64,000 nucleotides of DNA from Cyclobacteriaceae bacterium (GTDB taxonomy: Bacteria > Bacteroidota > Bacteroidia > Cytophagales > Cyclobacteriaceae). This document shows positions 1 through 64,000 of the stretch, one piece after another (positions within the stretch are counted from its first letter, which is position 1; every line of letters begins with the position of its first letter). The DNA lies in assembly GCA_020832375.1 (NCBI GenBank), contig JAFIEW010000003.1:1-64000 (forward strand), read 5' to 3'. A program made the translations under genes and the position numbers. The notes under the pieces are model-generated. The model searched no databases. It had not been told where the DNA came from and saw only the letters and a list, made by a program, of their open reading frames with translations.

Positions 1-221
1 AGGTTTGTTTTTGATTTGTTTCACAGCTGCAAAGCAAACTAAGGTCAACCAATTTGCTTACATAATCATTTATTCGTGATAACTATTGATATATGGTTTC
101 ACACTACCTATTGATATCCAAATCAGAAATTCCTTATGCTTCATGTTTAACAGTTACATATTGGATAGGATTTGCAGATGAGAAAAAGAAAATTTTAAAA
201 CAAATTAGGTTAAAACTTTAA

Positions 222-1091
222 TTATTCATAAGTGACCTTTACAAGGGGGTGATACTTGGCAAACGACTCACCCCAAGCGGAAGCTGGCATCCATTCATAA
301 CTCACATTTTTAACTCTTACCCATGTATCAGCCACTCCTTTTTGCATTTTGTATCCAAGCGCATTTTTATGTTTATCATATTTTTTGAAGTTTAAATTGC
401 CATTTTGTAGATATCCAATTAATTCCAAACTAAAAAATAACTTCTCACCTGAGAATATAGACATTGGCTCATCTAAATCAATTTGCATTGTCTGCCTGCC
501 GCTTTTTACTTCGGTTTTTCTTGAATCAATTAATTTTTCGGGAACATTCGTTTCTTTTGAAAATGAATAAATATTTAATGAAACCACAGCAGAGTCCATA
601 CCGCCCTTCACAGAAAAAGAAAGAGAAGATATTTTTTGGGTTTCATTAGTGTCGTTACGCCAAGTTAACCCTATTTCTATAGATGGAATATTTAAATAAT
701 TATACGATTTTTTCCGCTTTGAAAATGAATATGTTTTGCGTTGTTTTTTTGCTCGAACCTCAACTTCATTTAGTATTTGCCTATTCGGTTTTAAATAAAT
801 ATTCTTTTCGATATCAGAGCAGGCTATTATTGAATCTACAAAATTGATATGCGTAATTCGAAGGCTATCATCCGGTGAGTAATTTAAAAGATTAAATTTA
901 CCGTTAACATCAGAGTAAGTGCCTTTTTCAGTATTCATAAAGGAAATATGAGCATATGCTATAGGTTTTTGACTAATAGAATCAAATATGAGTACATCTT
1001 GCGCCTTAACACCAGATATTGAAAAAAAGAAAAAGAATGATATAAAAAATTTTATATAATTTTTAAAATGAAAGGGCAAATGCCCTTTCAT
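222..1091 (-). CDS. secreted protein with CarboxypepD_reg-like domain
   Basis: The gene encodes about 289 residues. I start it at the ATG at 1089-1091 rather than the upstream in-frame ATG at 1136. The shorter form begins with a clear signal peptide (basic start, Phe-rich core, ...GVKAQ around residue 31) and avoids overlap with the preceding gene, whose stop lies 13 bp upstream. Residues about 32-115 (VLIFDSISQKPIAYAHI, then KGTYSDVNGKF) match the CarboxypepD_reg-like beta-sandwich common in Bacteroidota surface proteins. After a KKQRKTYSF basic stretch the remainder looks like an all-beta domain. It is not long enough to be a TonB receptor. The substrate is unknown. It probably forms a two-gene unit with the small exported peptide before it. 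Confidence 0.7.
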   Translation of the reverse strand: MKGHLPFHFKNYIKFFISFFFFFSISGVKAQDVLIFDSISQKPIAYAHISFMNTEKGTYSDVNGKFNLLNYSPDDSLRITHINFVDSIIACSDIEKNIYLKPNRQILNEVEVRAKKQRKTYSFSKRKKSYNYLNIPSIEIGLTWRNDTNETQKISSLSFSVKGGMDSAVVSLNIYSFSKETNVPEKLIDSRKTEVKSGRQTMQIDLDEPMSIFSGEKLFFSLELIGYLQNGNLNFKKYDKHKNALGYKMQKGVADTWVRVKNVSYEWMPASAWGESFAKYHPLVKVTYE

Positions 1092-1104
1092 AACTAAGAT
1101 AACC

Positions 1105-1326
1105 TTAACAAGGCTCATGATGGCCACCATTTTCAAATTTTATCCATAAAACATAGACATAATCAATACAATAAGTTGTACCAAGTGTACAATTTCCACA
1201 GTTTGAATCTGAACCAAACATTGGTCTTGCACTTACATTACCAATAATACCAAAAGTAAAGACTAGCGAAAGTATAGATGATAAAAATATTTGCTTTACT
1301 CTACGTGTCGAAGTAACCCATTTCAT
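1105..1326 (-). CDS. small exported Cys-containing peptide
   Basis: The product is 73 residues: a basic N-terminus (MKWVTSTRRVKQ), a hydrophobic stretch at about 13-30, a likely cleavage site after NVSA, and a mature part of about 40 residues with four cysteines (CGNC, then C, then a C-terminal HHEPC). This resembles the layout of small exported Bacteroidota peptides such as the NVEALA group, but I do not recognise the sequence as that family. There is no Shine-Dalgarno sequence and the leader is AT-rich, as usual in this phylum. The CarboxypepD_reg-like gene starts 13 bp after its stop, so the two are probably co-transcribed. No function is assigned. Confidence 0.55.
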   Translation of the reverse strand: MKWVTSTRRVKQIFLSSILSLVFTFGIIGNVSARPMFGSDSNCGNCTLGTTYCIDYVYVLWIKFENGGHHEPC

Positions 1327-1702
1327 AATAATAAATTTTATGTGTTAAAATAAATAAACCTTGGCCATCGGTCAAAAAATAATCGATTATTGACGGCAAT
1401 ATATATAGGACAAAGGACAAATAAATTATATAAAAATTTTCACTTTGCTAAACGACAGATTAAAATATTAATCGGTTCGACGAAAAATTCAAAGAAATAT
1501 TAAGCACAATTCAACATTTAAATTTTATAACACAAGGAAGACTGAAAATTCTATGTTTTTTTTTTAATATGAGAGATGTTTTAAGGTAATCTGCAAAAAA
1601 ATGCTAGATTAAAAAAAGAATTTTTTTTAAACTTAGTGGTTATAACAAACGTTTTTCTACGAACTAAAAAATTTATTTAGCTTCTGTGTGTTGGTTCAAT
1701 CT
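1327..1702. other. AT-rich intergenic region
   Basis: No supportable gene is visible on either strand. The stretch is low in complexity with several A and T homopolymers (around 1557-1567 and 1610-1630). It presumably holds the promoter of the small exported peptide, but no TAnnTTTG box could be pinned down. Confidence 0.5.
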
Positions 1703-2142
1703 TTAGAAAGACTTTAGTAAATAATCCTTGACAACCTTTAATGATCCATTATTTTAACATAAATCTCATTCGCAGTTTCCTCATTGTAGGTATGTGAAGT
1801 TCTATTTAGGCTATCATTCATATCCATCCAAAGTTTACCGTCAGAAATGATTTGTTATTGAAAGGCTTCCCTTGTTGCGTCTCTGCTTCCTTCAATTCTT
1901 GAATTACCTTGATATCTGGCGTAATCTTTCATTACATTCCAAGCCAATTCGTGGGTATATTCAAATCGTTGTATAAGACCTTCCTTGATTATTTCCGACT
2001 TTACATCGCCAAGATTGTTTTCCTCTGAGGCCTTTCCTTCTTTATTTAAATTATCTTTAATGTATTCAACAGCTTGAGAAAGCTTATGAAGTGCTTTCAA
2101 AAAGTTTGCAAAACTCTGCTCCTATCTAATATCCTGTTCCAT
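1703..2142 (-). pseudogene. decayed HI0074-type nucleotidyltransferase-associated (HEPN) protein
   Basis: Reading from the ATG at 2142, the frame gives MEQDIR, a TAG stop (2122-2124), then EQSFANFLKALHKL and a family-typical stretch ending SRDATREAFQ. Next come an in-frame TAA (1855-1857), ISDGKLWMDMNDSLNRTSHT and YNEETANEIYVKIMD, then a one-base frameshift near 1741 into VVKDYLLKSF and a stop at 1703. In HI0074-like proteins the first lesion position is normally Trp (TGG to TAG). The family pairs with a MNT nucleotidyltransferase (HI0073); no such partner is visible next to it. Two nonsense changes and one frameshift make this a remnant; only a central 81-codon frame stays open. Confidence 0.8.
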
Positions 2143-2268
2143 ATTTTGATCAAATTACTTATCACCTAATATAAGGACAGTCAATGTGTAACGATTTTCT
2201 CAATATTATCCAACATTATACGAAAGACACCATTTCAAATTATAGCGTTTATAATAGCATCTAATCAT

Positions 2269-2294
2269 AAAAAAGGGTCAAAAGACCCTTTTTT
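2269..2294 (-). terminator. bidirectional intrinsic terminator
   Basis: There is an 11-bp perfect stem (2269-2279 with 2284-2294) with a 4-nt loop; its arms end in A6 and T6, giving a U-tract on either strand. It lies 10 bp beyond the stop of the minus-strand tricorn gene and fits as its terminator. Confidence 0.85.
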
Positions 2295-2304
2295 ATTTAA
2301 TCAA

Positions 2305-5300
2305 TTACTCCACCTCTTTCAGCAGTTCTTCTACCGCTCGCTCGAGCTGCTCATCTATACCTTTATCAATTTTACCAGGCATGTTTTTCACCTTTATCTC
2401 GGGTTCGGTTTGATTGTTTTCTAGCCATTCTCCCGCCTTGTTTTTAGCACTTATTGGCACACTACCCCATCGTGTACCATCAGATAAAGCTTCCCATCCT
2501 GCAAAAGAGCAGGTTCCCGGAACAGGCATCCCCAAGGTTTTACCAATTTTCAAGTCGGTATAGCCACAAGCAAAACAATGACCATCGCTATAGTTGGCTT
2601 CATTGAACATGGCCAAGGTTGGCTTCGTCCATCGGAAGGTAGGTTCGTAGCCTACTTCTCGCTCTTCAGTGGCATAAGTCAAAAACTTTTCACCAGTGAA
2701 GAACATCGCTAAGTCGGCAACCAAGTCACCACCACCATTGAATCGAGTATCTACTATCACAGCATCCTTATCATGAAAGCGCCCCATCATCTCCTCATAA
2801 GTGCTGCGGTAAGGGCCATCGCTCATGCCGGGGATGTGTACATAACCCAATTTGCCTCCGCTTTTTTCCTCTACCTCATCACGATTTTTACGTACCCACC
2901 TTCTGTAGAGCAGGCGGCTTTCTTCTCCTAAGCTGATAGGCTTCACGGTGATCAAGCGCTCCTCTTTGTCGCCATCGTTGAGATAGCCAAGTGCTACTAA
3001 ATTGCCGGCCTTGCGATTCAGCAGCTTCACCCAATCATGGTCTTTGCTAATATTAACACCATCAATCGAACGAATGATCGAACCCGCTTTGATATCCAGT
3101 CCACTGCGATCGAGCGGCCCTCCTGAAATAATTTCTGTAATCTTTACTCCATCGCCATCATAGTCGTAATCAAAGAAAATACCCAAGGCGGCAGTTGCAT
3201 CAGGCTTATCGATACTGCGATTGAATCGAGCTCCCGCATGCGATACATTCAACTCACCTAAAAGCTCTGAAAGCAATTCTGCAAACTCGTAGCTATTTCC
3301 GATATGCGGAAGATACTTCTCATACTCTGTTTTCAATAGGTCCCAATCGGCACCATGCATGTCGGGGGTGTAGAAAATTCCCTTATTGCGTATCCATACA
3401 TGCTCAAAGAGGTGGGCACGCTCAGCATCACGATCTACTTCCATTTCAGATGAAATCGGCACGGCCTCCTTCTGTGACTTACCCAAGTCGATTTTGCTGA
3501 TAGATCCGTCGCTCAATAAGAAGAGGTTTTTCATTTCCTCATCCCACATCAAACTTCCTGAGCGAGCATCGAGCTTAATCTCCATTTTGGTCTTTTTAGT
3601 GCGCAACTCTGTGCTCCATAGGTTCAGTCCTTTTTCAAAACGGGCGAGATAGTACAGCTTTTCGCCATCTTTACTCAATACCGCATCAGTCAAAGAAGAA
3701 GAGTGAATCGTGAGCCTTGACTTGCGATCTTCCCATCCATCCCAATCAAATTTCAGGTCTTTATCTTCTTCCTTCTCCTTATCTTTTTTCTTCTTTTTCT
3801 TTTTATCGTCTTCTTCTTTCTTGTTCTTCTCCTCGGCTTCTTTCATTTCCTTGTAAAGCTTGAACTCCTCCTCATCGAGTTGAAATTTCTCCCACTCCTC
3901 ACGGTCGAAAAAGAGGGTGTAAACATCCGACTGCGAACCACCACTCGTGGCAAAAGATTTTAAGCCGTCGCGATTGCTAAACCAAAGCATCTGTTTGCCT
4001 TCATTTACCCACTTGGGTGCAAAATCACTATAACCACTCAAGGTCAGGTTCTTCATTTCTTTCTTTCCACTGGCATCGAGGAGCACTACTTCTCCATTGG
4101 ACATGGTAGGGCGGTAAACAGCAAGCAGCCATTTGCTATCAGGACTCCAAGTGAAGTACTGATCGCCATCGCGCATGTGAAATAGCTCTTTGGAAGTGAG
4201 TAAGCTCACCGATTCTTTGCTCTCCAAGTCCATCACTTTCAGCTCTCTACGGTTTTCGATCCAAGCCATTTTCTTGCCGTCGGGTGAAAACTGTGGTAGG
4301 TAATTTTCATTTTCATTCACCAAAAGCTCCTCCTCCTCAATCAATGTAGAAGCAAAAAAGAATTTTTCCTCCTCTCGCTTGCGCTTGCTTTGATAGATAC
4401 CCCATTTTCCATCTCTTTCTCGGGCGTATACAATCGACTTGCCCTCAGGGCCGAAGGTGACAAACTTTTCCTGCTCCGGCGTGCTGGTGATTCGCTTGGT
4501 CAGCTTACCATCAGTTGAGGTGACAAATACTTCACCACGCGAAATGAAGGCCACTTCTTTTCCGTCGGGGGAAATACTCATTTCCCGCACCTGACCATTG
4601 ATGGAAGCACGCTCATCGGGGTTTTGTGCAGACTGTGTTCGGATGGTGACGTTTACCCTTTGAGGCTCCTCGCCCTCTCTCATGGTGTAAAGCTGACCGT
4701 CGTAGCCAAAGCTGATCAGGCCATTATTGGCCACAGACAAGAAACGGACAGGGTGCAATTCAAACTTGGTGAGCTGAGTGCTAGCCGCTACATTTTCAAG
4801 GCTCGCTTTGTGTACATTAAAGTTGCCCGATTCTTCGCTCAGGTAATAAAAACTATCCTCATCCCTCGCAAAAACAGGCATACGCGTTTCTGCACCGGTA
4901 GTGGTAAGTTGTTGGTGTGTATTATTTTCTGCATCATACAGCCAAATATCACGAGTAATCGCTGAGGTGTGATACTTTCGCCATTCATTTTCGCCTCCCT
5001 TTTTGTCATGATAGAGCATGCGCTTGCCGTCGCTGCTGAAGCTTACTTGTTCGGCAGGAATAGTCAAGAGCTGGCTCACCCGTCCGCCTGTAGTAGGCAC
5101 TTGGTAAAGTTCGGGTTGGGATCCTGTGGGATATTGTCGATGTGAGGCGATATCTAGCCTGCTGGCACCAAAAACAACATGCTTGCCATCGGGCGTAAAT
5201 GCAAAAGGACTCTCATCGTTGGAATGATAGGTGAGTCGAGTCGCAGCTCCTCCTTGGGCAGCCATGATGAATAGATCGAAATTGCCGTATCGATCGGAAG

Positions 5301-5538
5301 CGAAGGCGATTTGCTTGCCATCGGGACTCCATACGGGCATGTAGTCGTGGGCCTCATGGAAAGTAAGCTGATGTGCATCACCACCACCACTGGCTACGGT
5401 GAACAAGTCACCCTTATAGGTGAAAGCAATGGTGCTACCATCGGGTGAAATAGCCGAGTAGCGCATCCAAGAGGCTTCCTGAGCCTGTGTACTCAAGGCA
5501 AATGTTAAAAATAAAAAACAGAACAGAAGTTTTTTCAT
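2305..5538 (-). CDS. tricorn-type protease (PD40 propeller, PDZ, S41 peptidase)
   Basis: The product has 1077 residues. The start at 5538 gives a good signal peptide (MKKLLFCFLFLTFALSTQAQ); the open frame extends 29 codons further upstream without signal features. Residues about 25-560 carry repeated SPDG(K/S) motifs of WD40/PD40 beta-propeller blades. A highly charged Lys/Glu linker (about 567-595) follows, then the tricorn core domain, a PDZ domain (about 790-880) and an S41 peptidase domain. The catalytic Ser-His pair of tricorn is visible as S766-H767 in NVSHAGARF, and the nucleophile with its specificity Asp as S984-D985 in NYSDGH. Known tricorn proteins cut peptides released by larger proteases; the signal peptide suggests periplasmic action here. 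It is transcribed alone, between its own promoter candidate and a terminator. Confidence 0.93.
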   Translation of the reverse strand: MKKLLFCFLFLTFALSTQAQEASWMRYSAISPDGSTIAFTYKGDLFTVASGGGDAHQLTFHEAHDYMPVWSPDGKQIAFASDRYGNFDLFIMAAQGGAATRLTYHSNDESPFAFTPDGKHVVFGASRLDIASHRQYPTGSQPELYQVPTTGGRVSQLLTIPAEQVSFSSDGKRMLYHDKKGGENEWRKYHTSAITRDIWLYDAENNTHQQLTTTGAETRMPVFARDEDSFYYLSEESGNFNVHKASLENVAASTQLTKFELHPVRFLSVANNGLISFGYDGQLYTMREGEEPQRVNVTIRTQSAQNPDERASINGQVREMSISPDGKEVAFISRGEVFVTSTDGKLTKRITSTPEQEKFVTFGPEGKSIVYARERDGKWGIYQSKRKREEEKFFFASTLIEEEELLVNENENYLPQFSPDGKKMAWIENRRELKVMDLESKESVSLLTSKELFHMRDGDQYFTWSPDSKWLLAVYRPTMSNGEVVLLDASGKKEMKNLTLSGYSDFAPKWVNEGKQMLWFSNRDGLKSFATSGGSQSDVYTLFFDREEWEKFQLDEEEFKLYKEMKEAEEKNKKEEDDKKKKKKKDKEKEEDKDLKFDWDGWEDRKSRLTIHSSSLTDAVLSKDGEKLYYLARFEKGLNLWSTELRTKKTKMEIKLDARSGSLMWDEEMKNLFLLSDGSISKIDLGKSQKEAVPISSEMEVDRDAERAHLFEHVWIRNKGIFYTPDMHGADWDLLKTEYEKYLPHIGNSYEFAELLSELLGELNVSHAGARFNRSIDKPDATAALGIFFDYDYDGDGVKITEIISGGPLDRSGLDIKAGSIIRSIDGVNISKDHDWVKLLNRKAGNLVALGYLNDGDKEERLITVKPISLGEESRLLYRRWVRKNRDEVEEKSGGKLGYVHIPGMSDGPYRSTYEEMMGRFHDKDAVIVDTRFNGGGDLVADLAMFFTGEKFLTYATEEREVGYEPTFRWTKPTLAMFNEANYSDGHCFACGYTDLKIGKTLGMPVPGTCSFAGWEALSDGTRWGSVPISAKNKAGEWLENNQTEPEIKVKNMPGKIDKGIDEQLERAVEELLKEVE

Positions 5539-5594
5539 AATACTATAGGGTAAATGCTTTTTAGTAAGTTTTGAAAATAATTGAATGCAGGCTG

Positions 5595-5602
5595 CAAAGC
5601 TA
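5595..5602 (-). promoter_or_regulatory. candidate -7 box for the tricorn protease gene
   Basis: On the minus strand the sequence reads TAGCTTTG, an exact match to the Bacteroidota -7 consensus TAnnTTTG, about 57 bp before the start codon at 5538. No clear -33 element is visible. Assignment is by motif only. Confidence 0.4.
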
Positions 5603-5762
5603 ATACATTTACAGCAGTGCTGCATAATTGAGTTTTGGTGGTGAATCGTGGGTGGATGTTTATTGAAGTCTAAAACAAAACAATGACCTTAAACTATTTG
5701 AAAGATTTTTTTGGTATTTAAAATTAAATGAAACCAAGTATCAAAATAAGCGGTTAATGTAA

Positions 5763-5780
5763 TAACTTTGTATATACAAA
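5763..5780 (+). promoter_or_regulatory. mazEF promoter -7 box overlapping a palindromic operator
   Basis: TAACTTTG (5763-5770) matches the Bacteroidota -7 consensus TAnnTTTG. It overlaps a perfect 14-bp palindrome TTTGTATATACAAA (5767-5780) that ends 11 bp before the antitoxin start. Antitoxins of this class usually repress their own promoter by binding such palindromes, so this is the likely autoregulatory operator. The binding role is inferred. Confidence 0.6.
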
Positions 5781-5791
5781 CCTTGATTATT

Positions 5792-6037
5792 ATGAAAGCA
5801 TCGATCATAAAAATTGGAAACTCTAAAGGCCTTCGTTTAAGTAAAGCGATTATTGATAAGTATCAGATTAAAAATGAAGTAGAGATCGATTTAATGGATG
5901 ACAGCATCGTCTTAAGGCCTGTAAAGGAACCAAGGAAAGGATGGGAAACAGCATTTCAAAAAATGAATGAAAGGGGGGACGATAAATTATATATTGATGA
6001 TATCTTTGAGGATGAGCAATTAGACGAATGGAGTTAA
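5792..6037 (+). CDS. mazE: MazE-type antitoxin (AbrB/SpoVT fold)
   Basis: The protein has 81 residues from the ATG at 5792; a TTG at 5768 would add eight residues and lies inside the operator, so I reject it. Residues 1-45 (MKASIIKIGNSKGLRLSKAI, then VEIDLMDDSIVLRP) are the swapped-hairpin AbrB/MazE DNA-binding domain. The acidic tail, ending DDIFEDEQLDEWS, is what normally wraps around the toxin. It overlaps the toxin gene by 10 bp. It neutralises MazF by direct binding and likely represses the shared promoter. Confidence 0.9.
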   Translation: MKASIIKIGNSKGLRLSKAIIDKYQIKNEVEIDLMDDSIVLRPVKEPRKGWETAFQKMNERGDDKLYIDDIFEDEQLDEWS

Positions 6038-6351
6038 AACAATATCACATCATACTTGTCAATCTTGATCCTACAATAGGTAGTGAAATAAAAAAGACTA
6101 GACCCTGTGTTGTTCTATCACCTAATGAATTAAATAATCAATTAAAGACGGTCATTATTGCACCCATGACGACCAAGTCCCATCCTTATCCCACTAGAAT
6201 CAAGGTGAAACATGATCAACAGGAAGGTTGGATAGTTATGGATCAAATTAGAACAATCGATCGATTGCGCGTAATAAGGATATTGGGAGATCTATCAAAT
6301 AAAGAAATTACAGGCTGTAAAGAGGTTATTAAAGAATTATTAGTGGATTAA
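6028..6351 (+). CDS. mazF: MazF/PemK-type endoribonuclease toxin
   Basis: The protein has 107 residues, the usual MazF length. The family signatures are intact: VNLDPTIGSEIKKTRPCVV near the N-terminus, the IIAPMTT strand, and DQIRTIDRLR around residue 72. MazF cuts mRNA at short sequences and halts growth when free of antitoxin. Its start lies within the last codons of mazE, implying translational coupling. It converges with pyrB, 60 bp away. The pair appears intact and functional. Confidence 0.93.
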   Translation: MELKQYHIILVNLDPTIGSEIKKTRPCVVLSPNELNNQLKTVIIAPMTTKSHPYPTRIKVKHDQQEGWIVMDQIRTIDRLRVIRILGDLSNKEITGCKEVIKELLVD

Positions 6352-6411
6352 ATTAAGTTCCATGTATTGAAAAGTTGATACTTAGATAAAGTAAGCTAGG
6401 TAGCTTTATAC

Positions 6412-7344
6412 TTAATGCTTCACCTTGGATGCCAACAGATACAATACGGCCATTCTTACTGCCACACCATTTTCTACTTGTTCTAGTATAATGCTGTGCT
6501 CGGAATCGGCCACGTCACTATTGATTTCTACCCCACGATTGATAGGGCCGGGATGCATGATGGTAATTTCTTTATTGAGACGGTCGAGCCTTTCTTTGTT
6601 GACACCAAAAAACATGGCATACTCTCTCAATGATGGAAAATAGCTCATTTTTTGACGTTCCAGCTGTATGCGCAAGATATTGGCCACATCACACCAAGCT
6701 AAAGCTTGATCGATATTGTGACTTACTTTTACTCCCAACTCATGAATGTGCTTAGGGATGAGGGTAGAAGGTCCACATACCATCACTTCAGCTCCAAGTT
6801 TCTGAAGCGCAAACACATTGGATAGCGCCACTCTCGAATGCAAAATATCCCCCACAATGACTACCTTTTTGCCTTCAAGGCTTCCAAACTTACGGTAGAG
6901 TGAGAAGGTGTCCAGCAGCGCTTGTGTAGGGTGCTCGTGAGTGCCGTCACCCGCATTGACTACATTGGCCTTAATGTGACGGCATAAAAAGTGAGGTGCT
7001 CCAACAGATGCATGCCGCATCACGACCATATCTACTTTCATGGCCAAAATATTGTTGACCGTATCGAGTAAAGTCTCCCCTTTTTTTACGGAGCTAGATC
7101 CTGCAGAAAAATTGACTACATCGGCAGATAAACGCTTTTCTGCCAACTCAAAAGAAAGTCGGGTGCGGGTAGAGTTTTCAAAAAATACATTAGCAATGGT
7201 AATATCTCGCAGGGAAGGTACTTTTTTAATCGGCCGATTGAGTACATCCTTAAAATTGTCTGCAGTAGTAAAGATAAGGTCAATATCTTGCTTACTGAGA
7301 TCTTTAATGCCTAATAAGTGATTTACGCTTAAGCTATCTGACAT
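6412..7344 (-). CDS. pyrB: aspartate carbamoyltransferase catalytic chain
   Basis: The protein has 310 residues, standard for the catalytic chain. It joins carbamoyl phosphate and aspartate in the first committed step of pyrimidine synthesis. The carbamoyl-phosphate loop STRTR is at 58-62, HPTQ at 138-141, and the aspartate-binding region includes HPGPINRG at 264-271. No pyrI regulatory chain is present nearby. It follows pyrR by 9 bp and is surely co-transcribed with it, so PyrR probably controls its expression. Confidence 0.95.
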   Translation of the reverse strand: MSDSLSVNHLLGIKDLSKQDIDLIFTTADNFKDVLNRPIKKVPSLRDITIANVFFENSTRTRLSFELAEKRLSADVVNFSAGSSSVKKGETLLDTVNNILAMKVDMVVMRHASVGAPHFLCRHIKANVVNAGDGTHEHPTQALLDTFSLYRKFGSLEGKKVVIVGDILHSRVALSNVFALQKLGAEVMVCGPSTLIPKHIHELGVKVSHNIDQALAWCDVANILRIQLERQKMSYFPSLREYAMFFGVNKERLDRLNKEITIMHPGPINRGVEINSDVADSEHSIILEQVENGVAVRMAVLYLLASKVKH

Positions 7345-7353
7345 GGTTTACTT

Positions 7354-7914
7354 CTATTCGTTTTGGATGATGACAATTTGGTCTTCTGGATGTCCTTGCT
7401 CTTTGAATCGCACATTGACCTTCTGATGATCCACAGTATTTACTTGCACTCCAACATAATCGAGTGCTATGGGAAGTTCTCTAGAATATTTTCTTTCGAT
7501 AAGGGCTAAAAATTCGATTTGCTCAGCTCTGCCAAAATCGCCCAAAGCGTCCAGTGCAGATCTTACAGAGCGACCCGTATAAAATACATCATCCACTAGA
7601 ATGACACGCTTTTTTTCTATTAGAAATGGAATATCTGTGGTACTTGCCGCAAGTGGTTTTTCTCTTCTCCTGAAGTCGTCACGATAGAAAGTAATATCTA
7701 ATTTACCCAAAGGAATATCTACTGATCGCTCTTGTTTTATCAATTGCTTCAAGCGCTCAGCCAAGTAAATACCTCTAGGTTGTAAACCTATCATGAGCGT
7801 ATCTTCAAAATCTCCATGATTTTCAACAAGCTCTAGGCATAATCGTTTTAGCGTCCATTTTAGTCTGGTGCTATTAAACAACAACTTTTCTTGCATTGAC
7901 TTGTGTTTAGACAT
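7354..7914 (-). CDS. pyrR: PyrR-type bifunctional regulator / uracil phosphoribosyltransferase
   Basis: The protein has 186 residues of the type I phosphoribosyltransferase fold. The PRPP-binding motif VILVDDVFYTGRSVRSAL is at 104-121, and IGLQPRG near 42-48 is also typical. PyrR proteins sense UMP/PRPP and, in other bacteria, bind pyr mRNA to cause attenuation; many retain uracil phosphoribosyltransferase activity. It leads the pyrR-pyrB operon. The start is ambiguous between 7914 and an internal ATG six codons later; a GGAG lies directly against the first ATG, too close to act as a standard ribosome site. Confidence 0.88.
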   Translation of the reverse strand: MSKHKSMQEKLLFNSTRLKWTLKRLCLELVENHGDFEDTLMIGLQPRGIYLAERLKQLIKQERSVDIPLGKLDITFYRDDFRRREKPLAASTTDIPFLIEKKRVILVDDVFYTGRSVRSALDALGDFGRAEQIEFLALIERKYSRELPIALDYVGVQVNTVDHQKVNVRFKEQGHPEDQIVIIQNE

Positions 7915-7959
7915 CTCCTAAAAGCTCTATTTTTTTGTACAAAATACAGAGTTGATAAC

Positions 7960-7967
7960 CAAAACTA
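7960..7967 (-). promoter_or_regulatory. candidate -7 box for pyrR-pyrB
   Basis: The minus strand reads TAGTTTTG, matching TAnnTTTG, about 46 bp before pyrR. A second match, TATATTTG, lies further upstream at 8037-8044. Neither has an obvious -33 partner, so which one is used cannot be told. Confidence 0.3.
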
Positions 7968-8230
7968 TTATTTTCATTGATTTAGAGAAAGAAACTGCTT
8001 TCTTAAAAATGAAACCTATAAAAAGTTTTAGCAAGACAAATATAAGGTATTATGTTTAGAGTTACTGCGGAATCAAATGTATTAGAAAAAATTATGAAGA
8101 GAACATAGAGTTTATGAATAAAAAACGATAGTACGCTTTCGCATGAGCCAATCCTTTTAGAAATATGATAAGATCATTGGCAGTATTTTAGAAGAAGGGA
8201 AAGGAGTTTCAAATACTTAATTTTACTTGT

Positions 8231-8264
8231 AAAAAAGAAAGGGAGTCAGCACCACCTGACTCCC
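8231..8264 (-). terminator. terminator-like hairpin with upstream TTAGGTTCGGTT box
   Basis: A 9-bp perfect stem (8241-8249 with 8256-8264) has a 6-nt loop, and on the minus strand is followed by TTTCTTTTTT. Directly upstream on the minus strand is TTAGGTTCGGTT, a box shared with the hairpin at 20416-20448. It lies almost 300 nt downstream of the recJ stop, beyond another hairpin, so it may end a separate transcript. Confidence 0.6.
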
Positions 8265-8471
8265 AACCGAACCTAAAAATTAGCCAAAAAGATAGATTAA
8301 AAAGTACCCAATACACTCAAAAAATGTGTCGAAAAAAGATTGTAAAAGATATTAAAATCATAACATAAACTGTACCAATATCGTGCCAAAAACATAAACA
8401 CCACTTGAAATCATAAAAAAGCTTATTTAAGATGACTTTAAGTGAAATGATGTTCAAAATAAAGAAACTTT

Positions 8472-8506
8472 TTTATCAAAATGATAATTAATATCATTTT
8501 GATAAA
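8472..8506 (-). terminator. perfect hairpin behind recJ
   Basis: There is a 15-bp perfect stem (8472-8486 with 8492-8506) around a 5-nt ATTAA loop, 44 bp after the recJ stop. The U-tract is weak on either strand, so it may work as an mRNA-end stabiliser as well as a terminator. Confidence 0.6.
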
Positions 8507-8549
8507 GCTTTTCTTCATGACAGCCTATTATTTTAACATCAAAGAGCTA

Positions 8550-10271
8550 TTATACGTCATAAAACTCAATGTCTTTGGCCTGTAGCTGTATCTTTTTATC
8601 GCCTTGAAAATGATTAATTTCAATAGTGTATGCTAATCTTATTTTCTGCCGATTTAAGCACAACCTCTCGTAATAGTCTTGGTGATCACCAAATCCAAAA
8701 GCTATCACCTCAAAGCTATTATTTTTATTTTCCTGCGCTACATGAAATTTTAAATGCTTCTTCTTGAGTAATTTTGGATCACCTATCAAGTGCAAATTTT
8801 CTGTTTTGAAAACAGGCTTCATATTACCAGGGCCGAAAGGTTCCATTTGACTGAGGATGTTAAAAAAACGTTCGCTAATCATATCAAGATCTACTTCGAG
8901 GTCTATTTCCACTCCAGGAATTAGCTGCTCTTCAGTAATATTTTCTGCTACCACCTTCTCAAATGCTTCTTGAAAGGCGGGTATATTTTCTTTCTTCAAT
9001 GTAACCCCAGCTGCGTAGGTGTGTCCTCCGTACTGCTCTAAATGATGAGCACACTTTTCAATGGCCTCATATACATCAAACCCTCTGACTGATCGAGCAG
9101 AACCTGTAGCCTTATCATCGGATGAAGTCAAAATGATAGTCGGCCGATAGTAACGTTCGATACATCTCGATGCCACAATACCAATAACCCCCTTATGCCA
9201 ATCCTCTTTATACAAAACTGTGGACTTAGCGTGCTTTTTTTGAAGGTCAGACGCTATCATCTCAAGTGCCTCTTTTGTAATACCCAAGTCTTTTTGCTTG
9301 CGATCAGTATTATTTTTTTCTATGCCCTCAAGGTATTTCTCAACTTTCTTTTGGTCTTCAGCGATTAAAAGCTTGACAGCATTTTTCGCATGTCCTATCC
9401 TACCAGCCGCGTTGATTCTAGGACCAATACTAAAAACAATATTTGTAATGGTTAATGCCTGTTGGAGACCAGACACTTTCATGAGAGCCTTAAGTCCCGG
9501 ACGAGCACTTTGATTGAGCTTCTTGAGTCCATAAAATGCCAAAATTCGGTTTTCTCCACTGATAGGCACGATATCGGAAGCAATGCTCACCGCCACCAGA
9601 TCGAGTAAAGGGTAAATCTCTTGCATATCGATCGATAGGCGTTGGGCCATGGCTTGAACCAATTTGAACCCTACACCTGCTCCTGAAAGCTCTTTGTATG
9701 GATACTCACAATCCTCGCGCTTCGGATCTAAGACCGCTACCGCTGCCGGCAGTTCATCCCCAGGACGATGGTGATCGCAAACAATAAAATCGATGCCTCT
9801 ACTTTTGGCTTCACCAATAAGGGCAACAGCCTTCACACCACAATCAAGCGATACGATAAGCTTAAAGTTTTCCGCATCAGCATAATCAATACCTTGCCTA
9901 GAAATACCATAACCCTCCTGATAGCGGTCAGGAATATAAAACTCTACCTCATCAGTAAGCCGCTTCAAAAAGGTATAGAAAAGGGCAACTGAAGTAGTAC
10001 CGTCTACATCATAATCTCCATAGACCAATATCTTCTCTCCATGCTGGATGGCTTCTTCTAGTCGATCCACCGCCTTATCCATATCTTTCATAAGAAAAGG
10101 ATCATGCAAGTCGCTCAATTGAGGTCTGAAAAATGATTTTGCTTCATCAAAATTGGTGATACCACGCTGGTACAGTAAGCATGCTAAGGCCTCCTGTACA
10201 TTGATGGATTGGGCCAAATCAGCTATGCGATCCGCGCTAGGACGCTCTTTTGTTAGCCACTTTTTTATCAT
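8550..10271 (-). CDS. recJ: single-stranded-DNA-specific exonuclease RecJ
   Basis: The protein has 573 residues, the normal RecJ core length. The DHH phosphoesterase motifs are intact: DYDVDG at 86-91, LDCGV at 142-146 and DHHRPG at 166-171. The DHHA1 part follows (GRIGHAKNAV, then the C-terminal YGGHTYAAG), and then the OB-like RecJ C-terminal domain. RecJ degrades single-stranded DNA 5' to 3' in recombination and mismatch repair. It is transcribed alone. Confidence 0.95.
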   Translation of the reverse strand: MIKKWLTKERPSADRIADLAQSINVQEALACLLYQRGITNFDEAKSFFRPQLSDLHDPFLMKDMDKAVDRLEEAIQHGEKILVYGDYDVDGTTSVALFYTFLKRLTDEVEFYIPDRYQEGYGISRQGIDYADAENFKLIVSLDCGVKAVALIGEAKSRGIDFIVCDHHRPGDELPAAVAVLDPKREDCEYPYKELSGAGVGFKLVQAMAQRLSIDMQEIYPLLDLVAVSIASDIVPISGENRILAFYGLKKLNQSARPGLKALMKVSGLQQALTITNIVFSIGPRINAAGRIGHAKNAVKLLIAEDQKKVEKYLEGIEKNNTDRKQKDLGITKEALEMIASDLQKKHAKSTVLYKEDWHKGVIGIVASRCIERYYRPTIILTSSDDKATGSARSVRGFDVYEAIEKCAHHLEQYGGHTYAAGVTLKKENIPAFQEAFEKVVAENITEEQLIPGVEIDLEVDLDMISERFFNILSQMEPFGPGNMKPVFKTENLHLIGDPKLLKKKHLKFHVAQENKNNSFEVIAFGFGDHQDYYERLCLNRQKIRLAYTIEINHFQGDKKIQLQAKDIEFYDV

Positions 10272-10482
10272 TGTTTGCTCTTCTTGTCTTGTTGAATCAA
10301 TCGATTTTCGAAAGATTAGCCGCCACTGAGCATTGTGTATTCACAAACACCCTTCCTCACTCCTCATCCCGCCTCTTTTAATTGTTGATCACTAATTGAG
10401 ACCGCTCACTCTCCATTATCGACAGTCAAAAATGTCTCTTTCATTCTCAAACCAATCCGCAAGTTACTAACTATTTTTCGAT

Positions 10483-10496
10483 TTTGTAGGGATGAG
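10483..10496 (+). repeat. TTTG-N2-GGGATGAG intergenic motif (variant)
   Basis: TTTG, two bases, then GGGATGAG. This is one of six intergenic sites with this pairing in the window; four of them have a 3-base spacer. Function unknown. Confidence 0.4.
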
Positions 10497-10905
10497 AATA
10501 GCCCAAAATGAGATAAACCATAAATAGAAAACGATCCTCCTGACTCTTTTTACATTATCAAAAGATGGTTTTGATATTTCTGCAAGTTTATATCGATTCC
10601 ATTGTTATAAATTCCCCCTTTGGACTGAGCGAGGTATTTAATTTATCTTCATCACATAATAGGCGTCATTTGAAGTGCCAGTTCGTGTTGATTAATCCTG
10701 CATTAAACCTTATGCTACATACCAAAAATGCATCTCAATCAGTCGTTTTGCTTCGACATTTATGTTCACCTTAGCTATCTTTCTCAAGATTCTAATTTTC
10801 TTTTATAGACAGCTTCCGTGACCATTCCTCATCGAAAAGCGGGATAAAAAATTATGCAGGATGAAGATTGAGTGAGCTCCTCAAATCAAGAACCCGAATA
10901 GTGTA

Positions 10906-10920
10906 CTCATCCCACACAAA
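10906..10920 (-). repeat. TTTG-N3-GGGATGAG intergenic motif
   Basis: Exact motif on the minus strand, 11 bp after the sprA stop and preceded by a T-rich run. It may be near a transcript end or start. Function unknown. Confidence 0.5.
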
Positions 10921-10930
10921 AAAGAAAAAA

Positions 10931-13900
10931 CTAATCTGCAAGATTAAACCTGATTTGAGTACCAATGGCCGTAGTGTTTCTTGGGAACGAGCTCGAAATT
11001 CGTGGTTCATTGATGGCTCTCTCAAAGTAAAGCATCACTTGCAGCCTCTGTGAGGCCATATACTGTACATTGGGTCTGAGCTGATAGTTGATATTACCTG
11101 CGGTTACGGTACTCACTTCATCGATACGGCGTTGAATGGTTTGTGTGTCGCGTATACTGAAGTCAACGCGGAAGGTAATTTCATTTTTAAGCCGTATAGT
11201 TCTTCCTGCCCACCGAAATGGAAACTTAAATTCAGGTCGAGTAACACCAAATCCTAACACTAGGTCATTGGATGTCATTTCGGCAATTTGACTATTGGAC
11301 ATTTGTAAAGCAAGGTTTCGCTCCATACGATACTCAGCCTTGGCGGTAATTCGACTTTTTGTTCTCACATCCACCCCTATTAAGGGTGAAAAGCGCTCTG
11401 AAATCATAACCTGATCAATGATATAAGTTGGAATAAACTCACCATCTTCATTGACAGCATTTCCAAGGTTGAAGTCACGAAGATCATTGTCAAGACTAAT
11501 TCTATCGGTATAGGCAAGGGAGTTGCTAAAGCCCATTACATCGTAAGAACTGCTATATCCATGGCTTATATTGATCGATTGAAAAATTTTACCCAGTGAC
11601 TCATTTTTTGCTAGTCCAGCATAATCCACTCTCCAATTTGGCATAGGCATTCTTGGAAAGGGATTCAATTCTGAGTCACGAGGGTCTTGACCCGTATATG
11701 CGGCTATAAATGCGGGGATGAGCACATCTTGAGAATTCAAATTGTAAGTACCGTCACCTGAATTAATGGCCAAAAGTCGCTCTCTGATGATACTTCTGTA
11801 GTCCTCAAAGCTCTCAAAAGTAGGACTGGTATTGTCAGGGCCACTAGGAACAAAGAACGTACTCATTGCATTGAATGAAATACTGTAACTTCCCGATCGA
11901 TTGGGCGTCAGGCTCACAAAGTCTTGCCTTAAGGTATCAAACCTGAAAATTTCCTGATAGCCTGACATCTGCATTTTACGGAAGTCAATCTGTACCCTAA
12001 AGTCTGGTAATGGCTCTATGAGTGCCCGCAGATCCATATTAACCTGCTGACTTTGCATGAACGGTTGAGTCAAAAATGAACTCGGAGCCATCCAACCCTC
12101 CCGAACTGCGCGCTCCTGTATACGCAGGCTCTGACTACCTAATAAGAAGTCCCAACCTGGGCCAGCAAAATCCTCATCCATACCAAACATAAATACTCCT
12201 GGCATATACCCAGGAAGCATGGTTCCCTCATTGATGCTATAGTTGAAATTTACATTTCGAAATGCCATTAGGCCTCTGAGTACTTTTTTTACATTCTTAT
12301 TTTCAAATATTTGCGACTTCTTTTCATCTTCCTCTTCTTTGTCTGACCCACCTCTACCGGGAGGCCTACGACCTGGCGGTGGTGGTCTTCTACTACCCCG
12401 TTTAGGACTGTTGATGTCCTTTAGCACGCCCCATTTGTTATAAAGCTTCACCATATCAATCTTACCAGTAATGGCCTGCTCTCGATTATTCTGAATCGTA
12501 TTACCCAAACTGTCCGCCTGGCCAACAGCGCCTGCCATCCAGGTAAAGTTTACCCCATACCTTGCCTCAGCTTGGATCCAATCAGTGAGTGGCAGATAGT
12601 CTAGTGGTAATCTATAGTTTGCGTTAATACTTTGATCGAATTGCCGCATACGACCAAAGCTGCGTAAATTAGTACGGATGGAGTCGCGTGCTTCCCTATT
12701 AATAATTCCCTCGGGTTCATCAATGATAGTATTAGCCCTTGCGCGATAGTCAATTGCAAGGCTCCGAGTAAGGTCCCAACGCATGCTATAGTCCCTATTG
12801 AAATTAAAAAACTTCTCAAACTGAGGCAAAATACCTCTCGTATTAAGCTGAGCATTACGAAATTGTGTCTTCACAAACCTTCGGTCTAGGTCCCCCCTTA
12901 CAGCAATATTTCCAGGGAGTAGATTTAAATTAAACTCCTTGAAGAGCCTCAAGTAAGGTGAGTTAAGATTTTCCCAATTGGTAAATGGCTCAAATACTAC
13001 TGGCTCTGGCACAAAATTATAGGCTATCCCACCTCGATAATTGAGCATTTGAAATGTCTCTATATTTACTGCAGAGCGATTCATTTCACTAAAGGCATAG
13101 GTAAAGGCAAAGTTGGAAATGTCAAAAGGAGTTGGGGTCCTTTCGTCATTGGTCCTCATCTTTCTGACATTAGAAAAATTGATTCCACGCCTTACCGTTC
13201 GGTCGATCACTAGGCTTCGATATAAATCTCTTTCAACCGGATCTCGAATCGATTGGAGTGAGGCCTCCAGTGGTGTATCAGGATCGAGTGGGTCGAAAAA
13301 AGGTGTAAGCGTAGAGGTTTCATAACTCACAAACATGGGTACCTTAAGCCCGAAGCTTTCGGGCGTAAATTTATCTAAATTGACATTGGCCGAAAGGTCG
13401 ATGTCGAGTAGGTCCTCTCTAGTCCGCTCAGAAATTCGAGATTGCACCATGCCAAAACCAAAGGTACTGTATCGTAAGTTAGCTGTAATATCAGCAAAAT
13501 CCGCTAATCGTGCATTGACTCTTCCATTAGCAGCCCAACCAGCTACTGTATTGAAATCCGTAAGTCGCAGTTCATTAGCCCATATACACAGTTGTCTAGG
13601 TCCAGTCCCCAATTCACTCCTAGGGTTTCTAACGCCAATCATGATGGTCTGTACGCGGGAAATTTCAGGTCTGCCACGAATGGTCACATTATATTGCCCC
13701 ACTTGATTGGTAAAAGGTATCTCTTGGTTGATATTGAGCCGATTTCTAAGAGCCTTAATGGTAAATAACTCCTCAAGGTCGAAGTCAATTTCATTGGCTT
13801 CAGGCCATATTTGCCTAGGGTCTCGTGTGCCTGGTACAGTAAGCTCAAGAGGCACCTCTATTTCATAATAGTTATCAGTAAAGTCTGTGCCAAGTCGCAA

Positions 13901-16900
13901 GAAAGCGGTCATTTCACCATCTACGGCATCATCACTTTCAGCATGGAAGAACATTTTAATCCTACCATAATTCACTAGGTCAAGTGTCTGATTTTTAAAG
14001 ATGGCGCGCGCATCATTGTCTCTTAGATTATCAACACAAAGCCGAATGGACTGCTCATTAAGCTCTCTAACGATAGTACTTGCATTATCTCGATCTCTTT
14101 CTATTCCGGGTGGAAGTACATAAGGAGTCTTATTGGGACCAGCTGTACCATTTTCCTCGATATTAACCATGTCCACTCGGAATCCAGCATCGTAGGGCTC
14201 TGGAATTTCATTTAAACCCTTATCGAAGAGATTCTCTTCAAAACGTCGCCATTGACTACCCACCATCCTAAACTGAGCCATTCTTAAGACGACAGGTTGT
14301 CGAAATTCCTTGAGATAAAGCCGCATAAAACGAATTGACTTGAAGTCATTAATATCTCCAAAAGTTCTATCAGGGTTGCGAATAGGAATTCGAACTAAAT
14401 ACCAGTTAACATCATCGCCATTGACATTATTTACCACCTGATCGATGATATACTTATTATTCAGATTGAGTGATTGCGGGCGCAAATCAATTTCATACTC
14501 AAAATATTCTTCCAATTCACTGATGGTGTTATCATTGTTGAGGTCTTCATTATCTGGAAGGTTGGTGTTCGCTGCCGTAAAATTAGCTTGGCCTGCGTTG
14601 GCGGGTGAGTTACCTTCTACTCCATTAAAAAATTTATACCGCTCAAGTATTTTGATATCTTGATCATCGAGATCTGGGCCTAAATAAAAACGAAAATCAT
14701 CAGCAGCAGGATCGGCCTCTATTCTTTGACGAGCATCTGGAGAAATAGAGCTGAGTCGATTGAGAAAGGCTTCGCTAAAAAACGTTCTTTCCTCTTCTGA
14801 ACTAAGCCCATCGAAACCTACATCCTGATTTTGCCTTGCCTGTGGATCATTATCAAATGCATCAGTAAGAAACTGCTGAGTGGTTACCCTACCCCATGGT
14901 GTTTCTAATGTTCCTCCTGTGCCTCCATCAGCTGGCAATCCATTTTCAAAGCCATGTCGCCCATCAGGAATAAGATCTTCTGATATTGAACCAAGGTTAA
15001 AGACCACCTTGCCACCAGTAGAATTGTTTGTATTTTCAATACCGTCCAATACTCTCCCGCGTTCTGTTTGGATAAATGGGTCCATCACCCAAAATTCAAT
15101 GAATTCAATATTGGTTTGGTCAAAATCAACATCCGAGGTGATGGCGCGAGTAATAGCACCAAAATTCTCTTCAGGGTTACGAAGGCGCCCATCGGTGTCA
15201 AGGTCTGGATTGAAGTTATACATCCCACGCTCCCTAGGGTAATAAGCCAAATCAAAGATAGGCAAGTTGGGGTTTACAACCTCCCTATCACGAGCAGGGA
15301 ATACTTCTTGAGGGTCAATGGGTCTCACATAGTGATTTTCTAAGTCCTCATCTCTAATATTTGGAGGTCGAGCGTTAGCCCCTCCTCCAGATCGGCGATA
15401 AAATATATTGTCGACGATATACCAAGAAAGCTTAGCTCGCTTATAGTTGTAACCAAGTTCCTCACCTACTTGATTTCTTTTGTCGAAGAGGTCGCTGGGT
15501 GTCGCTGGCGTTGCACCAAGCTTCCACGACTGGAAGTTACCTCCCAAATTAAATGGGGTAGCACTATTTTCAAAATCATCAATGTAGGAAGAACCTTCTC
15601 CCGCTACAATATTGGAGGTGCCTGGTCTCAGTTGGGCAAACTCCCCTTGAAAAGTCAAAGTAGACATTTCTTTTGTTTGGACTAGAGGCAAAGCGTCTAC
15701 CATTTTAGTCAAAAACCGAGATTCTGTACGATAACTCAAGTCGACACCCCACTTTAAGTTACGCATGGTTTCCTCCCCTACATTAACCCTAGAGATCAAA
15801 GGACGCTCGTTAAAATAAAGCATAGTAGCTCCTATATTGAAGTCCTCATTGACCACATAGTCCATTCTAGTCCCCAACAAGGTTCTAGTTTGAAATTGAA
15901 ACATATCAGCCTTTTCAAAACTCACCGTAATGGGCTTGCCGCTATTAAGCATACTCTGATTCAAGATATTTACCCTACCCAAATTATAATCAACCGTATA
16001 ATCTGAGCCTTCTGCCAATGGCGATCCACCGACAGTCACCCTCACTGAGCCTTCTGCAATATTAAAGCCAGGAAGCTGAAATGAAGCTGCGGATCCCGCT
16101 TGGTATCGCCCTCTTAAAAAAAATTTATTCAGTCGCGTCACTAACTCAGCATCTGCCTTAGTACCCCGATAAAGTGTATCGAAAACATAGCGTTGAATCA
16201 GGTTTTCTTCTCCAGGCTGAAACCGATCTCTCAAAGTTCGTCCTAAAGGTTCTAGCACTGGAAACACTATCAATCCATAATCAGAATTAACAGTGACCCC
16301 CTCCACAAAGTCAAAATTACCATCCGGCTGCGGGTCATTGTTTTGATTGAGTCGGTCGAGTTGTAAGATTTCAATTAAAGGAATGTCGCGCAGAGAAGCT
16401 CCTTCGTGTAAACTAGGGTTGTCAAGACCTGTTCTATCATCGCGATAGATTACACGTAGCTCAAAGCCTTCTCTATTGAGCTGATTGATATTGAGGCTAT
16501 AGACGTTTTTCATCATTAGGTCCCAAGTGGGTATCCTCACGTCAATTCTTGAAGGCCTCAGCATCTTCATAAAAATAACCTCATCTTCGGGTCTATTTTG
16601 GTAGTCTTCCACCATCTCACCCACCTTGAAGACTTCTCCATTGAAGGTATATTCATAAGAAACCGCGAGGACTTCATCATTCTGCAGCTTCCTCAATAGT
16701 GAGATATAACCTAGCTGCCGATGCACCTTAAATTCTGTGGCTTCAAGCTTTCGAGCACCATTAATTTGCTCAAAATCTACTGATCTGCGTAGGCCAAAGC
16801 CTGACTCAAGCGTACGACCCGCTTGGTCTGCTGCCCGAAGGCTAGGATCAGCTCGTAAGTTTGCGAAAAGGTCGTTGGCGGCGTTATGAGTGGGAACATT

Positions 16901-18184
16901 CCCTCTCCCAGTACCTATGTTTGGATTAGTCGGATTGTGAATTCTCCTACCCTCACCAAGATCTTGAGTGGCCACAAAGTTTCTTTGCGTTTGAGTGTTA
17001 TTGTTTCTATTCATTACATAGACCTCCACTCTTGTGATGTTCACGCCCGATAAAATCTGAGGGTAAGCATTCAACCAGTTTTCATAGTTTTCTCTGAAGA
17101 AGTGACCTAAGAAAAAATGCTTACGTTCATCGTAATCAGAACCAATAATTTCAAATTCACGACCTTGAGCCCCACCTTCAAAAGTAATGCTCTCTTGTAC
17201 TCCTCGCTGAATAGAAGCAATACCTGTCACGAAAAGTCTACCAAACTGTAACTGTGTCTTTGCACCAAAAAGATTTTGAGCACCTGTAATAAGCGAGTTG
17301 TTGAGTGGCAAACTTACATTACCCAGTTCAATTTTTTTGATAATATCTTCTTCATAGCCGGTATACTCTACTTTGAATTGGTTTTCAAAATCGAAGGTAG
17401 TGTTGTTGTCAAAATTGGCAAGTACCTGGAGCTTATCGCCCACTTGCCCCACAACATTCATGTTTATCTGCTGCTGAAACTCAAAACCGCCATTCCTCTG
17501 CTGTCGGATAGGTATCGCAGGGTTGTCCACTCGCTGCCATCGTCCTCCAAAATCTAAATTAATGAATCCATTAGGCTTTATATCTACATAAGTACCTCCA
17601 AATATTCTGTCGAAAACGGGGCTTATATATATTGGTGGAATGAGATCACGACTACCCATAGCACCTTCACCATCAAGCTCCTGCGACTTAGAACGCCAAT
17701 ACTCTCTCCTAGCCTTATCTTCTTGCAGCTTTGAATATTCCTCAAAAGATATCTTCATAGGTGGTCGATAATCGATCCCTTCATCCAACTCCTCGTATAC
17801 AGTGTAATTAAATGCTGTATCTATTTCCATCTGCATTCGTATATCCTCTGGTGTTGATAATATTAAAGGATTGGGGGTTTGCCAATAGTTGAAGGGATCA
17901 CCCTGTCTATCTTGGGGTCTAAATGTAGGAAACTTGCTGGGTGTATACGGTAGGTTGGCGATCGAGTCCAAGCTATCTGAAGCAGCCTTGGAAGAAAATT
18001 GATCAATTAAAGAGGGGTCTCTGGATATTCTACCAGGAATAGTATCCTGAAGCGCTTCCTTTAATTCCATCGCAAACAAAGCATCTCCATGCACCGCTTT
18101 TTCACCTGAAAAAAGTGCTACTGTGGATACTATCGCAAAAGAAATAAGAAAAATGTAGAGATTCCTCAAATACAAAATAAACAA
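10931..18184 (-). CDS. sprA: SprA, type IX secretion outer-membrane translocon
   Basis: The protein has 2417 residues, the expected size for SprA (Sov in Porphyromonas). In Flavobacterium it forms a giant single-chain beta-barrel through which folded T9SS cargo and gliding adhesins leave the cell. An N-terminal hydrophobic export segment (about 8-26) is followed by a very long barrel-type sequence with repeated alternating strands. A Pro/Arg-rich then acidic-basic low-complexity stretch (PPPPGRRPPGRGG then DKEEEDEKK, about residues 1920-1950) interrupts it. It lies 13 bp behind ruvA; ruvA-sprA order is known in other Bacteroidota. The end of the gene can form TAATCT-TGC-AGATTA followed by T6CT6, a weak intrinsic terminator overlapping the stop codon. 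Confidence 0.95.
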   Translation of the reverse strand: MFILYLRNLYIFLISFAIVSTVALFSGEKAVHGDALFAMELKEALQDTIPGRISRDPSLIDQFSSKAASDSLDSIANLPYTPSKFPTFRPQDRQGDPFNYWQTPNPLILSTPEDIRMQMEIDTAFNYTVYEELDEGIDYRPPMKISFEEYSKLQEDKARREYWRSKSQELDGEGAMGSRDLIPPIYISPVFDRIFGGTYVDIKPNGFINLDFGGRWQRVDNPAIPIRQQRNGGFEFQQQINMNVVGQVGDKLQVLANFDNNTTFDFENQFKVEYTGYEEDIIKKIELGNVSLPLNNSLITGAQNLFGAKTQLQFGRLFVTGIASIQRGVQESITFEGGAQGREFEIIGSDYDERKHFFLGHFFRENYENWLNAYPQILSGVNITRVEVYVMNRNNNTQTQRNFVATQDLGEGRRIHNPTNPNIGTGRGNVPTHNAANDLFANLRADPSLRAADQAGRTLESGFGLRRSVDFEQINGARKLEATEFKVHRQLGYISLLRKLQNDEVLAVSYEYTFNGEVFKVGEMVEDYQNRPEDEVIFMKMLRPSRIDVRIPTWDLMMKNVYSLNINQLNREGFELRVIYRDDRTGLDNPSLHEGASLRDIPLIEILQLDRLNQNNDPQPDGNFDFVEGVTVNSDYGLIVFPVLEPLGRTLRDRFQPGEENLIQRYVFDTLYRGTKADAELVTRLNKFFLRGRYQAGSAASFQLPGFNIAEGSVRVTVGGSPLAEGSDYTVDYNLGRVNILNQSMLNSGKPITVSFEKADMFQFQTRTLLGTRMDYVVNEDFNIGATMLYFNERPLISRVNVGEETMRNLKWGVDLSYRTESRFLTKMVDALPLVQTKEMSTLTFQGEFAQLRPGTSNIVAGEGSSYIDDFENSATPFNLGGNFQSWKLGATPATPSDLFDKRNQVGEELGYNYKRAKLSWYIVDNIFYRRSGGGANARPPNIRDEDLENHYVRPIDPQEVFPARDREVVNPNLPIFDLAYYPRERGMYNFNPDLDTDGRLRNPEENFGAITRAITSDVDFDQTNIEFIEFWVMDPFIQTERGRVLDGIENTNNSTGGKVVFNLGSISEDLIPDGRHGFENGLPADGGTGGTLETPWGRVTTQQFLTDAFDNDPQARQNQDVGFDGLSSEEERTFFSEAFLNRLSSISPDARQRIEADPAADDFRFYLGPDLDDQDIKILERYKFFNGVEGNSPANAGQANFTAANTNLPDNEDLNNDNTISELEEYFEYEIDLRPQSLNLNNKYIIDQVVNNVNGDDVNWYLVRIPIRNPDRTFGDINDFKSIRFMRLYLKEFRQPVVLRMAQFRMVGSQWRRFEENLFDKGLNEIPEPYDAGFRVDMVNIEENGTAGPNKTPYVLPPGIERDRDNASTIVRELNEQSIRLCVDNLRDNDARAIFKNQTLDLVNYGRIKMFFHAESDDAVDGEMTAFLRLGTDFTDNYYEIEVPLELTVPGTRDPRQIWPEANEIDFDLEELFTIKALRNRLNINQEIPFTNQVGQYNVTIRGRPEISRVQTIMIGVRNPRSELGTGPRQLCIWANELRLTDFNTVAGWAANGRVNARLADFADITANLRYSTFGFGMVQSRISERTREDLLDIDLSANVNLDKFTPESFGLKVPMFVSYETSTLTPFFDPLDPDTPLEASLQSIRDPVERDLYRSLVIDRTVRRGINFSNVRKMRTNDERTPTPFDISNFAFTYAFSEMNRSAVNIETFQMLNYRGGIAYNFVPEPVVFEPFTNWENLNSPYLRLFKEFNLNLLPGNIAVRGDLDRRFVKTQFRNAQLNTRGILPQFEKFFNFNRDYSMRWDLTRSLAIDYRARANTIIDEPEGIINREARDSIRTNLRSFGRMRQFDQSINANYRLPLDYLPLTDWIQAEARYGVNFTWMAGAVGQADSLGNTIQNNREQAITGKIDMVKLYNKWGVLKDINSPKRGSRRPPPPGRRPPGRGGSDKEEEDEKKSQIFENKNVKKVLRGLMAFRNVNFNYSINEGTMLPGYMPGVFMFGMDEDFAGPGWDFLLGSQSLRIQERAVREGWMAPSSFLTQPFMQSQQVNMDLRALIEPLPDFRVQIDFRKMQMSGYQEIFRFDTLRQDFVSLTPNRSGSYSISFNAMSTFFVPSGPDNTSPTFESFEDYRSIIRERLLAINSGDGTYNLNSQDVLIPAFIAAYTGQDPRDSELNPFPRMPMPNWRVDYAGLAKNESLGKIFQSINISHGYSSSYDVMGFSNSLAYTDRISLDNDLRDFNLGNAVNEDGEFIPTYIIDQVMISERFSPLIGVDVRTKSRITAKAEYRMERNLALQMSNSQIAEMTSNDLVLGFGVTRPEFKFPFRWAGRTIRLKNEITFRVDFSIRDTQTIQRRIDEVSTVTAGNINYQLRPNVQYMASQRLQVMLYFERAINEPRISSSFPRNTTAIGTQIRFNLAD

Positions 18185-18197
18185 TTAAAAACTGGTG

Positions 18198-18791
18198 CTA
18201 ACTTGATTTAAGAACGGCCTTGATGAGTTCTTCTATACTTGCCTCATTACCTAACTTTTTCATAGCTGCATTAAGATTCTTTTCAGCAACATTTTTGGGA
18301 TAGCCTAGTGTAATCAAAGCATTTAACGCCTCTTCTTTATTGGTATTGTATCTAACCCCTGCTTGCGTATCATTTGATCCGCTTAAATCTACTGTACCAA
18401 GTTTATCTTTCAATTCCAGAATAATTCTTTGCGCTGTTTTAGCACCAATACCTTTTACACTTTTTATGGTATTTACATCTTCTTCTACTATCGCTCGTTT
18501 AATAATATCTGCATCTAGTGATGAGAAAAATGTCATGGCCGTAGTTGGGCCTACGCCAGATATACTGATGAGTGCTTGAAAAAGCTTACGATCAGCAGGA
18601 TGGAGAAAACCATATAAACTTTGACCATCTTCCTTTACATGAAAATGCGTATAAAGTTTGGTACGTTTTTCACCTTTCAACTTACTATAGGTGCTTAAAG
18701 ATATACTTACCTGATACCCTATTCCCCCAACTTGTAAAATGATGTGGGTAGGTTCTACCTCCGCAATATCTCCCTCCAAAAAAGAAATCAT
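18198..18791 (-). CDS. ruvA: Holliday junction branch migration subunit RuvA
   Basis: The protein has 197 residues, the standard length. It has an N-terminal OB fold starting MISFLEGDIAEVEPTHI, then two helix-hairpin-helix motifs (ISGVGPTTAM at about 79-88 and VKGIGAKTAQRI at about 114-125). The C-terminal three-helix domain that contacts RuvB ends EELIKAVLKSS. RuvA tetramers bind the four-way junction and load the RuvB motor. ruvB is not in the window. It heads a two-gene unit with sprA. Confidence 0.95.
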   Translation of the reverse strand: MISFLEGDIAEVEPTHIILQVGGIGYQVSISLSTYSKLKGEKRTKLYTHFHVKEDGQSLYGFLHPADRKLFQALISISGVGPTTAMTFFSSLDADIIKRAIVEEDVNTIKSVKGIGAKTAQRIILELKDKLGTVDLSGSNDTQAGVRYNTNKEEALNALITLGYPKNVAEKNLNAAMKKLGNEASIEELIKAVLKSS

Positions 18792-19127
18792 ATCTTAATT
18801 TTTATGCTTATAATTCATCAATTTAGGTGAAATACAGAGCGCTTAACATCACATACCTAATTCCGGTAGGGTTTATGGATAGCAAAAACTTTACCAAATA
18901 ATACATCTATCAAATGGTAGTAACTTTAGCCTAAGACTGACTCTACAGACTTTTTTGAAAAAATTAACTTAATAACACAGTATTTCTTACACCCTTTTAC
19001 AATCACAAATCAAATTAAAGCAAAATGTAAGAAGAAATAAAGTACACTTGGTAATATCTTCTCAAATAAAAAATTATAAATATTGGCTCAATTCCGTAAA
19101 TAAAAGGGAAGGTTTAATATAAGAAGG
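18792..19127. other. AT-rich intergenic region
   Basis: This is the region upstream of ruvA and downstream of the nuclease gene. No coding frame and no convincing terminator is seen. Confidence 0.4.
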
Positions 19128-20045
19128 CTATTGGGCTTGACTTTGATGATGATGGCAGTATTGGTTTGGCTTGCTAGTTCGATTTTTACAAGGATTCCCC
19201 GCTCTAGTAACTCCTAAGCAGGTCGTGTTTTTTTCTTGGGATGAGGACTCATCTGGTAGCTCCCGTATTATTGCAGAGCGAAAATTCACCTTAAAAGACC
19301 ACTGACTAATATCAAAATTACGTTCAAGGATATCCTCTAAGCTGTCTGGCAAGTGATAAAAGAAATCTATACCCGTAAAAGCTTCTAGTGAATCAATACT
19401 CACAGCAAAGGATGATAAGTCGACTTTACTACCTTCGTGAGGTAAAATGAAACCGATCGCTTTCAATTCAGGCTCACATATGTCGAGGATTGCCTTGTAG
19501 TAATAAGAGGGAATAGCAACTTCGTTATCTCCGATACTTTGTAGACTATCGAATAGTACACCTGCAGTTACCACATATATAGAATCATTATCTACTGCAA
19601 ATTGCCTTACTAATTCTTCCAATCGCGACCATATACCTCTATTAAAAGCGGGAAGTTGCGGACTCATATTAGACAAATAAAAGGTTTCACTCATGGCTTC
19701 ACTACTAAAGTTTCTATCTCCAGCAGGTATTAAATGGCCTCGGTCATAACCTGAACCTCTGTAATCTGACAATTCTGCAGAACCCGTTGCTACTTCTGGA
19801 TCGGGCCGAAAGTCGTCTGTACGTTGAGTTGCTTGAGTAAGCACCTGCTCTCTAGTAAGTAAATAGGCAACCCATAGGGGCTGCTCATGCTTTTCAGAAT
19901 AAGAAAGCTTAAAGTAACGCTTTTCTATCTGTTGATTTTGAGTAGTATCAAAAGGGGTAAAATCAAAAGACTGAGCCCGTGAATGAGCGCAAAGTAAAAT
20001 GCTCATCGCAAGTAAAAAAAGAAAAAGAACTGATTGATGACGCAT
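19128..20045 (-). CDS. exported DNA/RNA non-specific endonuclease (NUC1) with C-terminal Cys/His motif
   Basis: The protein has 305 residues. The signal peptide is residues 1-25 (ending HSRAQ). The NUC1/ColA-type beta-beta-alpha-metal nuclease core has DRGH at 101-104 (catalytic His104), a SNMSPQ segment at 125-130 and the metal-ligand region FNRGIW with Asn135. It degrades DNA and RNA with a divalent metal, here outside the cytoplasm. An unusual tail (about 273-300) carries CX9CX10CX2H (C276, C286, C297, H300 or a neighbouring His), resembling the short DUF5763-type Cys/His module. It may bind zinc or nucleic acid. The gene stands alone. Confidence 0.9.
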   Translation of the reverse strand: MRHQSVLFLFLLAMSILLCAHSRAQSFDFTPFDTTQNQQIEKRYFKLSYSEKHEQPLWVAYLLTREQVLTQATQRTDDFRPDPEVATGSAELSDYRGSGYDRGHLIPAGDRNFSSEAMSETFYLSNMSPQLPAFNRGIWSRLEELVRQFAVDNDSIYVVTAGVLFDSLQSIGDNEVAIPSYYYKAILDICEPELKAIGFILPHEGSKVDLSSFAVSIDSLEAFTGIDFFYHLPDSLEDILERNFDISQWSFKVNFRSAIIRELPDESSSQEKNTTCLGVTRAGNPCKNRTSKPNQYCHHHQSQAQ

Positions 20046-20415
20046 ATTTTTAAAATGACTGATAAAGCATAAAACAAAGTGCTTAGGGTCTTAAGTAGTA
20101 TCAGATACTGTAGGTTCGAGGTAAAAAAGCGATGATGTAGTATTTTACCTCGAGCTAAAGCCTAAAAAATAGAAGATTATGAGCATGAAACTAAGACTCA
20201 AAATATCAAAATTGACATTTTTATTCGAAAGTTTAAAAAGATCATAGGCATACAAAAATGGAATTCAATTCATATTTCTTTAAAAATATGCATACTGACT
20301 GTTTTTCATCAATCGTTTTTTAACAGGCATTATAACTTAATCCTATATCATTTAAAAGAAATTCAATGATAAAATTGAACAAAAAACGAATAAACAAGTG
20401 TCAGGCTAGTCTTCC
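20046..20415. other. intergenic region upstream of the nuclease gene
   Basis: No gene is supportable. It presumably carries the nuclease promoter; no clear TAnnTTTG match was found by eye. Confidence 0.35.
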
Positions 20416-20448
20416 AAAAAAAGCAAGCTTCTATTTGAAACTTGCTTT
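20416..20448 (-). terminator. terminator-like hairpin with upstream TTAAGTTTGGTT box
   Basis: A 12-bp stem (20420-20431 with 20437-20448) has a 6-nt loop. Its single non-Watson-Crick position is G-U on the minus strand but C-A on the plus strand, which favours minus-strand transcription. A T7 tract follows on the minus strand. Upstream on that strand is TTAAGTTTGGTT, related to the box before the 8231-8264 hairpin. It is about 650 nt beyond the DUF2807 stop. Confidence 0.65.
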
Positions 20449-21096
20449 CCCACTTTAAACCAAACTTAACAAACTACATTTTAATACATTACATTTTTCA
20501 TGCCAAAAATAGAACCTAAGCAAGAATGTACATTACTTTTTAAACAAAACCCTAATTAAAGCTTATCTAATGAACATTTCATAACATAATCACCCTATAA
20601 AAATAATTTCTCCCCAACTTTATTCTTTGAAAGTGATTCGTGTTTTCATCCCTATTAAGTAAATCAATCTAAACCTCAAATTATACTAACCTTCAAAATA
20701 GAATCATCAACTATTGAGAATATAGTAGGTTTTTGCGAGAAGCTTTTAAAAAAAATATCTGTTGACGCCTATTTCCCTTTGACTAAACGGTAAGCGACGC
20801 ATACTAAAATTTGTATAATTCGCGAATAGCATTATACTATGAAACCATTTGCATGCAGCTAATAAAGCTATTACAAAATATGAGCTCAAATATTAAGCTA
20901 TAGGATAAATCACAAAAGAAACTTTACATCAAACCTCTGACAAGCTAAAGAATGGAATTAAGTTGCCATAATCTAATGTTTGTTGCTTACACGAAATCTT
21001 TAGAATATTAAAAGAGTCATTTCAAGCAATACTGCGAATAATTTTAGTTGTAAATACCTAAAAAAGTTTAATCTATTTAAGTGTAGTTAAACCATA
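20449..21096. other. gene-free region between the hairpin and the DUF2807 gene
   Basis: No open frame is supportable. There is one 10-bp palindrome ATTCGCGAAT (20818-20827). The segment may be a long 3' untranslated region or encode a small RNA ending at the 20416-20448 hairpin. Confidence 0.35.
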
Positions 21097-22050
21097 TCAC
21101 ATCACCTTTATACTGCTCGCACCAGAAGACTGTACATTTACAGCTGCAGTGCCACTCACCTTAAGGTCTGAAGCACCACTAATTTTACCATCGATAGTGC
21201 CACTCACTCGTAATTTTGCATCGCTTGCACCAGAGCAGTAAATGCTAGCATCGGCCGATTCGAATTGATTCCCTTTCAAACTACTAGCCCCAGAAAGATT
21301 AATTTGAACAAAATTAACCTGCCCATTTAACTTAAAATTAGAAGCCCCGCCTCCATTCAAATTCCAATTACCTCCATTTACCTCAGCCTTCATGTCCGAT
21401 GCACCAGACAGCTTGATTGTTGCATCTTCTGCTGACAGATATTTTAACTTAAGGTCCGATGCACCTGATGCTGATGCTGATAAATGCTTCACATCAATAC
21501 TTCCTTTTAAATCTGATGCACCAGTACTAGACAACTCTAAGCCTGCACTACTTTTCAAACTGCTCATATCTATACTAGAGGCACCTTTCATAATGATTTT
21601 TGCATCATTAGAGATTTCAAATGCCCCGACTATTGCATCGGCTGCGCTAGAAAAATTTAACTCTTCAAAAAGAGGCATCGCTATTTTTAAATTGATGGCT
21701 GTTTTAGACTTGCTAATCATAAGATTAATCCCCAAAAAACCTGTTTCCGTACGCGGATATTTGATTGTAAGTCTTCCATCTATTAAGTCGTATTCAACTT
21801 TGTCGAGCACCTCGCTTTCGCCTACTGCAACCAAACTAAAGCGATCGTCTTGGGTAATTTCAATATTGAAAGGTCCTTGAACAATAAGCGACTGAAAGTT
21901 ACGCAGCGGTATGATACGCTCTTCGGTGAGTTTTTTATTGTTGACAATCTCTGCATCGGCAGTTGCTATCGTTGGATTGGCTGCTACCATACGGGCAATA
22001 AGCATCATCATCAAAACAACAAGAAATGGAATAAATGCTAAATGTCTCAT
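21097..22050 (-). CDS. secreted DUF2807 (head-GIN) protein
   Basis: The protein has 317 residues with a signal peptide (MRHLAFIPFLVVLMMMLIARMVAA). The mature part is a DUF2807 domain: a repetitive right-handed beta-helix type sequence with SGAS(D/S)LK units recurring roughly every 18-20 residues from about residue 140 to the end. DUF2807 proteins are described as putative adhesin heads but have no proven function. It is the last gene of the padR-pspC-DUF2807 unit, 74 bp behind the PspC gene, whose own C-terminus has the same kind of repeat. Confidence 0.85.
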   Translation of the reverse strand: MRHLAFIPFLVVLMMMLIARMVAANPTIATADAEIVNNKKLTEERIIPLRNFQSLIVQGPFNIEITQDDRFSLVAVGESEVLDKVEYDLIDGRLTIKYPRTETGFLGINLMISKSKTAINLKIAMPLFEELNFSSAADAIVGAFEISNDAKIIMKGASSIDMSSLKSSAGLELSSTGASDLKGSIDVKHLSASASGASDLKLKYLSAEDATIKLSGASDMKAEVNGGNWNLNGGGASNFKLNGQVNFVQINLSGASSLKGNQFESADASIYCSGASDAKLRVSGTIDGKISGASDLKVSGTAAVNVQSSGASSIKVM

Positions 22051-22124
22051 GAGTTCAAAATTTTAATGAAATTAAAAGGGATGTCATTGTGATAAAATGA
22101 AAACTACTTTTCAAAAACCTATAT

Positions 22125-24662
22125 TTAATCGATCGATCTTATTTTAGATCCACCACTAATACTCTGCGAGCTTACGTTTGCTCCCCCTTTATACCTGAGA
22201 GAAGAAGCGCCACTTAAATCAATGCTCAATTCCTCAGATGCATAAACATCTGCTTTGGTTGCACCGCTAGCTCGAAGTTTTACACTATTTGCCTTCAATT
22301 CCATCAAATCAGCTTTTGAAGCACCACTGAAGCGTGCATCAATAGAATTTACCTCTCCTTTTAAGTTGACCTTGGATGCGCCGCTTAACTCTAAATTTAC
22401 CAGGTCATATTGAATAAATCCACTTTTCAAATCGGAAGCCCCACTTAGCTTAATCTTTAAATCATTACCTCTAAAATCACCAAGAACCAACTTATTCCCG
22501 CCAGATAGCTTGACCATTTCTAAATCGGGAATACCAATCAAAATCTTAAATCGATCATCATAGATTTCAAAATTTCTAATAAAGTTGAAAAAATTAAATC
22601 GAACATTTGACTTTCTTTCTCCCAATAGATAAAGACGATTCCCTTTTTCCTCAATTTTTAGGTCTTCCAGTCTGGATTCACCCTCTGCACTATATCTTAA
22701 AAAAGGCTCATCGCTCACAATGATTTTGATCTCATGAATACCAGTGGCTACAATTTCATTAACAGCACCAATAACCATTGGCTCAGTAAGGCTATTATCG
22801 CCAAAAAATAGACTGACTTGATCCTTATTGCCTGTAAACGATGAAAGATTTTCATCGCATGAATCACAACTAAGCCTCCCCTCCTTGAAATAGATGGCCT
22901 TCCCTTGTTTTACAGCTTCTAAGACTTTCGGGCTTAGCGAAAAAACATCCAAAAGAGATGGTGCAAGTGTAATTGGTGTACCTTCAGGAATCATTAAGCT
23001 TACTTTAGCGGATTGGTTACGCCACTTAGCATCACTATCTAGTCGAAGCTTCTTTTCAAAAGACCAAGTAGAATCATTGAATTGCTCATAGTATACATAA
23101 GTTTGAGAGGCATGCTTTCTTGCATCAGATTTACTAGAACCAGATGCAAATACCTCTTTGCTGATATGCATCACGCTATCTATGCTTTGCTTAAGCTGAT
23201 ACTTAATAGATACTCCTGCAGCGTCTGAATTTTCTATATTGTCAAAATATACCCCTTCCGAATCAAGCGGATAACTATCTATATTGATAATACTATCATT
23301 TGATTTGAACTGAGCAGCAAGAGAAATCACGCCAATGACCATAACAACGAAAGCAACAATTGTGATCGCAATACACACCGCATTAAAGGTTGCTTTCATA
23401 GCTTTTCTACGAATTAATATTGCCAAGCCATTGGCAAAAAGCAATACACCTAAAAGTAGATTGGTAATTGAGAAAGCAATGATAATATAATGAGGTAAAG
23501 TGGCCTTTAAATGCTCTTCTATCCACCATAGTTCGTCCACCCCTAGATCATAAAACAGAAATTGCGATAATCCCATATTATGAGTTAGGCCATAGTATAT
23601 TAAGGGCAAGGTAAAGGCTTGAACTAAAAATGTAATTCCCAGCAATAATAAAAAGGCAGATGCCAAAATAACTATCAGTTGAAGCAAAAAGCTAAAAACT
23701 GGTTTGCCTTCTGTAGATGCCCAAGTACCAAACTTACCAATCATTCGAAAAGGAAACAACAGAATACTGCTTGCCGCTGACTCTCCAGAAGTATTCTCTG
23801 CAGTAAAACTATTTTTTATACTTTTCTCAATATTTTCAATATTGATAGGATCCCCCTTCATTTCCATCTTTTGGGTGATGCTTTTGGCTTGAGGCGTGAT
23901 GACCCATAGTACTAGATAAATCAAAACTCCAATCAAATAAATAAAGCTTAGCACTACGAATAGCACCCTAAAAATCACAGGATCAACACCAAAATAATGG
24001 GCTAAGCCCTTAGACACTCCCCCCACAACGGCGTCTTCTCGGTCTCTGTACAACTTACGGACCTTTTTCTGCTCTGGTAAAGATTTACGGCTGGGTAGTG
24101 CGATCCAAAGTACCACATAAGATAAAAACACTATTGGCGAAAGTGGTGAGATGCCAAAAAATAAGGAAGCAGGAATGAAAAAATTAAAAAATCCAAGCAG
24201 GGCAATTATTCGAACCCAAAGAGGATCTACCTTTAACCGATAAGCAATACCTGAAGCTACACCTCCAATCAAGCGATTATCAAGGTTTCTGATCATCCGC
24301 TTAGGATCTTCATCCAAGGAGAATAAGCTACTTTTATCTTCATTTGCCTCTTCTGTTTTCGATTCTTCCTCTTTTTTATCTGAGCTAGCGCCGTCATTCA
24401 TAGCCTCAAAGTCAGCTACGGTCCCCATGACGGAGATGACTTCATCGACATCTGAAAGTGTCACAACCTGCTGACTCCCCTTAAGCTTAGCCAAAAACTT
24501 CTCAGCTATACGCCTCTCTATATCATCCACTATCTCCTGGCTATCTTCAAAACTTGAAAAATAACGGGTAACAGCATCTAAATACTTCTTTAGCTGCTCA
24601 TAACCATCTTCCTCTACATGGAAGACGATCGCACTTATACTTATACTGATACTTTTTTTCAT
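22125..24662 (-). CDS. PspC-domain membrane protein with DUF2807-like C-terminus
   Basis: The protein has 845 residues. Residues 1-90 are a helical cytoplasmic domain (HVEEDGYEQLKKYLDAV; DIERRIAEKF) of the type seen before PspC in Bacteroidota. Two PspC domains follow (about 122-190 and 203-260), each starting with a basic RxxxxGGVxxGxA motif and carrying membrane helices. Further membrane segments lie at about 320-470, then a periplasmic part ending in SGAS repeats like DUF2807. PspC proteins take part in phage-shock-type envelope stress signalling. It lies between padR and the DUF2807 gene in one unit. Which ligand the beta-helix senses is unknown. Confidence 0.88.
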   Translation of the reverse strand: MKKSISISISAIVFHVEEDGYEQLKKYLDAVTRYFSSFEDSQEIVDDIERRIAEKFLAKLKGSQQVVTLSDVDEVISVMGTVADFEAMNDGASSDKKEEESKTEEANEDKSSLFSLDEDPKRMIRNLDNRLIGGVASGIAYRLKVDPLWVRIIALLGFFNFFIPASLFFGISPLSPIVFLSYVVLWIALPSRKSLPEQKKVRKLYRDREDAVVGGVSKGLAHYFGVDPVIFRVLFVVLSFIYLIGVLIYLVLWVITPQAKSITQKMEMKGDPINIENIEKSIKNSFTAENTSGESAASSILLFPFRMIGKFGTWASTEGKPVFSFLLQLIVILASAFLLLLGITFLVQAFTLPLIYYGLTHNMGLSQFLFYDLGVDELWWIEEHLKATLPHYIIIAFSITNLLLGVLLFANGLAILIRRKAMKATFNAVCIAITIVAFVVMVIGVISLAAQFKSNDSIINIDSYPLDSEGVYFDNIENSDAAGVSIKYQLKQSIDSVMHISKEVFASGSSKSDARKHASQTYVYYEQFNDSTWSFEKKLRLDSDAKWRNQSAKVSLMIPEGTPITLAPSLLDVFSLSPKVLEAVKQGKAIYFKEGRLSCDSCDENLSSFTGNKDQVSLFFGDNSLTEPMVIGAVNEIVATGIHEIKIIVSDEPFLRYSAEGESRLEDLKIEEKGNRLYLLGERKSNVRFNFFNFIRNFEIYDDRFKILIGIPDLEMVKLSGGNKLVLGDFRGNDLKIKLSGASDLKSGFIQYDLVNLELSGASKVNLKGEVNSIDARFSGASKADLMELKANSVKLRASGATKADVYASEELSIDLSGASSLRYKGGANVSSQSISGGSKIRSID

Positions 24663-24777
24663 GATTATATCCTTTTATCAGCCTTTGAAGCTTGTAGTTT
24701 CAGTAGCTGTTGATTTTTAATTTTTTTAAGGTATTCCTTTCGTAAAAATTGATGCAAATGGTTCGGCATTATAAACT

Positions 24778-25113
24778 TTACTGATCTGCCTTTTTGACTA
24801 TATAGGTAGTCGATTGCTGAAGCTCATCCCAAGTTTTACCTAGCTGATCAGTAAAGGATTCCCCCTCCTTTGTAAGCTTAAAATACTTCCGGGGTGGCCC
24901 TGATGTCGATTCCTCCCAGCGGTATTCGACCAAACCCGCATTTTTGAGGCGTGTCATTAGCGGATATACAGTTCCCTCCACCACGATCATTTTCGCTTCA
25001 GTGAGTTCTTCCAATATATCCGATGCATAAACCTCGCCGCGTGAAATAATTTTGAGAATGCAGTATTCCAAAATCCCTTTCCGCATCTGTACCTGTGTGT
25101 TTTCTATCTTCAT
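24778..25113 (-). CDS. PadR-family transcriptional regulator
   Basis: The protein has 111 residues, a minimal PadR (subfamily 1) winged helix: KGILEYCILKIISRGEVYASDI, the recognition region with VVEGTVYPLMTRLKNAGLV, and the wing RWEESTSGPPRKYFKLT. PadR proteins are repressors that release DNA on a small-molecule or envelope signal. It is the first gene before the PspC gene (115 bp gap), and PadR beside PspC is a recurrent pair in Bacteroidota. It probably controls its own operon. Confidence 0.9.
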   Translation of the reverse strand: MKIENTQVQMRKGILEYCILKIISRGEVYASDILEELTEAKMIVVEGTVYPLMTRLKNAGLVEYRWEESTSGPPRKYFKLTKEGESFTDQLGKTWDELQQSTTYIVKKADQ

Positions 25114-26106
25114 AATTTCATTTTTAGCAGGATCAATATTGAAAAACAGCCATGGACGTATAGTTTTCCAACAAGATGAAACAAAGGTAATATTCAGTAC
25201 TTTGTTTTACAAGGTATTGGGTTAAAAAGTTGCAGTAGAAATAAAAATAATTTTAAAATCTAGCTTGTCTTAAGAATTTAAGGCTTTTTACTTTGCTTGG
25301 GATGAGGCTACAACCACACTTCACACATAAAAATATATTAAACCATAGTAAAAATGGCTTACCAGCCTTATCAAGAGTAGCCTTTGGTTCACAAATAATT
25401 GCCGGATAAATTGAAATATGCCTATCTGCAAGATTGCAGATGTCACTTTACAAAAAGCTAGGCAAAGCCTCAAGACAAATAAGAATCATTGTGAAACATT
25501 GTGTAAAGCATTGAGCGACATTGTGTAATTTTATAGGTCACAGAGTAGCACCAATGTTAGCATAGTGGATCACAGAGTAAAATCATCTATGTTAACTTAA
25601 GTTAATTGATTTAGACGAAATTCATTACTTGATGACAAAACAGCTCAGTTCTATAAACTAGCGGATAAGCATAATTTGAAATTTTGAATAACGATAAACC
25701 AACTGCATAATTGGGAAAAGCAATTACCTGAAATGACGGTTCTATTAAAACAAATCCTGCTTATTTCGCACAAGTCAGAAAATTATCAGCTATATCAAAG
25801 CAGCCCTGAAATAAAGTAAGAAATATTTTCTGAATACAGATCTTAAAAAAAGATATACCTAATTCTCAATCAGCAAAAATTCTTTTAATCCCATTAATTG
25901 ATTATTTGCCATTTCTCACAAGAAACAAAAGACTTAAAACTATCGAGTGAAAAATTTACTATACCAACTGCTTTTTATACATTTGTTTTTACAATTATTC
26001 GTGTGACAAGCATTTGATTATTTTGGCCTTAAAGAACAATGCAAGCTAAAATTAATCAATTTAAGGTGTCGTACTTAATACAAAATAAAAAGCAAACAAC
26101 AATATT
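25114..26106. other. 1-kb gene-free region between padR and the aldehyde dehydrogenase gene
   Basis: No gene is supportable on either strand. It holds one exact TTTG-N3-GGGATGAG motif (25292-25306) and a short direct repeat TCACAGAGTA at 25537-25546 and 25569-25578 (32-bp period). A TACATTTG (25978-25985) matches the -7 consensus 120 bp before the dehydrogenase start. It should carry divergent promoters. Confidence 0.45.
25292..25306 (+). repeat. TTTG-N3-GGGATGAG intergenic motif
   Basis: Exact copy: TTTG, three bases, GGGATGAG. It lies about 180 bp upstream of padR, on the opposite strand. Function unknown. Confidence 0.5.
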
Positions 26107-27645
26107 ATGAGTAATATGAAGGATGTACTGGAGCAATTAGGAATTGAATCAACCAACTCGGGCGTCATGATTGGCAGCCGAAAAGTAGCTTCGACAGGAG
26201 CCGAGATAGGATCTTACTCACCCGTTGATGGTACACTAATAGCTAAGGTAAACTGTGGCGACAAAGCAACCTATGAAGAAGTGATAAAAGCATCAAAGGA
26301 AGCTTTCGAAAAATGGCAGATGCTCACCGCACCACAGCGCGGCGAAATAGTGAGGCAAATAGGCAATGCCCTGCGTGAATATAAAGAGCCATTAGGCAAA
26401 TTGGTAAGTTACGAAATGGGTAAATCCTATCAAGAAGGACTTGGTGAGGTTCAAGAAATGATAGACATCTGCGATTTTGCAGTAGGTTTAAGTCGTCAGT
26501 TGTATGGCCTTACTATGCATTCAGAGCGGCCTTCACACCGTATGTATGAACAATACCACCCACTAGGCATAGTGGGTATCATTTCCGCTTTCAACTTTCC
26601 TGTGGCGGTTTGGTCTTGGAATACGGCCTTAGCTTGGGTGTGTGGGGATGTTACAGTATGGAAGCCTTCTGAAAAAGTACCACTTACAGCGATTGCCTGC
26701 CAAAACATTACTCAGGAGGTAATGGAGAAAAATGGTATTGATTATGCGGTAAGCAGTCTTATAGTAGGTGATGCTGCCATTGGTGAGTTAATATCACATG
26801 ACAAGCGCGTACCTTTAGTTTCTGCCACAGGCTCTATACCTATGGGACGCAAAGTAGGCACGGCTGTAGCACAACGCTTAGGCAAGTCACTTTTGGAATT
26901 GGGAGGAAATAATGCAATCATCATGACCGAGCATGCAGACTTAGAAAGTTGCTTAGTAGGCGCTGTATTTGGCGCTGTAGGTACCTGTGGTCAAAGATGT
27001 ACAAGCACTCGACGTATCATCATACATGAAAGCATTTTTGAGAATGTAAAAGCTGCCATGAAGAAGGCATACGGACAACTTCGAATCGGTGACCCTCTCA
27101 ACAGCAATAATCACGTGGGGCCTCTCATCGATAAAGATGCAGTTGCTGCTTATGAACATGCTTTAAAGGCTGTAATAGAGCAAGGAGGTAAGGAGATAGT
27201 AGCCGGAGGAGTGTTAGATGGTGATGCTTATGCATCTGGATGCTACGTGAAGCCTGCAATTTTTGAAGCTGAAAATCATTACGAAATTGTTCAGCATGAG
27301 ACTTTTGCTCCCGTCTTGTATCTGATCAAGTATACTGGTGGAGTAGAGAATGCTATTGCTATACAAAATGATGTGCCTCAAGGTCTATCTTCGGCTATCA
27401 TGACTACTAACCTGAGGGAATCAGAGATCTTCCTTTCACATGCAGGTTCAGACTGCGGTATTGCCAATGTTAATATTGGAACCAGTGGAGCAGAAATTGG
27501 TGGTGCATTCGGAGGCGAAAAAGATACAGGTGGTGGTCGTGAATCAGGGTCAGATGCGTGGAAAATCTATATGCGACGTCAAACGAACACAATCAATTAC
27601 AGCACAGAAATCCCTTTAGCACAAGGAATAAAGTTTGATCTTTAA
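26107..27645 (+). CDS. ALDH7-type aldehyde dehydrogenase (aminoadipate-semialdehyde dehydrogenase-like)
   Basis: The protein has 512 residues. It matches the antiquitin/ALDH7A1 subfamily along its length, for example RGEIVRQIG, LVSYEMGKSYQEGLGEVQEM, LLELGGNNAII, GGAFGGEKDTGGGRESGSDA and the C-terminal PLAQGIKF. The general base is E264 (LELGG) and the catalytic cysteine C298 (GQRCTS). ALDH7 enzymes oxidise alpha-aminoadipate semialdehyde in lysine breakdown and can act on other aldehydes, using NAD. It stands alone and faces gldN across a shared terminator. The subfamily is clear; the in vivo substrate is inferred. Confidence 0.93.
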   Translation: MSNMKDVLEQLGIESTNSGVMIGSRKVASTGAEIGSYSPVDGTLIAKVNCGDKATYEEVIKASKEAFEKWQMLTAPQRGEIVRQIGNALREYKEPLGKLVSYEMGKSYQEGLGEVQEMIDICDFAVGLSRQLYGLTMHSERPSHRMYEQYHPLGIVGIISAFNFPVAVWSWNTALAWVCGDVTVWKPSEKVPLTAIACQNITQEVMEKNGIDYAVSSLIVGDAAIGELISHDKRVPLVSATGSIPMGRKVGTAVAQRLGKSLLELGGNNAIIMTEHADLESCLVGAVFGAVGTCGQRCTSTRRIIIHESIFENVKAAMKKAYGQLRIGDPLNSNNHVGPLIDKDAVAAYEHALKAVIEQGGKEIVAGGVLDGDAYASGCYVKPAIFEAENHYEIVQHETFAPVLYLIKYTGGVENAIAIQNDVPQGLSSAIMTTNLRESEIFLSHAGSDCGIANVNIGTSGAEIGGAFGGEKDTGGGRESGSDAWKIYMRRQTNTINYSTEIPLAQGIKFDL

Positions 27646-27713
27646 AAGAAAGTCACCATTTATGAGTTACAGAGGATTCATAATAAATGAATTTTAAATT
27701 AAAAAAGGCATAA

Positions 27714-27744
27714 AAAAACACCGAGTTATTCACTCGGTGTTTTT
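27714..27744. terminator. bidirectional terminator between the aldehyde dehydrogenase gene and gldN
   Basis: There is a stem of at least 12 bp (about 27715-27726 with 27732-27743), a 5-nt loop, and an A-run on the left with a T-run on the right. It sits between convergent genes and serves both. Confidence 0.9.
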
Positions 27745-27761
27745 ATTTATATCATATAATA

Positions 27762-28619
27762 TTAATACTCCCAAAGCTCATGCTCATACTCCATGAGTTG
27801 CTCCTCAATAAGCAATGAGCCTCTGGCTGCATCCTTTAAACCTTTATCATAAATATCAATAACACCTTCATCCAGTGGATTTTCGACCTTAGTTACCCTG
27901 GCTGAAAATAACCTTAAATTGAAGGCATCCGCTAAGTTTTTATGTTCTCTTGTATTCTGAGGGTTGAACCATATAGCTTCCTTAGGCATACTTTTAAAGA
28001 GATCAAACAACTCAGTGAATTTAAAATAACCGATTACCTTATTAAATTGTAAAGCATCATTCTTTTCCTGAGGAACGAAAAGTCCTAATGATTGAATATC
28101 CCAATAAACGCGAGACCTTTTTTTATCAAATTGCATTTCCTCAACTATATCGATTAAGGTAATATCAGCTGCTAGAAACTCCGTTGGCCCTGTATCAAAA
28201 TCGTCATCATTGCCGCCATCACCCCAAGGATCATCACCACTGCCAAAATCATCAAATCCACCACCGCCAAAATCATCAAGATCATCTCCCATGTCCGCAC
28301 CTGGAATTAACAGATTTTTTTCAAACTCCTCTACTGTCAACCTTTTTTCAAAATCTTCATCTTCGAATACAGCTATTTGGCCTCGTTTTGCCGCTTCAAT
28401 GATCACTTTAGTCATTTCATAACCCCTAGCTTTAAAAGGATGATTAATCTTTTCTTCAAGATCCATTCTCCTCCAGACCTTTTTTGTGAACATAATGTCA
28501 TCCCTGTGTATTGGATAAACACTATTTGGATTCCTATCTGGAAGAGTTTCTTGAGCTGCAAGCTGATTATCTAAGAAGATAATACAAGCAACTAAAATTA
28601 CAACTATTACATTTTTCAT
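27762..28619 (-). CDS. gldN: GldN, T9SS periplasmic ring/gliding protein
   Basis: The protein has 285 residues with a signal peptide (MKNVIVVILVACIIFLDNQLAAQ). GldN (PorN) forms a periplasmic ring with lipoprotein GldK below the outer membrane. The typical start region PNSVYPIHRDDIMFTKKVWRRMDL and the RVYWDIQSLGLFVP and FELFDLF-type segments are present. An unusual Gly/Asp-rich stretch (about residues 107-144) separates the two halves. It is the last gene of porP-gldK-gldL-gldM-gldN, 44 bp after gldM. Confidence 0.93.
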   Translation of the reverse strand: MKNVIVVILVACIIFLDNQLAAQETLPDRNPNSVYPIHRDDIMFTKKVWRRMDLEEKINHPFKARGYEMTKVIIEAAKRGQIAVFEDEDFEKRLTVEEFEKNLLIPGADMGDDLDDFGGGGFDDFGSGDDPWGDGGNDDDFDTGPTEFLAADITLIDIVEEMQFDKKRSRVYWDIQSLGLFVPQEKNDALQFNKVIGYFKFTELFDLFKSMPKEAIWFNPQNTREHKNLADAFNLRLFSARVTKVENPLDEGVIDIYDKGLKDAARGSLLIEEQLMEYEHELWEY

Positions 28620-28663
28620 AACACATTTAATTTATAACACCTTGTAGTAAGCTTGACAGGAGT

Positions 28664-30244
28664 CTAATTTAACGGTATGTTAAAGAAAACAGGCCCACCA
28701 AGATTTACATTTTCTGTTTGGTTTTGAAAGTTCGCTCTTTGAACATTCTTCACCTCTATTACGATACGATCACCAGCTCTAGCCTGGCCTCTAAAATCAG
28801 CTAAGTTAGCACGTCCATTTCTTACTGGAGTAGATGTCACAGGATTACTACCTCTAACTAAAGTAGCAACTGCATCTGAAACTCTATATCTTGCATCTTT
28901 AGGTAAAAACTGTGCAAAACTTTCATCTGGAATCGCTCTAATTTCTAACGCCCCTAATCCTGAAGTAGAGGTACCTCTTCTTTCATCAAATGGCTTGCCA
29001 TTATTGAAAATTTTAACATCCGGCTTTGGTACTCTTCTTACGTTGAATGTTTCTGTTCCTATAAGATTACCTCCTGAAGATACTGAAACAGTAACCTTGC
29101 TAGTATTTGGAACTATCGTTACCTCACCTCTTTTACTTCCAGCCATAGCGCTACCACCTTGAGCATTGAAAGAGGGCTGATAAGCGTTACCTAAAGCAGG
29201 AACCTGTATATTTAATTCATTACCACAGTTAAGGTATAAAGCAGACACCGATTGTGACTGTACTTGTATAACAGGCCTCACCACGAAGTACTCAACATCG
29301 TTTGTGAAGGTAGTATCTTTACCAGCTTGGTTAATAGTGATTTCAGCTTTAAATGATTTTTTAGCATTACCTTCACTATCATAATTTCCTGCTGTAGCAG
29401 TAAATTCAATTTTTCCAATACCTCCATCAACAGGAATTTCTCTACCGTCTACCATCATAGTAGGGTTAACAGAAGAAGAACTCGCGGCGATGAAAAGATC
29501 AGCCTGATACTTAGTGCCAGCGGCAACATATTTAGATTCAGGGGTAACTCTGGCAAGAATTTGATCAAATTTTAAATCTGCGGCTCCAACTTGTCTTGCT
29601 ATGGTTTCTAATGCATCACTTTCTTTAGTTGCTACCTCAGTCTGAAATTGAGTAAGCGTTGCTAAAGCCGCTCCCATAGGAGTCGACTCAAAATTCAGTT
29701 TAGCAAAGCTTTTTCTTCTGTTTTCGGAATCATTTTCAAAAAGAGGATGCTCATCACCATCCAGAGCTATTTTTGGATACTCTTTTCCAGTCAATTTGCT
29801 CAAATCCTCTGCAAATTGATTCAAAACCTTTTTCAACTCATCGCCTCTGCCGTCATTAAGCATCAGTGTAGCAGTATTACCTTCATCCTTAAGGCCTATA
29901 GGCATACCGCTTTCTTTTTTACCTCCAGTTCTCTCAATCAGCTCTTCTTTCAACTGATCTACAAAACCGAGAGCATCAGCTGTAAGTTTTCTTACTTCCT
30001 TTGCTTTATTTAATACAGCAACATCTTCTTTTCTATTCCCTGCGTCTTCCACAGCTTTTTCAATCCTTTGAAGAGTCTGAGTATTTTTATTGTCAGCGTC
30101 AGCAACTGCTCTTTCTAATGATTGGTTAAGTGTAATAAACTTCTCCAAAACAGTAGCTCCAACCTGCAATGCGAGCATCGCAAGTAGAACTAGATACATT
30201 AGGTTGATTAGTTTTTGACGTGGTGTTTCCTTACCTCCAGCCAT
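28664..30244 (-). CDS. gldM: GldM, T9SS motor periplasmic shaft
   Basis: The protein has 526 residues. It has a short cytoplasmic N-terminus (MAGGKETPRQKLINLMYLV), one membrane helix at about 14-36, a helical bundle to about residue 220, and several beta-rich domains after that. GldM dimers form with GldL the proton-driven inner-membrane motor and reach through the periplasm to the GldK/GldN ring. It lies 31 bp behind gldL. Confidence 0.95.
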   Translation of the reverse strand: MAGGKETPRQKLINLMYLVLLAMLALQVGATVLEKFITLNQSLERAVADADNKNTQTLQRIEKAVEDAGNRKEDVAVLNKAKEVRKLTADALGFVDQLKEELIERTGGKKESGMPIGLKDEGNTATLMLNDGRGDELKKVLNQFAEDLSKLTGKEYPKIALDGDEHPLFENDSENRRKSFAKLNFESTPMGAALATLTQFQTEVATKESDALETIARQVGAADLKFDQILARVTPESKYVAAGTKYQADLFIAASSSSVNPTMMVDGREIPVDGGIGKIEFTATAGNYDSEGNAKKSFKAEITINQAGKDTTFTNDVEYFVVRPVIQVQSQSVSALYLNCGNELNIQVPALGNAYQPSFNAQGGSAMAGSKRGEVTIVPNTSKVTVSVSSGGNLIGTETFNVRRVPKPDVKIFNNGKPFDERRGTSTSGLGALEIRAIPDESFAQFLPKDARYRVSDAVATLVRGSNPVTSTPVRNGRANLADFRGQARAGDRIVIEVKNVQRANFQNQTENVNLGGPVFFNIPLN

Positions 30245-30275
30245 AATTTGTATATTTTAATTTTGGAAATCAATA

Positions 30276-31088
30276 TTAGCCCTTCATGGCAGTAAGCATA
30301 TTACCGTAAACCTTATTTAGATTGTTTAAATTACCGGTAAGTTTAGACATCTCTTGCTTAAATTGCTCAGTTCCTTTGCCTGCCTCAGCAACATTTTCCA
30401 TTGCAACACTAACATTGCTGTAAAACTTATTCATGGTTTTAAGATGAGAATTAGCGTCTTTTAACTCCATCTCATATACAGCATTTAATTGACTTAAATT
30501 CTTGGTGGCAGATTGAATTTGAGTATGATACTCTTTGGCATCTTTAGATGCTGAAGCCATCGCTGACATTGCCTCAACAGTAGACGCATAAGACTTATTC
30601 ATATCTGTTAACGCTTTACTAGCATTTTGAACATTTTTGGCATAGTCGTTTGTAGCAACGGCTGCATTTGATAAGTTAGCCATCTGTTTAGTAGAATCAG
30701 CTAAATTTCTTAGGCCTTTACCAAGGCTTTCGACCAATTCAGGACCAACTTTAGCATCGGCTAGCATTTTATCCATTTGAGCAGATACGCCTGTAGATGC
30801 TACAGCCTTACCTTTACTTCCTCTTTGGATAGGTTCATCATCAAAACCTTCTGCAAGCTCGGGATATACTTTTGACCAGTCTGGATCTTTGTGCGCAGGG
30901 GCAAATGCAAACAAAACAAATAGGATTGCTTCTGTTCCTAAACCTACGGTAAGCATAGTACTAGCGCCTGGCCAGTATTGCAATTTGAAGAGAGCTCCTA
31001 AAATTACTACCGCAGCTCCTAAACCTGTGATAACTGGAGCAATCTTTTCATAGAACATCTCCTTAAAGCCACCTTTTTTCTTACTCAT
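30276..31088 (-). CDS. gldL: GldL, T9SS inner-membrane motor stator
   Basis: The protein has 270 residues. Two membrane helices lie at about 15-35 and 44-64; the second carries the conserved buried glutamate (E53 in GLGTEAILF) thought to conduct protons. A long cytoplasmic coiled-coil helix (about 110-270) follows. With GldM it converts proton motive force into rotation for secretion and gliding. It sits 31 bp before gldM. Confidence 0.95.
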   Translation of the reverse strand: MSKKKGGFKEMFYEKIAPVITGLGAAVVILGALFKLQYWPGASTMLTVGLGTEAILFVLFAFAPAHKDPDWSKVYPELAEGFDDEPIQRGSKGKAVASTGVSAQMDKMLADAKVGPELVESLGKGLRNLADSTKQMANLSNAAVATNDYAKNVQNASKALTDMNKSYASTVEAMSAMASASKDAKEYHTQIQSATKNLSQLNAVYEMELKDANSHLKTMNKFYSNVSVAMENVAEAGKGTEQFKQEMSKLTGNLNNLNKVYGNMLTAMKG

Positions 31089-31179
31089 GTCTTAAATGTT
31101 TATGTAATAATGTAATACTTTTCCTGATTTTATAAATTTAATGAGAAAATTTGTAATTCTACAAGCATCGAACGTTTTT

Positions 31180-32217
31180 TTAGAATTCCATACCAGAAGA
31201 TCTACCCAGATAGGTCATCGCACATCTGAATCCAATATAGCTTCTTGTAGAATCTTCATGCTCGAAATTTTTGGTTCCTGTTTCCAAGAAATATGCAATA
31301 TCTTTCCAAGAGCCGCCCCTGTGAACCTTTAATGGGTTATTGTCATCATTAAAAGTAGGATTTAAATCCCATGCTAAAGGTACTGCTGACGCATCATAGG
31401 CATCTTGACACCACTCACTTACATTTCCGGCCATATCATAAAGGCCAAAATCATTTGCCAAAAATTCACCAACGGGTGCTGTATATGAGAACCCATCGTC
31501 AAAGTAGTTTCCTCTACCAGGCTTAAAGTTTGCTAATAAACAACCCTTTTGATTTCTAATGTAAGGTCCACCCCATGGATACTTAGCATTATCTCTTCCA
31601 CCTTTGGCAGCATACTCCCATTCGGCCTCAGAGGGAAGCCTAAAATCAGGCATTTTAAACAAGCCCTCACCCGTTCTGTAGTCATTAAGGAATTCTGTTC
31701 TCCATTGAGAGAAATGACGAGCAGCCTTCCAGCTTACTCCTACAACAGGATAATCGTCAAAGGCAGGATGGAAATAATAATATTCAGTCATTGGCTCACC
31801 CATATGATGAGTGAAGTCTCTAGACCATACTGTAGTATCAGGGTAATAATTTTCCATGATAAAATCCTCACCTAAAGAGCTTACAGAGTCCTCTAACATC
31901 GCATCCATATACTGTCGATATTTATTATTGGTAATCTCTGTTTCATCCATGTAAAAACCTCCAATAGTGATTTGCTTATTGAAGTTAATCTGAGTTGCGG
32001 CTACATCTTGATCTGCAGCCCCCATGTGGAATGTACCTCCAGGTACGACTACCATTCCGAACGGGACAGTCATGACCCATCCGTCTCTACCCTGAACTCC
32101 AATGAGCTCTCCCTTAGCATCACCGCTACCTCCGAAGAGTCCGCAGCCTTGAAAACCCAAAAGGGACACCATAGCTAAAGCCATGATTAAATTTTGTTTA
32201 ACACCATTTTTATTCAT
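31180..32217 (-). CDS. gldK: GldK, T9SS ring lipoprotein
   Basis: The product has 345 residues from the ATG at 32217; an upstream GTG (32241) would add eight residues before the lipoprotein signal and is less likely. The signal ends in a lipobox (LLGFQGC). The body is a formylglycine-generating-enzyme-like (sulfatase-modifying factor) fold: VPGGTFHMG, DETEITNNKY, RLPSEAEWEYAAKGG and the final RGGSWKD and IGFRCA, used structurally in GldK. With GldN it builds the outer-membrane-tethered ring of the T9SS. It follows porP by about 130 bp. Confidence 0.94.
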   Translation of the reverse strand: MNKNGVKQNLIMALAMVSLLGFQGCGLFGGSGDAKGELIGVQGRDGWVMTVPFGMVVVPGGTFHMGAADQDVAATQINFNKQITIGGFYMDETEITNNKYRQYMDAMLEDSVSSLGEDFIMENYYPDTTVWSRDFTHHMGEPMTEYYYFHPAFDDYPVVGVSWKAARHFSQWRTEFLNDYRTGEGLFKMPDFRLPSEAEWEYAAKGGRDNAKYPWGGPYIRNQKGCLLANFKPGRGNYFDDGFSYTAPVGEFLANDFGLYDMAGNVSEWCQDAYDASAVPLAWDLNPTFNDDNNPLKVHRGGSWKDIAYFLETGTKNFEHEDSTRSYIGFRCAMTYLGRSSGMEF

Positions 32218-32345
32218 AACACACTGTTTCTTAATTGACACCTCGTATCAAATATATTGTAATAAAGCTCTAATGTATAAATTATCAATGACAACTGAAT
32301 AAGGTCTGTAATATTTTTTGATAAAATGACAAAATAAACATCCCC

Positions 32346-33308
32346 TTATAATCTAAACCTTGGCGTTCGGATAATCTTCTGCGCAGCATCTGTAACTACG
32401 GGTAAAGAATAAATAATCATTACTTCATGAGAGGTGGCAGCCTTAGCTTCCCTACCTTGAATGGTAAGATCAACAGAATAATTTAATTTCAATGAATTAT
32501 CTTTAGTAAGGCCATAGCCCACAATAGCATAAACTGATTCCTGCTGACGATAAAACAATCCTCCCCACATTTTTTCTTTATAAGTAGCTAAACCACCCAA
32601 TTCAAATTGATAAGTAATAAAATCTGTTTTGACAAGAAATGAAGGGGTTAGGACTAGATTAAAGTTTGCTTCATAATCATATCCAAAGGTAGTGTAAAGG
32701 TGATTAGCTAAAGGATTTCTCATCTCACTGACCCCAAAATCAAATTCCGTCGGTAAAAGTCTTGTAACACTTACACCTGCATACCATTTTTCATTTCTAA
32801 TGAATGCGCCTACGGACAAATCTGGTCGAACTTGGGATTCACGCCCTGATCCTAGAAGAGGGTCATCAGGGTCAATGGCCATATATTGATCAAAGTCTAT
32901 GGTTTGGGAGAAAATGCCCAATCGAGCGCCAAGACTCAGTTTGGTTTTATCATTCAGCCGCACATGATGGGAACCAGAAAGTTGAATTTCCATATTCTTC
33001 AATGGACCATGATCATCTTCTACAATATGAAGGCCTACACCTGTACGGATAGTAGAAAATACAGTATTTAGACTAACCATGTTGGTAGTAGGTGCGCCTC
33101 TCATGTTGGAGGTAGTACGATAGCCCGCCCACTGAGAGCGATGAATTGCTGATATAGTCGTAAGACCTTCAACCCCTGCAAAAGCAGGGTTGTAATAAAG
33201 CGTATTAAACATATACTGATTGAATTGTGCGTCTTGTTGAGCTTTTGACTCAGTGTAACCCACAAACAGTAAAGACAAAACGAATAAGGCGCTGTAAAAA
33301 ATTTTCAT
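32346..33308 (-). CDS. PorP/SprF-family T9SS outer-membrane protein
   Basis: The protein has 320 residues. After the signal peptide (to SKAQ, about 24) comes the hallmark start QDAQFNQYMFNTLYYNPAFAG, then a 14-strand-type beta-barrel sequence. PorP/SprF proteins assist SprA-linked secretion and in some cases anchor specific cargo such as the adhesin SprB. Its place directly before gldK is the usual one for this family in T9SS loci. Confidence 0.93.
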   Translation of the reverse strand: MKIFYSALFVLSLLFVGYTESKAQQDAQFNQYMFNTLYYNPAFAGVEGLTTISAIHRSQWAGYRTTSNMRGAPTTNMVSLNTVFSTIRTGVGLHIVEDDHGPLKNMEIQLSGSHHVRLNDKTKLSLGARLGIFSQTIDFDQYMAIDPDDPLLGSGRESQVRPDLSVGAFIRNEKWYAGVSVTRLLPTEFDFGVSEMRNPLANHLYTTFGYDYEANFNLVLTPSFLVKTDFITYQFELGGLATYKEKMWGGLFYRQQESVYAIVGYGLTKDNSLKLNYSVDLTIQGREAKAATSHEVMIIYSLPVVTDAAQKIIRTPRFRL

Positions 33309-33437
33309 ACACTCTTCTTTAATGAACGTATAAATATATCAATACTTTTCGTATAAAAACAAGAAATTGAAAAAAAGTTCATGCATATGTTTAAACTAAG
33401 CCTTACAACTTTCTCAAATTGAGTATTTTATACTTTT

Positions 33438-34220
33438 TCATTCTCTACACTTTCTTATATACATTTCAATAGCTCCTGTCATAGAAGGCGCATTGGGTAG
33501 AGGAGCTTCGATGTCAAGAATTAAGCCCGCATCTCTTACAGCCTTGGCTGTAGTTGGTCCGAATGCTGCGATTCTAGTATCGTTTTGTTTAAAATCAGGG
33601 AAATTATCAAACAAGGATGCTATCCCCGAAGGACTAAAGAAGGCAATAATATCATAGTTAACATCAGCCAAATCAGACAAATCTGCCGAGACTGTTCGAT
33701 AAATAATCGCTTCTTTAAAGTTATACCCGTTGTCGGTCAAGAAATCAGGAATATCATCTTTTCGAATGTCAGAGCAAGGAAATAGATACTTTTCATTTTT
33801 ATGCTTCTTTAGTATTTCGATCAGATCTTCAGCTGTACGGTAGCCTGTAAATATTTTCCTTTTTCTAATGACTATGTACTTCTGTAAATAGTTGGCAGTT
33901 TGATCTGAGACACAGAAATATTTCATATCACTGGGTACCTCTACCCTACTTTCCTTTGCCAAACGAAAAAAATGATCTACAGCATTTCTACTCGTAAGAA
34001 TTACAGCTGTGTGACTCAAGATATCGATCTTCTGCTTCCTAAAGTCTTTAATATCTGTTGGCTCAATTTTTATAAAAGGACGAAAGTCTACTTTTAGTTT
34101 AAATTTATCTCTTAATTGAAAATAAGGAGACCTCTCATCTGAGGGCTCGGGCTGAGATACCAAAATGCTTTTAACGTCTTTCAGTCTGTCTTTGGATAAT
34201 TTTAATTTGCCTTCGCTCAT
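33438..34220 (-). CDS. hemD: uroporphyrinogen-III synthase
   Basis: The protein has 260 residues of the two-domain HemD fold (ILVSQPEP near the start, AVILTSRNAVDHFF at about 71-84, and the late DIIAFFSPSGIASLF and IAAFGPTTAKAVRDAG motifs). It closes hydroxymethylbilane into uroporphyrinogen III, the branch point to heme and siroheme. Sequence conservation in HemD is low, but these motifs and its place next to DUF4271 support the call. It follows DUF4271 by 40 bp in the same direction. Confidence 0.9.
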   Translation of the reverse strand: MSEGKLKLSKDRLKDVKSILVSQPEPSDERSPYFQLRDKFKLKVDFRPFIKIEPTDIKDFRKQKIDILSHTAVILTSRNAVDHFFRLAKESRVEVPSDMKYFCVSDQTANYLQKYIVIRKRKIFTGYRTAEDLIEILKKHKNEKYLFPCSDIRKDDIPDFLTDNGYNFKEAIIYRTVSADLSDLADVNYDIIAFFSPSGIASLFDNFPDFKQNDTRIAAFGPTTAKAVRDAGLILDIEAPLPNAPSMTGAIEMYIRKCRE

Positions 34221-34260
34221 AACTGGTATTTGATTCAGCTAATTTGTTCTAATTTTTGAT

Positions 34261-35364
34261 CTATTTGAATATCAAATAGTAAACCCCAAAAAAGGGGATT
34301 ATTTCTGAGGCGCAAAGATAGCAAATTATATAAACACTTCTAAATGAAAGAGTAGGTCTAAGCTTCGTATATAAAATTAAATAAAAAACAACGGATATCA
34401 GTAACAAAAAATATGGGATAGTTTGCTCGAAAAAGAAAATTATCTGACTCAATGGCGAGTTAAACAAATAATATACTATCATAACAATGCCTAATACCCA
34501 GAAGCATAAACTAAAAAATGATATGAAAAAAGCCGTATGAAAATGAGATATTACTGATATTCCAAAGGCATTAGCTATTAAATTAACAAAGACCTTCTTA
34601 AAAAACAGCAAAATAAAAACGATAATTACACCTGTTAAATACGATAGAAGTAACGCGTGACTATCGTGAAGTACTCCAAATAGAGGGCTATCTATAATGA
34701 AAAAATGGGTAAAGGGGAGATGAAGAAAAGATGTTATGATACTCAATAAAAGTATCTGGGCAATGAATGAAACATCCATGCCTCTTCCCACGCTAGAACC
34801 ACTAAAACGGTCTTCGACCTTAAAACGAATGAGGTCGTTTAACCATAAAAGTAATGGTGAACTCATTGTGGACTTAGCAATCGCTAAACTTCCCACTAAA
34901 AACAAAATCGTCAACAGAATGAAATCGTCAAATAGCCCAAATTCTTTGGGAATAGGTAAATTCAAAGCATTTGACTCAGAGCTTATTAAAGCCTTACTCT
35001 TTAATAGTTGTAATTCCACTTCCTCAGGAATCATCTGTTGGGTATGATAGAAATACAACTTTTGAATCAATTGCCCTCGGTATAAGGCTGGTATTTTAAA
35101 ACTTGTCTCTTCGGTGAAGCTTTTGTAGATATGACCATTTATTGAAACAGAGGTTTCTAAAGGAACTTTTAAAAATAAAGTATCACTTTTTAGTAGCTTT
35201 AAATCAGATAAATCAATTTGAAAGCCGCTTACTTTTCCTCCTAAACTCTCAGCATCAAGATCTCTACCTTTTTCATCCAAATATTTAAAAGACTGATAGG
35301 AATGTGCCTTAAAACTCGTAATGGTCATGAAACATAAAAGTATTACTTTAAAAAGACTACGCAT
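34261..35364 (-). CDS. DUF4271 membrane protein
   Basis: The protein has 367 residues. It has a signal peptide (MRSLFKVILLCFMTITSFKAHS), a periplasmic beta-rich part to about 145, then about seven to eight hydrophobic helices to the end. It matches the layout of DUF4271 proteins, which commonly sit next to hemD in Bacteroidota and have no known function. It overlaps the upstream glycosyl-1-phosphate transferase gene by 8 bp. Confidence 0.75.
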   Translation of the reverse strand: MRSLFKVILLCFMTITSFKAHSYQSFKYLDEKGRDLDAESLGGKVSGFQIDLSDLKLLKSDTLFLKVPLETSVSINGHIYKSFTEETSFKIPALYRGQLIQKLYFYHTQQMIPEEVELQLLKSKALISSESNALNLPIPKEFGLFDDFILLTILFLVGSLAIAKSTMSSPLLLWLNDLIRFKVEDRFSGSSVGRGMDVSFIAQILLLSIITSFLHLPFTHFFIIDSPLFGVLHDSHALLLSYLTGVIIVFILLFFKKVFVNLIANAFGISVISHFHTAFFISFFSLCFWVLGIVMIVYYLFNSPLSQIIFFFEQTIPYFLLLISVVFYLILYTKLRPTLSFRSVYIICYLCASEIIPFFGVYYLIFK

Positions 35365-36367
35365 GTTTTGCTCTCTTTAAATATTCTACCGCAGTTAAAA
35401 TAAAAAGAGAGCTGATACCCCAAATTCCAAATAGAACATTAGGACTTAGTTCTCTAAAATAAAACACCACAGAAAAAAGAATTACCTGAACAATGACTAA
35501 AACAAAGAGTGCTGTTGGTTGAACTAAACCTTTGTCAAGTAGTACATGATGGATGTGATTTTTATCAGGACGAAACGGGGATTTACCATTTAAGATCCTA
35601 CTGATAAAAACCCTAAAAGTATCAAGAATTGGTAGTCCAACTATAGAGAGTGCTATTATTGGTGCATTCGGCTCTCTTGAGTAATATATATATAACAAAG
35701 CTACCGTAGCTAAAAGAAATCCTAAAACAAGAGAGCCGTTATCTCCCATAAAAATTCTAGCTGAAGTAATATTAAACCTAAGAAAACCTCCTACAGCTCC
35801 AAAAATCGAAAAACACAAAATAGAAACTGAAGAGTTAATGGTAATAAATAACAAACCAAAAACAAAAAAAGAAAAAGAAAGTAGACTACCCGCTAAACCA
35901 TCCATACCATCTATTAAGTTCACAGCGTTGGTTATTGCTATTATCACAATAAAAGAAATCAACATCCCCAGCCAGATAGGAATTTCATAAATAAAAAATA
36001 TACCACTAAAAGAACGAATATAAATCTCACCAACCATCACTATAATTCCGGCTGCCAATACTTGTACTACCACTTTTTTAAAAGGACTTATACTCATAAG
36101 ATCATCTTGCACACCCAAGAAAAAAACTAACATGGAAGCAGCAAGAACTTTTTGTGTATAAAAATCAACTTCACCAAATATCAAAAATCCAGATAGAAAG
36201 GCGGCAAAAATAGCTATGCCTCCTAACCTTGGGGTTACATTGGTATGTATAGACCGCAAATTGGGCTGATCTAAGAGCTTACGACGATACGCAACATGTA
36301 TAATGCTTGGTATAGCAAAAGCCGCTAACAAAAATGACCATACTATTGCGAAAAGAGTGTCCAACAT
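35357..36367 (-). CDS. MraY/WecA-family undecaprenyl-phosphate sugar-1-phosphate transferase
   Basis: The protein has 336 residues and about ten membrane helices. All family motifs are visible: DD at 88-89 (GVQDDLMSI), NAVNLIDGMDGLAG at 147-160, FMGDNGS at 206-212 and the sugar-recognition HIHH at 271-274. The last is typical of WecA/TagO rather than MraY. It transfers a HexNAc-1-phosphate from UDP-sugar to undecaprenyl phosphate on the cytoplasmic face, starting lipid-linked polysaccharide synthesis. No other glycan genes are adjacent, so the end polymer cannot be inferred. Confidence 0.9.
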   Translation of the reverse strand: MLDTLFAIVWSFLLAAFAIPSIIHVAYRRKLLDQPNLRSIHTNVTPRLGGIAIFAAFLSGFLIFGEVDFYTQKVLAASMLVFFLGVQDDLMSISPFKKVVVQVLAAGIIVMVGEIYIRSFSGIFFIYEIPIWLGMLISFIVIIAITNAVNLIDGMDGLAGSLLSFSFFVFGLLFITINSSVSILCFSIFGAVGGFLRFNITSARIFMGDNGSLVLGFLLATVALLYIYYSREPNAPIIALSIVGLPILDTFRVFISRILNGKSPFRPDKNHIHHVLLDKGLVQPTALFVLVIVQVILFSVVFYFRELSPNVLFGIWGISSLFILTAVEYLKRAKHA

Positions 36368-37000
36368 ATATTAACTTATATCTTTTTTCCAAAAACAAAA
36401 CTAACATAATTCTAGTGACCAAGTGAAAATATATTAAAATTTCCCATTATCACATATTGTGCCTTTAAACATTAAGTATTTTAAGCTGAAAAACAATTTA
36501 ATGAAAACCATATCAAAAATTGTGAATTAACAGCGTAGTGAAGGCTCATGGTTAGGCTTATAAAATCACCTAACTATTATCAATAAAAGAATTGCACATT
36601 CATTCAATAAAAAAAGCCTGTTTTCTTAAGCAGCACCAATAAAGACAGCAACTACTTCTTGTCTTCAATGCTTAAGTTCACCAGCAATCGATATAAAATA
36701 TAAACATAAAAACTCAGGAAATTTTAAAAAAACCTTCGAAGTATGCTTAAATGACGTGAAGTCATTCTAGTTCAAAGCGTATTGTAACATATAAAGCATA
36801 CATCAACTCATGCCCCTTAATTATGAAGAGACCATAATGATAGTATTTTGCTAAAAATTTAACTTAACCCTTTTCTTAACCTATCATCATTTGGGATTTT
36901 TAAATATTTGCCCTTTATAAAGCTCAAGAGAAATCTTCAATCTAAGTTTACTCCAACTATTATACCCAAATGAAGGAAATTGGCCCAGGCTAGTCAATAA
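36368..37000. other. AT-rich intergenic region
   Basis: No gene, repeat or convincing terminator is seen between the WecA-like gene and the TonB receptor gene (both minus strand). It must carry the promoter of the WecA-DUF4271-hemD unit. Confidence 0.4.
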
Positions 37001-39397
37001 TTAGATCTCTACGATAATACCTATGGTAGGTAGTATTGTTCCTTGAGGGTTGTTTAGAAAATTAGGTAAAAATTGCGAGGGATTATCAGGGTTTACAATA
37101 GGATTTCCAGCAGCATCTTTCTGCACACTTAAGTTGGGCTGTAATTCTGTTTGAAAATTGGTAATATTTTGCACATCAAGAAATAGGTTTAAACTCCACT
37201 TATCAAAGAAGTATTTTTTGTCTACCCTTAAATCAAGCTGTTGAAAATTTCCAGCTCTTAGTGAATTAAGTCGATTAAAATCAGGTATGCCTTGACCTCT
37301 GATATTCCAGTTTTCAATTCTAAGGCTTCGGTCAAGGTCAAAAGGAGTAAAAGGTGCGCCTCCAGAAAAGAGCCATCTAACTGCCAACTCCCAATTTCTT
37401 TTAAATGCTTTACCTCCTGTGAGGCTGACAATATGTCGATTATCCCAAGCGCTAGGAAGAAATGTCCCTGTACCATCAGTAAATTCACTTCTTACCAATG
37501 TATAAGCTGCCAAACCATAGAATCCACGTGTAAGCTGCTGCTCCGCAAGAAACTCAAGCCCATAAGCTCTACCCTCCGAGTCAGGAGATGCTGGCTCATT
37601 GCCAATGACACCAAAGTCCCCTCCTAAATTGGCAAGCGATATTTGATCCCGAAGTAGAAACGGATAGTCAAAGTAGCGCTTATAAAAGCCTTCTACCGTA
37701 AGTCGTGTACCTACTCCAAAAAGGTATTCAAAGCCACTGACTAACTGATTACTTTGTATGTATCGAATACCATTATTTTTATTTTCTAGCTCTCCAGTAT
37801 CTGTATCTCTATAACCTAAAATGGTATAAGGAGGTAGTTGATAATAAATCCCTGTATTAAAATTCCAGCTAAATTCACGCGTAAACTGATAAGAAGCACT
37901 TAGCCTTGGAGAAAGCTGCTCTAAAGGATTAGCCATATCTCTTGAATAGTCATTAAAATCTGTTCTTATACCCAAGGATAGATTAAGCTTATCATTGAAA
38001 AATGGCCGGCTAGCTTGGGCAAAAAAGCCAAACTTATTCATGTCTAATTCGGAAAAAAAGTCGATTACCTCTACTCCACTTGGGGCTACGATTCTATTAA
38101 AAGTACGATTATTATATCGAGCAAATTCATAATTAAGGCCATAGTTCATCTCTAAACCCCATTTGTTTCGGTAGTCTTCCCAACGCAACTTATTTTCAAT
38201 CTCTTGCGATAAATAATCTAAAATGAGATTATCTGGATCGCTATCATCATTATTTTGAAACTTGAAAGACCTATTGTTGAGCATAGATCTAGAAAGCACA
38301 AGCGTACTAAAACCATTTTTCCTAAAGCGCTCAAGTTTGGCACCGATAGTGTAGTTCCACTGCTCAAAAATAGGGAGATTGTTTAGTAAAAAGTCTTGTT
38401 CTGGAGTACCTCCCGCCTCTTCATTAAGGCTAAACTGATCTAAGGCACCGATACTGAGTACCGACAGCTTAGTTTTTTCATTGATATTCCAAGTATATTT
38501 GGTTTGGTAGTCATTATAAATCGGTAAAAACGGTAGACCGATAATCGAGAATAGAAACTGTAAATATGAACGACGAGCGGAAAATACAAAGGTAGAATTA
38601 TCACTCACAGGGCCTTCGACAAAGATTCCTAAATCACTTGCTCCAACTACCGCATTGAGCGCCCATTTATCGTCTCTTCCATCAATTTGAACAAATTCAA
38701 AAATAGAACTTAGGGTATTATCCCGATTAACAGGAAAGGCTCCGCTGTAGAAGTCTACTCTCTTGATCAAATCTACATTGATCATACCGACTGGTCCACC
38801 AGAAGCTCCTTGCGTCTGAAAGTGATTGATTACAGGAATCTCGATACCATCAAGAAAAAATTTATTTTCATTGGGAGCTCCCCCCCTTATAATTATGTCA
38901 TTGCGAAATGATACAGTGGAAGCTACTCCAGGAAGAGATCGAATTACCTGAGAAACATCTCTGTTTCCACCAGGGCTACGGCGGATTTGATTTGCCCCTA
39001 AGCTCCTCACCGAAAGTGGCGTTTCTGAGGTTTTGGTAAATGCTGTTGCGCTAATCTCTACACCTTCCAAGTTTTGTGTGTCTTCCCTTAACTCCACATT
39101 TACAGTAGCTGGTCGTGCTCTAGTAACTTGTATATCCAGCACCGCTTCCGTACGATATCCAACAGAACGAACCTCTATCGAGTATACTCCTGGATCAAGG
39201 CCACTAATTTCAAAATTACCCTCTAAATCTGTGCTTCCACCCTTTTCTGTATCTTTCACGAGCACATTTGCGAAGGGAACTGGCTCGTTGGTGTTAGCTT
39301 CTCTTACCTTTCCCCTGATAACACCACTTTGAGCTAGTAAGTCAAAAGAGAAGACAAGCAATATCAGCAGGCTTATAATGAAGTAGTATTGTTTCAT
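37001..39397 (-). CDS. TonB-dependent receptor with CarboxypepD_reg-like domain
   Basis: The protein has 798 residues. The signal peptide ends at about 22 (FDLLAQ). A CarboxypepD_reg-like domain lies at about 25-110 (VIRGKVREANTNEPVPFANV; STDLEGNFEISGL). A plug domain with DVSQVIRSLPGVAS and IIIRGGAPNENKFFLDGIEI follows at about 120-235, then a 22-strand barrel ending with hydrophobic GIIVEI. No SusD gene is adjacent, so it is not a classical starch-type pair. The substrate is unknown. It is transcribed alone. Confidence 0.92.
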   Translation of the reverse strand: MKQYYFIISLLILLVFSFDLLAQSGVIRGKVREANTNEPVPFANVLVKDTEKGGSTDLEGNFEISGLDPGVYSIEVRSVGYRTEAVLDIQVTRARPATVNVELREDTQNLEGVEISATAFTKTSETPLSVRSLGANQIRRSPGGNRDVSQVIRSLPGVASTVSFRNDIIIRGGAPNENKFFLDGIEIPVINHFQTQGASGGPVGMINVDLIKRVDFYSGAFPVNRDNTLSSIFEFVQIDGRDDKWALNAVVGASDLGIFVEGPVSDNSTFVFSARRSYLQFLFSIIGLPFLPIYNDYQTKYTWNINEKTKLSVLSIGALDQFSLNEEAGGTPEQDFLLNNLPIFEQWNYTIGAKLERFRKNGFSTLVLSRSMLNNRSFKFQNNDDSDPDNLILDYLSQEIENKLRWEDYRNKWGLEMNYGLNYEFARYNNRTFNRIVAPSGVEVIDFFSELDMNKFGFFAQASRPFFNDKLNLSLGIRTDFNDYSRDMANPLEQLSPRLSASYQFTREFSWNFNTGIYYQLPPYTILGYRDTDTGELENKNNGIRYIQSNQLVSGFEYLFGVGTRLTVEGFYKRYFDYPFLLRDQISLANLGGDFGVIGNEPASPDSEGRAYGLEFLAEQQLTRGFYGLAAYTLVRSEFTDGTGTFLPSAWDNRHIVSLTGGKAFKRNWELAVRWLFSGGAPFTPFDLDRSLRIENWNIRGQGIPDFNRLNSLRAGNFQQLDLRVDKKYFFDKWSLNLFLDVQNITNFQTELQPNLSVQKDAAGNPIVNPDNPSQFLPNFLNNPQGTILPTIGIIVEI

Positions 39398-39742
39398 AGG
39401 TAATGGCTTGGTAAATTTGATTTTAAAATCGGTATATTCAACTAATCAATTAAGCTGGGCACCATTTTCTTCATGATACCCCAAAACAGCCTTAAAACAT
39501 AATAAGTTTTATATTGGTAAAAATGTATGCCTTTTTATAACCAAAAAAGTGAATGTTTTATGAAATAGGGTATTTTTACTTAGGCCAGAGCTGACCTTAA
39601 GAATGACAAGCGATAAGCAAAACTGAAAACTAAACTTTTATAAATACAGTTAAAAACGAATTGCTACCCAATCGCCAAAGGAAAAAAATAGTAGTAAAAT
39701 AATCAGTAAACTAGTTTGCCATCACAGTAAGAAAATCTATAT
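39398..39742. other. intergenic region upstream of the TonB receptor gene
   Basis: No gene is visible. It contains the receptor promoter region and ends at a repeat element copy. Confidence 0.35.
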
Positions 39743-39989
39743 AGGGTCTGCTTAAAAATAGCTAAATTGTTGATAAATAAATCATAAAGTTTAGGCTTTA
39801 TTTATCTGATTGCATAGTTTTTTAAGCAAAAATGGCGAAAATGCTTGCACCAAAATGTCTTAGATCGACATTTTGTAGCTTAGCCCCAAGTACAACATCT
39901 TCTTTGTTGGCTTCAGCTCGAGGTATATCAATACATCTTTTCTTTGCCGCCTCGAATCTGCAGTACTTGGGACTTTTTAAGCAAGCCCT
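39743..39989 (+). mobile_element. MITE-like element, copy 1 (divergent centre)
   Basis: This 247-bp element is one of three in the window. The left end AGGGTCTGCTTAAAAA and the right end TTTTTAAGCAAGCCCT are near-perfect terminal inverted repeats. Shared internal blocks are GCTAAATTGTTGATAAATAA, a GACATTTTGTAGCTTAGCCC box with a hairpin, CCGCCTCGAATC and CAGTACTTGGGAC. The centre (about 39890-39950) differs from copies 2 and 3 and is shorter. A 60-codon frame across it is not a credible gene. Non-autonomous; no transposase nearby. Confidence 0.8.
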
Positions 39990-40184
39990 TTATAAAGCGT
40001 GTTGGGGCAAATAATCGAATTTAGAGAGTAATTTCTTGACGACCTCCAGCGAAGAAATATGGACTAATAATAACCTCTTTACTTAATGTATACAATAGCA
40101 TTCAATGGTTCATAGAATGCTTATTTATTTAAAAAAGACGCTATTAATAGCACACTATAGCCAAAAAACTGCTCATTAGGCATC

Positions 40185-40604
40185 TTAATCTTCCCTGATT
40201 GCGGTAGCTCTAAAAATTAATCCGTCTTTAATTTCATAGACCATTACCAAAAGTAAGGCTTCGTTTTGTCCCTGTCTACCAGTAATTTTTTCATAGTCTA
40301 TCACTTTATTGCCAATTACAATTCTATTAAGAAGCTCGCTATGCAGTTCAGGCGAATCTTGAAAAAGTTGAGCATAGATAGCTTTTACATTATTTAAGCC
40401 TCTTACCTTAGGCTGCTTTCCTAAATAATCCCATAGCTCAGCTTCAGGATGAAATGTTTCAATAAAGCGATTGATGTCTCTTTTATTATAAGCTTCTAAT
40501 TGCTCTTGCACAACCTGCTCGGCGGTAAGCCTTTCTTGAGCACTCATCCCACCGTAGATAATAGAAAAAATAAGGCTTAGTATCAGTTTAGGAAACTTCT
40601 TCAT
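40185..40604 (-). CDS. secreted NTF2/SnoaL-like protein
   Basis: The protein has 139 residues from the ATG at 40604; the frame is open seven codons further but the signal peptide (MKKFPKLILSLIFSIIYGGMSAQ) starts here. The mature part has the NTF2-like alpha+beta cone pattern (VVQEQLEAYNKRDINRFIETFHPEAELWDY, then a C-terminal sheet VYEIKDGLIFRATAI). Such folds bind small ligands or catalyse isomerisations; no specific role can be named. Its start overlaps the last 17 bp of the serine dehydratase gene, implying translational coupling. Confidence 0.82.
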   Translation of the reverse strand: MKKFPKLILSLIFSIIYGGMSAQERLTAEQVVQEQLEAYNKRDINRFIETFHPEAELWDYLGKQPKVRGLNNVKAIYAQLFQDSPELHSELLNRIVIGNKVIDYEKITGRQGQNEALLLVMVYEIKDGLIFRATAIRED

Positions 40605-41493
40605 CGGGTAAAATTTCAATATCATCTATAAGTACACGTTTGGATATTTTCTGGCCAGTAAGAGTTGCTGCAAGCCCTCCCATAGCCGTTTCTTTGTACT
40701 TAGCTTCCATGGACTGACCGATTTCGCCCATTGCCTCTACGCACTCATCCACCGGAATCACAGCATCGACACCTGCAAGCGCAATTTGAGCTGAGCTATT
40801 AGCAATGGCTGCCGCGCTAGCATTTCGTACTACACAAGGCACCTCTACAAGTCCTGCCACAGGATCACAAACAAGGCCTAGCATGCACTGCACGGTAATA
40901 GCAACTGCATTGAATATTTGATCAATATCCCCGCCAAGGCAGTAGACAATTGCTCCTGCGGCCATTGCTGCTGCACTACCCGTTTCCGCCTGACAACCAC
41001 CAACCGCACCAGCCAAAGAAGCCTTTTGCTCTATAATTAGGGCTATGCCCGCCGCAACAAGCATACCTTCACAGATTTTTTGATCGCTGAGCCCGTGAAT
41101 TTCTTGTAAGGTTACTAATGTTCCAGGCAGTATCCCACTCGCCCCAGCAGTGGGTGCGGCAACTACACGACCCATACAGCTATTTACCTCTTTGGCAGAT
41201 AAGGCGCGTGCGACCAATTGCTGAAACTCAGGACTCAATACCGCCACTGGATGGCGATGTACCCGCTTGGCTCCATTGTTGATCATTCCTGAGTAAGACT
41301 TCATGTCCTCTGAAAAACCAGTTTGCACCGCTTCCTTCATTACTTCATACGCATGTAATAAGCCCTTCCAAACTGTATCTACATCAGCATCTTTCTGCTG
41401 CTTTTCATAATCGAGAACGGGCTGATAGAGCGGCATATCCTTTGATTGAACATAGGACTTCCAACCTTTAAAGTCATCAAATAAATATTCCAT
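40588..41493 (-). CDS. sdaAA: L-serine dehydratase, iron-sulfur type, alpha subunit
   Basis: The protein has 301 residues, corresponding to the alpha part only. It converts L-serine to pyruvate and ammonia using a [4Fe-4S] cluster. The signature APTAGASGILPG is at 113-124, and candidate cluster cysteines are C167 (GGCQAETGSAAAMAAGA), C209 (GLVCDPVAGL) and C220 (EVPC). The beta part, fused in many bacteria, is not adjacent and must be encoded elsewhere. It overlaps the following NTF2-like gene. Confidence 0.92.
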   Translation of the reverse strand: MEYLFDDFKGWKSYVQSKDMPLYQPVLDYEKQQKDADVDTVWKGLLHAYEVMKEAVQTGFSEDMKSYSGMINNGAKRVHRHPVAVLSPEFQQLVARALSAKEVNSCMGRVVAAPTAGASGILPGTLVTLQEIHGLSDQKICEGMLVAAGIALIIEQKASLAGAVGGCQAETGSAAAMAAGAIVYCLGGDIDQIFNAVAITVQCMLGLVCDPVAGLVEVPCVVRNASAAAIANSSAQIALAGVDAVIPVDECVEAMGEIGQSMEAKYKETAMGGLAATLTGQKISKRVLIDDIEILPDEEVS

Positions 41494-41546
41494 TGTTTGT
41501 TTGTTGTTGATTATTTTAATGGTAATAACTTCAAAAAGTTATTTGC

Positions 41547-41590
41547 AAAAAAAAGCTGTTAATTATGCAAAAGCAAAAACTAACAGCTTT
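41547..41590 (-). terminator. intrinsic terminator of trxA
   Basis: A 10-bp perfect stem (41552-41561 with 41581-41590) has a 19-nt loop and runs into a T8 tract on the minus strand, 30 bp after the thioredoxin stop. Confidence 0.8.
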
Positions 41591-41619
41591 AAGTTCCTTA
41601 TCCTTGATGGATTGTTAGA

Positions 41620-41940
41620 TTACATTTGAGCGTCCAGCTTTTCGGCCAAAATGTTCTTAGATACAGCACCTACTTGCTTATCTACAATCTCACCATTTTT
41701 AAAAACCAATAAAGTTGGAATGCTACGGATGCCAAATTTAGCTGACACAGTAGGGTTAGAATCTACATCTACTTTACCTACTACCGCTTTCCCATCATAG
41801 TCACCCGCAAGTTCTTCTACTACAGGACCAATCATCTTACATGGACCACACCACTCTGCCCAAAAGTCCACCAAAACTGGTTTATCTGTGTTGATAATTT
41901 CGTCAAAATTGGCATCTGTGATTTCTAATGCTTTGCTCAT
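41620..41940 (-). CDS. trxA: thioredoxin
   Basis: The protein has 106 residues from the ATG at 41940; the upstream in-frame extension (to 42000) is AT-rich leader and not thioredoxin-like. The active site WCGPC (C31, C34) in VDFWAEWCGPCKM and the cis-Pro loop IRSIPTLLVFKNGE are intact. It is a cytoplasmic disulfide reductase fed by thioredoxin reductase. It is monocistronic with its own terminator. Confidence 0.96.
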   Translation of the reverse strand: MSKALEITDANFDEIINTDKPVLVDFWAEWCGPCKMIGPVVEELAGDYDGKAVVGKVDVDSNPTVSAKFGIRSIPTLLVFKNGEIVDKQVGAVSKNILAEKLDAQM

Positions 41941-42090
41941 AATTTTATAATAAATGTTTAAACTTGTATCTTTCGCGATCTTAACATCAAAATAAATCAA
42001 ATAGATTCATTTTGCATAAATAATTTTGCTATAATGTGATTTATATCCTCACAACGCAATTTTTATGCAAGTGTTAGTAATATTTGTCAC

Positions 42091-43266
42091 TTAAAGGCCT
42101 GCCTGACTCTTAGTGTCGTTATTATCACTAGGTGCAGGCACTTTCAGTTTTGTTCTTAACATCCACACATGGTTTCTTAGTGCTTGCTCAAAACTCTCAT
42201 CGGCATCCCATACTTCGCTGGTATAAATATCGCCAGTATATAGGTTCTTAGTATAAAACTTATTGACTAGGCTGTTAGAGGGCATATCACGAGGCACAGG
42301 CTTTCCATCCTCAAAGTTCCAAGAAGGTATTGTCATCCCTCTTTGGTTATCCTCATACTTGAGTAAATCTCTTATTACATGAGCTTCTCCCTGCAATTTT
42401 TCGACTAAATACATATATCCTCTAGCTACCACCTCCTGCTGTTCGATATGAGGGGGCACCTTCGACCATCGGAAAGGGTAATCTTGCATGACTCGCTCTA
42501 TGATATTATTCTTGCGACTTACTTCTGCATTGTAGCGATCTACTTTTTCTTGTATATTTTCGATACCTGCATACTTTGGATCTTCGGCACGAATACTGTC
42601 ATATAAATAAATGGCGAGTCTCTGACCTTTTAAGTCATAATTAAACTCTTCAAAATGACGCCCTTTTATTAATCGGGTACGATGAAAATATTCAGGATGA
42701 TTAATGATTAGGTAATTTTCAACCTCCTTTTCGCCAAAAAACAGCTCGCGATGTAAATTCTTCAATAACTGATCCAACTCAGAGTGAGCTAATCGATAGG
42801 CTGACTGCCCTACCGAAGCAATCGAGCTGTAGTCCTTTGGCATTTGTGTAGACAAGAAGGCATAATTCATCTTTCCATCGACGTCTTCTTCTTCTCTTAT
42901 GATAATCAGATTTCTGATATCCCGCAGTTTGAAGTCTTCCAAATAAGAAGCCGTAATTTTTTCACAAGAAAAAAGGTCGTCCAAATAATAGTAAGCAATC
43001 GCATCAACATTATTGTTCATAAAAACCTTATGAAAGCGCTCCGCTATTGCTTGATAATTCCCTCTCACTAGGTAACCCTCTTTTACTTCGGATTTCACGT
43101 CCATCAGCACTACCGATCGTTCATCAAATAGGTGCTCGCTTACTTTATCAGTATAAACCAAAGCACCCAAGGTCGGATAATGTAAGCCCTCATTGGATTC
43201 TTGAGCAAAAAGAGCAGATTGGAGTGTCATCCCAACACATAAAAAAACAAAAGAAAAGTGCTTCAT
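42091..43266 (-). CDS. secreted protein of unknown function
   Basis: The protein has 391 residues with a clear signal peptide (MKHFSFVFLCVGMTLQSALFAQ). I do not recognise the family. The mature part is rich in charged and aromatic residues, without repeats, membrane helices or a T9SS C-terminal domain. The middle (about 105-240) mixes predicted helices and strands (YYYLDDLF, NLIIIREEE, ELFFGEKEVENYLIIN), and the C-terminal third has many Trp/Tyr. It stands alone, about 90 bp beyond the trxA leader, on the minus strand. Confidence 0.75.
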   Translation of the reverse strand: MKHFSFVFLCVGMTLQSALFAQESNEGLHYPTLGALVYTDKVSEHLFDERSVVLMDVKSEVKEGYLVRGNYQAIAERFHKVFMNNNVDAIAYYYLDDLFSCEKITASYLEDFKLRDIRNLIIIREEEDVDGKMNYAFLSTQMPKDYSSIASVGQSAYRLAHSELDQLLKNLHRELFFGEKEVENYLIINHPEYFHRTRLIKGRHFEEFNYDLKGQRLAIYLYDSIRAEDPKYAGIENIQEKVDRYNAEVSRKNNIIERVMQDYPFRWSKVPPHIEQQEVVARGYMYLVEKLQGEAHVIRDLLKYEDNQRGMTIPSWNFEDGKPVPRDMPSNSLVNKFYTKNLYTGDIYTSEVWDADESFEQALRNHVWMLRTKLKVPAPSDNNDTKSQAGL

Positions 43267-43660
43267 AAGTGCGTAAAGGTAACTAATTTTTAACTATTAA
43301 GCATTTTGTACAAGTCATCTTGAAGCGAAGACTTATTGAATGAACGTTGCTCCCACAAGAAAATTTGATCAATTTTCATCAATTGTATCATGGCAAGTAA
43401 CTGATTTTGAAGCCTAGTATAGTATATTTGACTAACATAAGCTGATCATATAGCGTTCAAATCGATGAGTATTGAGACAATTTTTAGCTACAAAGTTATT
43501 TTTTTGTGGAATGATAACCTAAAAAGCTAACTTTCACCATAAAATGAGCTAAGGAACTAAGTCGGCTTTATTGATATTAGTATAAATGAGAGTTAGAAGC
43601 TATATGATGCTTAAGAAGATCAGGCTTTGATCAGTAAAACAAATTAATGAAATCTATTGA
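43267..43660. other. divergent intergenic region before hflX
   Basis: No gene is visible. It should contain the promoters of the minus-strand secreted protein and of the plus-strand hflX run; no unambiguous TAnnTTTG box was found. Confidence 0.4.
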
Positions 43661-44929
43661 ATGAGTAAAAAACTGTATGACACGGCACCAGTGGCGGAAA
43701 AAGCAATTTTGGTAGCCGTACAACCCAAAAAACAGAGCGATCGCTTGACAGATGATTACCTGAATGAGTTAGAATTTTTAGCGGGTACAGCTGGTGTACA
43801 AACTATCGCTCGATTTTCTCAAAAAGTAGAATCGCCAGACATCAAGTATTTTGTAGGCAAAGGTAAACTACAAGAAGTAGAAGCCATGGCTGTGGCAGAA
43901 AAAGTAGACATGGTCATTTTTGATGATGAGTTGACCCCATCTCAAGTGCGAAACCTAGAAAACGTGCTCAAGTGTAAAATCTTAGACCGCCCGCTTTTAA
44001 TTCTCAATATCTTTTCGCTTCGCGCAAAGACCTCACAAGCCAAGGCACAGGTAGAGCTTGCGCAGTACCAATATTTGCTTCCTCGACTTACCCGTATGTG
44101 GACTCACTTAAGCAAGCAAAAAGGTGGTGTTGGTATGAGAGGTCCAGGTGAGAAGGAGCTTGAAACTGACCGTAGGATTGTAAGAGATAAAATTGCACTT
44201 CTTCGCAAAAAGCTTGATAAAATTGACAAGCAAAGTGAAACCCAAAGAAAAGGTCGCTCAAATATGGTTCGGGTTTCTTTGGTGGGTTATACTAACGTAG
44301 GTAAGTCTACCCTCATGCGTAAATTATCAAAATCGGATGTATTTGCTGAAAACAAACTCTTTGCCACCGTTGACTCGACCGTAAGAAAAGTGACCATAGG
44401 CAACATTCCTTTTCTCTTGACCGACACGGTAGGTTTTATCCGTAAGCTTCCGACTACGCTAGTAGAATCTTTTAAGTCAACGCTCGATGAAATCACAGAG
44501 GCAGACATACTACTGCATGTGGTTGATGTAGCGCATCCCTCAAGTGAGGATCACGAGGCAGTGGTGCTCGACACACTATCCGATATCAAGGCCTCAGACA
44601 AAAAAATAATTACCGTCTACAATAAAGTAGATCTATTAGATTTAAGCGAAAAGCCGCCTAAGGAAGACTGGCAAATCGACAATGTAGAAGAAGAGGAAGA
44701 GACCCCTCTAGAAAAGATACAGAGGCTGAAAGAAAAAGTACCTCATAGTGTATTTATATCGGCGGAAAGTGGCGACAATATGCCTCAACTCAAGCAAATG
44801 CTGTTTGATGAGGTCATGAACGAGCACATGAAAATTTACCCTAATTACCTTAAGCCAGAATATTTGGTATTCGACCGCGTGGAAGAAGAAGAGGAGAGTG
44901 ACAACTCAGAAAATGAGAATGACTTATGA
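43661..44929 (+). CDS. hflX: ribosome-associated GTPase HflX
   Basis: The protein has 422 residues. The N-terminal HflX domain contains the conserved GPGEKELETDRR at 161-172 and a coiled linker. The GTPase domain has a P-loop at 209-217 (GYTNVGKST), DTVGFIRKLP at 255-264 and NKVD at about 322. HflX splits stalled or heat-damaged 70S ribosomes. The C-terminus ends in an acidic tail (EEEEESDNSENENDL). Its last four bases overlap the start of the next gene (ATGA). Confidence 0.94.
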   Translation: MSKKLYDTAPVAEKAILVAVQPKKQSDRLTDDYLNELEFLAGTAGVQTIARFSQKVESPDIKYFVGKGKLQEVEAMAVAEKVDMVIFDDELTPSQVRNLENVLKCKILDRPLLILNIFSLRAKTSQAKAQVELAQYQYLLPRLTRMWTHLSKQKGGVGMRGPGEKELETDRRIVRDKIALLRKKLDKIDKQSETQRKGRSNMVRVSLVGYTNVGKSTLMRKLSKSDVFAENKLFATVDSTVRKVTIGNIPFLLTDTVGFIRKLPTTLVESFKSTLDEITEADILLHVVDVAHPSSEDHEAVVLDTLSDIKASDKKIITVYNKVDLLDLSEKPPKEDWQIDNVEEEEETPLEKIQRLKEKVPHSVFISAESGDNMPQLKQMLFDEVMNEHMKIYPNYLKPEYLVFDRVEEEEESDNSENENDL

Positions 44930-45306
44930 GGCTTAAAAATTTTAGTTTAACATTTGGTGCACGCATATTTAAAGCGTTATCCGACGAATCAAGAATTCGG
45001 ATTATGTTCTTGCTCTTCAATCATAAGGAACTATGCATTTCCGATATAGAGCACATCCTTGATTTCACTCAAACTAAGACCTCAAGGCATCTTATATATT
45101 TAAAGAATGCCGAAATCGTGAGCTCAAGAAAAGTAGATCAGTACATCTTTTATTTCATCAAAGATGAGGCGCTCGATATTGTCAGTCGCATTTTTGATTT
45201 TATGAAGAAAGATGCACAGCTTTTAGCTGATCTCGATACTCACAAAACCTTGCTTTCCAATAGAGAGTTAGCCGTAAATAAACTCGAAAAGAAGCGATGG
45301 TCTTGA
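44926..45306 (+). CDS. ArsR-family transcriptional regulator
   Basis: The protein has 126 residues with a winged helix: ARIFKALSDESRIRIMFLLF, the helix-turn-helix SDIEHILDFTQTKTSRHLIYLKNAEIV, and the wing SSRKVDQYIFYFI. The metal-binding ELCV(C) motif of ArsR is reduced to ELCISD (one Cys), so metal sensing is doubtful. It overlaps hflX by 4 bp and precedes yjjG by 31 bp, so it belongs to that transcript. The target is unknown. Confidence 0.88.
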   Translation: MRLKNFSLTFGARIFKALSDESRIRIMFLLFNHKELCISDIEHILDFTQTKTSRHLIYLKNAEIVSSRKVDQYIFYFIKDEALDIVSRIFDFMKKDAQLLADLDTHKTLLSNRELAVNKLEKKRWS

Positions 45307-45337
45307 AACTATCGGAAAAAGATTTTGTTAAAAAATC

Positions 45338-46039
45338 ATGAGTTACTACAAGCACATCCTTTTTGATTTAGACCATACATTGTGGGATTACGAAAAAAAT
45401 ACTACAGACATTTTGCTACAGCTTTATCGGAGGTATCATCTAGATAAGCTCTATAGAATGGACTTCCACGAAATGGTTGCTGCCTTCATGCAAGCCAACA
45501 GTTACCTTTGGGCGGCCTACAACCAAGGCAAAATGAATCGTCAAGAGTTAAGAAAGGCTCGTTTTCCATTCATTTGGAATAAGATTGGCCTTGATGTAAA
45601 TGATATTCCTAAAGGCCTTAGTGAAGACTTTTTTAGCGAATGCCCCAAAGGCACACACCTGATGCCTCACAGTATAGAAGTACTTCAGTATCTTAGGAGC
45701 AAAGGCTATGCAATACACATATTAACAAATGGCTTTCATGATAGTCAACTACTAAAACTAAAATCGTCAGGTATCGATCAATTTTGTGATTTGATGGTAT
45801 GTAGTGACGATTGTGGCTTTAAAAAGCCGGACCCTAACTATTTTACCTATAGTCTTGAGAAACTTGGTAATGTAGACAAAAGTGAGTGCTTGATGATTGG
45901 TGATAGTCTAGAAAATGATGTATTGGGCGCAAAAAACGTGGCTATAGATCAGGTATTTTACAACCCTAATCTCAAACAACATCAGGAAAGTATCACCTAC
46001 GAAATAAAATGCCTCAATGAGTTAAGAGGTATTCTTTAA
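45338..46039 (+). CDS. yjjG: YjjG-type HAD nucleotidase
   Basis: The protein has 233 residues of the haloacid dehalogenase superfamily with a helical cap. Motif I is LFDLDHTLWD (residues 8-17), motif II ILTNGFHD, motif III Lys in GFKKPDP, and motif IV MIGDSLENDVLGA. YjjG removes phosphate from non-canonical pyrimidine nucleotides. The call within the HAD family rests on overall match and is a little less certain than the fold. It is in the hflX run. Confidence 0.87.
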   Translation: MSYYKHILFDLDHTLWDYEKNTTDILLQLYRRYHLDKLYRMDFHEMVAAFMQANSYLWAAYNQGKMNRQELRKARFPFIWNKIGLDVNDIPKGLSEDFFSECPKGTHLMPHSIEVLQYLRSKGYAIHILTNGFHDSQLLKLKSSGIDQFCDLMVCSDDCGFKKPDPNYFTYSLEKLGNVDKSECLMIGDSLENDVLGAKNVAIDQVFYNPNLKQHQESITYEIKCLNELRGIL

Positions 46040-46060
46040 TTCTGTTAATTTTGTTCTAAT

Positions 46061-46075
46061 CTCATCCCACGCAAA
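46061..46075 (-). repeat. TTTG-N3-GGGATGAG intergenic motif
   Basis: Exact copy on the minus strand, in the 40-bp gap between yjjG and the Lon-N gene, antisense to both. It ends only 4 bp before the downstream start codon. Function unknown. Confidence 0.5.
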
Positions 46076-46079
46076 AAAT

Positions 46080-46712
46080 ATGATAAAAGACGACTACCCA
46101 TTATTTCCACTCGACTTGATCGTATATCCTGGTGAGCGTCTCAATTTACATATTTTTGAGCCGCGCTATCAACAATTAATTCGTGATGCACTTGTAGGAA
46201 ATAAGCGCTTTGGCATACCATCTTATTTGTACAAAACAGTAGAATGGGGTACAGAAGTGATCATTGAAGAGGTAGCAAAAGAGTATGCTGATGGGCGCAT
46301 GGACATCAAAACTCGAGGCACTCAAATCATGCAAATTCTTGACTTTTACAATCCTATGGAGGGCAAGCTATACGCAGCTGGGAGGGTAAAATTTCAAGCA
46401 CTCGATGAGGCTAAAGATCCAATTTTACTAGCGAAAATTGTAGAGAAAGTGGAGCGATTACTTCATAGTATGGACATGGGTGCTAGTTTTGCTAACTTAA
46501 AAAAATCGACTTCATATGATTTGGCTCACCATGTTGGTTTTAAAAGAGAACAAGAATATCAATTATTGCAAATACAGTCCGAACTAGATAGGTTACAATA
46601 CATTCACGACCACCTAGAACTAATCCTGCCAATACTTGAGGATCTTGAAAACACCAAAAAACGCATAAAAATGAACGGTCATTTTAAAAACTTTGACCCA
46701 CTAAATTATTAG
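46080..46712 (+). CDS. Lon N-terminal (substrate-binding) domain protein
   Basis: The protein has 210 residues that align with the N-terminal domain of Lon protease (PLFPLDLIVYPGERLNLHIFEPRYQQLI at the start; a C-terminal helical bundle). There is no AAA+ or protease domain. Such stand-alone LON-domain proteins are common, and their clients are unknown. It ends 4 bp before nuoA on the same strand, so it is likely co-transcribed with the Complex I genes. Confidence 0.9.
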   Translation: MIKDDYPLFPLDLIVYPGERLNLHIFEPRYQQLIRDALVGNKRFGIPSYLYKTVEWGTEVIIEEVAKEYADGRMDIKTRGTQIMQILDFYNPMEGKLYAAGRVKFQALDEAKDPILLAKIVEKVERLLHSMDMGASFANLKKSTSYDLAHHVGFKREQEYQLLQIQSELDRLQYIHDHLELILPILEDLENTKKRIKMNGHFKNFDPLNY

Positions 46713-46716
46713 AGAT

Positions 46717-47199
46717 ATGATAGAGCCAAACTTGGGCGACTTTGCCCCGATAGCACTATTTATCGGTGGTGCATTTTTCTTTTTACTAGCTGGTCTTTTT
46801 ACAGCAAAACTCATCAGACCTTCACGCCCCAATGAGCAAAAACTAAGCACCTACGAATGCGGTGAAGAATCAGTGGGTATGGCTTGGGGGCAATTTAATG
46901 TCCGCTTTTACATAGTAGCACTAATTTTCCTACTTTTCGATGTAGAGATTTTATTCCTTTTCCCTTGGGCTACTGTCTTTGCCGATGAAGGCCTCATGGC
47001 AGCAACTAACGGTTTGTGGGCATGGTTTAGCTTTGGAGAAATAGCCATCTTTGTATTTTTACTTGCACTAGGGCTTGCATTCGTATGGCGATACAAATAC
47101 CTGGATTGGTTGCGACCAACACCTAAGATCACAGATATTCAGACACCAGTGCCAGATTATCTGTACAGAAATATTAACGCCAACATCAAAAATGCCTAA
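46717..47199 (+). CDS. nuoA: NADH-quinone oxidoreductase subunit A
   Basis: The protein has 160 residues with three membrane helices (about 12-32, 70-90 and 107-129). The conserved loop KLSTYECGEESVG (cysteine loop near the quinone site) and RFYIVALIFLLFDVEILFLFPWA are intact. It is longer at the C-terminus than many NuoA proteins. It is the membrane-arm subunit next to the peripheral arm of respiratory Complex I. It is followed by nuoB after 3 bp. Confidence 0.95.
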   Translation: MIEPNLGDFAPIALFIGGAFFFLLAGLFTAKLIRPSRPNEQKLSTYECGEESVGMAWGQFNVRFYIVALIFLLFDVEILFLFPWATVFADEGLMAATNGLWAWFSFGEIAIFVFLLALGLAFVWRYKYLDWLRPTPKITDIQTPVPDYLYRNINANIKNA

Positions 47200-47202
47200 G
47201 CT

Positions 47203-47733
47203 ATGAAAGGACTGCTAGATCAAGAATTTGCGCAAGGTGGCATCATCGTGACACGTCTTGATGATTTGATCAATTGGTCGCGCCTTTCCTCAATGTGGCC
47301 CATGACCTTCGGTTTAGCATGCTGCGCTATAGAGTTTTTAGCTACAGGAGCGGCACATTACGACATGGATCGCTTCGGAATTTTGCCCCGCCCGTCTCCT
47401 AGACAATCTGACGTGATGGTAGTAGCTGGCACAGTTACCTTCAAGATGGCCGATCGCATCAAGAGACTTTATGAACAGATGGCGGAGCCTCGATATGTGA
47501 TTTCCATGGGGTCTTGCAGCAATTGTGGCGGCCCCTATTGGGAGCACGGCTATCATGTCGTCAAAGGTGTGGATCGCATCATTCCCGTGGATGTTTATGT
47601 ACCAGGTTGTCCGCCAAGGCCTGAAGCACTCATTGGAGGCTTCTTGAAATTACAAGAAAAAATCAGAGAAGAATCGCTCATGAAGCCGACAGCACTAGAA
47701 GAGTTCATGAAAAAGAAAGCTACAGTTTCATAA
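47203..47733 (+). CDS. nuoB: NADH-quinone oxidoreductase subunit B
   Basis: The protein has 176 residues. The ligands of the terminal [4Fe-4S] cluster N2 are present: the C40-C41 pair (GLACCAIEF), C105 ([10 protein letters not shown]) and C136 (VPGCPPRPE). It passes electrons from the cluster chain to quinone at the junction with NuoD. The next gene, nuoC, starts only after a 338-bp gap, which is unusual in this operon. Confidence 0.96.
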
Positions 47734-48071
47734 GTTTGTGAGGGATGAGGATATAAGATCTGTATTATTAAAGCTATTGAAATAAACTAGCAAATTAACA
47801 GGGAAGCAAAATCAAGCGTTTTTCATAACATTAAAAAATTTATTTTACGTGAGATGAGGGGAGTAGTTAATAGGGTTATCTTCCTGGAGATTGCACCACA
47901 ACAAGAAGTTTATCAATGAACGCTACAAGGACATTAACTCATTTACGACCAAACCTAATACTTAGAAGCTAAACTTGATATGATAAATAGCGAAAAAATC
48001 GCTTAAACAAAATCAGTAAAGGTTTAAATAAAAATAATATGTTTTGCCGAATCCCTTAAAGAAAAATCAGG
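47734..48071. other. unusual 338-bp gap inside the nuo operon
   Basis: There is no open reading frame of note and no terminator. The first bases hold TAAGTTTG (47731-47738, overlapping the nuoB stop), which matches the -7 consensus TAnnTTTG, and the GGGATGAG motif. A looser GAGATGAGG follows near 47850. It may be an inserted and decayed sequence or carry an internal promoter for nuoCD. Confidence 0.5.
47735..47749 (+). repeat. TTTG-N3-GGGATGAG intergenic motif
   Basis: Exact copy directly behind the nuoB stop. Here the TTTG is part of a full TAAGTTTG -7-like box, so GGGATGAG would sit at the transcription start. Function unknown. Confidence 0.5.
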
Positions 48072-48572
48072 ATGATACTAGATGAATTCGTACAGCACAT
48101 TGGAAGCAAGCTAGGTGAAGATATAGTTTTAGGAAAAGACGAGCAATCTAGTCCAGCCGCTATTATCTGTGCACCATCAAACCTTAAAAAGCTCATGCGC
48201 TTTCTATACGAAGACGAGCGTTGCTTTTTCGATATGCTCTCTTGCATCACAGCCATCGACAACGGGCCTGAGGCAGCTACCTTTGAGCTGATATACAATC
48301 TATATTCCATCCCTTTTGATCATCAGTTGATGGTAAAGATAGCTATTGACCGGCCTGCCTCTGGTGAGGAGCTTGCATCAGCCGATACCTTGAGTGACAT
48401 TTGGCAAGCCGCAGATTGGCATGAACGCGAAGCTTATGACCTGATGGGTATTCGTTTCAATGGCCATCCTGATATGCGGCGCATCTTATTGCCCGCAGAC
48501 TGGAAGGGGCATCCTTTGCGTAAGGATTATCAAGACTTAGAGACTTACCGTGGCATAAAAGTGAAGTACTAA
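48072..48572 (+). CDS. nuoC: NADH-quinone oxidoreductase subunit C
   Basis: The protein has 166 residues. The signature of the 30-kDa subunit is seen in WHEREAYDLMGIRFNGHPDMRRILLP followed by GHPLRKDY. It is a peripheral-arm scaffold subunit. The stop codon overlaps the nuoD start by one base (TAATG), so the two are translationally coupled. It is separate from nuoD rather than fused. Confidence 0.95.
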   Translation: MILDEFVQHIGSKLGEDIVLGKDEQSSPAAIICAPSNLKKLMRFLYEDERCFFDMLSCITAIDNGPEAATFELIYNLYSIPFDHQLMVKIAIDRPASGEELASADTLSDIWQAADWHEREAYDLMGIRFNGHPDMRRILLPADWKGHPLRKDYQDLETYRGIKVKY

Positions 48573-49792
48573 TGAGCAATCAAGAAGTTCAATATATCTA
48601 TCAAGAGGGAAACCTTCAGGCATCTGAACCCAATAAATACCGTGTTGAGGAGCTAGAGCAAGGGAGAATGCTCATCAATATTGGTCCGCAGCATCCGAGT
48701 ACGCATGGAGTTTTGCGTCTTGAGGTACTCACCGATGGAGAGGTGGTAAAAGATGTGGTTCCACACATAGGCTACTTGCACCGATGCTTTGAAAAGCATG
48801 TAGAAAGCATGCCTTACAATCAAGGAATACCATTTGTAGACCGCATGGACTACCTAGCGGCGATGAACTCTGAGCATGCTTACGCCATGGGAGTAGAGAA
48901 GATGTTGGGTATAGCAGATAAAATTCCGCCAAGGGTGGAGTACATAAGAGTGTTGGTGGCTGAACTCAATCGCTTAGCATCTCACTTTGTAGCAATAGGC
49001 ACCTATGCCATGGATATAGGTGCTTTCACACCTTTTATGTGGTTAATGCGTGATCGCGAATACATCTTGCGGATGTTGGAGTGGACATGCGGAGCTCGCA
49101 TGCTTTATAATTACATTTGGGTGGGAGGTTTATTTTATGACTTACCCGTCGGGTTTGAAGAGAAGTGTACTGAATTTATCCATTATCTCAAACCCAAGAT
49201 GATTGAATTGAGAAGGCTTGTTGTAGAAAATAAGATTTTTGTACAGCGCACAGCCAATATTGGTATTTTACCTTTAAAGAAGGCCATTAATGCAGGCATT
49301 ACTGGTCCTATGCTGCGCGCTTCAGGTCTTAAATTTGACCTCAGGAGAGTAGATGGCTATTCTGTATATCCTGAATTGGACTTTGAAGTGCCTATCGGCA
49401 CAGGGGAGATGGGTAAGGTAGGAGATTGTTGGGATCGTAACTGGGTAAGAGTGCTCGAATGCGATGAGTCTATTAAGATCATAGAGCAATGTTTAGCCGT
49501 CTTAAAAGGCAAGCATGTTCGTACACGAGAATTTGACCCGCAAGAAGTAGTACCCAAAAAGATCAGACCCAAAGCACAAGATCTTTATGTAAGAGCTGAA
49601 AACCCAAAGGGAGAGCTAGGCTTTTTCTTTAGAGCAGATGGTAAGTCAGACATTCCCTTCCGATGCAAGGCAAGAGGATGTAGCTTTGTCAACATCTCTG
49701 TCATTCCGGATTTGGCGAGAGACCACATGGTAGCAGACCTCATTGCAATCATTGGCTCCATTGATATGGTATTGGGAGAAGTAGATCGTTAA
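48572..49792 (+). CDS. nuoD: NADH-quinone oxidoreductase subunit D
   Basis: The protein has 406 residues. Family motifs are present: GPQHPSTHGVLRL (about 34-46), HIGYLHRCFEKH, the quinone-site PYNQGIPFVDRMDYL, and a C-terminus ending GEVDR. NuoD forms the quinone pocket together with NuoB. It is the last Complex I gene here; nuoE and the following genes are absent, and a repeat element begins 14 bp after its stop. Confidence 0.96.
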   Translation: MSNQEVQYIYQEGNLQASEPNKYRVEELEQGRMLINIGPQHPSTHGVLRLEVLTDGEVVKDVVPHIGYLHRCFEKHVESMPYNQGIPFVDRMDYLAAMNSEHAYAMGVEKMLGIADKIPPRVEYIRVLVAELNRLASHFVAIGTYAMDIGAFTPFMWLMRDREYILRMLEWTCGARMLYNYIWVGGLFYDLPVGFEEKCTEFIHYLKPKMIELRRLVVENKIFVQRTANIGILPLKKAINAGITGPMLRASGLKFDLRRVDGYSVYPELDFEVPIGTGEMGKVGDCWDRNWVRVLECDESIKIIEQCLAVLKGKHVRTREFDPQEVVPKKIRPKAQDLYVRAENPKGELGFFFRADGKSDIPFRCKARGCSFVNISVIPDLARDHMVADLIAIIGSIDMVLGEVDR

Positions 49793-49806
49793 GGCCTTTT
49801 TTATAA

Positions 49807-50101
49807 AGGACTTGCTAAAAAGTGTCCCAAGTACTGCCGATTCGAGGCGGCACAAGCTTCGCTTGTTTTAGTTGATGAAAAAAATGATAAGTTTCAACAA
49901 GCTTATTTTAAGCTTTTAATTTTTTTTCAAATACCACTTACGAATCACAAATTACGATAATGCTTGGGGCTAAGCTACAAAATGTTGATCTTAGACATTT
50001 TCGTGCAAGCATTTTCACTACTTTTGTTGTAAAACCGTACACACCAATAAATTATAGATTTTATGATGTATCAACAATTTAGCTGTTTATAAACATGCCC
50101 T
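49807..50101 (-). mobile_element. MITE-like element, copy 2
   Basis: This 295-bp copy is inverted relative to the other two. The ends read AGGACTTGCTAAAAAG and (on the minus strand) AGGGCATGTTTATAAACAGC. The internal part is nearly the same as copy 3, including CCGCCTCGAAT, AAACAAGCGAAGCTTGTG, a Lys/Phe-type AT-rich centre and the GACATTTT hairpin box. Sequence drift at the ends suggests an older insertion. It begins 14 bp behind nuoD, exactly where the Complex I gene order breaks off. Confidence 0.82.
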
Positions 50102-50329
50102 ATTCAGTGATCGGATATAAGCTTTGAAAGAATAAATGGATTTGAAAAAATTGATTATTGCACTTGAAAACTTCAGGTTACTGAATCTAAGGTACTTTGG
50201 CTTTATAGGTCCGAAGCTATAGCGTCTTCATCAGTAGAATTATTGAGCTATATTATAAAATAAACCTAGGGAAATAATTATCGCAGCCTTATGTAAAGAT
50301 TTTAGTCAGAACACATCTCGAAAATAAAA

Positions 50330-51046
50330 CTACTGAGTAACAGCATCCTCATTTTTCCAGATGGTAAGGCACCATCGAAAAGCCCAATGCCATGATAGTC
50401 GATAGTTGTTACATCCTGCATGCTTTAATATCCTGTGCCAATCACCTGCTTTGAATGATCTTTTCACACTAAGAGGGGCATCATTTTTCACCATGCTTGA
50501 TTTACTAAAAAAACGCGTGATCCAGCTAATACTATAGTAGGCAATTGGATGACGGTGAAGGTCATTGATCAAAATGCCTGTAGTGCACTTTTTCTTAAGG
50601 CTTTTAATCATCAACACTAATTCTTCATCGGTAAAATGATGGGTAAAAAGAGTTGCCGTAAAAACATCGATGGGCGATGCAGTATGAAAATCATCGAAAA
50701 TATTTGCATGAATAAATTGAAATCCTTTTTTATCGTGTTCTGCAGCTGCGTATTCTAAGATATTTTCATTCATATCAATACCATACAGATTGACAGGTAT
50801 ATTTTCTTTTTCCGCCCATAGCCGCATGGTTTCCATCATATCACCTGCTCCACACCCCACATCGGCAACATGCCAGGATCGGCTTTCATCGATTCCTAGA
50901 CGCTCTAGGCCATGTCTTGTAACTAAATTTCCACCAAGATATCTATTTACTGTTTTTAGTTCTTTGAGGGTTTGTATGAGTACTTCGCCACTCACAGAGG
51001 GATCATCCATAATTTCCTTTTGATAAGATCTTTGCTGTAATCCCAT
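50330..51046 (-). CDS. class I SAM-dependent methyltransferase
   Basis: The protein has 238 residues of the Rossmann-type methyltransferase fold. Motif I is VADVGCGAGDM (60-70), then the acidic strand end NLYGIDMNE, and motif III ILINDLHRHP. The N-terminal region (YQKEIMDDPSVSGEVL then TLKELKTVNRYLGG) resembles methyltransferases found with polyketide or quinone-type biosynthesis, but the substrate cannot be assigned. It stands alone; a structured RNA candidate lies just upstream. Confidence 0.85.
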   Translation of the reverse strand: MGLQQRSYQKEIMDDPSVSGEVLIQTLKELKTVNRYLGGNLVTRHGLERLGIDESRSWHVADVGCGAGDMMETMRLWAEKENIPVNLYGIDMNENILEYAAAEHDKKGFQFIHANIFDDFHTASPIDVFTATLFTHHFTDEELVLMIKSLKKKCTTGILINDLHRHPIAYYSISWITRFFSKSSMVKNDAPLSVKRSFKAGDWHRILKHAGCNNYRLSWHWAFRWCLTIWKNEDAVTQ

Positions 51047-51214
51047 GATTTAGTAATGAGTTAAATTGATTTTATTATTCGATTTCTTAATATACACTAG
51101 ATATAGCACACCTTTATCTATTGCATCTGAAATAAAAGTAAGCAAGAATTTTGATAGAACTAATCAAAATGATGTTATTTGCGTAACAAAGAATGAAAAT
51201 AAGAAAAAGACATT

Positions 51215-51420
51215 GACTCTCCCGAGGAAGGAAACGTTTCTTGAACCTAACATTTACTAATATACCGGGTGAAGCCGCTTACGATGCCAGGCCTCATCTT
51301 CTTAGGAAGACCTCGTTACTTTGGTAGCAGGTTAACAGTGGAAGGTTGACTTAGGTTGGCAGCCCAAATCCTGTTTATATCGGGGTTCAAAAACCAATCC
51401 CTTTCTCATATGGGGGAGTC
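51215..51420 (-). ncRNA. 206-nt structured RNA candidate, possibly 6S RNA
   Basis: There is a nested fold with these pairings: 51215-51223 with 51412-51420 (9 bp), 51224-51231 with 51400-51407 (8 bp, one G-U), 51241-51247 with 51384-51390 (7 bp), and an apical hairpin 51297-51301 with 51306-51310. This long rod with an internal open region and a total near 200 nt is how 6S RNA is built; I could not match specific conserved bases. The minus strand is favoured because the closing stem is followed there by CTTTTTCTTATTTTC. A promoter-like TATTATTTG and a GGGATGAG motif lie 30-50 bp before the other end. A leader element for the methyltransferase is the main alternative. Confidence 0.5.
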
Positions 51421-51451
51421 ATATTTTGTATAGCAGTTCACTGGCTGCGTT

Positions 51452-51467
51452 CTCATCCCAACTCAAA
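51452..51467 (-). repeat. TTTG-N4-GGGATGAG intergenic motif (variant)
   Basis: Minus-strand copy with a 4-base spacer, about 32 bp before the 5' stem of the structured RNA candidate. It may mark that RNA's promoter or start. Confidence 0.4.
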
Positions 51468-51500
51468 TAATAAAACCCTAACATCTCTTAAATTTTTAGC

Positions 51501-52262
51501 ATGAATATATCATTAGCGAGCAAAAAAATTATAGTAACGGGTGGAAGCCGAGGGATAGGTCGTGCTTTAGCTTTAGGGCTTGCAGATTCTGGTGCTGAAG
51601 TAGTTATTTTTTATTCAAATAGTGAGGCACAAGCCGAAAATGTTGTAGAAGCTGCAAAAGGCATGATACAGCCCATGAAAGTAGACCTTGCAAATACAAA
51701 GGATATAAGCTACCAATTTAAAAGAGCTGTTGACTTACTCGGTGGACTTGATGTACTTATTAATAATGCAGGTATTGCCAAGGCTGTACCTATGGATGTA
51801 GAGGAGGATGATTTTTTAAAGCACTGGGAAGATACTTTTCGAGTAAACACCACTGCGCCAGCATTACTGAGTTATTTGAGCGTCAATCATTTCACAAAAC
51901 ATGACCAAAAAGGATGTCTTATCCATGTCAGCTCAAGGGCTGCCTTTAGGGGTGATACAACTGATTTTATGGCTTATGGTGCAAGTAAGGGCGCATTGAT
52001 GAGTATGAATAGAACTCTAGCGAGGGGCTTTGGTAAGCAAGGTATTGTCTCTTTCGATCTAGCTCCAGGATTTACCAAAACGGATATGGCACAAGACTTT
52101 ATTGATCAGTATGGAGAGGATTTTGTGAAGTCAGATCTAGCTCTCAATGATATTACAGTAGCAGAGGATTTAGTACCGATCGTCGTATTGATGGCGAGTG
52201 GCAAGATGGATCATGCAACTGGGGGTACTTTCCACTTTAATGCAGCGAGCTATGTACATTGA
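51501..52262 (+). CDS. SDR-family oxidoreductase
   Basis: The protein has 253 residues, a classical short-chain dehydrogenase. The nucleotide loop is TGGSRGIG (13-20), NNAG is at 88-91, and the catalytic Ser (HVSS, 142-145), Tyr159 and Lys163 (YGASK) are all present. The sequence resembles FabG-like NAD(P)H reductases, but the substrate is open. Its last 26 bp overlap the 3' end of the convergent membrane-protein gene. Confidence 0.9.
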   Translation: MNISLASKKIIVTGGSRGIGRALALGLADSGAEVVIFYSNSEAQAENVVEAAKGMIQPMKVDLANTKDISYQFKRAVDLLGGLDVLINNAGIAKAVPMDVEEDDFLKHWEDTFRVNTTAPALLSYLSVNHFTKHDQKGCLIHVSSRAAFRGDTTDFMAYGASKGALMSMNRTLARGFGKQGIVSFDLAPGFTKTDMAQDFIDQYGEDFVKSDLALNDITVAEDLVPIVVLMASGKMDHATGGTFHFNAASYVH

Positions 52263-52752
52263 TATCATCAAAATGTGACACCAAAGCTTTATTGCTCCAA
52301 CTATCGATCCAGGAGGCAGGAATAGCTTCATAGCCAACCTCAACGGCAAGAGTAATAATGACTGCCCAAGTGCAGGCAGCAAAAAACATATACCTAATGA
52401 CTTTATTCCTTGAGTTTTCAACCCCACTCATAAGCAAGGTACCTGGAATAGGACTAAGTAAAAGCGGAGTTAAGAAAGCTACTCCTAAAAGCCCATAAGA
52501 TTTCCAAAGTCTAACAAATCTTCGATTTCTTTTTGTGAATTTTTTCCTATTCTTCAAGAACCTATAAATAATCCTTCTTTTAATCCAATCGCCTGCATAT
52601 ACAAATAGAACGACAGAGGTCATCATACCAGCAACAGTAATGAGCATGCGCAGTAAAATAGGAAGATCAAATATTTTGCCTAAAAGAGGACCCGCGATAA
52701 ATTTCACTAGGCATAGTATATAAATGCTAAAAACAAGTTGGATTTCTTCCAT
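52237..52752 (-). CDS. small integral membrane protein
   Basis: The protein has 171 residues from the ATG at 52752 (MEEIQLVFSIY...); twelve more codons are open upstream. It has about four hydrophobic helices, with a very basic loop (KRRIIYRFLKNRKKFTKRNRRF) after the second. The GLLGVAFLTPLLLSPIPGTLLM segment recalls the PIPGT-type re-entrant loop of the small-multidrug-export (PF06695) or VTT/DedA-like groups. Transport function is not shown. It overlaps the SDR gene tail to tail. Confidence 0.65.
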   Translation of the reverse strand: MEEIQLVFSIYILCLVKFIAGPLLGKIFDLPILLRMLITVAGMMTSVVLFVYAGDWIKRRIIYRFLKNRKKFTKRNRRFVRLWKSYGLLGVAFLTPLLLSPIPGTLLMSGVENSRNKVIRYMFFAACTWAVIITLAVEVGYEAIPASWIDSWSNKALVSHFDDINVHSSLH

Positions 52753-53286
52753 ATAATAGAAACTTAAGAATATATATGACTCGTACAAATACCATGCTAG
52801 TATTTCAATAGGAAGATTTGTGACTTCTGTAAGCTAGACTTATTCAAAAATTATAGCCTGCCGTAAAAGCCTCGAGGACTACAGCTTTGAACGGCAAAAC
52901 GAAGGTGTAATCATGTAGCTAAAGCGCAGCTTACAAAGAAGAGGATCTGACTGAGCGTAATGCCTTAGATGCCGGATTCAATAATTTTATTGCAAACGCT
53001 TTACACCTTTTACTTAAAAAATAAGCCTTAAGTACAGCGTATTCTAAACTAATATAAGTCGACAAGCAATACTTTAGTTGTTTTATAACGTAACTTGAAT
53101 TATATCTCTATTGATTAAGCAAAGGCTTTAAGGCTTAAAAATACTATAAAAGCTAAAAATCTTGAGTGCTATATGCGGCTAAGAAATGAACCTTGATAAC
53201 AAAATGATTTTTTTAGCGAGCCTTAAATTTAATAGCAAAAGTTTAAATAGTGAGAATTGATGTTGTTTAGTATCTTTTCACCGCTT
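52753..53286. other. intergenic region with a structured GC-richer island
   Basis: No gene is supportable. A stretch from about 52855 to 52995 is richer in G+C than its surroundings and can pair: TGCCGT and AAAGC (52859-52870) with GCTTT and ACGGCA (52884-52896), and GTAGCT with AGCTTAC a little further on. It may be a small RNA or a decayed repeat. Confidence 0.35.
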
Positions 53287-53697
53287 TTATGTCCCAAAAA
53301 TCTTATTAAAAAAACCTCCTTTTTTCTCGTAACTCGTGCGAGCATTTTCAATTCTTTCCAAGGTTTGTGAAATTTTTTCATACAGGTGATCGTCTTTTGT
53401 AATGAATTCGAAAGCACCATGTCTTATAAAGTCAATTTTTTCATCAATATTCTCTTCTCCAGAAATGATAACTACATGAATCTTGGGGTCATATTGTTTA
53501 ATTTTTTTCATAACTTGAAAGCCATTACAATAGAGCATATTATGATCCAAGAAAACAATATCAGGGTTCGAATCAAGTTTATTAATACACTCAATGCCAT
53601 CTTGCATGGTGGAGATTTGAAATTTCCCAACACCTTGTAAAAGATGTTGCACCATGGATAGGTGGAAGGGATCGTCGTCTACTAAAAAAACTTTCAT
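53287..53697 (-). CDS. receiver-only response regulator
   Basis: The protein has 136 residues: a CheY-like receiver with the acidic pocket DDD (7-9), phospho-acceptor D51 (VFLDHNM), and Lys101 (FITKDD). The residue after the phospho-site region is NML instead of the usual xxMP. There is no output domain; a short basic tail ends it. It is the last gene of the phosphorelay cluster, 146 bp after the hybrid kinase, so it may be a phosphate sink or a single-domain output. Confidence 0.9.
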   Translation of the reverse strand: MKVFLVDDDPFHLSMVQHLLQGVGKFQISTMQDGIECINKLDSNPDIVFLDHNMLYCNGFQVMKKIKQYDPKIHVVIISGEENIDEKIDFIRHGAFEFITKDDHLYEKISQTLERIENARTSYEKKGGFFNKIFGT

Positions 53698-53843
53698 TAT
53701 AAATCGCTTTAAATACCGAAAAATCTCTGCTAAATTGATGCCACTTTGTATTTAGTGGCTTTATTGCTATTAATTCATAGTTTTTGGTATATAGTAGCAA
53801 AAAATGAGTCCAAATTTTGGAAAAGGTTCTTATTATAACTTTT

Positions 53844-56750
53844 TCATCTTGAAAGAAGCTCCTTTTTAAGACCCTCGCTCACTTGCAGGAGGCAACTTTC
53901 GACTTCATGGATCATCTTTTCGATATCAATTTTCGAGTCAGGACTTAGATCTTCATTTAAAGCTTCAAGCTTGCGTATAAGGGGTTGAACTTTTTGTATT
54001 TTTAGCTGATCAATACTTGGTTTCATGCGATGGGCCGTAGCTTTGATCTTTTTAATGTCCATTTGTGCGAGACCATTTTTTAGCTCATCAAGATTCTTTT
54101 CACTACCCTCTACAAAAATTTTAATCATTCGCTTCATAAAGTCTGCATCACCCCTTGATATTTTCTCAAGTGTTTCTAGAGAATAGTAGGCGTTTATTTC
54201 AATTGAGGCATCAAATTCACTTGCCTTAGGCATTGTAGACATTGATTCTCCTTGCATAGAGGCCTTTACTTTGCGAACAAAAAAATCTTCATCGTAAGGT
54301 TTGGTGATATACCCATTCATGCCTGCCGACAAGTAGCGATTAATATCTTCTTTAAAAACGTTTGCTGTCACAGCCAAAATTGGCATGTTTTTACCTAGTT
54401 CATTACGGATAATTTTTGTGGCGCCGACTCCATCGAGTATAGGCATTTTTATATCCATAAGTATGAGGTCATAATTATTATTTTCACACAATGCTACCGC
54501 TTCACGACCGTCTTCTGCTGTATGTAGCATACACCCATGCTCCTTTAGTATCTGAATCGCGATGAACCTATTCATTTCGTTGTCTTCAACTATTAATATA
54601 TTCTTATTCATCAGATAATCAGTTTCCGCATCTCTAAGCTGTATTTGATCTTTTATCTGATGAGATGATATATTTTCGAAGCTTAGTACAAATCCAATTT
54701 TGGTTCCTTCATTTAATTTACTTTCTACATAAATATCATCCCCTCCCATCAGCTGTACGAGTTCTCTTGATATGGTTAATCCCAATCCTGTTCCTTCTAT
54801 ATCATGTACTTTTTGCCTGGTGTCGTCACGATTGAACTGAGCGAAAATATTATCAAGATAGCTCTCAGACATACCGATGCCATTATCTTCAATAATAAAG
54901 TTGAAAATTGACATCTTTTCCGTTGCCTCTAGTAGACAGATTTCAAGTTTTACAAAACCATTTTTTGTATACTTGATTGCATTTCCAATTAGATTGAAAA
55001 GCACTTGTTTTAATCGAAGAAGGTCTCCTTTTAAAAAGGGGCTTTGAGAATCAGGTGTAAAAATTTTAAACTCATTTTGATTTTTCTTTGCTTCATATTC
55101 AAAAATTGCTCTTAAAGAAGCTTCTACATCAGCGATTTGAAATATTTCTTCTTGAAGGGTGAGCTCTCCTGCCGAAATTTTACTGATATCAAGTATGTTA
55201 TTTAAAATTGTCAGTAGATGTTTACTTGCACTAAGTGCGTTGTTTACATATTCTTTCTTTTCTGTGAGCTGGTGAGCTTTATTAACTTCTCTTAACATTC
55301 CAATAATACCATTTAGAGGAGTTCGAATCTCATGACTCATACTCGCCAAAAAGAGTTCCTTAGCTTTTGAAGATTGCTCCGCTGTATCTCGAGCTTTTTC
55401 AAGCTCAAGCTCTAATAATTTTTGCTCAGAAATGTCAAAATGAACCATCAATGCTCCTTTTACTCTTCCAAGATCATCATAGTTGGGTGTAGTACTAACT
55501 AGCCACCATTTTCTTTGAGTACCCCTCTCGAAATTCAACTGGAAGGTCGCCGGCTTTAGTTCATCAACTTTCCTGGCTATTTCTGTATTGAAATCCAAAC
55601 TTTCCGCATATATAGCTTTTATGCCATCCTCTTTTAAACGGACTAAGTCCAAGGAAAGCATTTGTTGAAAGGCTCTATTGTTATAAATAATTTTTCCGCT
55701 ATTATCGACCTCTACCAATCCTAGATTTACATTAGAAAGAATGTTACGATACTTCTCTTCTTCGAGCTTAAGCTTCAATTCTCTACTTTTTTGCTTTTTT
55801 GTGTTTAGCAGCATCTGTGCCAGAACGAATAATACCTTGCGTTCACGGTCTTTAAATTCTCTATTATCTTTTACAGCATCAAACCCTACGAAACCATAAA
55901 CATCATGATCATCAAATAAAGGGACTGTAATGAAGCTCTTCACGTCCTCTGGACGAAACATTAGGGCGGGCTCAACATTTGATCGGAGGAGATTTTGCCC
56001 ATCAATGATAAATTGATAGGGGTTGCCTGCTAAATGTGCTTGTAATACAGGACTTGAAGCATCTATTTTAAGATCTTGAAATCTTAATCGATAAGAATCT
56101 ATACCTTCACTACACCACTCGTGAAGCGTGTTTAGCGACTTTTTATCGGCTTGGTATTCTATGTAATAAGCTCTATCTGCATCTACAAATCTACCAATCT
56201 CTGCAATAGACTTCTTGGTAATAAAGTCTACAAGATCTAGGTCCAGATCTATATAAGTAGAAGCAATAGAAAGCAACATTTTCTGAAGGCGAATCTCGTC
56301 TTTAATTTCGAGAGATTGTGGTTTAGCTTTGTTTTTTTCATTTACCTCAGCAATGAGCCGCTTACCTAACTTTTTGATTAACTTAAAGTGCTGATCATAT
56401 TGGATGGTATGCTCACTATCAGGCAGAAACAAAATATAGGAAGCACCCTCGGATAGTTTATCTGATACATCAAATCCAATTAAGGTTTTTTTTTCTTCTG
56501 GTAAAGCATCAATTCCAACGAATCGATAGAGATTATTTTGTCCCTTGATCGGTTCAATAGAAACTCTGTTACTCCATTTACACTCACCTATTGCTGAGTT
56601 TTGTATGGCATACAATGTATACTCACCCTGAAAATATCTAAGATAGCCAAGTTCTGGAACGAATAAATGCAGTGCTCCTATTTCTAATAGGTCAGATATC
56701 GCTTCTGATGGTGGATGATGTTGTATTTCCAAATTGATAGTAACTTTCAA
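53844..56750 (-). CDS. soluble hybrid histidine kinase (GAF-PAS-HisKA-HATPase-REC-HPt)
   Basis: The protein has 968 residues without membrane helices, so it is cytoplasmic. Residues 1-150 form an unrecognised N-terminal domain. A GAF domain lies at about 170-320, PAS at about 335-460, then HisKA with His473 (SMSHEIRTP). The HATPase has N-box NLIGNAIKY, DNGIGM and GTGLGLTIS. The receiver has Asp766 (LILMDIKMP), and an HPt domain follows with His907 (TAHRMKPS). All four phosphotransfer sites are intact, so it can run a full internal relay. Its start overlaps the stop of the upstream receiver gene by 4 bp. The signal is unknown. Confidence 0.94.
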   Translation of the reverse strand: MKVTINLEIQHHPPSEAISDLLEIGALHLFVPELGYLRYFQGEYTLYAIQNSAIGECKWSNRVSIEPIKGQNNLYRFVGIDALPEEKKTLIGFDVSDKLSEGASYILFLPDSEHTIQYDQHFKLIKKLGKRLIAEVNEKNKAKPQSLEIKDEIRLQKMLLSIASTYIDLDLDLVDFITKKSIAEIGRFVDADRAYYIEYQADKKSLNTLHEWCSEGIDSYRLRFQDLKIDASSPVLQAHLAGNPYQFIIDGQNLLRSNVEPALMFRPEDVKSFITVPLFDDHDVYGFVGFDAVKDNREFKDRERKVLFVLAQMLLNTKKQKSRELKLKLEEEKYRNILSNVNLGLVEVDNSGKIIYNNRAFQQMLSLDLVRLKEDGIKAIYAESLDFNTEIARKVDELKPATFQLNFERGTQRKWWLVSTTPNYDDLGRVKGALMVHFDISEQKLLELELEKARDTAEQSSKAKELFLASMSHEIRTPLNGIIGMLREVNKAHQLTEKKEYVNNALSASKHLLTILNNILDISKISAGELTLQEEIFQIADVEASLRAIFEYEAKKNQNEFKIFTPDSQSPFLKGDLLRLKQVLFNLIGNAIKYTKNGFVKLEICLLEATEKMSIFNFIIEDNGIGMSESYLDNIFAQFNRDDTRQKVHDIEGTGLGLTISRELVQLMGGDDIYVESKLNEGTKIGFVLSFENISSHQIKDQIQLRDAETDYLMNKNILIVEDNEMNRFIAIQILKEHGCMLHTAEDGREAVALCENNNYDLILMDIKMPILDGVGATKIIRNELGKNMPILAVTANVFKEDINRYLSAGMNGYITKPYDEDFFVRKVKASMQGESMSTMPKASEFDASIEINAYYSLETLEKISRGDADFMKRMIKIFVEGSEKNLDELKNGLAQMDIKKIKATAHRMKPSIDQLKIQKVQPLIRKLEALNEDLSPDSKIDIEKMIHEVESCLLQVSEGLKKELLSR

Positions 56751-57154
56751 GTAGATTGAGAATTAATAAAAGAATTACTGATACTTTTTAATGTATCCAT
56801 TTTTAAAGGCTTACTTAAAAAGCCTTCTATTAGCGGGTCATCATTTGCTCTTGCTTTATCTTTTGGGTCTATCGATGAGCTCACAATATAAATGATTGGG
56901 GGTGATTGAGGTCTAATTTCACGATAACGTTGCAAAAAACCCCAGCCATCAAGCTCTGGCATGTTTAAATCTAAAAAAATGATATTTGTATCCCATTTAT
57001 CCGTACTGCTAAAGTGTTGTAAAGCCTCTTGTCCATTTTTAAAAATCTCCACATTTGAGCAAAAATTTGACTTTTCAAGTAGTAGCTTAGTTAATTTGAC
57101 GAAAAGAAAGTCATCATCAATAATACAAACTTTAGGTAGTGCAGGTGCATCCAT
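56747..57154 (-). CDS. receiver-only response regulator
   Basis: The protein has 135 residues with a CheY-like fold: DDD at 13-15, phospho-acceptor D62 (IFLDLNMPELDG) and Lys115 (FLSKPL). There is no output domain. It overlaps the hybrid kinase start by 4 bp, so the two proteins are made together and this receiver is a likely phosphate partner of that kinase's HPt domain. Confidence 0.92.
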   Translation of the reverse strand: MDAPALPKVCIIDDDFLFVKLTKLLLEKSNFCSNVEIFKNGQEALQHFSSTDKWDTNIIFLDLNMPELDGWGFLQRYREIRPQSPPIIYIVSSSIDPKDKARANDDPLIEGFLSKPLKMDTLKSISNSFINSQST

Positions 57155-57513
57155 CTTTGTGTTTTTTTTTGAGCTAAATTAAAATTTGATGACCAATACT
57201 TACAAATCACTCTAGCATTTACATGGTTGTCAGGTTCTACGCGATCGAATTACATCTATACTACTATGATAAATGAATATAGTGATCGTGCGATTAATGA
57301 GCTTCATAAAAGATAAATATACCCTAATTCTTCGTTCGTTGCTAGCTTACTTCTAATACGCTTTACCAACCAGATTAGAGTATAAGGAACTTTTAGCAAA
57401 ATCTAGACCACAAATAGCTAATCTCCTAAATAGGCCAAATGGTTTTAGACAGTATGAAGTTAAACTAGGATTAATGAAAAATTATCTCATCAAAAAAAAC
57501 AGCTATAGAAAGA
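57155..57513. other. intergenic region between receiver and NtrC-type genes
   Basis: No gene is visible. It should hold the promoter for the receiver-kinase genes; no clear sigma-54 (GG-N10-GC) site or TAnnTTTG box was identified by eye. Confidence 0.35.
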
Positions 57514-58878
57514 TTATGATTGCTTTATCTCCCCTGACTTCATAAGGTTGTAAATGGTTGATTTACCAATTTTAAGCTTTTCGGCTACCAAGATTACATT
57601 GTGATTATATTTTTCTAGGTAGTAACTGATAATATCATTATTGTACTCTCTGAGGCTTTTTTCTTCAGTTACAAATAGGTTCTTTCTGTTTAGCTCATGA
57701 AAATTGATATCAGAAGCTGTAATCACTGAAGAGTCCGACATTACACAAGCCAAATCGATCACAGCTTTCAACTCTCTTACATTGCCAGGGAAATTATAAG
57801 ACTTCAGCTTTTCTATTGCTTCGGCCTCTAATTCTAATTTATAATTGATTTTATTATCTATTTCATATTCTCTTATAAAATGACGGGCCAATAAGACGAT
57901 ATCATTACCTCTTTCTCTTAGCGGTGGCAGATGAATTGGCAACCCCATGATTCTAAAATAAAGATCCTCTCTAAAGTTTCCGTTTTTCACTTCTTCAGAA
58001 AGATCTTTATGCGTTGCTGTAATGATTCGTACATTAAAAGAGATGGGTTTAGATGAGCCAATACGTGTTACCTCTCGCTCTTGAACTACTCTCAAGAGTT
58101 TGGTCTGTAAAGAAAGATCCATTTCCGCTACTTCATCAAGAAATAAGGTGCCACCATCTGCCATCTCAAATTTACCTTTCTTCATCCCCGCAGCACCAGT
58201 AAACGCCCCTTTTTCATGACCAAAAAGCTCACTTTCAGCTAGATCAGCAGGTACAGCCCCCATATTTAAAGCGATAAAGGGGTGTCGGCTTCGATCACTA
58301 TTATAGTGAATAGCTTTCGCAAAAACTTCTTTTCCAGTACCTGTTTCACCCGTAAGTGAAATATTAATTGTGCTTTCTGTAGCTTTTTTGAGAAGCTTTA
58401 AAGTACTTTTAATGGCAGTACTTTGCCCAATGATACTACTGTCAAATTCATATTTGTTTTGAAGTTGATCTTTGAGTGCTTCAACCTCTTGACGAAGAGA
58501 CATCTTCTCGATAATATTTAGGACAGACCTCCATAGTAAATCTCTAGTATGTTCGTCTTTAACGATGTAATCTGAAGCTCCATTTTTTAAAAGCTTCACG
58601 GCTGTGCTAATGTCTTCCTGACCTGAAATAACAATAACAGGTAAATTGGGTCCCCTACTTTTTATTTCTCTAAGTAGCTTTTCACCATTATAGTCAGGCA
58701 ACCCAAAATCCATACAGATGATATCAGGGCCTCGATGCAGTTGGTCTAATAGTTTATTACCCGTATCATATAGCTCTACAGAATAGTCTGGGTTATTGCT
58801 GAGATGGTGCTTAAGCAACTCTCCATACCATTCATCATCTTCTACTATGAATATTTTTACCGACTCAGGACTTTTCAT
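57514..58878 (-). CDS. NtrC-type sigma-54-dependent response regulator
   Basis: The protein has 454 residues. The receiver (1-125) carries phospho-acceptor D57 (IICMDFGLPDYNG). The AAA+ sigma-54 interaction domain (about 147-375) has Walker A GETGTGKE (177-184), the sigma-54-contacting loop GAFTGA (224-229) and Walker B GGTLFLDE (242-249). The C-terminal Fis-type helix-turn-helix ends NVILVAEKLKIGKSTIYNLMK. It activates RpoN-dependent promoters when phosphorylated. It lies in the same direction as, and upstream of, the receiver-kinase genes and is probably an output of that relay. A MITE copy sits 63 bp before its start. Confidence 0.95.
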   Translation of the reverse strand: MKSPESVKIFIVEDDEWYGELLKHHLSNNPDYSVELYDTGNKLLDQLHRGPDIICMDFGLPDYNGEKLLREIKSRGPNLPVIVISGQEDISTAVKLLKNGASDYIVKDEHTRDLLWRSVLNIIEKMSLRQEVEALKDQLQNKYEFDSSIIGQSTAIKSTLKLLKKATESTINISLTGETGTGKEVFAKAIHYNSDRSRHPFIALNMGAVPADLAESELFGHEKGAFTGAAGMKKGKFEMADGGTLFLDEVAEMDLSLQTKLLRVVQEREVTRIGSSKPISFNVRIITATHKDLSEEVKNGNFREDLYFRIMGLPIHLPPLRERGNDIVLLARHFIREYEIDNKINYKLELEAEAIEKLKSYNFPGNVRELKAVIDLACVMSDSSVITASDINFHELNRKNLFVTEEKSLREYNNDIISYYLEKYNHNVILVAEKLKIGKSTIYNLMKSGEIKQS

Positions 58879-58941
58879 TGGGATAAATTTACCTTTTAAA
58901 CAAAAAATGAAATCAAACTAATTTCATGAGAGAAACTATTT

Positions 58942-59235
58942 AGGGCGTGCTTAAAAACAGCTAAATTGTTGATAAATAAATCATCAAATCTGGACTTTAT
59001 TTATTTGAGTGCACAGTTTTTAATCAAAAATTGTGAAAATGCTTGCACAAAAATGTCTGAGATAGACATTTTGTAGCTTAGCCCCAAGCATTATCGTGAA
59101 TCGTAATTGGTATTTGAAAAAAAATAAAAGCTTAAAATAAGCTTCTTGAAAATTATCTTTTTTTTCATCAATTAAAACAAGCGAAGCTTGTGCCGCCTCG
59201 AATCCACAGTACTTGGGACTTTTTAAGCAAGCCCT
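58942..59235 (+). mobile_element. MITE-like element, copy 3
   Basis: This 294-bp copy is the best preserved of the three. The terminal inverted repeats AGGGCGTGCTTAAAAA and TTTTTAAGCAAGCCCT differ at one position. Flanking T and A give TA-GGGC...GCCC-TA, compatible with TA target duplication, but the other copies do not confirm this. Internally there is a hairpin AAAATGTCT-GAGAT-AGACATTTT. A minus-strand 81-codon frame (59020-59265) runs through it and is a by-product of the repeat. The insertion lies in the promoter region of the NtrC-type gene. Beyond it to 59510 I see no gene. Confidence 0.85.
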
Positions 59236-59510
59236 ACTTAAAATATAACGTAATCTCGCATCCAAAACGTAATAAATCTAGGGCTTAAATCCTACTCTAT
59301 CAATATAATCAATTAAGTTTAATAAAAAATAGATGATCAAAATCTACTTATACACTTATTTGGATGCATTCGCTATTAATTTGCAAAATAGTACCCCGTC
59401 AAATACCTGATGAGTCGGGGTGTATTAAGGCAAAAATCAAAAGTTATATATAAGACAAATTTATTTTAAAATCATATGCACACTATTTATTGTTGAGTAT
59501 TACTTACAAA

Positions 59511-61199
59511 CTAGACATTCCCAACCATTTTTTTCTTATCAAAATATTGAGCAATCTCATCTTTACTCATCGCATTTAGCGTATTTCCTTTGGTAAGTCC
59601 CCCTTTCCTACCCATTATCACACCGTATTTCATATCTTCATATCCATCGATATGATGTGCATCAGGATTGATAGCTATTTTAACTCCTTTCTCTATAGCA
59701 TAGGGAATAAACCTCCAATCGAGATCTAGTCGCCAAGGATTAGCGTTAATCTCAATAGCAACATTATGCTCAGCGCAAGCATCAATAATCATCTTATGAT
59801 TGACAGGATAGCCTTTTCTTCGAAGTAATAACCTTCCTGTGGGATGACCTAAAATTGTTGTATGAGGATTGGCAATGGCGCGAAGCAATCTTTCTGTAGC
59901 CTTTTTCTCATCCATATTCAGATTGGCATGTATGCTTGCCACAATAAAGTCAAAGCTTTTTAGTACTTCATCACTATAATCTAGGCTGCCGTCCATCAAA
60001 ATATCAGACTCTATTCCTTTAAAAATCTTGAAAGGCGCAAGTTCCTTATTAAGCTCATCAATTTCTTCCATTTGACGAATGATATCTTTCTCATAAAGAC
60101 CGTTGGCATAACTGGCAGTCTTACTATGGTCAGTTATTCCTAGGTATTCATATCCTCGCTCTTTACATGCTAGCGCCATCTCTCTAAGGGTGTGGGCACC
60201 GTCAGAATAGGTCGTGTGATTATGTAAAATACCTTTTAGATCCTCATCTCTCACCAAATCCTCTATAGCAACATCGAGTCTCTCTACAAAGCCCTCGCGC
60301 AACTCGGCACTTACGAAGGGGAGTTCAAAAGCTTTATAGAAGTCATTTTCTGATGCGATCTGTTTATTGAAACTATAAATATTTACGCCTTTCTCCTGTA
60401 GAAACTTTAGGTGAGCAGCGCTAGCGTTAAGTTCTACTTGTTTGCGAGGAATGAGATCACGCTTTACCCAATGAAAGCGATAAAAGACTTGGTTCTCATC
60501 TAGAAAACTACTTAGAAAAGGTCCAGACTCTTGGAGGACTTCTTCTAAACTTAAGATCTCTTGAATGACAGGAAGGGCCTCCTTTTTGTCTTCAAAAGCT
60601 ATTATCCACTCGAGGCCTGACATAACATCACTTTGCCTGGCTAAAGCGCCCACTCTAATGACTTCAATACCCTCTAGCTTGGAGCTAAATTGTTTTTCTA
60701 TCTCTTGGGCCCGTTGAAGTCCTTCGGAAATGAGTAACATTCCTTTTTGGCTCAACTTAAATGCTACAGCCTCTTCTATATTTTCTTGTGTCTTTTGCCC
60801 TAAACCTTTTACCTGAGCAATCCGATTATCTTTACAAGCTACTAATAAGCCGTCTAATGACTCTACTTTAGCATCATGCCATATTTTTTTTACTTTACTA
60901 GGCCCTAGCCCAGGTAACTCAAGCATTTGAATAACGCCTCTGGGTATCTTTTGCTCCAGTTGTTTTACATCTTCAAGATTACCTATGGCTTTGATGTTTT
61001 CTATCTTGGAAACAATACTTTTACCAAGCCCTTTGATAGAAAGAAGCTCTTCCTCTGTATAGCCAATTAAATCTATATTTTGATTTTCAATACTTGCTAT
61101 GGAAGCGCTAAGTGCTTTTGTCTTAAATGAATTATCTTCCGTCAACTCATAAAGCTTGGCGTAGTATTTTAAAATTTTGACAATGTCTTTATTATTCAC
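59511..61199 (-). CDS. polX: PolX-like protein: degenerate polymerase domain plus PHP phosphoesterase
   Basis: The protein has 562 residues, the usual bacterial PolX length, starting at GTG (61199). Helix-hairpin-helix motifs are seen (IKGLGKSIVSKI at 55-66, LPGLGPSKVKKI at 95-106, VKGLGQKTQENI at 130-141). The expected nucleotidyltransferase signature GS-x-RR...DID is replaced by GALARQSDVMSGLE (184-197), lacking the catalytic aspartates. The PHP domain (about 323-555) keeps its metal ligands: HNHTTYSDG (327-335), ITDHS (355-359), a SIHANL segment, GHPTG (451-455) and NPDAH (511-515). It probably acts as a repair exonuclease or phosphatase rather than a polymerase. Confidence 0.9.
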   Translation of the reverse strand: MNNKDIVKILKYYAKLYELTEDNSFKTKALSASIASIENQNIDLIGYTEEELLSIKGLGKSIVSKIENIKAIGNLEDVKQLEQKIPRGVIQMLELPGLGPSKVKKIWHDAKVESLDGLLVACKDNRIAQVKGLGQKTQENIEEAVAFKLSQKGMLLISEGLQRAQEIEKQFSSKLEGIEVIRVGALARQSDVMSGLEWIIAFEDKKEALPVIQEILSLEEVLQESGPFLSSFLDENQVFYRFHWVKRDLIPRKQVELNASAAHLKFLQEKGVNIYSFNKQIASENDFYKAFELPFVSAELREGFVERLDVAIEDLVRDEDLKGILHNHTTYSDGAHTLREMALACKERGYEYLGITDHSKTASYANGLYEKDIIRQMEEIDELNKELAPFKIFKGIESDILMDGSLDYSDEVLKSFDFIVASIHANLNMDEKKATERLLRAIANPHTTILGHPTGRLLLRRKGYPVNHKMIIDACAEHNVAIEINANPWRLDLDWRFIPYAIEKGVKIAINPDAHHIDGYEDMKYGVIMGRKGGLTKGNTLNAMSKDEIAQYFDKKKMVGNV

Positions 61200-61418
61200 T
61201 ATTTCTGAAGTAATTTTTTGGATGAAGAATTGTGTTGCTTTTGTTGCACAAAGATTTAAATTTACAATTACTAGACAATAATTCCCATCATTTGGCTTTT
61301 AATTTTGCATCAACAAGTTAAGGTTTGGCTCATGTTGGGAAAACAACTTTTTTCCAATTGTTCAGTAATACAAATGAATGATAAAAACTACTATACGACC
61401 TATTATCAACCGTTACTG

Positions 61419-62960
61419 ATGCGATTACCTTTCTTTTTATTAACCGCTGCTTTAATCTTCATGTCAATCTGTGGTTTGCATGCTCAAGACCAAGAGCTTA
61501 TAGTCCCAGTTGTGGTGGATAGGCTAGAGCTGGAATTTGAAAGAGGAGACGAGTTTCCCATGGTAATACCCGTTAACAATCAAGGTGTCTTAATCTATCA
61601 AGAGGATGAAAACTTCGGGGGAGGTAGGAAAGAAGTTTATACTTTCCAATTTTTTGATGCATATTTTGATAAAATATGGGAAACTACTTTAGGGAAAGAT
61701 AAGAACCTCTCATTGATAACATATGATGTAAAAGGTGAAAACATCTTTTTAATTTTTTCAGAGTCTGGCTTTTTGACACAAAAAGTAGTCTTAATAGAGC
61801 TTGACCTTTTTACTGGAAAATATGAAATTGATGAATTTGATGACTTCGTACCTATGAAAATAAACTCTGCTGATTTCATAGGAGAGTCTATTTTGTTCAC
61901 AGGCGAGCTCAATCAACGTTCAGTGGTATTGCTTTATGACCAACTGAGCCAAAATGTATCAGTAGTACCTGGCTTTTACCGAAGTGACTCAAAAATTACT
62001 GATGTCTTTTTAGACCGCAACAACAATGTCTTTGGAATTACTACAGTAGATAAGGTCAATAGAGCAGAAAGCTTAATAAGAGGTGCGTTATTTGATGAGT
62101 ATGGTGGTAATTTGTCGCGATACACCTTAGAAAACGACCAAGAAAATAGCTTTAACTTCCTTCAAGCAAAAACATTATTTGATGTCCAGTCGGGGAGACA
62201 TCAGGTTTTTTGTACTTACGGATACAAGAGGTCTGATAGAGCGAGAGGCTGGGTCACCGCTATCATTTACGACTTCGACAATAAAACCACAACACCAAAA
62301 TATATCAATTTCGGTAAGATGCAGAACGTTTTTGCATACCTTAAACCAAGAATGCGTGATCGTAAACTTAATAGATTACAAAGGAGGTTTGAAAGAGGAA
62401 GAAAAGTAAAATTAGATAGAAATATCCAGCTCGAAGGTATCATTCCCGCATCAGAAGAAACATTAGTTTTGGCACAAGCCTATTTTCCTAGATATTCATA
62501 TAATCAATTCGGTTTTGGGGGTGTATTCTTTTTGGGATATCAATACAATAACTATACTGTTGCTAGCTTCAATCCAGAAGGTAGCCTCTTATGGGACCAT
62601 ACGATTCGGCTCACAAACGTAATGACTAATGAATTAGTCAATATTGTATCATTTGGATCTACTTATAATGGCTACGTACTTAGCTATAAAACTGATAATT
62701 TAATTCGATATACTGTTTTTAATGAAGATGGATTAATTCAGCAGGAGCAAAAAGAAAAGACGGTTACTCTCTTAGAAAATGATAAGATTGTATTTACAGA
62801 CCGAAGATTTGGTGATTTTATGAACTGGTATGACGAATATCACTTAGAATATGGCATCCAAAGAATTCGCAATAAAGTTAACCCTGAAGTTAACAGAAAT
62901 CGATCAGTTATTTACTTTAATAAGATTATGTTTGATTTACCACCTATGGAGTCAAAATAA
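61419..62960 (+). CDS. secreted propeller-like protein of unknown function
   Basis: The protein has 513 residues from the ATG at 61419, which gives an excellent signal peptide (MRLPFFLLTAALIFMSICGLHAQ). Upstream in-frame ATGs at 61305 and 61374 would place extra polar residues before it. The mature chain is a run of beta-strands with repeated turns such as FDAYFDKIWE, LIELDLFTGKYE and YDFDNKTTTP, suggestive of a beta-propeller. A basic helical patch (KPRMRDRKLNRLQRRFERGRK) sits near residue 300. There is no T9SS C-terminal domain. I do not recognise the family. It diverges from polX, with TAATTTTG (61300-61307) as a possible -7 box. Confidence 0.75.
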   Translation: MRLPFFLLTAALIFMSICGLHAQDQELIVPVVVDRLELEFERGDEFPMVIPVNNQGVLIYQEDENFGGGRKEVYTFQFFDAYFDKIWETTLGKDKNLSLITYDVKGENIFLIFSESGFLTQKVVLIELDLFTGKYEIDEFDDFVPMKINSADFIGESILFTGELNQRSVVLLYDQLSQNVSVVPGFYRSDSKITDVFLDRNNNVFGITTVDKVNRAESLIRGALFDEYGGNLSRYTLENDQENSFNFLQAKTLFDVQSGRHQVFCTYGYKRSDRARGWVTAIIYDFDNKTTTPKYINFGKMQNVFAYLKPRMRDRKLNRLQRRFERGRKVKLDRNIQLEGIIPASEETLVLAQAYFPRYSYNQFGFGGVFFLGYQYNNYTVASFNPEGSLLWDHTIRLTNVMTNELVNIVSFGSTYNGYVLSYKTDNLIRYTVFNEDGLIQQEQKEKTVTLLENDKIVFTDRRFGDFMNWYDEYHLEYGIQRIRNKVNPEVNRNRSVIYFNKIMFDLPPMESK

Positions 62961-63321
62961 TTATTCTGTAGCTCCAACAAAACCTATATCAATCTTATAA
63001 TTCGCCCTTCTTTAAGAGATTCTTAGTATTAATATCTCAAAGTTTAGCTGGTCGAATCACCAACAGCCTTCGTATGAGGTCCCTTTAAAAAAACACCATA
63101 ACTTTATTGCCTACAGTAGTTTATATAAATTTCTTAAACATTGACAGCATAAATTCTAACTTCTAGGTTTTAGTCAGTAAGCGCAATTTCTAAAGATCAA
63201 TTACCCTTTAATAACTCCATAAAAAACACCATCTTATTAATGACATACTTAACAACTTCACCTCTAGATAAACACGCTCAAATAAGCGGGTTTTAAGGGT
63301 AGAGCCTAGGTCTATGCTATA
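62961..63321. other. intergenic region between convergent genes
   Basis: No gene or clear terminator hairpin is seen between the secreted protein and the isoaspartyl peptidase gene. Confidence 0.4.
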
Positions 63322-64000
63322 CTACTCATCCTTAAAAATAAAGGTTTTTGCAGCCCCTTTTTTTTCAATGAAACCACGGTACATTCCTTCGCTATTAAAG
63401 GGCATTGCGATGTTTCCTTGTGCATCAATAGCAATGATACCTCCAGATCCGCCCTTATCTACCAGTTTCTTCATGACCACTTCATCTGCTGCCTCTTGAA
63501 GGCTCTTACCTGCATACAGCATTAAAGCAGCGATGTCATATGCAACTACATTACGAATAAAATACTCACCATGTCCTGTAGCAGAAACTGCGCAGCTAGC
63601 ATTGTCAGCAAATGTACCGGAACCAATAATTGGCACATCACCTACCCTACCGTATTTCTTATTCGTCATTCCTCCCGTTGAAGTACCTGCAACAATATTT
63701 CCTGCCTTATCTAGTGCGACGGCACCCACCGTACCATGTTTTTTGTCATCCATATGAAACTCTTCAATAAAACCTCTGTCACCACTATGGTCAAGCTCTA
63801 ATTTTTCACTGTCTTTGATGCGTTCTAATTGTTGCTTTCGCTTATCAGTCAAAAAATAGTCTGGATCCACTAGCTCAACACCTTTTTCACCTGCAAAAAT
63901 CTCAGCTCCGTTGCCGATCATCATTACGTGCTGTGATTCATCTTTTACCTTTTGAGCGGCGGTAATTGGATTCTTTATCCTCCGCACTCCTGCAATAGCT
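63322..64000 (-). CDS. isoaspartyl peptidase / L-asparaginase (Ntn-hydrolase), partial
   Basis: The gene runs off the window end; 226 codons of the C-terminal part are present, reading in frame from the window edge (AIAGVRRIKNPITAA...). Plant-type asparaginase / isoaspartyl dipeptidase features are seen: the autocleavage site HGTVGAVALD, where Thr becomes the N-terminal nucleophile of the beta subunit, followed by GTSTGGMTNKKYGRVGD and GSGTFAD. It hydrolyses isoaspartyl dipeptides from damaged proteins and asparagine. The N-terminal part, including any signal peptide, lies outside the window. Confidence 0.92.
   Translation of the reverse strand, partial: AIAGVRRIKNPITAAQKVKDESQHVMMIGNGAEIFAGEKGVELVDPDYFLTDKRKQQLERIKDSEKLELDHSGDRGFIEEFHMDDKKHGTVGAVALDKAGNIVAGTSTGGMTNKKYGRVGDVPIIGSGTFADNASCAVSATGHGEYFIRNVVAYDIAALMLYAGKSLQEAADEVVMKKLVDKGGSGGIIAIDAQGNIAMPFNSEGMYRGFIEKKGAAKTFIFKDE

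Follow-up and report, generated by a model that had tools for sequence, protein, structure and literature searches.

The window analysed here, a 64,000-nucleotide stretch of the genome of a Cyclobacteriaceae bacterium, very probably carries the 6S RNA gene (ssrS) of this organism, located at positions 51215–51420 of the plus strand and expressed from its own promoter. This reading is supported by homology, because models built from relatives of the RNA coincide, in forward and reverse searches, with loci of RF01685 (6S-Flavo) and RF01693 (Bacteroidales-1), and reach canonical 6S RNA (RF00013) through sub-threshold matches. A preliminary description, made from the letters of the window, had proposed a divergent and unannotated 6S RNA, and the landing of Cytophagales-trained models on Rfam 6S-Flavo and Bacteroidales-1 loci lends that proposal support. 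Since the standard Rfam models miss 6S RNA across the whole family Cyclobacteriaceae, what we describe is clearly an annotation gap filled by a diverged 6S RNA, and no new kind of molecule.

6S RNA is a global transcription regulator, a small RNA that keeps RNA polymerase in reserve, and its annotation in Bacteroidota consists of two separate Rfam families that miss the Cyclobacteriaceae. The new models unite 6S-Flavo, Bacteroidales-1 and RNAs that lacked annotation, from Cyclobacteriaceae and further families, in one homologous set linked to canonical 6S RNA. They provide an annotation tool, a testable structure and a conserved apical element accessible to mutational analysis.

Fold, conservation and orientation of the RNA

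On the plus strand, positions 51215–51420 fold with a minimum free energy (MFE) of −69 kcal/mol, compared with −55.2 ± 4.8 kcal/mol for dinucleotide shuffles (z −2.87; 1 of 200 as good). The stretch is intergenic, with a methyltransferase gene (50330–51046, minus strand) on one side and an SDR gene (51501–52262, plus strand) on the other, which is where the preliminary description had placed a strongly structured RNA; both the location and, given the fold and the covariation in relatives, the structured character were borne out. The same description called the interval gene-free, which holds insofar as the RNA overlaps no gene, but a short ORF at 51066–51260, the only one in the interval, overlaps it in part; homologues keep the RNA structure and not the reading frame. 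Four nested helices of 9, 8, 7 and 5 bp had also been drawn. Of these, the plus-strand MFE structure contains the outermost, of 9 bp (GACTCTCCC/GGGGGAGTC), and the 8-bp helix that it encloses, but the third and fourth helices there measure 4 and 8 bp, and the unbranched 206-nt rod proved wrong, the apex being split into two hairpins, P6 and P7 (Table 1). No tRNA or tmRNA was found in the window, and SRP RNA was rejected as a candidate, the SRP RNA of the genome being encoded on another contig (C77).

Table 1. Coordinates of the RNA and its parts in the window.
Feature	Position	Strand	Evidence
6S RNA gene (very probable), structured core ~206 nt	51215..51420	+	Fold z −2.9; covariance model matches; covariation
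Candidate promoter	51151..51181	+	TTG 51151–51153; degenerate −7 element TTATTTG 51175–51181
Closing stem P1, 5′ strand (GACTCTCCC + GAGGAAGG)	51215..51231	+	Fold; pairing test in relatives
Closing stem P1, 3′ strand	51400..51420	+	Fold; pairing test in relatives
Helix P2, 5′ strand, adjoining bubble	51242..51248	+	Partner 51383–51389; double changes in 7/8 pairs
Helix P2, 3′ strand	51383..51389	+	Covariation; alternative partner, 3′ bubble strand
Central bubble, 5′ strand, A/U-rich, conserved ACA	51249..51266	+	Unpaired from P2 to P3 in consensus; predicted pRNA template region, extending into P2
Central bubble, 3′ strand, conserved CAAATCYTGTC	51366..51381	+	Conservation in alignments
Helix P3, 5′ strand GGG	51267..51269	+	Pairs with CCC 51363–51365
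Helix P4, 5′ strand	51274..51282	+	Partner 51350–51360; highest covariation scores
Helix P5, 5′ strand	51285..51288	+	Partner 51344–51347; 4/4 pairs with double changes
Apical segment GGCCTCA, near-invariant	51290..51296	+	Alignment conservation
Hairpin P6	51297..51310	+	6/6 pairs with double changes
Hairpin P7, bulged C 51314	51311..51331	+	6/7 pairs with double changes
Apical segment TTAACAGTGGAA, near-invariant	51332..51343	+	Alignment conservation

A blastn search of 98 relatives gave a similar sequence in 35 genomes, only one of them from outside the family, and an alignment of 30 sequences revealed near-invariant blocks together with paired regions that change in concert. When the structure was built by hand on this alignment, made from sequence alone, double changes were present in 26 of 34 pairs, a score that 0 of 500 shuffles reached. 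In a pattern scan of named genomes the relatives fell within Cyclobacteriaceae (among them Algoriphagus, Cyclobacterium, Belliella, Echinicola and Cecembia), some lying outside it, such as Persicobacter. Across 80 relatives in a model-fitted alignment, which is biased towards the structure, pairing holds in 93.4% of cells and double changes occur in 30 of the 34 pairs, a score reached by 0 of 500 shuffles, so that covariation, a check named in the preliminary description, came out strong; sliding the partners by one column lowered pairing to at most 56%. Helix P3 exchanges GAG:CTC for GGG:CCC and is 100% paired in the 80 relatives, and for the closing stem P1, evaluated in 79 relatives, the pairing of a sequence's own 5′ and 3′ ends equals or exceeds that of 97% of swapped partners.

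Three covariance models were used, among them R2, built from members of the same order only (Cytophagales; alignment A3), and R3, built from the joined set (alignment A4); in the source genome R1, R2 and R3 each match at 51229–51410 on the plus strand. Searching 390 genomes of the order with R1 recovered the RNA once per genome in 73 genomes of the same family, and weaker matches in 16 genomes of other families. Among the genomes listed without a match is G041, of the same family (2.9 Mb, 99% complete), which points to loss, divergence or an assembly gap. Two class-level genomes gave two R2 matches apiece (G476, at L205 and L241; G507, at L242 and L243), which may mean that these genomes carry two 6S RNAs, as B. 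subtilis does, or that their assemblies are mixed.

Paired positions of the 80 relatives contain 186 G·U pairs against 40 A·C mismatches, a ratio that favours the plus strand. On that strand 65 of 78 relatives carry the Bacteroidota −7 element, TAnnTTTG, no more than 70 nt upstream, against 2.7 expected by shuffling, and 70 of 80 have a T5 run in the 45 nt downstream of the RNA. Clustered neighbours in relatives are divergent upstream, which we take from reading their sequences to be universal-stress-like or serC genes, and convergent downstream, presumably flippase-like or serA genes. The G·U asymmetry, the upstream element and T-run, and the orientation of the neighbours therefore indicate an independent plus-strand gene. 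In relatives it is a single-copy gene with its own promoter and terminator; in the source window these signals are weak, the promoter being weaker than the TAnnTTTG of relatives, the T-run short and the neighbours different. The TTG/TTATTTG candidate promoter may be the one used in the source genome.

Orientation was the point on which the preliminary description was not borne out, since it had read the RNA, a T-rich end and a promoter (TATTATTTG) on the minus strand. A small RNA encoded there would agree with a fold that is also good (−61.6 kcal/mol, z −2.41), but the 186 to 40 asymmetry, the conservation of promoter and T-run on the plus strand, and the fact that Rfam 6S loci are matched on the same strand as the plus-strand RNA leave this reading with next to no probability. 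Nor does a cis-regulatory, riboswitch-like leader of a neighbouring gene fit the relatives. Such a leader might be suggested by the SDR gene, which lies on the same strand and begins 81 nt downstream in the window, and by the two possible partners of the P2 3′ strand, which recall a switch; however, downstream neighbours that cluster in relatives are convergent and differ by lineage, and the T-run comes after the RNA in those 70 of 80. With no conserved same-strand gene downstream, the leader was rejected by synteny and is extremely improbable.

As regards the surroundings of the independent 6S gene, several lineages (L036, L037 and others) have it flanked by serA-like and serC-like genes, and in many other relatives it adjoins a universal-stress-like gene. 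Both neighbourhoods are possibly ancestral synteny and useful for locating the gene. Between the RNA and the SDR gene, GCGTTCTCATCCCA at 51447–51460 is a dispersed element, present at 13 other places in the source genome (L277–L288); its 14 occurrences, usually followed by A-rich sequence, compare with 0 for the reversed control.

Homology to 6S families and the reach of existing models

No family matched the window in an Rfam scan at gathering threshold, and a scan of the interval with E up to 5 returned no sensible match. The search with the Rfam 6S and 6S-Flavo models suggested in the preliminary description thus gave no score, and RF01693 likewise did not score the window in either scan; none of the gathering scores of RF00013, RF01685 and RF01693 was reached. 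RF00013 and RF01685 detected no 6S RNA in the source genome, and RF00013 found nothing in 60 Cyclobacteriaceae relatives, the same model detecting the RNAs of E. coli, B. subtilis and others. RF01685 attained its threshold in none of 60 Cyclobacteriaceae genomes (genera), and in the reverse search it matched weakly in 8 of the 60, seven of the eight matches being the RNA described here. Apart from RNAs of this type, no other 6S RNA was recognised in the family (source genome and 60 relatives).

The searches with our own models gave a different picture. Applied to 395 genomes of the class, R2 matched 104 at E ≤0.1. Six of its loci (L227, L228, L229, L230, L232 and L235) are called RF01685 above threshold, and their family, f74, appears to comprise complete, flavobacteria-like genomes; two further loci, L239 and L240 in family f53, are called RF01693. 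The R2 matches overlap these RF01685 and RF01693 calls on the same strand, and R1 alone recovers 14 of 14 loci tested. RF01685 is also the best Rfam match, below threshold, at four more R2 loci (L231, L233, L234 and L236), and at L231 and L237 RF01685 and RF01693 both match weakly at one place. Outside the class, R3 matches coincide on the same strand with RF00013 at 10 loci, where RF00013 is the best Rfam match with E-values of 2.8e-5 to 0.89, all below threshold; R2 matches at these loci as well, in some cases over the apical part only.

Homology to accepted 6S families was accordingly found in both directions for RF01685 and RF01693, with a sub-threshold connection to RF00013, and the RNA has the 6S architecture of closing stem, large central bubble and apical arm within ~200 nt, with covariation. 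These comparisons of sequence and structure support a common origin of the Cyclobacteriaceae RNA with 6S-Flavo, Bacteroidales-1 and, more remotely, canonical 6S RNA. Because trusted 6S members are matched by models made from relatives of the RNA, the failure of the Rfam 6S models is no bar to this assignment; it is a matter of the reach of existing models and no biological definition of 6S RNA. RF01685 and RF01693 should probably share a clan with RF00013.

A literature search on RNA motifs of Cyclobacteriaceae returned nothing relevant, and a bacterial 6S RNA survey from 2014 may already include related candidates, also from this family. Elsewhere in the phylum, 6S RNA and two pRNA classes have been detected in B. 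thetaiotaomicron (PMC7366714), the identity of that RNA with the RF01693 locus being an assumption, and a 6S transcript has been detected in F. psychrophilum (PMC9723704).

Proposed polymerase release and the branched apex

6S RNA binds the polymerase holoenzyme through its likeness to an open promoter, and P2 is opened when pRNA is synthesised on the 5′ bubble; in the E. coli type, the P2 3′ strand released in this way goes on to base-pair with the 3′ bubble (PMC8876501). By analogy with the 6S family, the Cyclobacteriaceae RNA would mimic an open promoter, bind housekeeping sigma-A RNA polymerase, accumulate in stationary phase and serve in pRNA synthesis: on the return of nucleotides, the polymerase would copy the 5′ bubble strand into a short pRNA invading P2, the freed P2 3′ strand would anneal to the CAAAUCYU conserved in the 3′ bubble, and the bubble would collapse and release the polymerase, as in the E. 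coli type.

The complementarities needed for such an exchange are present, as both the 3′ bubble (CAAAUCYU) and the P2 5′ strand are complementary to the P2 3′ strand. With the P2 5′ strand blocked in the fold of the window, the 3′ bubble and the P2 3′ strand formed a hairpin of 7 bp, and in 63 of 80 relatives this segment folds with 6 bp or more (mean z −1.7), with only one covarying pair. Release of the E. coli type through the 3′ bubble/P2 hairpin thus has moderate support from folding models. A second hairpin, lying 3′ of P2 (GAGGUUU..AACCUC), was considered as the alternative partner of P2 and covaried in 30 sequences. The 3′ bubble/P2 hairpin is preferred because support for this second candidate is patchy in the 80 sequences, where its local folding is near random.

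The strongest sequence conservation of the RNA falls in the apical junction, where GGCCUCA and AACAGUGGAAG are near-invariant. That the conserved apex makes a phylum-specific contact, with a polymerase subunit of Bacteroidota or some other factor, and so defines a functionally distinct 6S class, appears unlikely. It is very improbable that the RNA is a 6S homologue with a changed job, binding core polymerase instead of the holoenzyme in the manner of Ms1 or offering the apex as an additional site for a protein or ligand: the peak of conservation at GGCCTCA and AACAGTGGAAG would suit this explanation, and Ms1 illustrates that core polymerase binding by a 6S-like RNA is possible (PMC9130861), but conservation extends to the bubble strands and the P2 switch, and the RF00013 alignment of canonical 6S RNA also has a conserved apical element, GCAaGCC...GGAAgC, which aligns with the branched apex. 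Because the corresponding region of RF00013 is conserved too, the branched apex could be a known 6S element in elaborated form.

Comparison with known 6S and 6S-like RNAs

Among the accepted families, 6S-Flavo (RF01685) shares loci with the Cyclobacteriaceae RNA, the same places being matched by both models in flavobacteria-like genomes, and both have the AAACTCAACA/GGAGTTT P2, the GGG:CCC P3 and AGCCCTAAACCTGTT in the 3′ bubble. The flavobacterial form differs in its smaller size, with a match of ~145 nt, and in having a reduced apex. Bacteroidales-1 (RF01693), for which Rfam goes no further than suggesting a 6S identity ("6S-Bacteroidales suggested"), receives R1-, R2- and R3-type matches at L239, L240 and L268 and has ACCGAG, GCGGGCC, CAGTGGA, CACTCAAATCWTGTC and GGAGTTT in common with the Cyclobacteriaceae RNA, whereas its apical hairpins and closing-stem sequence are different. 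Canonical 6S/SsrS RNA (RF00013) presents the same closing stem, central bubble and apical arm; its textbook form is a rod, in contrast to the Cyclobacteriaceae RNA, in which the apex branches into two hairpins. Finally, Ms1 of Actinobacteria offers a parallel: it is likewise a 6S-like RNA that 6S models missed and comparative work found, but it binds core polymerase and belongs to another phylum (PMC9130861).
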